DNA from: an uncultured Treponema sp.
GTDB lineage: Bacteria; Spirochaetota; Spirochaetia; Treponematales; Treponemataceae
Assembly (NCBI GenBank): GCA_946410085.1
Contig: CAMJZA010000024.1
Location: 1-45,810, forward strand
Reading direction: 5' to 3'
Length of the DNA: 45,810 bases
Position numbers and translations under genes: made by a program. The number at the start of each line of letters is the position of its first letter. Position 1 is the stretch's first letter. Below the pieces are notes generated by a model. The model saw only the letters and a program-made list of their open reading frames with translations. It was not told the origin of the DNA and searched no databases. This document shows positions 1-45,810 of this stretch, piece by piece.

Positions 1-155
1 CTTCTGCTGTGCTTTTCGCTTTCTCTTTGTTGTCATACACAGATATCTCTGTCCGTAACTGGCAGAAATGTGCATTTCATCGGGAAAATCTTTTTGGTCT
101 TGATTTTTTTTGCGCTAAGCAGCTGCTGCGGCCGGTTTTCCCGGTAAATTCCTTC

Positions 156-184
156 TTGCAGTTTGCCCCGCAGGGAATTATAAT
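156..184 (+). promoter_or_regulatory. promoter, leaderless-type
   Basis: TTGCAG (156-161), a 17-base spacer and TATAAT (179-184). Only seven bases separate the -10 box from the ATG at 192, so transcription should begin at or next to the start codon. AGG at 188-190 is too close to the ATG to act as a ribosome binding site. Confidence 0.6.
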
Positions 185-191
185 AATAGGA

Positions 192-617
192 ATGGAATAC
201 CTTGTCCTGCTCGGCCTTGCCCTGTTCATCTTCCTCATGCTCCGCTTCATCGTCGGTTCCGACCGTTCCGAAAAGAAAGCCCGGCTCAGGCAGGCAAACG
301 ACGAGGCGCAGAAGAAGGCCGAAGCCCGGGGCCTTCTGGTCAGCTGCCCCCTCTGCTCAAGCCCGCTTGCCAAAGGCGAAGACATCATCAGCAAGGTCTA
401 CCGGCCCATGAACGTTCCCGACCAGCTGTGTACGATAGACGGCTGTCCCCACTGCTTCCCCCGGCCGGAGCCGGGACTCAAGCGGGTCTGCCCGGTCTGC
501 GGGAAGGACGTGCCGCTCAGGGAGGGGCACCTGATCGCCCGCCTGTTCAACTATGCGGACGGCAAGAAGCATGTCGTCGTTACGGGCTGCACCGAATGCA
601 GCAAGGGGAGTAAGTAG
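192..617 (+). CDS. zinc-ribbon membrane-anchored protein, unknown function
   Basis: A 141-residue protein. Residues 3-21 form one hydrophobic segment, so the protein is probably anchored at the membrane, followed by a charged, probably helical stretch (22-48). The rest is Cys-rich: CxxC pairs at 52/55, 100/103 and 133/136, plus C80, C85, H87 and C88. This pattern fits two or three zinc ribbons. An upstream in-frame extension to position 9 exists, but the start at 192 is preferred because a -10 box ends at 184 and the extension has no protein-like composition. The gene ends three bases before the exopolyphosphatase gene, so the two are probably co-transcribed. Zinc binding is inferred from the motifs; I do not recognise a named family. 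Confidence 0.75.
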   Translation: MEYLVLLGLALFIFLMLRFIVGSDRSEKKARLRQANDEAQKKAEARGLLVSCPLCSSPLAKGEDIISKVYRPMNVPDQLCTIDGCPHCFPRPEPGLKRVCPVCGKDVPLREGHLIARLFNYADGKKHVVVTGCTECSKGSK

Positions 618-620
618 GAT

Positions 621-2150
621 ATGGGACGCATACAGGCGGTCATCGAAATCGGTTCCACGGGCATCCGGATGCTCGTCGCCGAAACCACGGACGACAAGAA
701 ACGCAACATACTGGACCGGTCCGAGTTCCCCGCAAACATCGGGCGCGACGTGTTCACCTCCCGCTACATCAGCCGCGACACCCTGCTCAACGCCCAGCGC
801 ATCCTGAACCGCTTCGGCGAGCAGCTTGCCGCCTGGGGACTGACGCGGGAGGAGACCCTGGTCCTCGGGACCTCTGCGGTCCGCGAGGCGCTGAACCGCG
901 ACCCCTTCGTGGACCGGATCAAGATAAAGACGGGCTTTACGGTCCGGGTCATCGACGGCATTGAAGAAAACCGCCTCATGTACATTGCGGTAACCGAATG
1001 CCTTAAGGAAGAAAGCTTTTCTGTCCGGCAGAGCAATTCGATCATCCTCGACGTGTCCGGCGGGGCAACCGAAATGATGCTGATGGAAAACGGCAGCATG
1101 GTCGGGGCACACTCGCTCCGCCTGGGAACCGTCATAATCGGCCAGCAGATTCATTCGATGACGGGAGATACCGGCGATGCCATCCGCTTCGTGACCGAAT
1201 TCATCAATAATACGCGGGCAACGCTGAATGCCGAGATGAACCTGGACCAGGTGCAGCAGTTCATCGCGCTCGGCAAGGACATGCAGATTGCCGCAATTAT
1301 GGAAGGGAAGTCCGTTTCGACCTTCCTGTGGGAAATCGAGCGGGACCGCTTTGACGCCTTTGTGGACGAGGTGGAGCACTATTCCGAAGAAGAGTGCGTC
1401 GCCCGCTTTAAGATGAGTTACAGTGAGGCAAAGACCTTCCTCATCTCCCTGCTCACTTACCGGCAGTTCATCTCCCTGACGAACGTGAAGAAGATTGTCG
1501 TGCCCGAAACGTCCATCCAGGAAGGGGCTGTCATTGCACTGTCGGAAGAAGGAGGGCAGGAACTGCTGAAGGAGTTCTCCGAGCAGATTGTCGCGAGCGC
1601 ACGGACTCTGCTCAGAAAGTACAAGGGCGACGAGGACCATGCCGAATACGTGCGGCACGTGAGCTGCCGGCTCTTTGACAAGCTGGAAAGCGAACTGGGG
1701 CTGGACGCACATGCGAGGATGCTCCTTGAGGTGTCTGCCCTGCTCCACGACATCGGGATGTTCATCCGGGCGGAAGACCACAACCTGCATTCCTGCTACA
1801 TCATCCGGCACAGCGAGATTTTCGGCCTGAGTGCAGACGAAATGAATCTCGTTGCCCTGATTGCCCTGTACCACAAGGGCAAGGTGTCTCCCCAGAACGA
1901 GGCGGAGGTGAAGCTTTTGCCCCGGGCAAGCCGCCTGACGATCCTCAAGCTCTGCGCAATCCTGCGGGTAGCAGACTCCTTTGACCGCAGTCACCGGCAG
2001 CGGCTCAGGGACTTCAGCATTTCCCTGTCAAAGGACAGCATTACGTTCAGGATCAAGGGGCATGAGCACATGGGCCTTGAGCGGCTTGCCCTGCAGGAGA
2101 AGTCCGATCTGTTTGAAGATGTGTTCGGCTACAACGTCGTGCTGGTCTAG
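621..2150 (+). CDS. ppx: exopolyphosphatase / pppGpp phosphohydrolase (Ppx/GppA) with HD domain
   Basis: A 509-residue Ppx/GppA-family protein, expected to hydrolyse terminal phosphates of polyphosphate (or pppGpp). The N-terminal actin-like ATPase fold begins with the phosphate-binding stretch IEIGSTGIRMLVAE, and the second phosphate motif appears as LDVSGGATEMML near residue 149. The C-terminal third is an HD-type helical domain with the metal-binding pair H376-D377 in LLHDIGMF, as in long Ppx proteins. It starts at an ATG three bases after the zinc-ribbon gene and lies directly upstream of polyphosphate kinase, which supports a polyphosphate role over pppGpp. Ppx and GppA cannot be separated from sequence alone. 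Confidence 0.9.
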   Translation: MGRIQAVIEIGSTGIRMLVAETTDDKKRNILDRSEFPANIGRDVFTSRYISRDTLLNAQRILNRFGEQLAAWGLTREETLVLGTSAVREALNRDPFVDRIKIKTGFTVRVIDGIEENRLMYIAVTECLKEESFSVRQSNSIILDVSGGATEMMLMENGSMVGAHSLRLGTVIIGQQIHSMTGDTGDAIRFVTEFINNTRATLNAEMNLDQVQQFIALGKDMQIAAIMEGKSVSTFLWEIERDRFDAFVDEVEHYSEEECVARFKMSYSEAKTFLISLLTYRQFISLTNVKKIVVPETSIQEGAVIALSEEGGQELLKEFSEQIVASARTLLRKYKGDEDHAEYVRHVSCRLFDKLESELGLDAHARMLLEVSALLHDIGMFIRAEDHNLHSCYIIRHSEIFGLSADEMNLVALIALYHKGKVSPQNEAEVKLLPRASRLTILKLCAILRVADSFDRSHRQRLRDFSISLSKDSITFRIKGHEHMGLERLALQEKSDLFEDVFGYNVVLV

Positions 2151-2251
2151 CGGGCGGTATGCGGAGTAACGGGATGCGGCCGCGCAGCTTGCTCCGGTCA
2201 TTGCGGCAGTGCAGGCGAGGGTGATTGAGGGGCATAATGGGGGATTGTTTT

Positions 2252-4387
2252 ATGGAAGAAAAAGAGAAGAAACGCTATTTTAACCGGGAGCTCAGCTGGC
2301 TTGAGTTCAACGCCCGCGTCCTGAGCGAGGCCCTGCGCAGGGATAATCCCCTGCTGGAGCGGCTGAATTTCTTGGGCATCGTCTCAAGCAACTTCGGGGA
2401 GTTCTTTCAGGTCCGCGTCGCCTCGCTCAAGCGGGAGTCGCAGGTCAACCCCCGGCATACGGACTCCAGCGGCCTGACCGCGAAGGAGGCGCTCGAAAAA
2501 ATCTCCCGGCGGAGCCATGAGATTGTCTCGGCGCAGTACAAGTGCCTGATGGACGACATCCTGCCCGCCCTCGCCGGGGAGGGACTGGTGTACGTACATC
2601 CCAGGACCTTCTCTTCCGCACAGAAGGCCTATGCGGAAGGCTTTTTCCGCCACGAGGTCTTTCCCCTCCTGACCCCCCTCCGTACCGACCTTGCCGAGTT
2701 TCCCCACGTTGCGAGCATGCAGCTGCATGCGGCCTTCCTGCTTGACAAGATGCCGGGCGTGCACCGCATGGAAACGGGCCTTTTGCCCCAGTCCGACACC
2801 GACCTCCTTGCCCTTGTGCCAGTTCCGCCGGGCATTTCCCGGATCGTCTACCTGCCGGGCGAGGACGGGAACCGCTATTTTACCCTGCTCGACGACATTG
2901 TGACCCTGTACGGGCGGGAGCTTTTCCCCGGCTATACCGTCAGGGAGTCGATGGTCTTTAAGCTCGCCCGCGATGCGGACTTTGCCGTCGACGAGGAAGC
3001 CGGCGACCAGTTCATTCAGGCAATGAAAGAAGTGCTGATAAAGCGTCAGTCTTCGTTTCCCGTCTGCCTCTGGGCAAATTCCGGCAGCAAAAAGCTCCTG
3101 TCGCTCATGAAGGAAAAGCTGTCCCTCGAAGACGACGACGTGTACCGCGTGGACGGCGTCATTGATCCCGGTTCCCTGATGGAACTCGCCGGAAACGAAG
3201 AGTTTGCCCGGCTTTCCTACCCCGAGTGGCAGCACTTTTACCCGGCGCAGCTGCCGGAGGACGGGAGCTACTGGAACACCATCCGGCAGCACGATGTCCT
3301 GCTCAACGTCCCCTATGAGAGCTATGATCCCGTGGTGAAGTTCATTCAGGATGCGTCGGTCGACGGCGAAGTGCTTGCAATCAAGATGACCCTCTACCGG
3401 ACGGGCAGCAACTCGCCGATCGTGCAGGCGCTCAAGCGGGCGTCGGTGAACGGCAAGTCGGTTACCGTCTTTGTGGAACTCAAGGCCCGCTTTGACGAGC
3501 AGCGCAATATTTCATGGGCGCAGGAACTGGAGAACGCGGGCGTGACGGTCATCTACGGCATGGTAAACCTGAAGGTACATGCGAAAATCTGCCTGGTCAT
3601 CCGCAAGGAAAGCGACGGCATCCGCCGCTACGTGCACCTGAGTACGGGCAACTACAATCCCAAGACGGCCCGCCTGTATCAGGATTTCTCGATTTTTACC
3701 TGCAACCCGAACCTCGCGCTCGACGCGACCTACTTTTTCAACGTCGTGTCCGGCTACAGCATCGTCCAGTCCATGCACACGCTCGCGATGGCGCCGGTGA
3801 ACCTCAAGCACCGCCTCATCGAGCTGATTGAGCGGGAAATCAGCGGGAGCAGCCCGGACAACCCCGGCCTGATCATCGCGAAGATGAACAGCCTGTGCCA
3901 TGACGAAATAATAGAAGAACTCTACAAGGCGAGCAATGCGGGGGTCCGCGTCATGCTGAACATCCGCGGCATCTGCACGCTCATTCCCGGCGTCAAGGGG
4001 ATGAGCGAAAACATTGAGGTTTCGAGCGTCGTCGGCCGCTACCTGGAACATTCCCGGGTTTTCTACTTCAAGAACGGGGGCAGCGAGGAGCTGTACCTGA
4101 GCAGTGCGGACTGGATGGTGCGCAACCTGGACAAGCGGATTGAGCTGATGTTCCCCGTGCTCGACAGGGATGCCTTCCGGGAGGTCAAGGAAGCCCTGCT
4201 GTGCTACTTTGAGGACAACACGCACTGTCACCGCCTGCTCAAGAACGGGTCCTGGAAGGCGGTAACGCCTGCCGCCGGGGAGCAGGCGGTCAGCGTGCAG
4301 GATGAACTGCAGCAGAAGTACGCCCGCCGCGACGAGGCGCGCAAATCCCAGCCCAAGGTCGAATTTGTCGTCCGCCGCAAGCATTAG
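2252..4387 (+). CDS. ppk1: polyphosphate kinase 1
   Basis: Makes long-chain polyphosphate from ATP. The protein has 711 residues with the normal N-terminal RYFNRELSWLEFNARV signature. The autophosphorylated histidine is H462 in YVHLSTGNYNPKTARLY; the second conserved histidine is H600 in GRYLEHSRVFYF. The C-terminal SSADWMVRNLDKRIELMFPV is typical of the family. Possible starts are ATG 2252 (GGGGGA seven bases upstream), ATG 2237 (GAGGGG four bases upstream) and TTG 2225; 2252 gives the most family-like N-terminus but is not certain. The upstream neighbour is ppx, so synthesis and breakdown of polyphosphate are encoded together. A 74-base gap separates it from ppx, with no clear promoter. Confidence 0.95.
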   Translation: MEEKEKKRYFNRELSWLEFNARVLSEALRRDNPLLERLNFLGIVSSNFGEFFQVRVASLKRESQVNPRHTDSSGLTAKEALEKISRRSHEIVSAQYKCLMDDILPALAGEGLVYVHPRTFSSAQKAYAEGFFRHEVFPLLTPLRTDLAEFPHVASMQLHAAFLLDKMPGVHRMETGLLPQSDTDLLALVPVPPGISRIVYLPGEDGNRYFTLLDDIVTLYGRELFPGYTVRESMVFKLARDADFAVDEEAGDQFIQAMKEVLIKRQSSFPVCLWANSGSKKLLSLMKEKLSLEDDDVYRVDGVIDPGSLMELAGNEEFARLSYPEWQHFYPAQLPEDGSYWNTIRQHDVLLNVPYESYDPVVKFIQDASVDGEVLAIKMTLYRTGSNSPIVQALKRASVNGKSVTVFVELKARFDEQRNISWAQELENAGVTVIYGMVNLKVHAKICLVIRKESDGIRRYVHLSTGNYNPKTARLYQDFSIFTCNPNLALDATYFFNVVSGYSIVQSMHTLAMAPVNLKHRLIELIEREISGSSPDNPGLIIAKMNSLCHDEIIEELYKASNAGVRVMLNIRGICTLIPGVKGMSENIEVSSVVGRYLEHSRVFYFKNGGSEELYLSSADWMVRNLDKRIELMFPVLDRDAFREVKEALLCYFEDNTHCHRLLKNGSWKAVTPAAGEQAVSVQDELQQKYARRDEARKSQPKVEFVVRRKH

Positions 4388-4430
4388 CAGGAGTTTGGAG
4401 GCATTTGTGGGACTTTTGCGGGGCTTTTTG

Positions 4431-4458
4431 TTGAATTTTCCCGGGAAAAGGCTATAAT
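4431..4458 (+). promoter_or_regulatory. sigma70-type promoter for chemoreceptor gene
   Basis: TTGAAT (4431-4436), 16-base spacer, TATAAT (4453-4458) preceded by GC. Unlike the leaderless set, a normal leader with GGAG (4471-4474) precedes the ATG at 4481. Confidence 0.7.
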
Positions 4459-4480
4459 AGTGTCATAAAAGGAGTCAGAT

Positions 4481-6556
4481 ATGGCAAGACTGTCGAGGGC
4501 ACAGCTGAAAGCCCGTCTTTGTATAACAGCAGTTATTTCTTGTATCGTGGTCGTGGCGGTTACGGTATTCGCCACGAGGATTCGCTTCAGGAGCGATGCA
4601 CAGGAGTCGCTTGCGTATCATGCCGAGCTGGAGACGCTTAAATTCACCTCCAGCCTGAACGCACAGCTGGGGCTTGTTGTCCAGATGGTCAAGACCCCCT
4701 CCATCGTCAAGTACATGGAAAATCCCGATGACCCGGAGCTGAAGGCGACCGCCTTTGAGGAGTTCGGCAGCTTCAAGGACTCGTACCTGTCCAAGTCCGT
4801 CTTCTTCGTCAACGACAAGGACCACAAGTTCTATCAGGACCTGCAGGAAGCCTACCTCCTGGACCCGACCAAGCCAGAGAATTACTGGTACAACATGACG
4901 ATGTTCGAGACCGATGTGTATAACTTCAACATCAACTATAACCCGGACCTGGGGGCAACCTTCCTCTGGGTCAACGCCGTCATCCGCAACGCAGCGGGCA
5001 AGCCGGTCGGTATTGCGGGTACGGGCATTCCGCTGACGGACTTCATCAATTCCATGTACTCCGGCCTGCCGGACAACGTGACGATGTACATCTATGACGA
5101 CAAGCTGGTGATAACGGGCGCCCAGGACCAGTCAATCCTTGCGGAGAATATTCCCGTCACGGACAAGCTCCCCGATCTTGCGGGGCTGGAAATCCTTCCG
5201 AAGGAGATTACGTCGGCGCACTCACCCAAGCACGAGTTTACGTTCGCTCCCCTTTCTCTGGTCAGCTGGCACCTGGTGTTTGCCCGGGAATACAACTTTG
5301 CGACCGCCATCGGCTATGCAACCGGACCGATTGCAGTCTGTCTGGTCATCATCTTCATTGCAGTCGCCATCGCGCTCAGCATGAACATGGTGTACAGTGC
5401 GTCCACGCTCAAGACGGCGGTAGACGACCTTTCTTCGGGTAACGCAGACCTGACCCGGCGGGTTGAGCTGAACAGCACCCCCTTCCTTGCCGTCATGGAC
5501 GACATGGTTGACAGCCTGAACCGCTTTATCAAGAAACTGCAGGGCATCATGGAGACCGTCAAGGAGTCCAACGGCTCCCTCGTGTCGAGCGGCGACCGCC
5601 TGCACGAGACGACGAGTGAGACGGAAAATTCCATCGTGCAGGTTATCGGGAGCATCGATTCCATACAGCGGCAGATTGAGACGCAGGTCGAGTCCGTTAC
5701 TGGCACGGCGAATTCCGTCAAGCAGGTTTCTTCGGCAATCGAGACAATCGGCGGCATGATCGAAAGTCAGTCCAACGGCGTGAGCGACGCTTCCAGCGCG
5801 GTCGAACAGATGATCGGCAACATCGCGAGCGTCAACCAGAGCGTTGACAAGATGGCGGCTTCCTTCGAGGGCCTGCGGGACAACGCGATGAACGGAATCA
5901 ACAAGCAGTCCGCCGTCAACGAGAAAATCAAGCAGATCGAGGCCCAGTCCGACATGCTGCAGGAAGCAAACCTGGCGATTTCCAGCATAGCGGAGCAGAC
6001 CAACCTGCTCGCCATGAACGCCGCAATCGAAGCAGCCCATGCGGGAGAGGCGGGCCGCGGCTTTGCGGTCGTTGCGGACGAAATCCGCAAGCTGTCCGAG
6101 ACGTCTTCTGCCCAGTCAAAGACGATCGGAGACCAGCTCAAGAACATCAAGGATTCGATTTCCGAAGTCGTTTCCGCCTCAATGGAATCAAGTTCCGCAT
6201 TTGATTCCGTTTCGAGCAAGATTGACGAAACCGATGAACTGGTTGCCCAGATTAAGGCAGCGATGGAAGAGCAGAACGCCGGTTCCCGCCAGATACGCGA
6301 GGCCCTCCATTCCATGAACGAGAGTACCATCCAGGTGCGCAAGGCTTCAAATCAGATGGAGTCGGACAACAAGGCCGCCATGGAACAGGTTGCCCTGCTG
6401 CGGCAGGCGACCAACGGCCTGATGAAGGACATGAACGGCGTTTCGGAAGGCACGCGCAAGATCAGCGATACCGGTAACTCGCTGAGTGCGATGGTGGACG
6501 AGGTAAAGAGTTCCATCGCCATGATCGGCGGCCAGATCGACCAGTTCAAGGTCTAG
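4481..6556 (+). CDS. methyl-accepting chemotaxis protein with extracytoplasmic CACHE-like sensor
   Basis: A 691-residue chemoreceptor. Transmembrane segment 1 is at about residues 10-28; the extracytoplasmic sensor (about 35-275) has the dCACHE look, including a [20 protein letters not shown] strand-turn region. Transmembrane segment 2 is near 285-305, followed by a HAMP domain and a long coiled-coil signalling domain. The highly conserved hairpin tip is present ([21 protein letters not shown], with [11 protein letters not shown] after it), which contacts CheA and CheW. No C-terminal CheR-tethering pentapeptide is visible. It has its own promoter and GGAG ribosome binding site, and a strong terminator follows. 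The ligand cannot be read from sequence. Confidence 0.93.
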
Positions 6557-6559
6557 GCA

Positions 6560-6608
6560 GCGGCGGCCCCCGAAGCGTGCCGGCCCCGAAGCGGGCTGCC
6601 GCGTTTTT
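6560..6608 (+). terminator. rho-independent terminator after chemoreceptor gene
   Basis: Stem GCGGCGGCCC (6560-6569) pairs with GGGCTGCCGC (6593-6602), with one G-U pair, followed by GTTTTT (6603-6608). The stop codon is at 6554-6556. Confidence 0.7.
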
Positions 6609-6624
6609 GAAGGGGCCGGGCGTC

Positions 6625-6653
6625 TAGGCAAAGCACGCAAAACAGGCTATACT
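6625..6653 (+). promoter_or_regulatory. promoter, leaderless-type, for HD-GYP gene
   Basis: TAGGCA (6625-6630), 17-base spacer, TATACT (6648-6653) preceded by GGC. Nine bases separate the -10 box from the ATG at 6663, leaving a 5' leader of at most a few bases and no Shine-Dalgarno sequence. Confidence 0.55.
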
Positions 6654-6662
6654 CACCGTATA

Positions 6663-8468
6663 ATGTCGTTGTTTGTCTTTGAGAATATCATCAGCAGTGC
6701 GGCACTGATACTTTCAATAGCCTGTTTTGCGATTGTTGCGAACCACCGGGAGGCGAAGGACTATGAGGTGTCCCTCTCCTTTTCCCTGTTTACCATACTG
6801 ACCAGCCTGGGCTATCTGGGCATCCTGCAGTCCGCAGCCGTTGAAAGTGCACTTGTCTTTACGACGAAGCTCAAGTACATCGGCCTGTTCATGCAGTTCA
6901 TCATCTACTTCATGGTCTACGGCTACTTCAAGGTGACCCTGCCCAGGTGGTCCTTTGTCCTTTACCTGACGGTGACGGTGCTGATCCTCATCATGCTCCT
7001 GAACTTCAACTTTAAGGGGACGCCGCTGCCGGGCAACCCCATGACCTGGCTCGGCTTTACCGGCCGCTGGTTTTTCAGGAGCTACTATATCCAGATGCGG
7101 CGGGGACTTATCTTCCTGCGTACGCAGAACAACTGGGGCTACTACCTCTTCCTCGTTTCCCTGCTGTTCTATCTGGTCTCCCTCGTTTCCCTCTACTTCC
7201 GCGTCGTCTTTTTCCGGCGGATCCTCAAGCTGCGGGATCTGACGGTCCTGTTTGCCTCCCTCATCATTCCGACCGTCTGCTTCCTGTATGAGCGCTTTTT
7301 CCTCATGCTCTGCAATCAGGAGTCCGTGCCGGTCGTGCCGGTCGGCATCATCATCTCGGACTGCATGACGGTGTACCTCGTCATGTTCCGCCGCTTCAAC
7401 AACGTCAATGCACAGGCGAGCGACGTCTTCTTTGAACGGATGGAAACACCGGCCATCGTCATTGACGATATGTTCCGCATTACGAACGTCAATGAGGCCG
7501 TGCAGGAGCTCTTTTCGTTCATTACCCGCGACTCCATCGGCCAGCGGGCCATGTCCGTCTTTCCCGAGTATCTGGTGCGTCCCTTCGAGTCCCTCATTTC
7601 CTTTGAGGGGAATCCGGCGGATCCCGGCCTGATGCAGGGCGATACTCCCGTCGCCGACGAGAACCTCGTGTTCGTGGGATCAAAGACCTTCCAGCCCAAG
7701 GTCCGTCGCGTCCAGAACAAGGACCGTACCGTCGGCTTCGTGTTCTCGCTCGAAGACGTAACCCTGCTGCACAATTACAAGCAGACCCTTGAAAGCGACA
7801 TCGGCAAGAAGACCGAACAGATCCGCATGATGCGCGACCAGATGGTGCTTTCGTTTGCCTACCTTGCCGAACACCACGACCTGTCCAGCAAGGGCCACCT
7901 GATGCGGACCTCCTACTATACGAAGGCAATCGCAACCGAACTGCTGCGGGAGAACGTCTATACCGACGAAATTGACGGGAACTTCATCCAGACGATAGAG
8001 CGGGTTGCCCCCCTCCATGACATCGGCAAGGTGTATGTGGACGAGAAGGTGCTGAACCGGAACGGCCCCCTGTCGCCGGGAGAGCGCCTGCAGATGGAGT
8101 CGCATACCGTCAAGGGAGCGAGCTTCCTTGATTCGGCCCTGAGGGACTGCGGTGACCAGCTGTACAGCAACATGGCGCATGACATTGCCCTCTACCATCA
8201 CGAGTGGTGGAACGGGTCGGGCTATCCGTCAAAGATTTCGGGGATGAAAATACCGGTCTGCGCGCGGATCATGGCGGTTGCGGACGTCTTTGACGCCCTC
8301 CTGAGCGAGCGGCCCTACAAGAAGGCGTTCTCCATGACCGAAGCGTATGACATCATCCACTACCAGTCGGGAACCCATTTTGATCCGCAGGTCGTTTCTG
8401 CATTTGAGACGATAAAACCGGAAGTCAGGGAGTTGATCGAACGGCTCAAGAACAGCTCGAGCGACTAG
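6663..8468 (+). CDS. 7TM-PAS-HD-GYP protein, probable c-di-GMP phosphodiesterase
   Basis: A 601-residue membrane sensor. Residues 1-240 contain about seven hydrophobic helices resembling the 7TM region found at the N-terminus of some histidine kinases. A PAS-like domain follows (about 255-375, beginning near METPAIVIDDMFRITNVNEAV), then an HD-GYP domain (about 400-590). The HD pair is H452-D453 in LHDIGKVYVDE, with HTVKGASFLD and ALYHHEWWNGSGYP downstream; the GYP triplet is 520-522. These residues are complete, so hydrolysis of c-di-GMP is likely. The signal sensed is unknown. The ATG lies nine bases after a -10 box. A diguanylate cyclase lies 3.9 kb downstream, so synthesis and breakdown are encoded nearby. 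Confidence 0.88.
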   Translation: MSLFVFENIISSAALILSIACFAIVANHREAKDYEVSLSFSLFTILTSLGYLGILQSAAVESALVFTTKLKYIGLFMQFIIYFMVYGYFKVTLPRWSFVLYLTVTVLILIMLLNFNFKGTPLPGNPMTWLGFTGRWFFRSYYIQMRRGLIFLRTQNNWGYYLFLVSLLFYLVSLVSLYFRVVFFRRILKLRDLTVLFASLIIPTVCFLYERFFLMLCNQESVPVVPVGIIISDCMTVYLVMFRRFNNVNAQASDVFFERMETPAIVIDDMFRITNVNEAVQELFSFITRDSIGQRAMSVFPEYLVRPFESLISFEGNPADPGLMQGDTPVADENLVFVGSKTFQPKVRRVQNKDRTVGFVFSLEDVTLLHNYKQTLESDIGKKTEQIRMMRDQMVLSFAYLAEHHDLSSKGHLMRTSYYTKAIATELLRENVYTDEIDGNFIQTIERVAPLHDIGKVYVDEKVLNRNGPLSPGERLQMESHTVKGASFLDSALRDCGDQLYSNMAHDIALYHHEWWNGSGYPSKISGMKIPVCARIMAVADVFDALLSERPYKKAFSMTEAYDIIHYQSGTHFDPQVVSAFETIKPEVRELIERLKNSSSD

Positions 8469-8532
8469 GCTGCCGCGGCAAAGTGGTGCCCGGCAAAGGG
8501 TTGCCCGGCACACCTGTAGCTGCGGCCTGCGG

Positions 8533-9141
8533 TCAGGCGGCGGCTTTCTTGAGGATGGAACCGAAATGCCTGAGGTAGTCGATGAATGAGCTGTAGGCGA
8601 GGACGGCGCAGAGTACGTAGAACACCAGACCGACAGTCCTGAAAAGCCCCAAGTCCAGTCCCCATGCCGCTGCCAGTCCGCTGCGGATGAGGCATTCCTG
8701 TACGAGGGAGATGAAGCAGGCCGTGACGTAGCTGACGGTCTTGAGCTTGCCTCCCTTGCGGGCGGCGATTGCGGTTCCCTGCTTTGCTGCGACCATGCGC
8801 AGGAAGTTCTGGCTGAATTCCCGGTACAGGATGAGCACGTAGATGAGGGCCGGCATGTAGCCGGAAAAGACGAAGCAGGTAAAGGTCGAAAGGTGCAGGA
8901 AAACGTCTGCGAAGGGGTCAAACATCTTGCCGAAGTCGCTGACCTCATTGTGCCTGCGGGCAAAGTGGCCGTCCAGATAGTCCGTGAACTCGGCGAAGGC
9001 GAGCAGGGGAATCAGCATGAAGGTCAGGGCCTTCAGTACGAGGGCGTTTTGTATGTCAAACCAGACGGGAATGTAATACAGGATGAAGAAGACGGGCGCG
9101 ATGACAATCCGCGTCAAAGTGAATTTGTTTGACGTTTTCAT
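8533..9141 (-). CDS. pgsA: CDP-alcohol phosphatidyltransferase, probable phosphatidylglycerophosphate synthase
   Basis: A 202-residue integral membrane enzyme transferring phosphatidyl from CDP-diacylglycerol to an alcohol, most likely glycerol 3-phosphate. The family signature is intact: DYLDGHFARR, then G and D residues in DFGKMFDPFADVF, fitting DxxDGxxAR...GxxxDxxxD. Several hydrophobic helices surround it. The start is set at the ATG 9141-9139 (protein begins MKTSNKFTLTRIV) because a good promoter ends six bases upstream; a longer in-frame extension would read through that promoter. The gene is convergent with the HD-GYP gene and divergent from the hybrid kinase. The acceptor specificity is inferred. 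Confidence 0.85.
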   Translation of the reverse strand: MKTSNKFTLTRIVIAPVFFILYYIPVWFDIQNALVLKALTFMLIPLLAFAEFTDYLDGHFARRHNEVSDFGKMFDPFADVFLHLSTFTCFVFSGYMPALIYVLILYREFSQNFLRMVAAKQGTAIAARKGGKLKTVSYVTACFISLVQECLIRSGLAAAWGLDLGLFRTVGLVFYVLCAVLAYSSFIDYLRHFGSILKKAAA

Positions 9142-9147
9142 TGGCTC

Positions 9148-9176
9148 AGTATAAGCCTTTTCCCGCCGTGTGTCTA
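9148..9176 (-). promoter_or_regulatory. pgsA promoter, leaderless
   Basis: On the minus strand: TAGACA (9176-9171), 17-base spacer, TATACT (9153-9148). Only six bases separate the -10 box from the ATG at 9141, so the mRNA should begin at or within a base or two of the start codon. There is no ribosome binding site. Confidence 0.65.
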
Positions 9177-9225
9177 GGAGGGGGTTCCGGGAGGCCACGG
9201 AAACCGCATTCAGGGGAGGAATCTT

Positions 9226-9362
9226 CCATAAAAACGTATGGGGACACCCCGCGGGAAATGCCAGCGTAGCGTCAAGGCAACCGACAGCGTAGCGTCAAGG
9301 CAACCGACAGCGTAGCTTCAAGGCAACCGACAGCGTAGCTTCAAGGCAATACGTTTTTATGG
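9226..9362. repeat. inverted-repeat-bounded element with 23-bp direct repeats
   Basis: A 137-bp element bounded by CCATAAAAACGTAT (9226-9239) and its perfect reverse complement (9349-9362). Inside the left end is the small hairpin GGGGACACCCC (9240-9250). Then come one shortened 20-bp unit (9261-9280) and three 23-bp units (9281-9303, 9304-9326, 9327-9349) built on AGCGTAGCGTCAAGGCAA; the last two have a T in place of one G. No open frame, transposase or clear target duplication is visible. It lies between the divergent promoters of pgsA and the hybrid kinase. Confidence 0.85.
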
Positions 9363-9425
9363 CTGTTTACCCCTGTGTTGTTCACCCCTTATTCCAATAC
9401 GCTTCCATTTTATCCCATTATGCGC

Positions 9426-9431
9426 TATACT
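9426..9431 (+). promoter_or_regulatory. -10 box of hybrid kinase gene, leaderless-type
   Basis: TATACT preceded by GC; seven bases then the ATG at 9439. No convincing -35 box lies 16-18 bases upstream (TTCCAT at 9403), so activator help or dependence on the GC-extended -10 is possible. Confidence 0.45.
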
Positions 9432-9438
9432 ATGGGCT

Positions 9439-12240
9439 ATGAGTTTCCGCAACGCGCTGAAAACGCTGCTGTCAGCCTCCCTTGCCCTCCTGTTCTTCCT
9501 GCTTCCGTCCGTTCCTGCATCCGGGCAGGCTTCCCCGTCTCCGTCCGTGCAGTCTGCCAGGTCTCCTGCTGAGGATCGTGAAAATGAAGCCCGGGCCGTG
9601 ACGGGCAGGGTCGGCTGGACCATGCGGCGCGGTGATGCGGAACTGGACGGTGACGGCTGCCGGACCGGCTACCTGTTCGAGCTGTTCGATGCGATTGCCC
9701 GGAAGGAGCACATCCGCTTTGAGTACGTGCAGGCGGCAGACCGGAACGAAATACGGGAACTCTTTTCCAAAGGTGAGATAGACCTCTGCCTGACCGACGG
9801 CTACGGCCCCTACAGCGATGACCTGGTTCTGCTGCCCCGGTCCGCCGGTCCCCTCGTGAAGTTCCTGTGCGTGCGGAGCGGAGACAGCCGTTTCTGTGCC
9901 GATGATTTTCCCGCCCTGAACGGAATGACGCTTGCCCTGCCTGCCGGTGCGGATGTGCGGAAGGAACTGGATGCCCTTGAACGGGAGAAGGGCTTTGTGA
10001 CTCACCGGCAGACCTGTGCTTCTCATTCCGATGTACGGACGACCCTCCTGCTCGGCAATGCGGATGTTGCCGTACTGGACAACTATGACGATACCGAGGG
10101 ACTTGTCGTCCTGTCGCAGTTCGGCCTGTCGGACCGGCAGATTATTATCCGCAAGGGCTGCCCGGAACTGGAGGCTGCCGTCAGCCGGGGCATGGAAGGC
10201 CTGTTCCTGAGCAATCCCTTCTACCTGTGCAGTCTCCACGAAAAGTATTTTGAGGCCCATATATCGAAGACCGTCGCATTCAGCAGGGAAGAACTCCTGT
10301 ACATTCAAAACGCTGCACCGCTGACCGTCTACCTGCACGACGATATTCCGCAAGTCGCCTGGTTCCAGAACGGCGATTTTACCGGGTATTTTCCCTCCCT
10401 TTTACACAAAATATCGCAGCGGACGGGGCTCAAATTCAACCTGATTGCCTGCAATGATTCGGACGAGCTGGTGTCGGCGGTCAAATCCGACCCGGCGAAG
10501 AATTCCATCTGCATTATTCCCCGGAGCAGCCGCTTCCTGCAGGACGAAGACCTGCACTTCATTGAGCCGGGGTCAAAAAGCTCAGTCGTTTTCCTGAGGA
10601 AGTTGGACCGGCACCGGAGCATTGCGTCCGTCGGCTTTCCCGAGCACGGCTATTCCTTCCAGGATCTGGCGCAGCAGCGGGGCCTGTTCTATCGGGAATA
10701 CAAGAGCGAGGAGGAGTGTCTTGACGCAGTCCTCCGGGGTGAAGTCGATGCGGTCATGATGGAATCCTATCGGGTGCAGGTGTTCATGAACTGCCGCAAG
10801 TACCGGAATCAGCTTTCCGTTTCGGCTGAACCGGACCAGGAGTGCGAGATTGCCTTTGTCGCATCATCTGCGGCGGACAGTTCCCTGCTGAGCATCCTGC
10901 ACAAGGTCTGCCAGAGCTACTCCGAGAGAGATCCCTTGCGCTACATGCGGGAGAGCATGGTTGTCGACTACGGCAGCGTCAGCTTCTGGGATGTCCTGCT
11001 CGACAACTGGTATGTTGTCCTCCTTGTCCTCATTGTCTTTGGTGCTGCCCTCATCATCATTATCCTGCAGCACCGCTTTACCAGAAAGCTGGAGGCGAGC
11101 AACCGGAACAAGGACGTGTTCCTTGCGGACATGTCGCACGACTTCCGTACCCCGCTGACGGCAATCAGCGGTTTTGCCTACCTGGGCAAGACCGAGAACG
11201 ACCCCCGCTACTACCCGGAAATAATCACCTCGGTCGCCTACATGCAGGAGCTTGTCAACGACATCCTGAACATCCGCCAGTATTCCGAAGGCAAGTCGCT
11301 GGAACTGCAGCCGGAACCCCTCGTCGCCGAAACCCTCTACGACAGCATCCTGTCGGTCATGCACGGGCGGGCTTCCGCCAAAAAAATCAGGATTGACTTT
11401 GAAAGCGACATATCCTATCCCTATATCGTGGTTGACCCCATGCGGGTCAGGCAGATGTTCGTCAACATCATCGGCAATGCCATCAAGTACAGTGCGAGCG
11501 AAAGCGTCGTGGAAGTCAAGGTGTCGGATTACGTGCGGGGGCACGGCGTGCGGGTACGGGCGACCATCACCGACCACGGGGAGGGCATGAGCCAGGACTT
11601 CATAAAGCAGCGGATTTTCCGTCCCTTCGAGCGGGAAAAGAACGCGTTTTCGGCGAAGGAAGGCGGTTCGGGCCTGGGACTGGCGATAACGAAGATCATC
11701 ATGGACCGGCTGGGCGGTACCATCTCGGTGGAAAGCGAGCTCGGCAAGGGGTCGACGTTTACGCTGGACTTCCCCGAAGAGACGATAACAAAAGAAGAGT
11801 ACGACCAGCGGCACAAGGAAGACGGTACGGCAAAAAGCAGGGAGCTTGACTTTACCGGCCTGCATGTGCTCCTGTGCGAAGACAACGAAATAAATACCTT
11901 TATTGTCTCCAATATCCTGCAGAAACGGGGCTTCATCGTGGACTGTGCGGAAAACGGGAAGGTCGGGCTGGATACCTTTATGAATTCTGCCATCGGCTAC
12001 TACCAGCTGATCCTGATGGACATACGGATGCCCGTGATGGACGGCATCGAGACGGCTAAGGCAATCCGGGGGCTGGACCGGAGCGATGCACAGCTCATTC
12101 CGATCATCGCGCTGTCGGCGAATGCATTCGAGGAAGACAAGATGGAGAGTGCAAAGGCCGGCATGAATGCGCACCTGTCCAAGCCGATCGACGTGGACAC
12201 CCTCTTCCGCTCAATCGGCCAGATCCTCAACAGTTACTAG
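9439..12240 (+). CDS. hybrid sensor histidine kinase with two periplasmic binding-protein domains
   Basis: A 933-residue hybrid kinase. A signal peptide or signal anchor covers about residues 1-32. Two consecutive SBP_bac_3-like periplasmic domains follow (about 50-275 and 285-510), then a transmembrane helix (about 518-540). The kinase has H567 in the H-box SHDFRTPLTAISGF, the N-box MFVNIIGNAIKYS, and nucleotide-binding DHGEGMS and GGSGLGLAITK. A C-terminal receiver domain has phospho-acceptor D861 in LMDIRMPVMDG and the conserved LSKPID lysine. All catalytic residues are present. It probably senses a small solute such as an amino acid, as is usual for this sensor fold. No separate response regulator lies next to it; the diguanylate cyclase 128 bases downstream may share its circuit, which is inference. 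Confidence 0.9.
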   Translation: MSFRNALKTLLSASLALLFFLLPSVPASGQASPSPSVQSARSPAEDRENEARAVTGRVGWTMRRGDAELDGDGCRTGYLFELFDAIARKEHIRFEYVQAADRNEIRELFSKGEIDLCLTDGYGPYSDDLVLLPRSAGPLVKFLCVRSGDSRFCADDFPALNGMTLALPAGADVRKELDALEREKGFVTHRQTCASHSDVRTTLLLGNADVAVLDNYDDTEGLVVLSQFGLSDRQIIIRKGCPELEAAVSRGMEGLFLSNPFYLCSLHEKYFEAHISKTVAFSREELLYIQNAAPLTVYLHDDIPQVAWFQNGDFTGYFPSLLHKISQRTGLKFNLIACNDSDELVSAVKSDPAKNSICIIPRSSRFLQDEDLHFIEPGSKSSVVFLRKLDRHRSIASVGFPEHGYSFQDLAQQRGLFYREYKSEEECLDAVLRGEVDAVMMESYRVQVFMNCRKYRNQLSVSAEPDQECEIAFVASSAADSSLLSILHKVCQSYSERDPLRYMRESMVVDYGSVSFWDVLLDNWYVVLLVLIVFGAALIIIILQHRFTRKLEASNRNKDVFLADMSHDFRTPLTAISGFAYLGKTENDPRYYPEIITSVAYMQELVNDILNIRQYSEGKSLELQPEPLVAETLYDSILSVMHGRASAKKIRIDFESDISYPYIVVDPMRVRQMFVNIIGNAIKYSASESVVEVKVSDYVRGHGVRVRATITDHGEGMSQDFIKQRIFRPFEREKNAFSAKEGGSGLGLAITKIIMDRLGGTISVESELGKGSTFTLDFPEETITKEEYDQRHKEDGTAKSRELDFTGLHVLLCEDNEINTFIVSNILQKRGFIVDCAENGKVGLDTFMNSAIGYYQLILMDIRMPVMDGIETAKAIRGLDRSDAQLIPIIALSANAFEEDKMESAKAGMNAHLSKPIDVDTLFRSIGQILNSY

Positions 12241-12330
12241 CCGCCTGCGCCGGAGTGTCCCGCCCTGCATCCCGGTGGGGGGCCCGGGCCGCCGGAAGCC
12301 CTTATCCCGCCTGCGTTCCGTACATTCCCC

Positions 12331-12359
12331 TTGTCGGCATTGCCGGAATAGGCTATAAT
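12331..12359 (+). promoter_or_regulatory. promoter, leaderless-type, for diguanylate cyclase
   Basis: TTGTCG (12331-12336), 17-base spacer, TATAAT (12354-12359) preceded by GGC. Nine bases separate it from the ATG at 12369. No proper ribosome binding site is seen. Confidence 0.6.
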
Positions 12360-12368
12360 AGAGCGGAT

Positions 12369-14099
12369 ATGGGAAAGCCGAAGGCTGCGGATGTTCTCAA
12401 CGTTCTCATTGGACTACTCCTTCTCTGGACTTGTGGAGTCTGCGCCTGGGTAATGCTGCATTCGGACGGTGTCCAGAAGGTCAAGCTGCTTCCCCCTCCC
12501 GCCCAGAACTACAATGTCGGCTGGTACTACATCGATGAGGACGGCAACAACGTCTATGTTCCGACCCTGCCTGCAAAAATCCCCGTTGACTATGACGGCA
12601 GGGCCCGGCTCTACCACAATTACGTGGCGTACAACCGCAGGACCATCTGCTTTTCGACCCACCATCAGGATGCGGTCCTCTTTCTGAACGGAATTGAGCT
12701 GTACCGCTTCCAGCTGGAAGGAAATCCGCCCTGGATACAGAGCTTCCGTTCCCTCAATCATATCGTCAACCTGCCGATCGTGCAGGACAGCACCATCTGC
12801 CTGGAACTGAAGGGGCTTGTCAAGGGACGGGACGGGGAGTTCAACGAGGTGTACATGGGAGACCGGTCTACCATCCTGTTCCGGCTCCTGACCAACCGGG
12901 CGGACAAGCTCAGCATGGGCCTTTCGCTGACCATCTTCGGCATCATCGTCATGCTGCTCGGTTTTACGACGATTTCACCGGTGAACAGTGCAACCCGCGA
13001 CCTGTCGCTCGTGTACCTGGGCATGACGGGCCTGTGCCTCGGCATCTGGCAGCTTGAAGAATCCCGCTGCCTCCAGTTCTTCTTCGGCAATCAGGCCCTG
13101 CACTGGTGCCTTGAATACATGCTCCAGTTCGGCATCCTGTCCTTTGCCCTGCTCTTTGTCCGCTCGGTGACCCCGGTAAAGATGACGGGCGTGACGAACG
13201 TGTTTACGGGCATCATCCTGTATTTTGCAGGACTTGAACTTGTCCTGCAGCTGACGGGTACCATACAGATAACGAACAGCGCCCTGCTCCTGTACATGAT
13301 GTTCATCTCGGTCTGCTTCTACATCGCATTCCTCATCGTGTTCACGCTGAAATTTGCCAACAGGTTCCTGAAGTGGGTGTTCTGCATTTCCATGTGCGTC
13401 AGCATCATCCTCTTCCTTTCCGTCATCCTGCTGGGAGCCCGGCGCTCAAAGACGAGTACGGACTTCTGGCTGACGATAGCCCTCCTCTTCATGTTCTTCT
13501 CGCTTTCCGTCGTCGTCTACCAGAAAACCATCGAAAAGTTTGAGACGATGAAGGAGGCGAAGCTGTACGAAAAGCTTGCGCTCGTTGACTTCAACACGGG
13601 CGTTTCGAGCAAGACGGCCTGGTTCTACCTTGTCGAGAAATTCGATTATGCGGAGCATGTCGGGCAGATATACTGCCTCATCATGTTTGACATGAACAAC
13701 CTGAAAAAGCTCAACGATACCCTCGGCCATCTGGTCGGAGACAAGGTCATCAATGCCTTCTGTGACTGCATGCGGGAAGTCTTCGGCGATAAGGGGGAAA
13801 TTTACCGGATCGGCGGTGATGAGTTCATCTGCCTGCTGGAAGGAATGGAAGAGGACGGCGTTAAGAAGCTGCTTGCCGAATTTGACAGGCAGGTTGCAAA
13901 CCAGAAGGAAACTGACCACAAGTTTACGGTCGCCTACGGCTGGGCGATGTTCAAGCCCCGTTCGCGGGAGGACTTTATTGCGGCCCAGCAGCGGGCCGAC
14001 AGCCAGATGTACGACATGAAGAAGCGGATGAAGGCGATTGCCGCAATGAAAGTGGAATCGGCGTCAGCGGTGGCTGCGGTTCCCGGGACGGCGCTATGA
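12369..14099 (+). CDS. 7TM diguanylate cyclase (GGDEF)
   Basis: A 576-residue membrane protein. One N-terminal transmembrane helix (about 9-29) is followed by an extracytoplasmic beta-rich domain (about 40-165), about seven transmembrane helices (about 175-380; 7TMR-DISM-like layout) and a GGDEF domain (about 415-560). The catalytic motif is intact at 482-486 (RIGGDEF), with FDMNNLKKLNDTLGH upstream, so c-di-GMP synthesis is expected. No RxxD inhibitory site is visible just before GGDEF, so product inhibition through that site is unlikely. A longer in-frame start at 12255 would read through the promoter and is rejected. The stop overlaps the next ATG (ATGAG), so the next gene is translationally coupled. 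Confidence 0.88.
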   Translation: MGKPKAADVLNVLIGLLLLWTCGVCAWVMLHSDGVQKVKLLPPPAQNYNVGWYYIDEDGNNVYVPTLPAKIPVDYDGRARLYHNYVAYNRRTICFSTHHQDAVLFLNGIELYRFQLEGNPPWIQSFRSLNHIVNLPIVQDSTICLELKGLVKGRDGEFNEVYMGDRSTILFRLLTNRADKLSMGLSLTIFGIIVMLLGFTTISPVNSATRDLSLVYLGMTGLCLGIWQLEESRCLQFFFGNQALHWCLEYMLQFGILSFALLFVRSVTPVKMTGVTNVFTGIILYFAGLELVLQLTGTIQITNSALLLYMMFISVCFYIAFLIVFTLKFANRFLKWVFCISMCVSIILFLSVILLGARRSKTSTDFWLTIALLFMFFSLSVVVYQKTIEKFETMKEAKLYEKLALVDFNTGVSSKTAWFYLVEKFDYAEHVGQIYCLIMFDMNNLKKLNDTLGHLVGDKVINAFCDCMREVFGDKGEIYRIGGDEFICLLEGMEEDGVKKLLAEFDRQVANQKETDHKFTVAYGWAMFKPRSREDFIAAQQRADSQMYDMKKRMKAIAAMKVESASAVAAVPGTAL

Positions 14100-14653
14100 G
14101 GGGGCAGGTTCAGGGAAATGGCCGCTCTGGCGGACCGTCCGGCGGGCAGGGGGGCATGGCGTGGGTCCGCCTGCTGGTCTATCTGCTTTTCTTCTCCGGT
14201 ATCCTGTCGATTGTCCTGTATACCCTCTTCGGACCGCTTTCCCGTCTGCGGGGGGCCCTTGCCTGCCTTGCCTGGCTCATGCTCTTTGTCCTTGCGGAAG
14301 TCAGTTCCCGGAGCTCGGAAAACCGGAAGCTTGCGGCGCTTGACGAAAAGGAGCGGCTTGAGTCTGTCGAGCGGATTCAGCAGCTCATGTCCAAGCTGAA
14401 CGAGAAGTCCCGGGCGCTGAACGATTCCTACGGGAACGAGCGGCTCCTCCTGTCCGACCTGACCGGGGCCGCTTCGCTCTTAAAGCCGTCTGCGGACCTT
14501 GAGGCGTCCAAAATGGAATATGAAATCCTCACCGGCCTGACCCGGCTTGATTTCCTGTGCGACAAGGCGATTGCCGGGACCGACCGCAGCGGGGACTTCA
14601 GGAAGGAACTGGACTCCCTTTCCAGCAAGCTGCGTTCCCGGGAACGGCTCTAA
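14096..14653 (+). CDS. small membrane coiled-coil protein coupled to diguanylate cyclase
   Basis: A 185-residue protein of unknown function. Residues 1-20 are Gly/Arg-rich; two adjacent hydrophobic helices lie at about 22-68 (AWVRLLVYLLFFSGILSIV, then LACLAWLMLFVLAEV). The rest is charged and helical, with a likely coiled coil at about 75-110. The ATG overlaps the diguanylate cyclase stop by four bases, so it is probably co-translated and may act with it. A downstream start at residue 21 (MAWVRLL) is possible. A terminator pair follows. Confidence 0.7.
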   Translation: MRGQVQGNGRSGGPSGGQGGMAWVRLLVYLLFFSGILSIVLYTLFGPLSRLRGALACLAWLMLFVLAEVSSRSSENRKLAALDEKERLESVERIQQLMSKLNEKSRALNDSYGNERLLLSDLTGAASLLKPSADLEASKMEYEILTGLTRLDFLCDKAIAGTDRSGDFRKELDSLSSKLRSRERL

Positions 14654-14678
14654 GCTGTTTTTTACTGGTAAAAAAAAG

Positions 14679-14696
14679 GGCAGCAAAAGGGCTGCC
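14679..14696 (-). terminator. possible second terminator hairpin for beta-galactosidase gene
   Basis: GGCAGC (14679-14684) pairs with GCTGCC (14691-14696). Read on the minus strand, the stem is followed within two bases by a run of T residues (complement of the A-run at 14670-14677). Confidence 0.5.
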
Positions 14697-14710
14697 TGCT
14701 GTAAAAGAAA

Positions 14711-14750
14711 AGCCCGTCATGACCGGCGTAACCGGACATGACGGGCTTTC
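14711..14750. terminator. bidirectional terminator between convergent genes
   Basis: An 11-bp perfect stem, AGCCCGTCATG (14711-14721) with CATGACGGGCT (14737-14747), and an inner CCGG/CCGG pairing. It is flanked by an A-rich side (AAAAGAAAA, upstream) and a T-rich side (TTCTGCGTTCTTTTT, downstream), so it can end transcripts from both strands. Confidence 0.8.
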
Positions 14751-14778
14751 TGCGTTCTTTTTCCTTACCGGGAAATCA

Positions 14779-18189
<3,411 letters not shown>

Positions 18190-18248
18190 TCAGCAGGCTG
18201 GTACGCATGTGTCCGGCATTGCGGGGCCAGAGCCTCTTGAAACAGCCG

Positions 18249-19274
18249 CTATTTCTGGACCCGCTGCTGTTCCCTGCCGTAGCGCAGCATGTCTTCGAGG
18301 GTCTGCCTGAGGGTATACGCCGGTTCCCAGCCTGTTTCGGTACGGAGCTTCGTGTTGTCGCCTATGATGATCATGTTGTCGGAAGGACGTATTTTTCCGG
18401 GATCGACGCTGGGACTGACGGTTACACCGGCAAGCTCCGCTATCGTTTCCAGAATATGCTGCAGGGTATGGCCGTTTCCGGAGCAGACATTGTACAGCTC
18501 GCCTTTTTTTCCGTTTAAAAGGAGTGCATGGTATGCCCTGACCACATCACGGACATCAAGGAAATCCCTGACGATGGCAAGGTTTCCGGTTGAAAGCGCG
18601 ACCGTCTGTTTCCCCGCTGCAATGCCGTCGAGAATCTGGCGGACAAAGGATGGAACGACGAAGATATCCTTCTGCCGCGGCCCGATGTGATTGAATGACC
18701 GGGTAAGGACTATGTCCAGTCCCATTGAAGCAACATAACACTGGGAGAGCATTTCCTGCGAGACCCGTGCAATCGCGTAAGGGCTGCCGGGGTGCAGCTG
18801 TTTCTGCTCCGTCAGGGGAATGTCGTTCTGCGTAACGTTTCCGTATTCTTCTGAAGACCCGACGGACAGGATGCGGCAGCTGATGCCGGATTCCCGGACT
18901 GATTCCACGAGGTTCAGGAAAATATTCGTATTGTTCATGAAACAGTTGACCGGATCTTTCCAGCTTGCTCCGACACTGCTCAGGGAGGCCAGGTGCAGGA
19001 TATAGTGCGGCGCAAACGATGTTACCGCAATTTTCAGGGCGGAAAAATCCAGGAGGTTCAAGGCAAGGAATCTGATTTTTATGTTTTCAAAGTGGTAGTC
19101 ATCTGCGTAATGGGGAGGCAGCTGTACATCAATGCCGAGGACTTCAATTTCTTCTCTTTCTTCGCTTCCTTCATTTCCTTCGTGTGCGGCATGTGCGGAA
19201 ACGCTGCTGTTCAGGTAATCCAGGAAATAATAGGAGACAAAGCCCGAAAATCCCGTTATGAGTATCCTTTTCAT
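18249..19274 (-). CDS. NAD-dependent epimerase/dehydratase, GDP-mannose 4,6-dehydratase/Rmd-like
   Basis: A 341-residue extended short-chain dehydrogenase that probably makes or modifies a nucleotide sugar. The Rossmann motif is TGFSGFVSYYF near residue 7; VGSSEEYG carries the catalytic serine region, and RSFNHIGPRQ is typical of the GDP-mannose dehydratase / GDP-6-deoxy-4-keto-mannose reductase branch. Two departures are seen: the third glycine of GxxGxxG is Ser, and the catalytic YxxxK is Y166-xxx-R170. The gene starts three bases after the double glycosyltransferase (AAGGA ribosome site within that gene's end), so it is the last gene of a three-gene glycan operon. The exact substrate is unknown. 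Confidence 0.8.
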   Translation of the reverse strand: MKRILITGFSGFVSYYFLDYLNSSVSAHAAHEGNEGSEEREEIEVLGIDVQLPPHYADDYHFENIKIRFLALNLLDFSALKIAVTSFAPHYILHLASLSSVGASWKDPVNCFMNNTNIFLNLVESVRESGISCRILSVGSSEEYGNVTQNDIPLTEQKQLHPGSPYAIARVSQEMLSQCYVASMGLDIVLTRSFNHIGPRQKDIFVVPSFVRQILDGIAAGKQTVALSTGNLAIVRDFLDVRDVVRAYHALLLNGKKGELYNVCSGNGHTLQHILETIAELAGVTVSPSVDPGKIRPSDNMIIIGDNTKLRTETGWEPAYTLRQTLEDMLRYGREQQRVQK

Positions 19275-19277
19275 GGT

Positions 19278-21512
19278 TCATTCCTTTTCGCTTTGTTTTT
19301 CAGTCAGAATGGCAAGCAGCTTTTCACCGTGCTCCTGCCAGGTGGTCAGGTGAATGCCTGCACTGGAAGGTGCCTTTCCTGCCCTGAACAGGTCAATCCA
19401 CTGTTCCATGGCAGCTGCCAGCGCTTCCGGTTCATAGCCGGAAAAATAAAAGGCGTTGTCGCCTGCAATCTCGCGGAAAACCGGAATGTCCCGCAGGATG
19501 AGGGGCTTTCCGTAATAGGCACCTTCCGTTACGGCAAGCCCGAAGCCTTCCTGCCTGCTTGCAACGATGACGCCGTCTGCCTGCTGATACAGGGATGCAA
19601 GTTCCCCGTCGCTGATGCCGTCCTTGTGCCAGAAGAGGCTGGAATTAAGATACGGACTGTCGTTGATGAGGGCCACGGTTTCTTCGACCTTCCAGCCCTC
19701 CCGGCCCACTATGTCAAGCCGGACCGGTTTATTCCTGCCCCGCAGCAGGCTGAATGCCTTTACCAGCTGGCCGTACATCTTGCGCGGTTCGACGGTACTG
19801 ACCATGAGCAGGCGGACGGGCTGCTGCGGGCCGTCTGCTTCCTGCCGGGGCGCCGCCGCTTCCGCTTTTTGCGGGCCGGCCTGTCCGGCAAAATCACAGC
19901 CTATCCAGGACCAGGTCAGACGGAGATTTTTGTTCCGCTCCAGCCGGGGATGCGCGGCAAGATAGTTCTGAATGTCCTGCATCGTTGCCCGGGAAATGCT
20001 GATGATGCCGCTGTAGCGGAATGCAGTATGCAGCCATGTGCTGAAGACAAGGACGGTCTTATCGGTACAGGTTTCAGGAAACTGGATTGGAATGAGGTCG
20101 TAGGCAAGAAACCATACGGCAACTCCGTCTTTCCTGAAGTACCTGTCGAGCCAGGCCGTGTTTGCCGCAGTCGCTTTGAGGCTGAGGTCTGCTGAATAGA
20201 TGATGTCGCCGGAATGCGGCTGAATCTGCTTTCCCGTTTCGCATTCGAACAGGCCCCTGCCGTCTTCGTCAAAATAGAAGGGGACGGTCTTGTATGTGCC
20301 GTCCGCTTTATAGAAGCACCTGAGTTCTTCCTTTTCAACCCGCTGGACACCGGTTCCCCTGTCGATGCCGCGCTGGACGGTTACGTCAAAGTAAATCGTC
20401 TTTTCCCGCTTCCAGTAGCGTTCAAAGGCGGCGATTTCTGCCAGCAGCTTTCCGGCTATTTTGGCAGGTGCAAACAGGGCCAGCCGTTCCTGCCCGTTTG
20501 CCACGAGCGTTTCCCGGAGCTGTGTATCCTGCATGACGCGGTTGATTGCCGCTGCGACGACCCTCGGCTTCTTGCTTTTCAGCAGGAGTCCTGCGTCTCC
20601 CATCGTTTCCGCGACGGCAGACGAATCATAGGCGATGACCGGAACCCTGTACTGCATGGCTTCCAGCAGGGGAACGCAGAAACCTTCGTGCTCGCTCAGG
20701 CATACAAAGACATCGGCGAGGCTATAGTAGGCGGCCTTCTGCCGGTCGCTGACGTGGCCCGGAAAAATGACGCCGTCAAGTCCGATGGCAGCAGGATATT
20801 CCTTAATCGCTTTCGAATAGGCCGGATCCGATGTTCCGCTGCCGACAAGAAAAAGCCTGCTTTTTGGATTGTAGAAGCGGTGATAGCAGTAAAAGGCTTC
20901 GATGATGTCCTGCTGCTTCTTGTTGGGCGTTATGCGGCCCGTGAACAGGATGTTGACCGTACCGTCGTCCCTGTATTTTGACAGCAGTGCTTCATCACAG
21001 GCTGCCGCAGGCTCCTCTGCTGCCCTGAGAATGGGGAGGACGTGAATGGGACAGAGGTAACCGAGCCGCTCCAGATCGGCTTTGTTGAAGCTTGAGTCGG
21101 CAAGGCAGAGGGAGGGCGTAAAGCGGATGGCATGTACCTGCTTCAGCCCCTTTTCGCATGCCGATGCCTTGCGGGCTTCACCGTATTCTTCAGAAAAGTG
21201 GGGCGGCGTTATGTTGTGCCAGATGAACAGTTTTCTTCCGGCCAGCGTATTCATCGTCAGCATGTAATCCCAGCCGACTGAAACATGGCAGATGAGTATG
21301 TCGGCATCGTCGTTGTATTCGCTGACGGACCGTATGCCGGAAATGCCGAGTGCTTCAAGCCGCCGGTCTATGGTCTCCGCAAATATCTCCGTGTCATAGC
21401 CGGCTTTTTCCAGCGTGTCACGTATTGCAAGGACATTGTTGCCGATGGCGTCTCCGTAACTTATGTTCTGCAGGAACTGGGCGATGCGGGGAAGGGGTTT
21501 ACTGCCGTTCAT
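19278..21512 (-). CDS. double GT4-type glycosyltransferase
   Basis: A 744-residue cytoplasmic protein with two GT-B folds in tandem. The first (about 1-370) has NILFTGRITPNKKQQDIIEAF and the nucleotide-sugar motif EHEGFCVPLLEAM. The second (about 385-740) has LLMVSTVEPRKMYGQLVKAF and RQEGFGLAVTEGA. Both show the E-x7-E pattern of retaining GT4 enzymes, so two sugars may be added in sequence. The ATG at 21512 overlaps the end of the coiled-coil gene by 14 bases; a longer in-frame start at 21668 would lie inside that gene and has unlikely composition. Both donors are unknown. Confidence 0.88.
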   Translation of the reverse strand: MNGSKPLPRIAQFLQNISYGDAIGNNVLAIRDTLEKAGYDTEIFAETIDRRLEALGISGIRSVSEYNDDADILICHVSVGWDYMLTMNTLAGRKLFIWHNITPPHFSEEYGEARKASACEKGLKQVHAIRFTPSLCLADSSFNKADLERLGYLCPIHVLPILRAAEEPAAACDEALLSKYRDDGTVNILFTGRITPNKKQQDIIEAFYCYHRFYNPKSRLFLVGSGTSDPAYSKAIKEYPAAIGLDGVIFPGHVSDRQKAAYYSLADVFVCLSEHEGFCVPLLEAMQYRVPVIAYDSSAVAETMGDAGLLLKSKKPRVVAAAINRVMQDTQLRETLVANGQERLALFAPAKIAGKLLAEIAAFERYWKREKTIYFDVTVQRGIDRGTGVQRVEKEELRCFYKADGTYKTVPFYFDEDGRGLFECETGKQIQPHSGDIIYSADLSLKATAANTAWLDRYFRKDGVAVWFLAYDLIPIQFPETCTDKTVLVFSTWLHTAFRYSGIISISRATMQDIQNYLAAHPRLERNKNLRLTWSWIGCDFAGQAGPQKAEAAAPRQEADGPQQPVRLLMVSTVEPRKMYGQLVKAFSLLRGRNKPVRLDIVGREGWKVEETVALINDSPYLNSSLFWHKDGISDGELASLYQQADGVIVASRQEGFGLAVTEGAYYGKPLILRDIPVFREIAGDNAFYFSGYEPEALAAAMEQWIDLFRAGKAPSSAGIHLTTWQEHGEKLLAILTEKQSEKE

Positions 21513-21921
21513 GCTGTGCCTCAAGTCTGTCCAGCCGTGCTTCCAGGGACCGTATGATTTCCATGTCACGCTCATGCTGCTGCTGGAGCCCGATGACACT
21601 CCTGTAAAGCAGCTTTTCTGCTTCAAGGACAGTCGTATTGTACTTCCGCTGCCTTTCAAAGTTTTCAAAAAAGAGGAAATGACTGCATTTTCGGATGACC
21701 CGCTTTACGAAGCGCTTTATGCCTCCTGCGTGCAGGTCAAAATAGTAGCTGATGTTTGTGAAGTCCCTCGCTTCCCTTAAAAGCCGGCCGAGCTTTTGGG
21801 AAAAGACCGTTGTCGAAAAAAAATAATCGAAGCTGAGCGGCTGGGGGGCTGCTTCCTGCCGTCCTGCAGCGCTTTCTTCCAGCTCCCTGTTCAGCACGTC
21901 AAAGTCTATTTTGGTCATCAT
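21499..21921 (-). CDS. small coiled-coil protein at the head of a glycan operon
   Basis: A 140-residue protein, MMTKIDFDVLNREL at the N-terminus, with GGAG four to five bases before the first ATG (the second Met is equally possible). The middle has a basic, membrane-associating-looking stretch (GGIKRFVKRVIRKCSHFLF) and the C-terminal 45 residues are a charged coiled coil. Similar basic-helix plus coil segments occur fused to methyltransferases and glycosyltransferases of surface-glycan loci, so it may be a scaffold for its neighbours; that is inference. A long upstream in-frame extension exists but falls in a decayed gene and is rejected. Confidence 0.65.
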   Translation of the reverse strand: MMTKIDFDVLNRELEESAAGRQEAAPQPLSFDYFFSTTVFSQKLGRLLREARDFTNISYYFDLHAGGIKRFVKRVIRKCSHFLFFENFERQRKYNTTVLEAEKLLYRSVIGLQQQHERDMEIIRSLEARLDRLEAQHERQ

Positions 21922-21949
21922 GGTGCTCCCGTCAACAGTTGTTTTGCTT

Positions 21950-22075
21950 TCACTTGACGAACTGCTCGATTTTACATTCGCGGGGCTTGCTCGCCTTATC
22001 GTAGTTCCCGCCGACAAGGAGCAAATCGCCCGAGTAGGCTGACAGGCCAATGATAGCACACTCTGCAGAAAATGA
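21950..22075 (-). pseudogene. 3'-end remnant of an AAA-ATPase / PD-(D/E)XK (DUF1703) gene
   Basis: Forty-one codons bounded by stops and lacking a start. The reading LSAYSGDLLLVGGNYDKA followed by SKPRECKIEQFVK closely resembles the usual C-terminus of the AAA-ATPase-like / PDDEXK_9 family (typically ...LLVGINYDKKTKKHxCxIE...). The real stop codon seems kept; everything upstream of residue 1 is missing and replaced by a stop at 22076-22078 and the 22-bp array. These genes occur in many copies in Treponema and Bacteroidales genomes, so this may be what is left of one such copy. Recognition is from memory of the family. Confidence 0.5.
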
Positions 22076-22078
22076 CTA
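22050..22078 (-). promoter_or_regulatory. candidate promoter of the three-gene glycan operon
   Basis: On the minus strand: TAGTCA (22078-22073), 17-base spacer, TATCAT (22055-22050) preceded by GC. It lies inside the decayed gene end and would give a leader of about 120 bases. Confidence 0.4.
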
Positions 22079-22140
22079 GCAGTCCGCTTTTGTGGGGCTT
22101 TCCTGCCTGTCTGCATGCCGAAAAGCTGGTTGTGTACGGT

Positions 22141-22277
22141 CCGTACAGCTCCGTAAGTACGTCCGTACAGCTCCGTGAGTAGGCCCGTACAGCTCCGTGA
22201 GTAGTCCCGTACAGCTCCGTAAGTAGTCCCGTACAGCTCCGTAAGTACGTCCGTACAGCTCCGTAAGTATGTCCGTA
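22141..22277. repeat. six 22-bp tandem repeats (iteron-like array)
   Basis: Six exactly spaced 22-bp units begin at 22141, 22163, 22185, 22207, 22229 and 22251, each with the core CCGTACAGCTCCGT, plus a five-base start of a seventh unit. Positions 15-22 vary (AAGTACGT, GAGTAGGC, GAGTAGTC, AAGTAGTC, AAGTACGT, AAGTATGT). Units 1 and 5 contain a CGTAC-N10-GTACG inverted repeat. The units touch with no spacers, so this is not CRISPR. Confidence 0.9.
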
Positions 22278-22473
22278 AAGGGCTGTTTTGACGCCGGTGA
22301 TTCCCCCGATGCAGCGGTGAGCTGAAACACGACAGGACGGGCTGTTTTCTGCCCTGCTACGGGGCAATTTCCTCCGTTTTCCGGTACATGGATTTGTAAC
22401 TCTCTATTATGTCAGAAATAATCGTGCTCAACATCCGTGTGACAAAAAACGACAAGACTGCATGTCTTTTTCT

Positions 22474-22481
22474 GCTATGTT
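22474..22481 (+). promoter_or_regulatory. possible extended -10 box of HU-like gene
   Basis: GCTATGTT fits the GCTATAnT-type -10 seen elsewhere in the window, but no good -35 is seen 17 bases upstream. The resulting leader would be about 60 bases. Confidence 0.3.
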
Positions 22482-22550
22482 ATGGGCATGCAGCGCACGT
22501 TATTGCCCGGGACATGACGGGCGGTGCAAAAAAATGACAAGGAGTTTACT

Positions 22551-23351
22551 ATGGAAGTCACGAAAATTGATTTCACGGATGACAACGTCTCAAAGGGTAA
22601 CGTTGTGCTCATTAAGAACAAGTTTGGAACTGCAGGCAAATACTACGCCCGCTTTGAACGCAGGACAATCAACGATGACATCATCATTGCCCGCATTCAT
22701 GAGCGCGGCGTCGGTCTGGATGATCTGACCGTCAAGGCGATTATCGGCCTGTACAAGAAGGAAGTCGTCACTGCACTTGGACGGGGCGAGGCAATCAACC
22801 TGATGGATCTGGGAACCCTTTACATCAGGGCAGCGGGGACGGTAAACAGCAGCGAAGCTGCTCCGTCGCAGATGAACCTTGAACCTGCCTTTACGCCGTC
22901 AAAGGTATCCTTTGAAGCGGTCTCGTCGGTCAAAATCAACAGTGCATCGATTACCGAACCGGGACCGCGGCCGGAGGAAGTGATCGACCTGTACACGGGC
23001 CGGTCCAGCCTGAACGTCGGAGAAGGAGAGGTCATGCGGCTTACTGCGGGCAAGGTTGCCGTCATCAGGGGCAGCAGGATCAAGATTGGCGGAGATGAGG
23101 GCGGGATATTCTTCTGCCCGCTTGACGGAGAGGATAAGCCCGTTTCCGACAGGAGCCGTTATGTTGCCGTTCCTATGGGACAGTTGTCCCGGAACGGCTG
23201 TCGGGAGCTTGAGTTCTTCTTGCCGCCCGGTCTGGCAGCGGACTGCAGGTACCGCATTCTTGTCCGCAGCAACTATGCAGACGGAAACCGGAGCCTGAAA
23301 GACTACCGCGAAGCATTTTCAGTTCCGCTGGTAATCACGGAAGAAGAGTAA
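22551..23351 (+). CDS. HU-like DNA-binding protein with C-terminal Ig-like (DUF4469) domain
   Basis: A 266-residue protein. Residues 1-115 resemble the HU/IHF-type fold of the long, divergent Bacteroidales/Treponema branch (NVVLIKNKFGTAGKYYARFERR, then VKAIIGLYKKEVVTALGRGEAINLMDLGTLYIRAAG). Residues about 130-265 resemble the DUF4469 Ig-like tail, ending NRSLKDYREAFSVPLVI. AAGGAG (22539-22544) fixes the start at 22551. Its role is probably nucleoid-related or regulatory binding of DNA. It lies beside the 22-bp tandem array, a possible binding site, although nothing in the sequence proves that link. Confidence 0.8.
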   Translation: MEVTKIDFTDDNVSKGNVVLIKNKFGTAGKYYARFERRTINDDIIIARIHERGVGLDDLTVKAIIGLYKKEVVTALGRGEAINLMDLGTLYIRAAGTVNSSEAAPSQMNLEPAFTPSKVSFEAVSSVKINSASITEPGPRPEEVIDLYTGRSSLNVGEGEVMRLTAGKVAVIRGSRIKIGGDEGGIFFCPLDGEDKPVSDRSRYVAVPMGQLSRNGCRELEFFLPPGLAADCRYRILVRSNYADGNRSLKDYREAFSVPLVITEEE

Positions 23352-23515
23352 CGGGAAAGAGCGGGCCGCCTTACACGGGCGGTCCGCCTGTGGGCAGATG
23401 CCGGTAGTGGGCTTCGGACATAAAAGTTCCGCTTTACTGACATTTGCCTGCATTTGTGTCATGATACCTGCCGAAAGGGGGCTGATGACGGAGAAACTGA
23501 AGGGAGGCTTACTTC

Positions 23516-24889
23516 TCAATCTGAATGTCGCTCAGAATCAATGACATTCTGCACAATCCGTAGCTTCCAGGGTTTTGCGAGTACGGAACGCAGCGCAGTT
23601 TCATTTTCCTGACGGAGCGGGGTGTCTGCATGAAATGGATTAATCTGCTTAAATTCCTCTTCGGTATAGGTTCCCCAGTTTGCAATCTGCTGGAACCATA
23701 CCTCGTCTGCTTCCATTGATTCTGCAAAACGGCAAAAGTCTTCGAGTTCGCTGATGTTGTCCCGCTGTACGAGGAAATGAAAGATGAGTTTCTGTATTTT
23801 GTTTTCGGGCTTTTTTCTCCACTCTTTGAAAAAAATCAGATTTTCACAAAGAGTTTCCCATTTTGCTCCCCTCCGAATCTTTTCGTATGTCGCTTTACAG
23901 GCTGCATCGATGGAAACCTTCAGTTCAATCGGAAATTCGTGCAGGTTATTGAATTCCGACCATTTTGCAGGGGTCAGCAGCTGCAGGTTCGTAATAATAT
24001 GAAGGAAAAGCTTCGGAAATTCAGCGGCGGAAAGGGACTTATAAAAGCGGGAACATGCACTGCTTGCAAAAAGGTCCCCGCTACCGAGTCCTCCAAGATG
24101 CCGGCAGTCTTTGAGCATGGGACGGACCACGCTCATCAGTTTTTCATAGAGCGCATCGGATGCCGCTTTGTCGAGTGCCCGATGCTTGTTTCTGCATGAT
24201 GCACACCAGAGGTTGCAGCTTTCATCGCAGGAGAGCGTAATGAATTCCGGCGTATGTTTTATGCGGCAGTCCTTGTAGGACTGAACAGAATCAGATTGCT
24301 CTCTTGCAACAAACGAAAAATCATCTGGAGATGTTTCTGTATGGAAATACTTGCATACTTTCTGACAGTATTCAAAATTGCCGTTGGAAACGGAGTAGCG
24401 AAGTTTGAGCGCCTTTTCAGAATTCCAGATGGAATCAAAATTTGTATCGGTATAGATGTTTCCGATAAAATAATTGTGTTTGATAAATGCGGAGCAGCAG
24501 GTGTAAACCTCTCCGCGGGGTAGAATTTCAATGCATTTGAATGGCATTATGCATTTCTTATCCTTGAATGAACCGTCGTGCGGCCAGGTTCCCTGTACGA
24601 CACTCTCGTGCAGTTCGTCGAGGGTCTTGTTCCTGAATTTAAGGAAGTTGATTTCTTCCATAAGACCTTTGTTGCCTTCATATACGCGTAACCTGTCTTT
24701 CTCAAGTTCATCAAACTGCTCAAGTTGTTCTTTATGCTGCGCAGCCTGCTTTTTTAGTTCTGCAATCTGCTCCTGCAGTTGACAGTCCTGTTTTTCCAAG
24801 TCATTGACCTTTTGTTCCAGACTGTTGAGCTCAGATCTGAAAACTCGCTTGAAGAGTTTCTGCAATAGCTTTTTAATCAAATGCTTCAT
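23516..24889 (-). CDS. radical SAM protein with N-terminal coiled coil and SPASM-like cluster ahead of the core
   Basis: A 457-residue protein and last gene of the eight-gene run. Residues 20-97 form a heptad-rich coiled coil. A six-Cys region follows (C113, C119, C131-C132, C175, C179; FGNIYTDTNFDSIW-like spacing, here FIGNIYTDTNFDSIWN), which looks like the SPASM auxiliary-cluster domain. The radical SAM core comes after it, with the CX3CX2C motif at C225, C229 and C232 (CNLWCASC). In most SPASM enzymes the auxiliary domain is C-terminal, so this order is reversed. It probably reductively cleaves S-adenosylmethionine; the substrate may be a glycan or a peptide on the coiled coil's partner. 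GAGG lies seven bases before the ATG. Confidence 0.8.
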   Translation of the reverse strand: MKHLIKKLLQKLFKRVFRSELNSLEQKVNDLEKQDCQLQEQIAELKKQAAQHKEQLEQFDELEKDRLRVYEGNKGLMEEINFLKFRNKTLDELHESVVQGTWPHDGSFKDKKCIMPFKCIEILPRGEVYTCCSAFIKHNYFIGNIYTDTNFDSIWNSEKALKLRYSVSNGNFEYCQKVCKYFHTETSPDDFSFVAREQSDSVQSYKDCRIKHTPEFITLSCDESCNLWCASCRNKHRALDKAASDALYEKLMSVVRPMLKDCRHLGGLGSGDLFASSACSRFYKSLSAAEFPKLFLHIITNLQLLTPAKWSEFNNLHEFPIELKVSIDAACKATYEKIRRGAKWETLCENLIFFKEWRKKPENKIQKLIFHFLVQRDNISELEDFCRFAESMEADEVWFQQIANWGTYTEEEFKQINPFHADTPLRQENETALRSVLAKPWKLRIVQNVIDSERHSD

Positions 24890-24912
24890 AATGTTACCTC
24901 GTCATGTACATA

Positions 24913-26745
24913 TTAGTTAGATTTTGTGTTTTTCTTAAATTCTATAAGCATAAAATTTCCATAATCAAGTTCCAAAGATGTTGTTGCATTTAAATAAAGT
25001 CCAAGGTTTTCAAAGAAATGTGTATACTTGTCGTCTGGAACAAAATTTCTATCTCGTATATCATAGATAGTATTTTGAATATAATCCTCTATGCTGCACT
25101 GGTTTTGTGCAAAAGAGTTTATGTAGGATGTGTTTATGATTTTTGCTTTTGGAAAAGCCGAATCTGCAATTCCACAGTATTCTGAGTCCGTAATGAAAAA
25201 TGTATATGGCTCCATACAGATTCCTTTTGTGGATGACCGGTCTTTGAGGAGTAATTTACAGTTTTGCTTATATGAACTTATGTCAAATGACCGCCATGAC
25301 CACTCCCTACCTTTTTCAAAAGATTTTAGTGTAGATATGGATTGTACCATAAGCATTATAAGGCATACTATTTCTGTTGCTTTCAAGAGTGACGGCCGGA
25401 TATTTTTTTGCCAACCTGCCATAATTTTATCAAAGAAATAATATGCATATATTGCCAAGAAAAGCATCCCTCCTTCAAAGTATCTAGCATATCCGCTTGT
25501 GAATCCCCACAGAACAGTGCATGAGATTGTTACAAGTCCAAGGTAATCAAGATTGGATAGATTTTCTTCTTTACTTTCCGGCTTTTTAGCAAAGCTAATA
25601 AACCAGAATGTCAAACCTATAAGTCCAAGTTGGTAGAGAAAATTGAATTCACAGGGAATTTCAGATAACCGATGTTTTGGAAAGAATGCGAATACAGCTC
25701 CCCAGATGAATTTTTGAAGTGTACTTTGCGGTCCCCATCTTGTATCCACGAAATTCATGCGTGGAAAGTATTCAGATTGAAAGATGCTGTTAAACCAGGG
25801 AAAGACAGGGTTTCGTGTAATGTGATAGTTGTAAATGAAGAATGGCATACTGGGCAGGATTGCCAGAGAAACACAAATTAAAAATACTTTTAAAGTAATG
25901 GTTTTCTTTTTGGACAGAATATATGCCAATGCCAATGGAAATGCATAGATGATATTGGTAAGTTTTAAGGAAATGAGAAGTCCGCATAGTATCGAAAATT
26001 CGAGAGCGGGAGTTGAGTTTTTTTGTTTTTCTGCTGTCAGTAATAGAAACAGGCATTCCAATATAAATGGTAAGGCTAATGCGTCAACCATATAAGTGCC
26101 TGTATTGAGTACGATGTAATGACTGGTGATGAGAAATATACCGAACAGGGATTGTATCAGCCGATAGACGGTAATGCATCTACTTGCTGCCTGTTTTTCT
26201 GGAGGAAAGAGAATGCTTAAAATTCCTAAGAATTGAGTATATACTAGGAATAATGTGATTGAATTCAGTATAGTTCCAAGCCGGTAGCCTAAGCAAACTC
26301 TGAAATACCAGAAAGACTTGCTGCCAAGTGATGATGCCCATACCTGAAAATTTCCTCTGGCAAAGCCCTGTTCTGCTGAAAAGTAATTCGTGAAAGTCGG
26401 CCTCTGTGCAATCAGTTGATAATGAAAGGTGTCAAACCCATTGTCTGGATAAATAATTTTAAAAACAGATACAATTGTAATGATTATAAATCCAATGAGA
26501 AATTGTCTCCGTGAACAGGATAGTTTTGGAGCGTAAATTTTGTTTCTGAGCTTAAAAACTGGCAAAAAAATGATAAGCAGTGCAATGAGAACTGAAAAAA
26601 AAGAGTTTTGCGGTAGTTTTACAATTTTGCAGAATAAGTTGAGGAAAACTGTTGAGAGAATGAATATAAAATAGAGAAGAAATGCAAAGAAGAAAAGGGA
26701 ACTTACCTTTATTGTCTTTTTCTGTGATGTGATTTCTTTAGACAT
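24913..26745 (-). CDS. polytopic membrane protein, GT-C-like glycosyltransferase candidate
   Basis: A 610-residue protein with about ten or more hydrophobic helices. An acidic pair occurs in the first large outside loop (D101 and D105 in YPDNGFDTFHYQ), as in GT-C enzymes that use polyprenyl-phosphate sugars. A soluble C-terminal tail of about 110 residues follows. It overlaps the polyprenol-phosphate-type GT2 gene by eight bases, and such a GT2 would supply its donor. The DNA is far more A+T-rich than most of the window (21 of 60 bases G+C at 25081-25140). An O-antigen polymerase or ligase is the main alternative. No specific family is recognised with certainty. Confidence 0.65.
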   Translation of the reverse strand: MSKEITSQKKTIKVSSLFFFAFLLYFIFILSTVFLNLFCKIVKLPQNSFFSVLIALLIIFLPVFKLRNKIYAPKLSCSRRQFLIGFIIITIVSVFKIIYPDNGFDTFHYQLIAQRPTFTNYFSAEQGFARGNFQVWASSLGSKSFWYFRVCLGYRLGTILNSITLFLVYTQFLGILSILFPPEKQAASRCITVYRLIQSLFGIFLITSHYIVLNTGTYMVDALALPFILECLFLLLTAEKQKNSTPALEFSILCGLLISLKLTNIIYAFPLALAYILSKKKTITLKVFLICVSLAILPSMPFFIYNYHITRNPVFPWFNSIFQSEYFPRMNFVDTRWGPQSTLQKFIWGAVFAFFPKHRLSEIPCEFNFLYQLGLIGLTFWFISFAKKPESKEENLSNLDYLGLVTISCTVLWGFTSGYARYFEGGMLFLAIYAYYFFDKIMAGWQKNIRPSLLKATEIVCLIMLMVQSISTLKSFEKGREWSWRSFDISSYKQNCKLLLKDRSSTKGICMEPYTFFITDSEYCGIADSAFPKAKIINTSYINSFAQNQCSIEDYIQNTIYDIRDRNFVPDDKYTHFFENLGLYLNATTSLELDYGNFMLIEFKKNTKSN

Positions 26746-27679
26746 TTTTCTCTCTCCGTAATTCTCGCCGTATATTTATGAGGTTTATTTCAAAATCCTG
26801 TTTGTTTTTCATCGTTATTGTCTGCAAAGTTAATCCAGCAAAAAATGAATGTAAGGCAGCAAGCATCGTGAATCCACATACTATAAGAGTAGGAAACTTT
26901 GCTACTGTGTGTAGTTTCAGGAATGAAAGAAAAACGGGAATGAAAAATCCTATTGAAATACCGGCAAGGCAGATTGCTATTAACCCGAAAAAAGCCAAAG
27001 GTTTATAGTTTTTGAACAGACGCAGGATTGTCAATATAACCTTTAAGCCGTCCAGAAATGTATTGAGTTTGGAAAAACTTCCATACGGTCTATTCCGGTA
27101 GTTGACAGTAACGTTTTCTACGAGCATATTCTTGTCAATTGCGTGGATAGTCATCTCTGTTTCGATTTCAAATCCCCGTGAGACCACAGGAAATGTTTTT
27201 ACAAACAGATAGCTTAATGCCCTGTAACCAGTCATGATGTCCTTTATATCACTCTTGAACAAGGCGTTTATTGTTTCCTTTACGAGTGAATTTCCAAAGT
27301 TGTGGAAAGGTCGCCTGTTCTGATGGAAATATGTTGAGGAAAGTCTGTCGCCTATAACCATATCGACGTTTTTCTCCAGTACGAGTTGTACCATTTCAGG
27401 TGCGGACTCTGCCGGGTAGGTATTGTCGCCGTCGGTTATAATATAACATTCCGCATCTATTTCCCGAAACATACGGCGGATGACGTTTCCTTTGCCCTGC
27501 TGATACTCGTGGCGAATTACTGCTCCCTGGCTTTGTGCCATTTTTACCGTGTCGTCTGTTGAATTGTTGTCGTATACGTATATTACTGCTTCCGGCAGAG
27601 TTTTTTTGAAGTCAGAAACAACCTTACCAATCGTCTTTGATTCATTGTAGCAGGGAATAAGAACTGCGATTTTGTCCAT
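26738..27679 (-). CDS. GT2 glycosyltransferase, polyprenol-phosphate sugar synthase type
   Basis: A 313-residue DPM1/GtrB-like protein. The GT-A domain (about 1-225) has LIPCYNESKTIGKVV, the nucleotide-binding DNNSTDDT and the metal-binding DGDNTYP motif. Two C-terminal transmembrane helices (about 228-250 and 262-285) anchor it. Such enzymes move a sugar from UDP or GDP to undecaprenyl phosphate, and the GT-C-like protein encoded next, overlapping by eight bases, would use the product. AGAGG lies about eight bases before the ATG. Gap to the upstream methyltransferase is 17 bases. The sugar is unknown. Confidence 0.88.
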   Translation of the reverse strand: MDKIAVLIPCYNESKTIGKVVSDFKKTLPEAVIYVYDNNSTDDTVKMAQSQGAVIRHEYQQGKGNVIRRMFREIDAECYIITDGDNTYPAESAPEMVQLVLEKNVDMVIGDRLSSTYFHQNRRPFHNFGNSLVKETINALFKSDIKDIMTGYRALSYLFVKTFPVVSRGFEIETEMTIHAIDKNMLVENVTVNYRNRPYGSFSKLNTFLDGLKVILTILRLFKNYKPLAFFGLIAICLAGISIGFFIPVFLSFLKLHTVAKFPTLIVCGFTMLAALHSFFAGLTLQTITMKNKQDFEINLINIRRELRREKNV

Positions 27680-27696
27680 AACGGTACGCCTCTTTT

Positions 27697-28293
27697 CTAT
27701 TTTTTGTTCAGAACTATCAGACTGTTGAGTCCCAGCTCGAACAGTCCGTATTTTTCCAGTGATACTGCTACTGTGTTGTTCTGATATAACTTTTCGTTTG
27801 TATCGATAACAAGATTTGCTATGTCTGTCTTGTTGAAATAGTGTTTGTGATCATGGATTTCCTCCTCACTAATCAAATGTACTCTGTATGCCAGAAATTC
27901 AAGTAGGGGCTTTGCCATTCTTGTTGGTGTAGTCATTATAATTCTCCCGCCCCTGCGTAATATTCGTGCCGCCTCTGAGACGACGTCGACAGGTTCTTCA
28001 AGATGTTCAAGTACGGCATTCAGAAAAACTGCGTCTACGCTTTCGTCTTTAAGGGGTAATGTGCCTCCAGATTCCTTATTATTTATCAGTGAGACATTAC
28101 TCTCCTCGTGTGTCTGTATGCGGAGGTCGAAACCGTATCCGTGATTGATCCTCTTTGCATGGGACAGAAGAAAAGCTCCCTCTCTTCCACATCCGATATC
28201 AGCAATGACAGCGCCGGTTTCTACATAGCGGTTTACCTTGCTGTAGCGAAATGCTGCTATAATCCTGTCTATCCAGTTCCAGTTCTTTCCCAT
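27697..28293 (-). CDS. class I SAM-dependent methyltransferase
   Basis: A 198-residue methyltransferase. The SAM-binding motif I is AVIADIGCGREGAF; the post-motif ILRRGGRIIMTTPTR and AVLEHLEEPVDVVSEAARIL are typical of the Methyltransf_11 group. The start at 28293 (MGKNWNWIDRII) has GAGG eight bases upstream and lies just after the previous gene's stop; a longer in-frame start at 28353 would overlap that gene. It probably methylates a sugar or lipid-linked glycan, judging by its neighbours. Confidence 0.85.
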   Translation of the reverse strand: MGKNWNWIDRIIAAFRYSKVNRYVETGAVIADIGCGREGAFLLSHAKRINHGYGFDLRIQTHEESNVSLINNKESGGTLPLKDESVDAVFLNAVLEHLEEPVDVVSEAARILRRGGRIIMTTPTRMAKPLLEFLAYRVHLISEEEIHDHKHYFNKTDIANLVIDTNEKLYQNNTVAVSLEKYGLFELGLNSLIVLNKK

Positions 28294-28315
28294 GTTGATT
28301 ACCTCGTTCCATTTT

Positions 28316-31300
28316 TCATGCAAAGTCTCCTTTGATGACATTCCAGGCTGCATCCATGCTGAAGTTCTCCTTTATGAACTCGATGCTCTTCCGGCTCATT
28401 TTTCCGAGTCTCTCGCCGTCGTCATACAGACGGAGGACGGCATCTGCGAAGGTACCTGCCTCATTGTGAATTGCCGCGATGTCCTCAATTCCCTCAATGC
28501 CTTCTGCACCGATGTCTGTGGTTACGATGGGAACCCCGTTGTACAGGGCTTCCACAACTTTGCCCTTTACGCCAGCACCATAGCGGAGCGGAACGACGAC
28601 AATCCTGCAGGAAGCATACAGCCGGGCAAGTTCTGCTTCCGTTACGAAGCCCTTGAAGATGATGCCGTTTCCGTCAAGCTCCTTGATTTCATCGGGAGCA
28701 TTGGAACCTGCGATATAAAAATCGATTCCGGGATTGTTTGCTCTGATTTTCGGGAATATTTCACCTGCGAACCATTTGACGGCATCAACGTTCGGTGTGT
28801 GCGAGAAGCCTCCGACAAACAGGATACCGCTTCGTTCCCGGGACTTGTACTGGACGGTAAGACTGTCTGTGTCAAAAATGTAGGCATGAATTGCCTTGAC
28901 GTGTATGGATGAATCAATTTCGCGTATTACCTTTTCTTCCAGACAGGACGGGTAATAGACGACATCGGCCTTGCGCATGATGGAGAATTCTGCGTTCCTG
29001 TTATTCTCAATATCGGGGAGAAGCTTTGTGTTGCCGGTCAGCTCATATTCCCGCTGTATCCTGAAGAAGTGCAGGTCATGCCCGTAATACAGGATTTTGA
29101 TGTCCGTCTCGTTCCGTATGAAGTCAATGTATTTAGCGGTGATGTGCGGCCTGTTCAGGTATGCGAAGTCGATGTATTTTTCATTCTGCTTTATATACGT
29201 GAAGATATTGTTGCTGTACCAGACGCCGTACAGGACTTCGACTCCCATCTGCAGCAGGATGGACATATACGGCTCCATCTCGGTGCGGGCATAGTTGTCG
29301 CCGATAAATTTTACGCAGAAACCCTTTGCAAGGAACATCTTGATGTACTGGAAAGTCGTCTTTGAACCGGCATCCTTGTCGAACGTGGGCACATAATGGT
29401 CTATGATAAGGATGACTTTCTTTCCGAAGTTCCGTTCCCGTGCCGGGAATGCATCTTTGTCGCCTGCATACTGTTTTTTCAGTTCATCTGCCCACTTTGC
29501 GATGAACTTGTCCCTGTTCTCCACCTGATACTTTTTGAGTCCGCTGTTTAAATCCGTACCGTTGGAGATGCCTTCAAAATGGACGACGGTGCTCTGGGGC
29601 TGGTACATCACCCTGTAGCCGTGCTTTCTTACTTCGAATGCGAAGTCCGAGTCCTCAAAGTAGGCGGGCTTATACCTCTCGTCAAATCCGCCGATCTCAT
29701 CCCAGAGTGTCCTGCGGATTATAATCGACGCACCGGAGATGTAGTCCACCTCTTTCACATAGTTGTATTCGGGAAGCTCCGGATTCTTGTCGTGTCCGTA
29801 GTTCCATCCGCTTGCATCCCGCCATATAATGCCGCCTGCTTCCTGCAGCCTGCCGTCGGGATAGACGAGCTTTGACCCTGCCATGCCGGTTGTTTCATCG
29901 CCTTGCATGAGCCTGACGAGGCTTTCAAGCCAGCCGTCCTGCACCTGAGTGTCGTTGTTCAGGAAAAGGATGTATTTTCCCCGGGCGAGTCTTGCGGCCC
30001 GGTTGCAGTTCATCAGGAAACCGTGGTCCGTTTCGTTGCGGTTGACGCGTACTCCGGGAAAGTAGCGGCAGATATCCTTTGTTTCGTCATCTGACATATC
30101 ATCGCCGATGATTATCTCGTACGCAACCTTGTCTGGCAGGGCAAGGATTGAGCGGATACACTTGTATGTGTATCCGAACTGGTTGTACACCGGTATAATG
30201 ATAGACACGAGGGGATTTTCGGACACCGGCAGCTCATGCACGGTGTAAGTCTCGTCGGCAAGAAGGACCGGGCGGTAGGTGATAGGTTCGGGGAGCGTCG
30301 GGTCAAATTTTTCCTCTTCAGCATATTCCTTCATGCCGCTCATTCCTTTATGACGAAAAATCCAGACAGCCTTCCTGAGTTTTCCGGGTACAAGAAGTCT
30401 GTATATTGCACGGATACATTTCTTTGTGAAGCGGAGTGGTCTGGTGATGCGCCATGATTTTGAGTGCAGGAAATCCTCAATCTGTTCTTCAAGGTCTCTG
30501 ATCCTGACGTTACAGTCATGTATCTGTTTGTCACGTTCGCGGATTTGTTTGTCACGCATGCGAATCTGTTCATTGAGGTTTTGTTCTCTTTCTGTCAGTT
30601 GGGCAATAAGGGGGTCCTTTTGGGCAAGCTCGGTATCGAATTGCTTGTAATGGTCTCCGTAGCTGCCTTTCCCTTCAAAAGCAACGGCATTTTTATGCTG
30701 CTCAGGTATTATCATGATATCAGTTCCTTTTTTTTCTATAATTCTTGATTCCATTTTTGTGACTGCGATGCTGAGGTTCCGGATGTCCGTTCCTACCGTG
30801 TAGCTTTCTGGCTTCCGTGCGTCCGGGAATTCCAGACGCAGCCTGACGTCCGGGCATACCGAAAGCGGAAGTTCAATAAGCAGCGTGCCTGCGCCGGAAA
30901 GCGTTTTTGTCCCGATAAACTGTTCATTTGCATATATGTGTATGGTCTGGGTACGGTATGTCTGGTCGATGGTGAACATAAGCTGCATCGCGCTTCCGGC
31001 AGGGGGTGCTGGTTCGGTGTGGAATGCGAATACAACATCCCGTTCGACGAACCAGCTGAAATCCTGTTCGCATCTGGCAATGCCGGAAAAGATGTAGGGG
31101 CTTGCGTTGAATCGCGGGGCATCGAAGTAGAGCGTCTGACCGATGGTATAGGTGAAGACGGTGTGGAAAAAGTTCCGGTCAGCTTGAATGTTCTTCCAGT
31201 ATTTCATGAGCTCCGGGAGATAGTGCTTCCAGTCATGGATGCCGAAGGGGAGGTCCTGCACATGCAGCCTTTTGTGCAGCGTTTCTTCCAGACAGAATAG

Positions 31301-32005
31301 TGATGCCGTCTCCCTGTCGGCAATTTTATAGGCACTGCCGTTAATCTGTCCGAAATAGGAAAAAAAACAGTCCTCCGGTCCGCCCCAGAGTGTTTTATAA
31401 ATGAAAAAACGGGACAGGAGCCGGATGGTTGCCCTTGTATTCCTGAGCGAAAGGCCCCCGTTTCCGACCTCGCAGCGAAGCAGCGGGGGCATAAGTTTTT
31501 TTGTCCACTGGAATTCTGCGAGCCGCTTGTGGTAACAGCTGTAGTCGATTTTCCCCCGGTTAAAAGCATGTAGCCAGGGGGCTCCCCAGTAATCATAGTC
31601 GTGTTGCGCAATCAACGTTTGCAGGTAGCCGGCATCCCGCAGAATGAGGGCATCGGTCTGTGCGATGAGCATGTATTTGAATGCCCTGAACCTCCGGTAA
31701 AAGCCGATGGACAGCATGAGCTTGTTGTATGCAAGGACATCCGTAAAAAAACGGGGGTCAAAAAATACTGTTTTGAGTTCAGGAATGCCATCGTAAACGG
31801 TCAGGTCAAGACCTTTCGGTGCAATGAGGAATACAGGAATACCATGCATTTTCTGCGTGGTATTCCGTATGGAGAAAAGTTCGTCATCGTCAGGATTGTA
31901 TTTGTAGACAGGGATTACAACACAGAGCGTTTTGGAATCGCGATTCTGTGTACCCCCCCCCCCGTTTTTATGCCGGCGTATGGCTGTCTTCCTGTCTGTG
32001 TTCAT
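28316..32005 (-). CDS. 1229-residue multidomain glycosyltransferase, phase-variable candidate
   Basis: Domains in order: DUF5672-like glycosyltransferase (about 25-285, including AQTDALILRDAG and WGGPEDCFFSYF); a beta-rich domain (about 290-415); a coiled coil with repeated RDKQI heptads (about 465-512); a short basic helix (515-550); a GT2 domain (about 597-850, VSIIIPVYNQF and FLNNDTQ at 682-687); and a C-terminal GT4 domain (about 870-1229, SGILFVGGFSHTPNVDAV and a GAGVKGKVVEAL end). It could build three linkages. Codons 15-18 are an 11-G tract, in frame as given; gaining or losing a G would shift the frame before any domain. The ATG follows the flavin-reductase stop directly (TAGATG), so it is translationally coupled. 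Confidence 0.88.
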   Translation of the reverse strand: MNTDRKTAIRRHKNGGGGTQNRDSKTLCVVIPVYKYNPDDDELFSIRNTTQKMHGIPVFLIAPKGLDLTVYDGIPELKTVFFDPRFFTDVLAYNKLMLSIGFYRRFRAFKYMLIAQTDALILRDAGYLQTLIAQHDYDYWGAPWLHAFNRGKIDYSCYHKRLAEFQWTKKLMPPLLRCEVGNGGLSLRNTRATIRLLSRFFIYKTLWGGPEDCFFSYFGQINGSAYKIADRETASLFCLEETLHKRLHVQDLPFGIHDWKHYLPELMKYWKNIQADRNFFHTVFTYTIGQTLYFDAPRFNASPYIFSGIARCEQDFSWFVERDVVFAFHTEPAPPAGSAMQLMFTIDQTYRTQTIHIYANEQFIGTKTLSGAGTLLIELPLSVCPDVRLRLEFPDARKPESYTVGTDIRNLSIAVTKMESRIIEKKGTDIMIIPEQHKNAVAFEGKGSYGDHYKQFDTELAQKDPLIAQLTEREQNLNEQIRMRDKQIRERDKQIHDCNVRIRDLEEQIEDFLHSKSWRITRPLRFTKKCIRAIYRLLVPGKLRKAVWIFRHKGMSGMKEYAEEEKFDPTLPEPITYRPVLLADETYTVHELPVSENPLVSIIIPVYNQFGYTYKCIRSILALPDKVAYEIIIGDDMSDDETKDICRYFPGVRVNRNETDHGFLMNCNRAARLARGKYILFLNNDTQVQDGWLESLVRLMQGDETTGMAGSKLVYPDGRLQEAGGIIWRDASGWNYGHDKNPELPEYNYVKEVDYISGASIIIRRTLWDEIGGFDERYKPAYFEDSDFAFEVRKHGYRVMYQPQSTVVHFEGISNGTDLNSGLKKYQVENRDKFIAKWADELKKQYAGDKDAFPARERNFGKKVILIIDHYVPTFDKDAGSKTTFQYIKMFLAKGFCVKFIGDNYARTEMEPYMSILLQMGVEVLYGVWYSNNIFTYIKQNEKYIDFAYLNRPHITAKYIDFIRNETDIKILYYGHDLHFFRIQREYELTGNTKLLPDIENNRNAEFSIMRKADVVYYPSCLEEKVIREIDSSIHVKAIHAYIFDTDSLTVQYKSRERSGILFVGGFSHTPNVDAVKWFAGEIFPKIRANNPGIDFYIAGSNAPDEIKELDGNGIIFKGFVTEAELARLYASCRIVVVPLRYGAGVKGKVVEALYNGVPIVTTDIGAEGIEGIEDIAAIHNEAGTFADAVLRLYDDGERLGKMSRKSIEFIKENFSMDAAWNVIKGDFA
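31953..31963 (-). repeat. poly-G (11) tract in glycosyltransferase coding start
   Basis: Eleven C on the plus strand read as eleven G in the coding strand, forming Gly codons 15-18 of the giant glycosyltransferase. This sequence is in the ON frame; ten or twelve G would terminate or misread the protein. Confidence 0.95.
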
Positions 32006-32572
32006 CTACTCCGTTCCGGTGAGCGCCTTGCCGTCCGAGAATGCTTTTCCGACGGCATCGCCGAGCACGTTGTAGTTGTGGCTGACCGGGTCGTAGCAGA
32101 TGGGCCTGAGCTTGGCGGCGTCTATCTTTCCGTCTGTCAGGATTGACTCGTCGGCGGAAACGTTCACGATGTTTCCTACGATATAGTCGCTGTCATCGCT
32201 CATGTGGGCGACTTCACATTCCAGTACCATCGGCAGCTCGTTGATGACCGGTGCGTCCACGAAAGAGGACTTTGTGACGGTAAAGCCCGCTTTCTTGAGT
32301 TTGTCCGGCTCCTTGTTTCCGCTGACGATTCCAAGGTAGTCGCACTCCCTGACGTGCGCTGCATCCGCCATGCTGACGGTAAAGGCCTTGCGTGCCGCAA
32401 TGTTCTTCGTGGTCTTGTGGCTTTTGTCCAGACAAATGCCGAGCTGGTTCGTATCGTGTATTCCGCCCCAGGCCGCATTCATCGCATCGGGATTTCCCGC
32501 CTCGTCATAGCTTGCGATAATGAGTACCGGCATCGGATACATGTATGTCTGCTTTCCGAAATCCTTTTTCAT
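32006..32572 (-). CDS. flavin reductase-like protein (flavoredoxin family)
   Basis: A 188-residue FMN-binding split-barrel protein. Features are the N-terminal PMPVLIIASYDEAGNPDAMNAAW, the central KNIAARKAFTVSM and a long beta-rich body. Family members bind FMN and reduce flavin or ferric compounds in the cytoplasm. AAGGAG lies about seven bases before the ATG. Its stop codon TAG touches the ATG of the giant glycosyltransferase. It may be part of the sugar operon or simply a passenger; the role here is not known. Confidence 0.85.
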   Translation of the reverse strand: MKKDFGKQTYMYPMPVLIIASYDEAGNPDAMNAAWGGIHDTNQLGICLDKSHKTTKNIAARKAFTVSMADAAHVRECDYLGIVSGNKEPDKLKKAGFTVTKSSFVDAPVINELPMVLECEVAHMSDDSDYIVGNIVNVSADESILTDGKIDAAKLRPICYDPVSHNYNVLGDAVGKAFSDGKALTGTE

Positions 32573-32598
32573 CCTGCGTCTCCTTGCATTACGGCAGC

Positions 32599-33318
32599 TT
32601 ACTTCTTTGCCTGCCCGTAGTAGGCGTTCGGCCCGTGCTTGCGCTGATAGTGCTTGTCGACGATGTAGGCGGGAAGCGGCTTTGCGGCGGGGTCAAGCAG
32701 CAGCGTGTTCAGCGCCATCCTGCTCACCTCTTCCAGGACGGCGGCGTTGTACACTGCCTTATCCGCCGTTGCTCCCCAGCAGAAGGGGCCGTGTCCGCCG
32801 ACCAGCACCATATTCACCTCGGCCGGATTGAGCGACAGGGAACGGAAGTGGCTGACAATCAGGTTGCCGGTCTCCCGCTCGTAGTCGTTCTTCACCGCCG
32901 CCTCGGACAGGTAGGGGGTGCAGGGGACTTCCGTCTGGATATGGTCGGCATGGGTCGTTCCGAAGAGGGGAACGGGCCTGAGCGCCTGTGCCCAGCTGAC
33001 CGCGTAGCTTGAGTGCGTGTGAATGATGCCGTTTATTGCGGCCCCGTCTTTGACGGCAAACTCCCTGTAGAGCACGACGTGGGTCGGCGTATCGGAGGAG
33101 GGGCGGAGACTGCCGTCAACGACCTTGCCGTCAAGATCCACGATGACCATGCTTTCGGGAGTCAGTTCGGGGTAGGGGACCCCGGACGGCTTGATTGCGA
33201 AAACGCCTGCTGCCTTGTCAAAGGCCGAAACATTGCCCCAGGTGTAGAGCGCCAGATGCTGCTCGGGAATCTGCATGTTGGCCTCGTAGGCCGCCTCCCG
33301 TATCGTCTTGTATTCCAT
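32599..33318 (-). CDS. araD: L-ribulose-5-phosphate 4-epimerase
   Basis: A 239-residue class II aldolase family protein that interconverts L-ribulose 5-phosphate and D-xylulose 5-phosphate. The zinc histidines are in HTHSSYAV and in the GHGPFCWG motif; the start YKTIREAAYEANM and LALYTWGNVSAFD are typical of AraD. It follows the kinase gene by 69 bases and precedes the flavin reductase gene by 26. AAGGAG lies eleven bases before the ATG. UlaF/SgbE homologues act on the same substrate, so an ascorbate or xylulose route is possible. Confidence 0.9.
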   Translation of the reverse strand: MEYKTIREAAYEANMQIPEQHLALYTWGNVSAFDKAAGVFAIKPSGVPYPELTPESMVIVDLDGKVVDGSLRPSSDTPTHVVLYREFAVKDGAAINGIIHTHSSYAVSWAQALRPVPLFGTTHADHIQTEVPCTPYLSEAAVKNDYERETGNLIVSHFRSLSLNPAEVNMVLVGGHGPFCWGATADKAVYNAAVLEEVSRMALNTLLLDPAAKPLPAYIVDKHYQRKHGPNAYYGQAKK

Positions 33319-33344
33319 AATATGTAAGCTCCTTGTCGTTCTGC

Positions 33345-33380
33345 GGGCAGCCGCATGGCTTCAGCCCTTTGCAGCTGCCC
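33345..33380. other. intercistronic hairpin between kinase and epimerase genes
   Basis: GGGCAGC (33345-33351) pairs with GCTGCCC (33374-33380), enclosing a smaller GGCT-TC-AGCC hairpin. No T-run follows on either strand, so it is more likely an mRNA stability or processing element than a terminator. Confidence 0.5.
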
Positions 33381-33387
33381 CTTCCTG

Positions 33388-34977
33388 CTAGTCCAGGTTG
33401 TCCACGGCGACGCGCTCGACGGCGAGTCCCTGCTTGTAGTTGACGAAGAAGGCATTGAAGCCGTCAACGTCCGCCTGATCCGGCTGGACGGTCTGCACCT
33501 TGGCGGACGCGAAGGCGTTCTTGTTCAGCCAGTCGGGGAGTGCTGCTCCCTTGCCGTTAATCGTGTATGCGGCGAGCAGGGCCATGCCCCAGGGGCCGCC
33601 TTCTCCTGCCGTGCTCAGCGCACTGACCGGGGTGTGCATTGCTGCCGCCATGACGGGCAGTCCGACGCTTGCCGTCTTGAAGAAGCCGCCGTGTCCCGTC
33701 AGCCGGTCCAGCTTGACGTGTTCCTCATCAAAGAGGATGTCCATTCCCGCACGGAGCGCGCCGAGCGAGGTAAAGAGCTGGGCACGGATGAAGTTTGCGA
33801 GCGTAAAGTTCGCCTTCTGCGTCCTGACGAAGAGGGGGCGGCCGGACTCAAAGCCGGTCATGCTCTCGCCGGAGATGTAGTTGTAGGGAATGAGGCCGCC
33901 GCAGTCCTTGTCGCCCTTGAGTGCAAGCTCAAGCAGGGTGTCGTAGAGCTTGCCCTTGGAGAAGTCTGCGCCGAGTACCTTTGCGGCATCGCCGAAGATG
34001 TTGATCCACTTGTCGTATTCGCCCGTGCAGTTGTTTGCATGTGCCATGGCGGCGGGCTTGCCGTCCGGCGTGGAAACGATGTCTATCTGGCCGGAGTATG
34101 CCTTGGAAAGGGGCTTTTCCAGAACGATCATGGCAAAGACCGAGGTTCCGGCAGAAACGTTGCCCGTGCGGGCTGCAACGGAGTTCGTTGCGACCATGCC
34201 GGTTCCGGCATCTCCTTCCGGAGGAGCCATCACGACTCCCGGCTCAAGCTCTCCCGTGGGGTCAAGCCAGCGGGCTCCTTCTGCCGTCAGGCGGCCTGCC
34301 TCGGCACCTGCGGGGAGTACTTTGGGGAAGAGGTCTGCAAGCTTCCAGGGGAACTTCCTGTCGGCAATCAGGCTGTCGAACTGCTTGACGAATTTCTTGT
34401 CAAAGTCCCCGGTCCTGTCGTCAATCGGGAACATGCCGGAAGCGTCGCCGACACCGAGCACCTTTTCGCCGGTCAGCATCCAGTGGGCATAGCCTGCGAG
34501 CGTCGTAAAGAAGCTGACGTCCTTGACGTGGCTTTCCTTATTGAGGATTGCCTGATAGAGGTGGGCAATGCTCCAGCGCTCGGGAATGGGATAGCCGAAG
34601 AGCTTGGAAAGCTGCTTGCTTGCTTCGCCGGTCATCGTGTTGCGCCAGGTGCGGAAGGGGACGAGCAGCTTGCCCCCCTTGTCAAAGGCGAGGTATCCGT
34701 GCATCATTGCGCTGATGCCCATCGCCGCCAGTTTGGTCAGCTTGACGCCGTACTTGTCCTGCACATCCTTTTTCAGGTTTGCGAAGGCGGTGGAAATGCC
34801 CGTGTGGATTTCGTCGAGCGAATAGGTCCATACGCCGTCTACAAGGGAGTTTTCCCAGTCGAAGGCCCCGGATGCCACCGGCGTGTTCGTGCTGTCTATC
34901 AGGACGGCCTTGATTCTCGTTGAACCGAACTCCAGTCCCATTACGGTCTGTCCGGCGGAGATCTCATCTTTCGTCAT
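33388..34977 (-). CDS. FGGY-family carbohydrate kinase, probable L-ribulokinase
   Basis: A 529-residue sugar kinase. The N-terminal phosphate motif is [15 protein letters not shown], with GHGGFFKT as the second FGGY nucleotide-binding region and [15 protein letters not shown] near the end. The start at 34977 ([12 protein letters not shown]) has AGAGG eight bases upstream; an in-frame extension to 35025 would cross the -10 box. Assignment as ribulokinase rests on the AraD gene immediately downstream. No arabinose isomerase is present in the window. It is the first gene of the eight-gene run. Confidence 0.8.
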
Positions 34978-35004
34978 ATCTATCAACCTCTTTCTTCTAT
35001 TTAT

Positions 35005-35010
35005 ATTATA
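35005..35010 (-). promoter_or_regulatory. -10 box for the kinase-glycan operon
   Basis: TATAAT on the minus strand, 27 bases before the ATG at 34977. The expected -35 position (35028-35033) is weak, which would suit activator control. TTTCGTA (35030-35036) and TACGAAA (35088-35094) form a wide inverted pair nearby. Confidence 0.45.
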
Positions 35011-35241
35011 TCTCCTATTATTCAATGAGTTTCGTAAAAATGCAAGTGAAAAATCAACTTTTTACAGTTTTTATCGGGTATATTTGATACGAAATGCGGG
35101 CTTCCGGGAACAGGGCTGTGGGCGGTCCCGGCAAGGTGGCTGAACGGCAGGGCATCGGGCCGCAGTCCCGGCTACCGGGTGATTTCTCTAAAATTCCGTG
35201 CAGAAGGTGCCGATTCTGTAGATGAAATAGGCTTTTTGCGC

Positions 35242-35247
35242 TATAGT
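35242..35247 (+). promoter_or_regulatory. -10 box of LysM gene
   Basis: TATAGT preceded by GC, 19 bases before the ATG at 35267. GAGG (35256-35259) gives a normal ribosome site. No good -35 is seen. Confidence 0.45.
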
Positions 35248-35266
35248 TAGGAAAAGAGGTTATCTG

Positions 35267-37621
35267 ATGGATACGATAGGAATCAAGCTTGCAGACGGCA
35301 CTTTTTATCCCATTCTGGAAGATGGAAAGCCTGAAAAAAAGAATATTTCATTGACAACCGTCAAGGATAACCAGACGATAGTGCACGTGGACCTGTTCCG
35401 GTCCCCGACCGGCACGATGCAGGATGCACAGTACATTGATACCCTCGAAATAGACAACCTGAATCCCCACACGAACGGCGAGCCGAGCCTGAACTTTGAC
35501 ATTGAACTGGGCGAAGACGGCAGCCTTTCTGCTGCAATAGACGACCCCGAAACCGGTACGCAGGCTTCCCGTCAGGTCAGCCTTTCCGCGCTTGCCGGCA
35601 TAGTCTCGGAAAAAAAGCCCGCCCATGATTCCGACCTTTCCCTGAAAGACAGCGATGCAGATGCAATCGAAGAGCCGATTGAACTGGGAAAGCGGCAGGA
35701 CCGTTCCGCCGCTGCACGTCCTGCCCGCGACGACTTGAAGGATATGGAAGACATTTTCAAGGCACCCGAGAAGGAAGCCCCCGAAAAAGACACGAAGGCG
35801 GACAGTTCGTTCGATGAAATCGTCAACGACATTTCCAATATAGGTAAGGATCCTGATGCACTGGAGGCGGACGGCGGGGCGGCGCCGGACAGTGAAGCAT
35901 TCTCCTTTGACGACTTCGGCGATGCCGGTACGAAGCAGGATGAAGTTGCCGACGAGCCGCTGGAAGAAATTCCTGCCGGGGAAGCACTGCCGCAGGATGC
36001 GGAGTTCGTCGATTCCACCGGTGATGAACTGGTCGACACGATCGGTGTCCTTGACGCAAGCCTGGATCAGCCGGACTTCGGCTTCAAGGCCCTTGCCGAT
36101 GAAGACGGGCAGCAGTCGCCGGAAGACGCCGTGTTTGCCGAAACCGACGGCGATACCGAAAGGGAATCCGAGCCTGCTGCTGCCGACGGCGACACCGAAA
36201 CCGATGCCGAAACGGAATCCGAGCCTGCTGCCGAAGCTGAAGCTGTCGCCGAAGCAGCCGGTATTGCCGGCGATGCTGCTGACCGTGCGGACCCGGAGCG
36301 GGAAACTGCGGCGGCAGAAGCTGAAGATGAAGCCTCAGAAGGCGAACCTGTGCCGGAAGATGCCGGACAGGAGCCGGAAAGCGGTGAGTTTGAGGACCTG
36401 GGAACCCTGCCCGACTGGAGCACGGGAGGCCTTGAGGACGTCGACGATGACAGCGACCTCCGTTCCCTGCCGGCCTTTGCCGACGACGCTGCGGACGGAG
36501 ACAAAAACGGCTCGGCAGACCTGTATCCCCCTGCCGAAACGAGCGGCGTGAGCGACGTGCTTTCGGAAGAGCCTGCTTCTGCGGACGATGACTTCGGCGA
36601 CCTGGACCTGCCCAGCCTGAACATCTTTGAGGGACAGGAGGCAGTCCCGTCTCCCGACCTGACGCGTTCCTCCCTTGCGGATGATACGGCTGACATGACG
36701 GATGCGGCTGCCGGCGGTGACAGTGCTGCCGGTGCTTCTGCCGCCGGCAGTGATGCCTGGGGAGATGACTTTGAGCTGCCGGATCTTGATTTTGACGATG
36801 CAGTCAAGGAAGAAGCCGACGTTGATTTTTCCATGCCCGACTTTGACAGTCCGTCTTCCGGCAGCGCGTTCGATGACTTTGACGCAACGCTTTCTTCGAC
36901 GGCTGACGACTGGCCGTCCCTTGATATGGACAGCACGAAGTCTTCCGGTTCTTCATCTTCTTCCTATATGCCGAGCAATATGTTCGACGACCTGTATGAC
37001 AAGGAAACGATGGAAGGCAAGTCTTCCGACGGCTACGAGGATGACCGGAATACGACGCGGGTTCCCATGTTCGTCTGCATTGCCTGTGCAATCATCTGCA
37101 TCCTCTGCCTCTTCTTCCTCTTTGTCATACCGACGCAGTTCAATGTCCTCCGCCGCAGCAACACGCAGGAAATCTCCTTCCATGAACAGCGGGGCTTGCC
37201 GGACAGGCCGGAAGGAAAGCTTGCCGTCGGCGGTACCGGGGCTTCCGGGGCAAAGGAAAGCGATGCCGCCGCTGCAGGACAGGACAGCGGACGCGGGCAG
37301 AGTTCCGCAGGTGAGCTGATAAAGCCTGCTTCTCCGGCGAGCGTTTCCGCCCCCCTTCCCAAGGTCGAAAGCGTACCTGCGAAGGAGAACGAGATTGTCA
37401 TTGCCGCCGTGCCTTCCCACGTCGTTCCCGAAACGCCGGTCAGGAACGTGAAGAAGATTCCCGACATCCAGTATACGGTTGTCTGGGGAGACACGCTCTG
37501 GGACATCGCGAGCGCGTACTACAAGAATCCGTGGAAATATACGGAACTTGCGGAGTACAACCATCTGAAGAACCCGAATTTCATACAGACAGGCTCAACC
37601 CTCCTTATTCCGGCTGAATGA
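35267..37621 (+). CDS. single-pass acidic LysM protein, FimV-like layout
   Basis: A 784-residue protein. Residues 1-115 form a beta-rich N-terminal domain; 120-595 is a very acidic, low-complexity, probably disordered region; one transmembrane helix lies at 599-623; a Ser/Ala/Pro linker follows; and the C-terminal LysM domain (735-783, YTVVWGDTLWDIASAYY ... LLIPAE) should bind peptidoglycan outside the membrane. Within the acidic part, a short motif of hydrophobic-Pro-[Asp/Ser/Ala]-hydrophobic recurs: LPDWS 381, LPAFA 401, LPSLN 448, LPDLD 504, MPDFD 523, WPSLD 549. The layout resembles FimV/TspA-type envelope organisers. The stop overlaps the start region of the lytic transglycosylase gene. 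Confidence 0.8.
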   Translation: MDTIGIKLADGTFYPILEDGKPEKKNISLTTVKDNQTIVHVDLFRSPTGTMQDAQYIDTLEIDNLNPHTNGEPSLNFDIELGEDGSLSAAIDDPETGTQASRQVSLSALAGIVSEKKPAHDSDLSLKDSDADAIEEPIELGKRQDRSAAARPARDDLKDMEDIFKAPEKEAPEKDTKADSSFDEIVNDISNIGKDPDALEADGGAAPDSEAFSFDDFGDAGTKQDEVADEPLEEIPAGEALPQDAEFVDSTGDELVDTIGVLDASLDQPDFGFKALADEDGQQSPEDAVFAETDGDTERESEPAAADGDTETDAETESEPAAEAEAVAEAAGIAGDAADRADPERETAAAEAEDEASEGEPVPEDAGQEPESGEFEDLGTLPDWSTGGLEDVDDDSDLRSLPAFADDAADGDKNGSADLYPPAETSGVSDVLSEEPASADDDFGDLDLPSLNIFEGQEAVPSPDLTRSSLADDTADMTDAAAGGDSAAGASAAGSDAWGDDFELPDLDFDDAVKEEADVDFSMPDFDSPSSGSAFDDFDATLSSTADDWPSLDMDSTKSSGSSSSSYMPSNMFDDLYDKETMEGKSSDGYEDDRNTTRVPMFVCIACAIICILCLFFLFVIPTQFNVLRRSNTQEISFHEQRGLPDRPEGKLAVGGTGASGAKESDAAAAGQDSGRGQSSAGELIKPASPASVSAPLPKVESVPAKENEIVIAAVPSHVVPETPVRNVKKIPDIQYTVVWGDTLWDIASAYYKNPWKYTELAEYNHLKNPNFIQTGSTLLIPAE

Positions 37622-37625
37622 TTTG

Positions 37626-39782
37626 ATGCGGAGGCATAAAGCAGTCCTTCTGGCGAGCTTTATTTTTCTCTTCCTTGCGGTAAACGCCAGCTGCGTCCGC
37701 AAAAAGCAGGAGGAGCCGTCTGCCCAGGAAAAATACGGGCGGGGAACCGAGTATTTCATGGGCCTGCGTTCCCTCCAGATGGGGGAGGATGCAAAAGGGC
37801 GGCGCCAGCTGCGGACGGCGGCAAAAAGCGAAAACCTGCTGATTGCGCGCAAGGCGAAGGAAGAGCTTGCGAAGTACGAAGACGGCGTTGACACCCGCAT
37901 CAAGGCGCTGACCGATATTTTTGACGCATACAAGGATGAACCTGCCCTCTTTGCCCTCTGCCATGAGCTGTACGAGAACGGCGAATATGCCAGGCTCATT
38001 GCGGTAACCGAAGGCCTGGACCTTGCGTCCTGCCAGAACAGCATTGCCTATTACCGGCTCCGTTCGCTGAACGAAAAGCATGACTCCCGTTTTTCCGCGG
38101 AATTCCTTGCCTGGTGTACCGAACGCCCCTTTGAACGCCTCCACTACAGCCTCTATTCCGAACTGCCCGCCGTTCCCAAGGTGGTCAGGATGCTTTCCCT
38201 CTTCTACACGCGGAACTACGGCTCTGCCCTCGCGCTGACAAAGGAGTTCCTGGAATCCGGCGGCAGCGGCATGACCGCACAGATTGCGAGCTGCATCGGA
38301 AAATGCTTCCTGTACGGTTCGGCAGAGTCTGCGGTCAATGCGGCCTATCTGGCGGACTATGCCCCGAAGCTTCCGCCGGACTGCCAGTTCTACTTTTATT
38401 TCTATGCAGCCCGCCTGTACGACCGTGCGGCGGGTAAGCCCGGTACGGCGGGAAAGGCTGCTGCGGGCAAGGCTGCACCGCCTGCGTCCGCTACGCAGGA
38501 AAAAGCCGCTGAATGCTACAAGGCGGCCCTTGCGACGGCAAGGGACAGGACGGGAAAGACGGACGGCAAGCTCTATGACAATGCCCTCTGGTATTACCTG
38601 CTTTCCCTGCTTGAGCTTTCCCCGGAAGCTGCGGTCAGGGCCGTGGAAAAGTACCGGGACAAATGGCATGACCCCTATTACTTCGACGATTTTCTGGACA
38701 GCCTTTCCTACCGCCTGCTTTCCGGCCGCTTCTGGAGCCTGTACATCAGGACTGCCGGGCTTTTAAAGGGCTTTGCAAGCCCTGAAAGCTGCGCCAAGTT
38801 CTATTATGTGTCTGCCCGCCTGCTGCAGGAAGGCATCTACCGGCCCAAGGACATGGACGCGGACCTTGAGGCCCGCAGCTTCCTGAACGCGGCGCTGGAC
38901 AGCGGGACGGACCTGTACTACCGCATGCTTGCGTCTGCCCGCCTGGGCGTCGGCCGGACGGAACTGGAAGAGCGGCTCCGCCTGCTGCGGCAGGATGCCC
39001 GGTTTGAGCGGAGCGAAGACGCCGAGGAGCTGCTGCTCGGCTATGCGGATTTCGGCTTTCCCGAGCGGATATACGATGAATGGCAGAAGCTGCGGGACGT
39101 CATCGGGATGGACACGGTGCGCAAGATTGCAAGCTTCCTGTTCAGCTGCGGCAAGAACCAGGAGGGCTACTACACCCAGTCAATCCGCATCGCCGCACGC
39201 AAGCTCAACAACAGTGAATCCTCCCTGTCCGGTCTGGACGACAGCCTCTTTACCCTCTCCTTTCCCCGGGGCTTTGCGGACACTGTGAGCGGCTGCTGTC
39301 AGGAATTCAAGGTTGACGAGCAGCTGATGTATGCACTCATACGGAGCGAGAGCTTCTTTGATCCGACCGTCATCAGTTCCGCCGGGGCCATCGGACTGAC
39401 GCAGCTGATGGAACTGACTGCCGGTGACGTGGCGAAAAAGCTCAAGCTTTCCAAGTACGATCTGACCGACAGCGGAACGAACGTGCGCTTCGGGACCTAT
39501 TACCTTTCCGAAATGATACGCCGCCTGGACAATTCCCAGATACATGCGGTCTTTGCCTACAATGCGGGCATAACGCGGGTGCGGAACTGGGTTCTGGCGT
39601 CCCGCGATGCCTACAGGGAAAAGGGGTCGGAAGAAGGCCTGCCGGCTGACCTCTTCCTGGAGATGCTGCCGATTACGGAAACCCGTGAGTACGGCCGCAA
39701 GGTCGTCTCGGCGGCAACGATGTACGGCCTGCTCTACTACGAGCTGGGGCCGGATGAAGTCATTGCCCGGATCATGGGTTGA
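37626..39782 (+). CDS. lipoprotein lytic transglycosylase (SLT family)
   Basis: A 718-residue protein. Residues 1-23 form a lipoprotein signal ending in NASC, with C23 as the lipidated residue. A long helical, repeat-like region follows (about 40-550), as in soluble lytic transglycosylase 70-type proteins. The C-terminal SLT domain (about 560-700) has catalytic E575 in IRSESFFDPTVISSAGAIGLTQLM and the AYNAG motif. It cleaves peptidoglycan glycan strands. The ATG lies five bases after the LysM stop; no strong ribosome site is seen, so coupling is likely. A TTG at 37623 is in frame just before it. An upstream signal MRRHK followed by a hydrophobic stretch fits the ATG start. Confidence 0.9.
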   Translation: MRRHKAVLLASFIFLFLAVNASCVRKKQEEPSAQEKYGRGTEYFMGLRSLQMGEDAKGRRQLRTAAKSENLLIARKAKEELAKYEDGVDTRIKALTDIFDAYKDEPALFALCHELYENGEYARLIAVTEGLDLASCQNSIAYYRLRSLNEKHDSRFSAEFLAWCTERPFERLHYSLYSELPAVPKVVRMLSLFYTRNYGSALALTKEFLESGGSGMTAQIASCIGKCFLYGSAESAVNAAYLADYAPKLPPDCQFYFYFYAARLYDRAAGKPGTAGKAAAGKAAPPASATQEKAAECYKAALATARDRTGKTDGKLYDNALWYYLLSLLELSPEAAVRAVEKYRDKWHDPYYFDDFLDSLSYRLLSGRFWSLYIRTAGLLKGFASPESCAKFYYVSARLLQEGIYRPKDMDADLEARSFLNAALDSGTDLYYRMLASARLGVGRTELEERLRLLRQDARFERSEDAEELLLGYADFGFPERIYDEWQKLRDVIGMDTVRKIASFLFSCGKNQEGYYTQSIRIAARKLNNSESSLSGLDDSLFTLSFPRGFADTVSGCCQEFKVDEQLMYALIRSESFFDPTVISSAGAIGLTQLMELTAGDVAKKLKLSKYDLTDSGTNVRFGTYYLSEMIRRLDNSQIHAVFAYNAGITRVRNWVLASRDAYREKGSEEGLPADLFLEMLPITETREYGRKVVSAATMYGLLYYELGPDEVIARIMG

Positions 39783-40010
39783 AACTGACGGCGGCCGGGT
39801 GCATCCGGCAGGGAGGGAACCCGGCGGCAGGGAGTGCGTCCCGGACCCGGCAATTCGGTTTCGGCGTTCCGGTTCCGGCGGTCAGGGGCATCCTGAGCCT
39901 GCGGCCCGAAACCCCTCTTTTTGCCTTGCCAGAATGCCGATTTTATACTAGAATGAAAAGTATATTCAAAGAAGTGTAAGTAAATTTACAGAGAGGAGAG
40001 TACACTTTTT
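39783..40010. other. 228-bp intergenic region before chemoreceptor gene
   Basis: Very G+C-rich first part with short inverted patches (CCGGGT ... ACCCGG at 39793 and after) but no clear U-run terminator; then the promoter at 39921-39949 and a leader. Confidence 0.5.
39921..39949 (+). promoter_or_regulatory. chemoreceptor gene promoter
   Basis: TTGCCT (39921-39926), 17-base spacer, TATACT (39944-39949). The leader is about 55 bases and carries GAGAGGAGAG before the ATG at 40011. Confidence 0.65.
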
Positions 40011-41864
40011 ATGGAAAACAAGACTGTGATTGAGCCGCCGCCAGCGGTGGTCAACATCCTGAACAGCATGATGCAGATTTTTCCGTTCCTCTGCACGCTG
40101 TTCCTGTGCAAATACTACGGGCTTTTCACCTTCGGCGAATACTTCAAAATCTTCTTCAGCATCTATACGATTCCGGTCATCATCCTGAACCTGCTTGCCG
40201 TCTACCTGCCGAACAAGCTCGTCTATCCCAAGCTCATGGCATTTGACGGGACGGAAAGTGCTGTGGACAGCTGCAACACCCTTGCGAACAAGTATTCTTC
40301 CATTAATATCGGATTTACGATAGCATTCGTCATCCTGTACCCCGTCACCATGGGACTTGCCGCACGGAGTCTGCCGGACTTTCATCCTGCACCGTTTATC
40401 ATGACCTACATCGGCTGCGGTTTCCTGGGTGCGGTATTCCTGTACATCCTCTGGCTGGAAAACTACGAGGAATGGCTCCAGTTCCTGCCCCTCCATGAGG
40501 GAAACATGGGGCTTTCCATTGTCGCCCGCTATGTGGCAGTCCTGACCGTTCTGATGAGCGGCATCTTCTGCCTGACTGCAGGGCCTGCCTTTGCAGGGAA
40601 GTTTGCGGGAGTTCCCGTCAGGCGTTTTGTCATGACGTCGACCCTCCCCCTCATGCTGGCGGGTGTCGTGCTTGTCCTGCTCGGCATGCTCACCATGACC
40701 AGCGGCATCAAGAAGCGTCTGGACCGGATTACCTCCTTTGCGGGCACCATTTCCCAGGGAGACTATACGGGAAAGGATCTGGCAATCGTCAGCCGTGACG
40801 AGTTCGGTGTCCTCACCGGCCGCCTGAACCGCTTTCACAAGGCGACCCGCGATATCCTCAAGGGCATCAAGGGCAACATTGACAACACGAACAAGGTCGC
40901 CGTGGAGCTTGAAAGCAACATGACCGAGACGACCGCGACGATACAGCAGATTATCGGTAACATCGGTACCATCAGGACGCAGATGGAAGGTCAGACCTCC
41001 GGTATCAATGATGCAACCATAGCGGCCAGTGAGATTATGGAAAACATCAAGACGCTCAACCTGAGCGTCGACGAACAGACTGCGAGCGTTGAAGAGAGTT
41101 CTGCCGCCGTCCGCGAGATGGTCGCCAACATCCAGAGCGTGACGAACATCCTCGAAAAGAACGGCGTGCAGGTTGACCTGCTGGCAAAGGCTTCCGACGA
41201 AGGGCAGAAAGGCGTCGTCAATGCGGTCAACATGTCACGGAAGATTCTGGAAGAGTCTGCCGGCGTTCAGGAGGCAAGCTCCGTCATCCAGAACATTGCA
41301 GACCAGACGAACCTGCTCGCCATGAATGCCGCCATCGAAGCTGCCCATGCGGGAGAGTCCGGCAAGGGATTTGCCGTCGTTGCCGATGAAATCCGCAAGC
41401 TCGCAGAGCAGTCCAATACGCAGGGCCGCAAGATCAGCGAAAGCCTGTCCAGCCTGACTGAAGTCATCCGCGGCGTTGCGGAGACGACCGGCCAGCTGCA
41501 GACCCAGTTCGGCAAGATATATGAGCTGACCCAGGCTGTCCAGCAGCAGGAAGAGGTCGTCATGAATGCGATGAAGGAACAGAACGAGGGGTCTACCCAG
41601 ATTCTGGATGCGATGAAGAACATCGATAATTCGACGATCAGCGTCAAGCAGGGTGCTTCCGAGATGCTGGGCGGCGGCAAGAAGATTACTGCGGAGATGG
41701 GAAAGATAAGCGCTACCGGAGAGTCCATCATGAACTTAATGGAGGAAATTTCCAGCGGTGCAACGCAGATAACGGAAGCTACGGCCAACGTTACGAAAAC
41801 TTCGGAAGAAAACAACGAGGCTGCAAAGCAGCTTGACGGTGTCATCCGCAGGTTCAAGCTCTAG
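40011..41864 (+). CDS. methyl-accepting chemotaxis protein with six-helix membrane sensor
   Basis: A 617-residue chemoreceptor. The N-terminal 230 residues contain about six transmembrane helices and no large outside domain, so the signal is probably sensed in the membrane or in the energy state. A HAMP domain follows (about 240-295, KRLDRITSFAGTISQGDYTGKD), then the coiled-coil signalling domain with the conserved tip [21 protein letters not shown] and [13 protein letters not shown]. No C-terminal pentapeptide is seen. It has its own promoter and GAGAGGAGAG ribosome site. It lies just upstream of a small exported protein, but a new ribosome site and gap suggest separate units. Confidence 0.92.
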   Translation: MENKTVIEPPPAVVNILNSMMQIFPFLCTLFLCKYYGLFTFGEYFKIFFSIYTIPVIILNLLAVYLPNKLVYPKLMAFDGTESAVDSCNTLANKYSSINIGFTIAFVILYPVTMGLAARSLPDFHPAPFIMTYIGCGFLGAVFLYILWLENYEEWLQFLPLHEGNMGLSIVARYVAVLTVLMSGIFCLTAGPAFAGKFAGVPVRRFVMTSTLPLMLAGVVLVLLGMLTMTSGIKKRLDRITSFAGTISQGDYTGKDLAIVSRDEFGVLTGRLNRFHKATRDILKGIKGNIDNTNKVAVELESNMTETTATIQQIIGNIGTIRTQMEGQTSGINDATIAASEIMENIKTLNLSVDEQTASVEESSAAVREMVANIQSVTNILEKNGVQVDLLAKASDEGQKGVVNAVNMSRKILEESAGVQEASSVIQNIADQTNLLAMNAAIEAAHAGESGKGFAVVADEIRKLAEQSNTQGRKISESLSSLTEVIRGVAETTGQLQTQFGKIYELTQAVQQQEEVVMNAMKEQNEGSTQILDAMKNIDNSTISVKQGASEMLGGGKKITAEMGKISATGESIMNLMEEISSGATQITEATANVTKTSEENNEAAKQLDGVIRRFKL

Positions 41865-41945
41865 GCAGCATGCCCTGCGGTGTAACCAGAGTGCCCGCAG
41901 GGAAGTTTTTCTTGTATCCTGTATTGCTTTTATAAGGAGTAAGAA

Positions 41946-42500
41946 ATGAAAAGAAATCGTGTTGTCTATGCTGTTGCAATTGCACTGGCAGCTCTTTCCG
42001 TCAGCCTTCCCCTCTTTGCAGCGGAAGAGCAGATTGAGGAGACCGCCGTTGAGAACTCGGAAAAGTCCAACGGGAGCAAGATAAAGGAAGGTGCAAAGGG
42101 CATCTTTGACGGCGTTAAGGGAGCCGTCAAGGACGGAACCCGCACGGCGAAGCAGAAGGCAAAGGAAATCACCCAGGAAGCCTACGTGGGCGAGTGGTAC
42201 TTCGCAAACGGCAGGTATGCCACGATGATAACGTTCGAAAACGACTGGGACTTCAAGATTACCCAGACCAAGAAGAACGGCGAGAATGTCTGGACCGGCA
42301 CCTACGATGAAGGACCCGAAAAGAAGCAGCTTGTCCTGCACCTGATTTCGGCGAACGGCAAGACATCCTACAAGGACTGGACAATCAGCTATATTGCAGA
42401 AAAGAAGGACTACATCATCGTCAGCTGTCCTGACCTGAGCAACGATCCCAACGGCTACAATTTTTCGAATCGCACCCTCTTTACCTACGTTGGAAAATAA
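41946..42500 (+). CDS. small exported protein, lipocalin-like
   Basis: A 184-residue protein. Residues 1-25 are a signal peptide ending SLPLFA, giving a mature start at AEEQIEE. An amphipathic Lys/Ala-rich helix follows (about 45-75, KEGAKGIFDGVKGAVKDG), then a beta-rich domain (80-184, YVGEWYFANGRYATMITFEND) resembling lipocalin-type or NlpE-like folds. AAGGAG (41934-41939) precedes the ATG. It is probably in the periplasm or outer membrane. No specific family is recognised. Confidence 0.75.
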   Translation: MKRNRVVYAVAIALAALSVSLPLFAAEEQIEETAVENSEKSNGSKIKEGAKGIFDGVKGAVKDGTRTAKQKAKEITQEAYVGEWYFANGRYATMITFENDWDFKITQTKKNGENVWTGTYDEGPEKKQLVLHLISANGKTSYKDWTISYIAEKKDYIIVSCPDLSNDPNGYNFSNRTLFTYVGK

Positions 42501-42660
42501 CGGTAAATACCTGTACATGAATGTGGGGCAGCCGGGATGTGATGTCCCGGCCTGCTCGGGCCTGTATGGGGACTGGGTTCACGCGTGTCTGTATGGGGTC
42601 TGTACCGGGGTTGCACGTGCCTGTACGGGCCTGCCCTGGCCTGCGCGCGCCCCCTTGAAA
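42501..42660. repeat. hairpin plus degenerate CTGTAYGGGG repeats
   Basis: GCCGGGA (42531-42537) pairs with TCCCGGC (42545-42551). Four imperfect copies of CTGTATGGGG/CTGTACGGG follow through 42630. CTGTACGGGCCT at 42621-42632 also occurs on the minus strand of the 22-bp array (22181-22192). Confidence 0.5.
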
Positions 42661-42683
42661 AAAACTTTTAAACCTGCTAGTAT
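42655..42683 (+). promoter_or_regulatory. tRNA-Leu promoter
   Basis: TTGAAA (42655-42660), 17-base spacer, TAGTAT (42678-42683); transcription would start about seven bases before the tRNA. Confidence 0.6.
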
Positions 42684-42696
42684 ACAGATACTTTGA

Positions 42697-42779
42697 GCCG
42701 GCTTGGTGGAATGGTAGACACGAAAGACTCAAAATCTTTTGCCAGCAATGGTGTCTGAGTTCAAGTCTCAGAGCCGGTA
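42697..42779 (+). tRNA. tRNA-Leu(CAA)
   Basis: An 83-base class II tRNA. Acceptor GCCGGCT pairs with AGCCGGT (G1-U72 wobble); anticodon stem AAAGA/TCTTT closes the loop CTCAAAA with anticodon CAA at 42730-42732; the variable arm is long (GCCA/TGGT); the T-arm is CTGAG-TTCAAGT-CTCAG. CCA is not encoded. It reads UUG codons. Confidence 0.92.
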
Positions 42780-42783
42780 AATG

Positions 42784-42811
42784 CCCCCGCAGTGTGCGGG
42801 GGTCTTTTTTT
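42784..42811 (+). terminator. tRNA terminator
   Basis: CCCCCGC (42784-42790) pairs with GCGGGGG (42796-42802), followed by TCTTTTTTT. Confidence 0.85.
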
Positions 42812-42890
42812 CCGTTTTTTGTTTTTTTCCGGCGGAACAGTGAGTGCCGGGCGGGGCCGTTCCGTACCGGATCCAGCCCCGTGCCGTCCG

Positions 42891-44741
42891 CTACAGCATG
42901 CCCAGTTCTTCTGCAAGTCCGCCTGCCTGCCGGTAGGACAGGGCTGTCTTCATGCTTTCCGCAGTTATGCGTTCCTCACCCTTCATGTCAGCGACCGTAC
43001 GGGCAAGCTTGATGCAGCTTGCGATGCTGCGGGGCGAAAAGGAAAGGCGGCTGCCTGCCGCTGCCAGCAGGGCCTCCGCTTCATCTTCCAGCGGGCAGTA
43101 GCAGGGAATTTCGGAAGGCGTCAGTTTTGCGTTCTTCTTCCCCTGCCGTTTCCGCTGCATCAGCACCGCCCTTGCGATGCCTTCCCGCAGTTCCGCCGTC
43201 GTCAGGGGCTTCCGGCCGCCGGAAATTGCCCCGGTCCGCGGACCTCCCTCACTGCCTGCGCTGCCCGTACTGTCCGTACTGCCCGCAATGCTCATATTGT
43301 CCGGCCCGCCGGAAATTGCCCCTCCGGCCTGCTTCTGCACCTGCACGCGGATGTCAATCCGGTCCAGCAGCGGGGCAGAGAACTTCTTCCAGTATTGGGA
43401 GACGGCGTGTGCGGAACAGAGGCATATCCGGTCATTCGAGCCGAAATTCCCGCAGGGGCAGGGGTTTGTCGCCAGCAGGAGCTGGAAGGAAGCCGGAAAC
43501 ACCGTTGACCTGCCCGCCCGGCTCAGGGTAACGAGCCCGCTTTCCAGCGGAACCCGCAGCATCTGCAGGACGGACGTCTTGAACTCCGCCGCTTCGTCCA
43601 GGAAGAGGACCCCGTTGTGGGCGAGGGAAATTTCCCCCGGCGTACAGCGGGGCCCGCCGCCGCACATCCCTTCAATGCTCGCCGTCTGGTGGGGCTGGCG
43701 GAAGGGGGCGGTCCGTATGAGGGAGCTGTCGCGGGGAAGCAGGCCTGCCAGTGAGTATATCCGCGTAACCGGCCGTGCTTCTTCCGTACTCAGCAGGGGC
43801 AGCAGGGCCGGGAACTTCTGCAGGGCGAGGGTCTTGCCGCAGCCGGGCGGCCCGAAGGCAAGGACATTGTGACCGCCCGCTGCCGCCAGCTGCAGGCCCC
43901 GGACAAAGAAGTCCTGCCCCCTGATGTCAGAAAACTCATAGCCCGCTTCCACAGGAGGGAAGAGGACGCCTCCGATGTCCACGCAGGAAGCCGCTGTGCC
44001 GGTCCCTGCTGCAGCGCCCGCCCCGTCAGCGGTGTGCCCTGCCGCCCCGCCGGTCCCGGCTGCAGCGCCGGGGCCTGTCGTGCCGCCAGTCGTGCCTCCT
44101 GTGCCGCCAGCGGCGTGTCCTGCCGTCCCGCCAGATCCCGTGCCGCCAGCCCCCGCACCACCAGACCCCGCACCGCCAGTCCCCGTGCCCCCGTCCGAAC
44201 CGGCCGTCTTGCCGTGGAAGCGGGCGGCGTCCGTGAGTGCCGCATAGGCTTCGAGCAGGGAGGACGCCCCGCAGACTTCCATGCCTTCGATTTCCCGCGC
44301 CTCGTCCGCATTTTCTTCCGGCACGATGCAGCGGCATATCCCGCCCTCGCGGGCCGTGCTGGCGGCAGCGTGGATGCCCTTTACCGGCCGGACCCGCCCG
44401 TTCAGTTCCAGCTCGCCCATGACCAGGAGCTTCCCTTCAAGCAGTCCGTCTCCCTGTCCGTCCGTGCAGTCCTTTTCGCACAGGACGGCGAGGGCAACTG
44501 CAAGGTCAAAGCCAGCCCCTTCCTTGCGGAGGTCCGCCGGAGCCAGGCTTATCAGGACCCGCTCGGGCGGGAAATCGAACCCGCAGTTCCGTATTGCGCT
44601 CCGCATCCGTTCCCGGGATTCCTTCACGGCCCCGTCGGCGAGCCCCACAATGTCCACCGCCGGGATCCCCCGGCGCAAATCAACCTCAACGCTCACGAGG
44701 GAACCCTCGTAGCCGAAGGGTGAGAAACTGTAAATCTGCAT
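42891..44741 (-). CDS. comM: ComM/YifB-family Mg-chelatase-like ATPase with Gly-rich insertion
   Basis: A 616-residue AAA+ ATPase related to ComM, a hexameric helicase that promotes branch migration in natural transformation. The N-terminal domain has SFSPFGYEGSLVSVEVDLRRGIP; Walker A is GPPGCGKT (298-305) and Walker B is GVLFLDEAAEF; NPCPCGNFG is a family marker; the C-terminal Mg-chelatase domain follows. About 100 residues are extra compared with the usual length: a Gly/Ala/Thr-rich block at 181-252 between the N-terminal domain and the ATPase, and a Gly/Ser-rich stretch near the C-terminal domain. The start has GAGGA six bases upstream. Confidence 0.9.
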   Translation of the reverse strand: MQIYSFSPFGYEGSLVSVEVDLRRGIPAVDIVGLADGAVKESRERMRSAIRNCGFDFPPERVLISLAPADLRKEGAGFDLAVALAVLCEKDCTDGQGDGLLEGKLLVMGELELNGRVRPVKGIHAAASTAREGGICRCIVPEENADEAREIEGMEVCGASSLLEAYAALTDAARFHGKTAGSDGGTGTGGAGSGGAGAGGTGSGGTAGHAAGGTGGTTGGTTGPGAAAGTGGAAGHTADGAGAAAGTGTAASCVDIGGVLFPPVEAGYEFSDIRGQDFFVRGLQLAAAGGHNVLAFGPPGCGKTLALQKFPALLPLLSTEEARPVTRIYSLAGLLPRDSSLIRTAPFRQPHQTASIEGMCGGGPRCTPGEISLAHNGVLFLDEAAEFKTSVLQMLRVPLESGLVTLSRAGRSTVFPASFQLLLATNPCPCGNFGSNDRICLCSAHAVSQYWKKFSAPLLDRIDIRVQVQKQAGGAISGGPDNMSIAGSTDSTGSAGSEGGPRTGAISGGRKPLTTAELREGIARAVLMQRKRQGKKNAKLTPSEIPCYCPLEDEAEALLAAAGSRLSFSPRSIASCIKLARTVADMKGEERITAESMKTALSYRQAGGLAEELGML

Positions 44742-44893
44742 GTTTTTCCTCACATTCTGACTCTTCTGACGGTGCTCTTGCGGTTGCCGCAATGCACGCA
44801 AAAACAGCACGAAAAGCAGAGCCTTTCATGCTGTCCTTTCATAGCGTTATATTGAGGAAATCTCCTAAGAATGTATAAGAAAATGAAACTTTT

Positions 44894-45403
44894 TCAGGCG
44901 TTTTTTCCGCAGCAGTTCTTGTACTTCTTTCCCGAACCGCAGGGGCAGGGTTCGTTCCGGCCAATCTTGCGGCCTTCACGGACGACGGTGGTCGGACGGA
45001 CGACGCCTTCGCTGTACAGCCATTCGCCGTCAATCTTCCTGAACCCGCTGATTTCGTGGTGTACGTCGCGGATGCCTTTCTGCGTGTAGGTGCATTCGAA
45101 CTCGACGATTCCTTCGGTATCATCGGGACCGCCCTTTTCGGTGCGGAGAATCTTGAGTCCGTGCCAGGTGGAGTTTTTGCTCCAGTCTTCCGTCGCCTTG
45201 CGGTCAATCTCGGCAATCTTCTCGCCCTTTTCGCAGCTGTTGATGATGAAATCAATCTCCTGCTTTACGTATGCCGTATAGCGTGCCCGCATCAGGGCTT
45301 CGGGAGTCTGGGCCTTTACCGTGCCCTTGATGATCGGCTCGCAGCAGTCCGCATATTTTTTCCCGCTTCCGCAGGGGCACACATCCGTCTTTTCTTCACT
45401 CAT
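44894..45403 (-). CDS. YchJ-like protein with two SEC-C motifs
   Basis: A 169-residue protein. SEC-C zinc-binding motifs lie at both ends ([15 protein letters not shown] near residue 8 and [15 protein letters not shown] near 153), with the UPF0225/YchJ central domain between them ([23 protein letters not shown]). SEC-C motifs occur in SecA and in many proteins that bind partner proteins or nucleic acid. The ATG overlaps the preceding gene's stop by one base (TGATG), so the pair is co-translated. Its biochemical role is not known. Confidence 0.9.
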
Positions 45404-45600
45404 CAGGCAGTCTCCTTGACCTCAAACTTTTCCCGCTCGCTGTCAATCTTGTCAGCGCCGAACTTTTCCCTGCTGGCGACATCCATGAAGTAGAACAGGT
45501 CTTCCTTGGAATGGAACACAGCCTTTGCGGTTTCGCTCGTCGGGTTGAAGTTGAAGTCAACCGGCTTCCCGCTCTTTTTATCTTCCGCATAGTAATACAT
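45403..45600 (-). CDS. small hypothetical protein coupled to YchJ-like gene
   Basis: A 65-residue soluble protein, [20 protein letters not shown] at the N-terminus and rich in charged residues, with no transmembrane segment or Cys motif. GAGG lies about six bases before the ATG. The stop overlaps the SEC-C gene start, and a good promoter is 70 bases upstream, so it is very likely a real gene. No family is recognised. Confidence 0.75.
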
Positions 45601-45669
45601 AATTGCCTCGTAAACTGGATAAGATACCGGAAACTCTCAAACTGGCGTTTTTCGAACTTCCCGAGTGCT

Positions 45670-45698
45670 AGTATAGCACCAGAACAGAGAAAGGTCAA
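45670..45698 (-). promoter_or_regulatory. promoter with palindrome over the -10 box
   Basis: On the minus strand: TTGACC (45698-45693), 17-base spacer, TATACT (45675-45670) preceded by GC. The -10 box lies within GTGCTA-N3-TAGCAC (45665-45679), a possible repressor site. Confidence 0.65.
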
Positions 45699-45810
45699 AC
45701 AGGCCCGCTTCGGTGGGTGTACCGGTCGAACCGGGGGGCGGGCAAGAGTGTACGCCGTCGGTCCAAAGCCCGACAGCCTGCCGAACTTCTGAAAACAGTC
45801 TGTCAAACTG

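Follow-up and report, generated by a model that had tools for sequence, protein, structure and literature searches.

The window, the whole 45,810-nt stretch of DNA analysed here, is one complete contig (C24) from a draft Treponema genome of 3.64 Mb in 134 contigs. Its minus strand carries a 1229-codon open reading frame (28316–32005) in which a DUF5672 module is followed by a coiled stretch and then by GT2 and GT4-type domains. The DUF5672 match (PF18922; residues 76–256, 31238–31780) scored 116.5 bits against a cut-off of 24.4, homology to relatives beginning at residue ~24, and the GT2 (PF00535; residues 600–734, 29804–30208; 94 bits) and Glyco_trans_1_4 (PF13692; residues 1059–1195, 28421–28831; 90 bits) domains were likewise above their family cut-offs. 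Single-sequence structure prediction for residues 1–430 gave a mean pLDDT of 28.9, and the DUF5672 alignment, searched against PDB sequences, returned nothing useful (best E 0.45). A flavin-reductase-like gene (PF01613; 32006–32572) lies upstream on the same strand. Downstream, also on the minus strand, are a methyltransferase gene (27697–28353) overlapping the end of the long frame, a GT2 gene (26738–27679) whose product resembles AglJ below the NCBIfam cut-off, a gene for a 610-aa protein (24913–26745) with no family above threshold and a weak PMT_2 (GT-C) hint (E 0.016), and a radical SAM/SPASM protein gene (23516–24889). The neighbourhood is likely to be a glycan-making cluster, its glycan presumably being located at the cell surface.

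The initial annotation had placed an eleven-G tract near the start of the long frame, and this is what was found: at 31953–31963, codons 15–18 read GGG GGG GGG GGT, an unbroken G11 on the coding (minus) strand and C11 on the plus strand, in a genome where GGG is a minor glycine codon (16% of glycine codons in 20 ORFs sampled). The same annotation held that no other run of this length was present, which is true of the window, where the tract is the sole G/C run of more than six (the longest A/T runs being of eight), but not of the genome, where several runs reach at least G11. The TAGATG junction with the previous gene is also present, the TAG of the flavin-reductase-like gene (32006–32008) adjoining the ATG of the 1229-codon frame (32003–32005), and a GGAG resembling a Shine-Dalgarno sequence (32009–32012, minus strand) lies within the previous gene's 3′ end. 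From the preceding TAG to the tract, the ATG of the long frame is the only ATG, GTG or TTG in frame.

The long frame is kept at G8, G11 and G14; the predicted effect of a one-base slip was borne out by computed products at G9, G10, G12 and G13, which stop after 29–38 residues. The gene shows two of the features expected of a locus whose translation is phase-variable through simple repeats, namely a repeat long enough to slip, situated inside the 5′ end of the frame, and a premature stop on a change of one unit. Beyond the tract, the first in-frame ATG, GTG or TTG is the ATG at codon 53, past a conserved C-V-x-I-P-x-Y-K motif; since the interval from the tract to this first conserved motif offers no usable start, the DUF5672 module depends on translation across the tract. 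A role for poly-G as ribosome-binding site for a later start was dropped, there being no in-frame start until codon 53. The initial annotation had named a true start beyond the tract as evidence against a switch; for the DUF5672 module this objection fails, although such a start is plausible for the GT2-GT4 half, at codon 431.

At the junction of the modules the sequence reads A8-GGAACTGATATC-ATG, comprising an A8 run (30728–30735), an AAGGAA 8 nt upstream of the start, and an internal ATG at codon 431 (30713–30715), all on the minus strand: a good ribosome site and candidate separate start for the GT2-GT4 half. A TGA in another frame lies four bases ahead of this ATG, and a one-base slip in the A8 run would bring the DUF5672 frame to a stop near codon 431. 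This is the usual arrangement of two adjacent genes, and the GT2-GT4 half may consequently still be made from the predicted codon-431 start in cells whose G tract is out of frame, which we regard as likely. The suggestion that the tract switches the entire giant glycosyltransferase can thus be retained for the DUF5672 module, which lies behind the tract, but is weakened for the GT2-GT4 half by its plausible start of its own.

DUF5672 was present in only 5/200 congeneric genomes and is therefore regarded as accessory. The nearest named relative is an uncultured Spirochaetaceae MAG, RUG11842, whose prefix suggests that the window's genome, too, has a rumen source. This sister genome of the same genus encodes both modules as separate genes on one contig, ~4.3 kb apart, its DUF5672 protein being 66% identical over residues 24–248 and its GT2-GT4 unit 83% identical, with a very different N-terminal part containing FrhB and pyruvyl-transferase domains. 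Because the modules are separate genes there, and lack the tract, a fusion specific to this lineage seems the likely origin of the ‘giant’ enzyme. The window's own genome holds a further DUF5672 copy (contig C22, 42% identical). No tract within the ORF was found in this copy, the RUG11842 copy or the other congeneric DUF5672 genes examined, and homology to the RUG11842 gene detected by blastn ended 26 nt from the tract, so that tract and start are not common to the two genes. A scan of viral contigs found no DUF5672 relatives. In one congeneric genome (G218; locus L214, contig C416), a G10 tract is placed ~85 nt ahead of the DUF5672 start, where it forms part of the 3′ tail of a neighbouring upstream glycosyltransferase gene. 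With ten Gs, the glycosyltransferase frame terminates only a few bases short of the DUF5672 ATG; the other phases terminate sooner. This single case suggests a second route by which poly-G might control DUF5672, through coupling.

Long G runs were counted genome-wide by pattern searches, supplemented by the stretches around tracts. The counts were 68 (G7), 24 (G8), 13 (G9), 4 (G10), 2 (G11), 1 (G12), 2 (G13) and 2 (G15), or about 24 runs of at least G9, dropping steeply up to G7 and flattening beyond. A fat tail of run lengths is expected of slippage-prone tracts. A first-order Markov model predicted 0.035 G/C runs of at least 11 in the window and about 2.8 in the genome, where 7 were observed, and 0.2 of at least 13, where 4 were observed; the same model overpredicts exact G7 runs about sixfold (about 395 expected, 68 found). 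Eight of the 12 tracts of at least nine judged intragenic fell in about the first 60 codons (p about 1e-5; p 0.01 when paralogous lipoproteins were counted once), values that serve only as a guide, the choice of genes and the rough 12% expectation having been set by the analyst. Taken alone, G11 is only moderately improbable, but its 5′-end position and the similar tracts elsewhere in the genome are not chance-like. In two genomes of another family in the same order (G070 and G056, 2.3–2.5 Mb), roughly 140 and 80 tracts of at least 10 were obtained with a pattern that counts each tract several times.

Several of the tracts of at least G9 in the window's genome lie in the 5′ part of lipoprotein genes and of one methyltransferase gene, and others upstream of genes for exported proteins. 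In one lipoprotein family (P0003) the poly-G tract is immediately 3′ of the lipobox region and occurs in mixed phases: two copies are in frame (C7:24582, G9; C28, G9) and three are out of frame (C31, G10; C40, G13; C7:20579, G8), with open frames of 494–1054 codons behind the tract. The family is similarly mixed in sister genomes, with one tract in frame (L133, G10) and four out of frame (L147, G8; L148, G11; L152, G8; L155, G9). Decay does not readily account for open frames retained beyond a frameshift, and their retention argues for reversible switching.

A second repeat type was also found, CTCTT arrays, each about 4 to 11 units long, occurring at eight places in this genome (C11:3–53, C12:39508–39563, C19:828–873, C29:37305–37325, C63:4673–4693, C73:19–64, C115:5–50 and C130:172–212). 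Several encode (LLFSS)n within the signal peptides of the poly-G lipoprotein family, and some copies seem to be out of frame; on C12 a G9 tract directly precedes the array. Elsewhere, a 251-aa methyltransferase (L058) has a G13 tract (C38:5741–5753) running in frame through its SAM-binding motif I (DLGC-GGG). Tracts of G8 (L196, C3:46205) and G9 (L057, C37:25471) each follow a TTGACA box and precede a short lipoprotein gene by ~70 nt; they are possibly switches of the promoter type known from the tpr genes of T. pallidum. Two G15 tracts at contig ends (C40:51–65 and C57:1–15) are each followed by an identical CGGGACCCGG sequence, which is probably a repeat between genes at which the assembly breaks.

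We consider it likely that the G11 tract serves as a contingency element, giving phase variation at the level of translation. Slippage of DNA polymerase would alter the length of the tract; at G8, G11 or G14, ribosomes starting at 32005 would read on into the DUF5672 module (ON, the state of the assembly), and at other lengths they would stop after about 29–38 codons (OFF). The DUF5672 module would be the first target of such a switch, while in OFF cells the internal ATG of codon 431 might still supply the GT2-GT4 half, or polarity might reduce it. Besides the frame analysis, support for the element is indirect, coming from the 24 or so runs of at least G9 and the eight CTCTT arrays in this genome, the mixed-phase poly-G paralogues in this and sister genomes, and the G10 tract ahead of DUF5672 in G218. 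Counted against it were the DUF5672 relatives that have no tract (C22 and RUG11842), the closeness of the number of long G runs to simple Markov expectation until a length of at least 12, and the predicted codon-431 start, which could blunt the effect of switching. We infer slippage in the DUF5672-GT2-GT4 gene, an altered glycan and a role at the cell surface.

It is nevertheless conceivable, though unlikely, that the tract is merely slippery, having arisen by accident in the non-homologous 5′ extension of a fused gene, where it would mutate fast without being selected as a switch. Such an origin would fit a tract and start not common to the sister gene (homology ending 26 nt away), the congeneric DUF5672 genes with no tract inside the frame, and the naive expectation of a G11 somewhere in a genome of this size; it fits less well with the position of the tract at the 5′ end and with the matching arrangement, in mixed phases, of an independent lipoprotein family. 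Even an unselected G11, moreover, should slip and truncate the protein.

It is very unlikely that the tract chiefly governs how far the downstream operon is transcribed or expressed, by polarity or as part of a promoter, rather than the frame of the enzyme. The downstream genes are compact, with one overlap, and the tracts that follow TTGACA boxes ~70 nt ahead of lipoprotein genes resemble T. pallidum tpr promoters (PMC7864442), but no promoter-like site was found on the minus strand near the G11 tract, which lies within the frame, downstream of the only start available. Less probable still is that the length or presence of the tract is an artefact of sequencing or assembly. Homopolymer lengths are error-prone, the genome is a single draft assembly of 134 contigs and both G15 tracts lie at contig ends; on the other hand, G11 yields the full 1229-codon frame, several other tracts also fit open frames, and in sister assemblies the lipoprotein family has tracts in the corresponding position.

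Beyond the phase-variable element itself, the data raise the more tentative possibility, to which we give somewhat less than even weight, that this probably-rumen, non-pallidum treponeme has a large poly-G and CTCTT repertoire and that the switch toggles DUF5672 only, the GT2-GT4 half being kept by the internal start, so that the cell would alternate between two forms of the enzyme instead of having it or not. A recent review points out that genomes rich in phase-variable loci have been recognised chiefly among pathogens, which may reflect a bias in the databases (PMC11868660). A gut-type treponeme with poly-G and CTCTT loci in lipoprotein and glycan genes would, if confirmed, provide a test case outside disease, in which the selecting force could be phage or host immunity. 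There is also a warning for annotation, in that several ‘short’ or ‘missing’ lipoproteins in this genome may be frameshifted switches.

The parallel drawn by the initial annotation with poly-G tracts of T. pallidum is loose: it extends to the type of repeat and the association with surface genes, but not to position, the best-studied tracts of that species (tpr, tp0126) sitting in promoters (PMC7864442), whereas G11 lies inside an ORF, downstream of the start codon. Its likeness to tprE/G/J/L, tp0126 and tp0127 (PMC7864442, PMC3373638) thus consists in related spirochaetes, repeat type and size (7–11 G) and surface genes; the differences are the intra-ORF tract, the non-pallidum species and the glycosyltransferase. 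Closer in arrangement are glycan genes of Campylobacter jejuni such as Cj1295 and wlaN/cgtB (PMC3068675, PMC7142995), where poly-G within a glycan-modification gene changes frame by slippage, although that organism belongs to another phylum, and here the gene is a DUF5672-GT2-GT4 fusion with the tract in its first 18 codons and a possible internal restart. The CTCTT leader repeats of Neisseria opa genes (PMC3745409) find their likeness in the lipoprotein family of this genome, which has the same unit in signal-peptide codons, although the proteins are unrelated and CTCTT is absent from the G11 gene.
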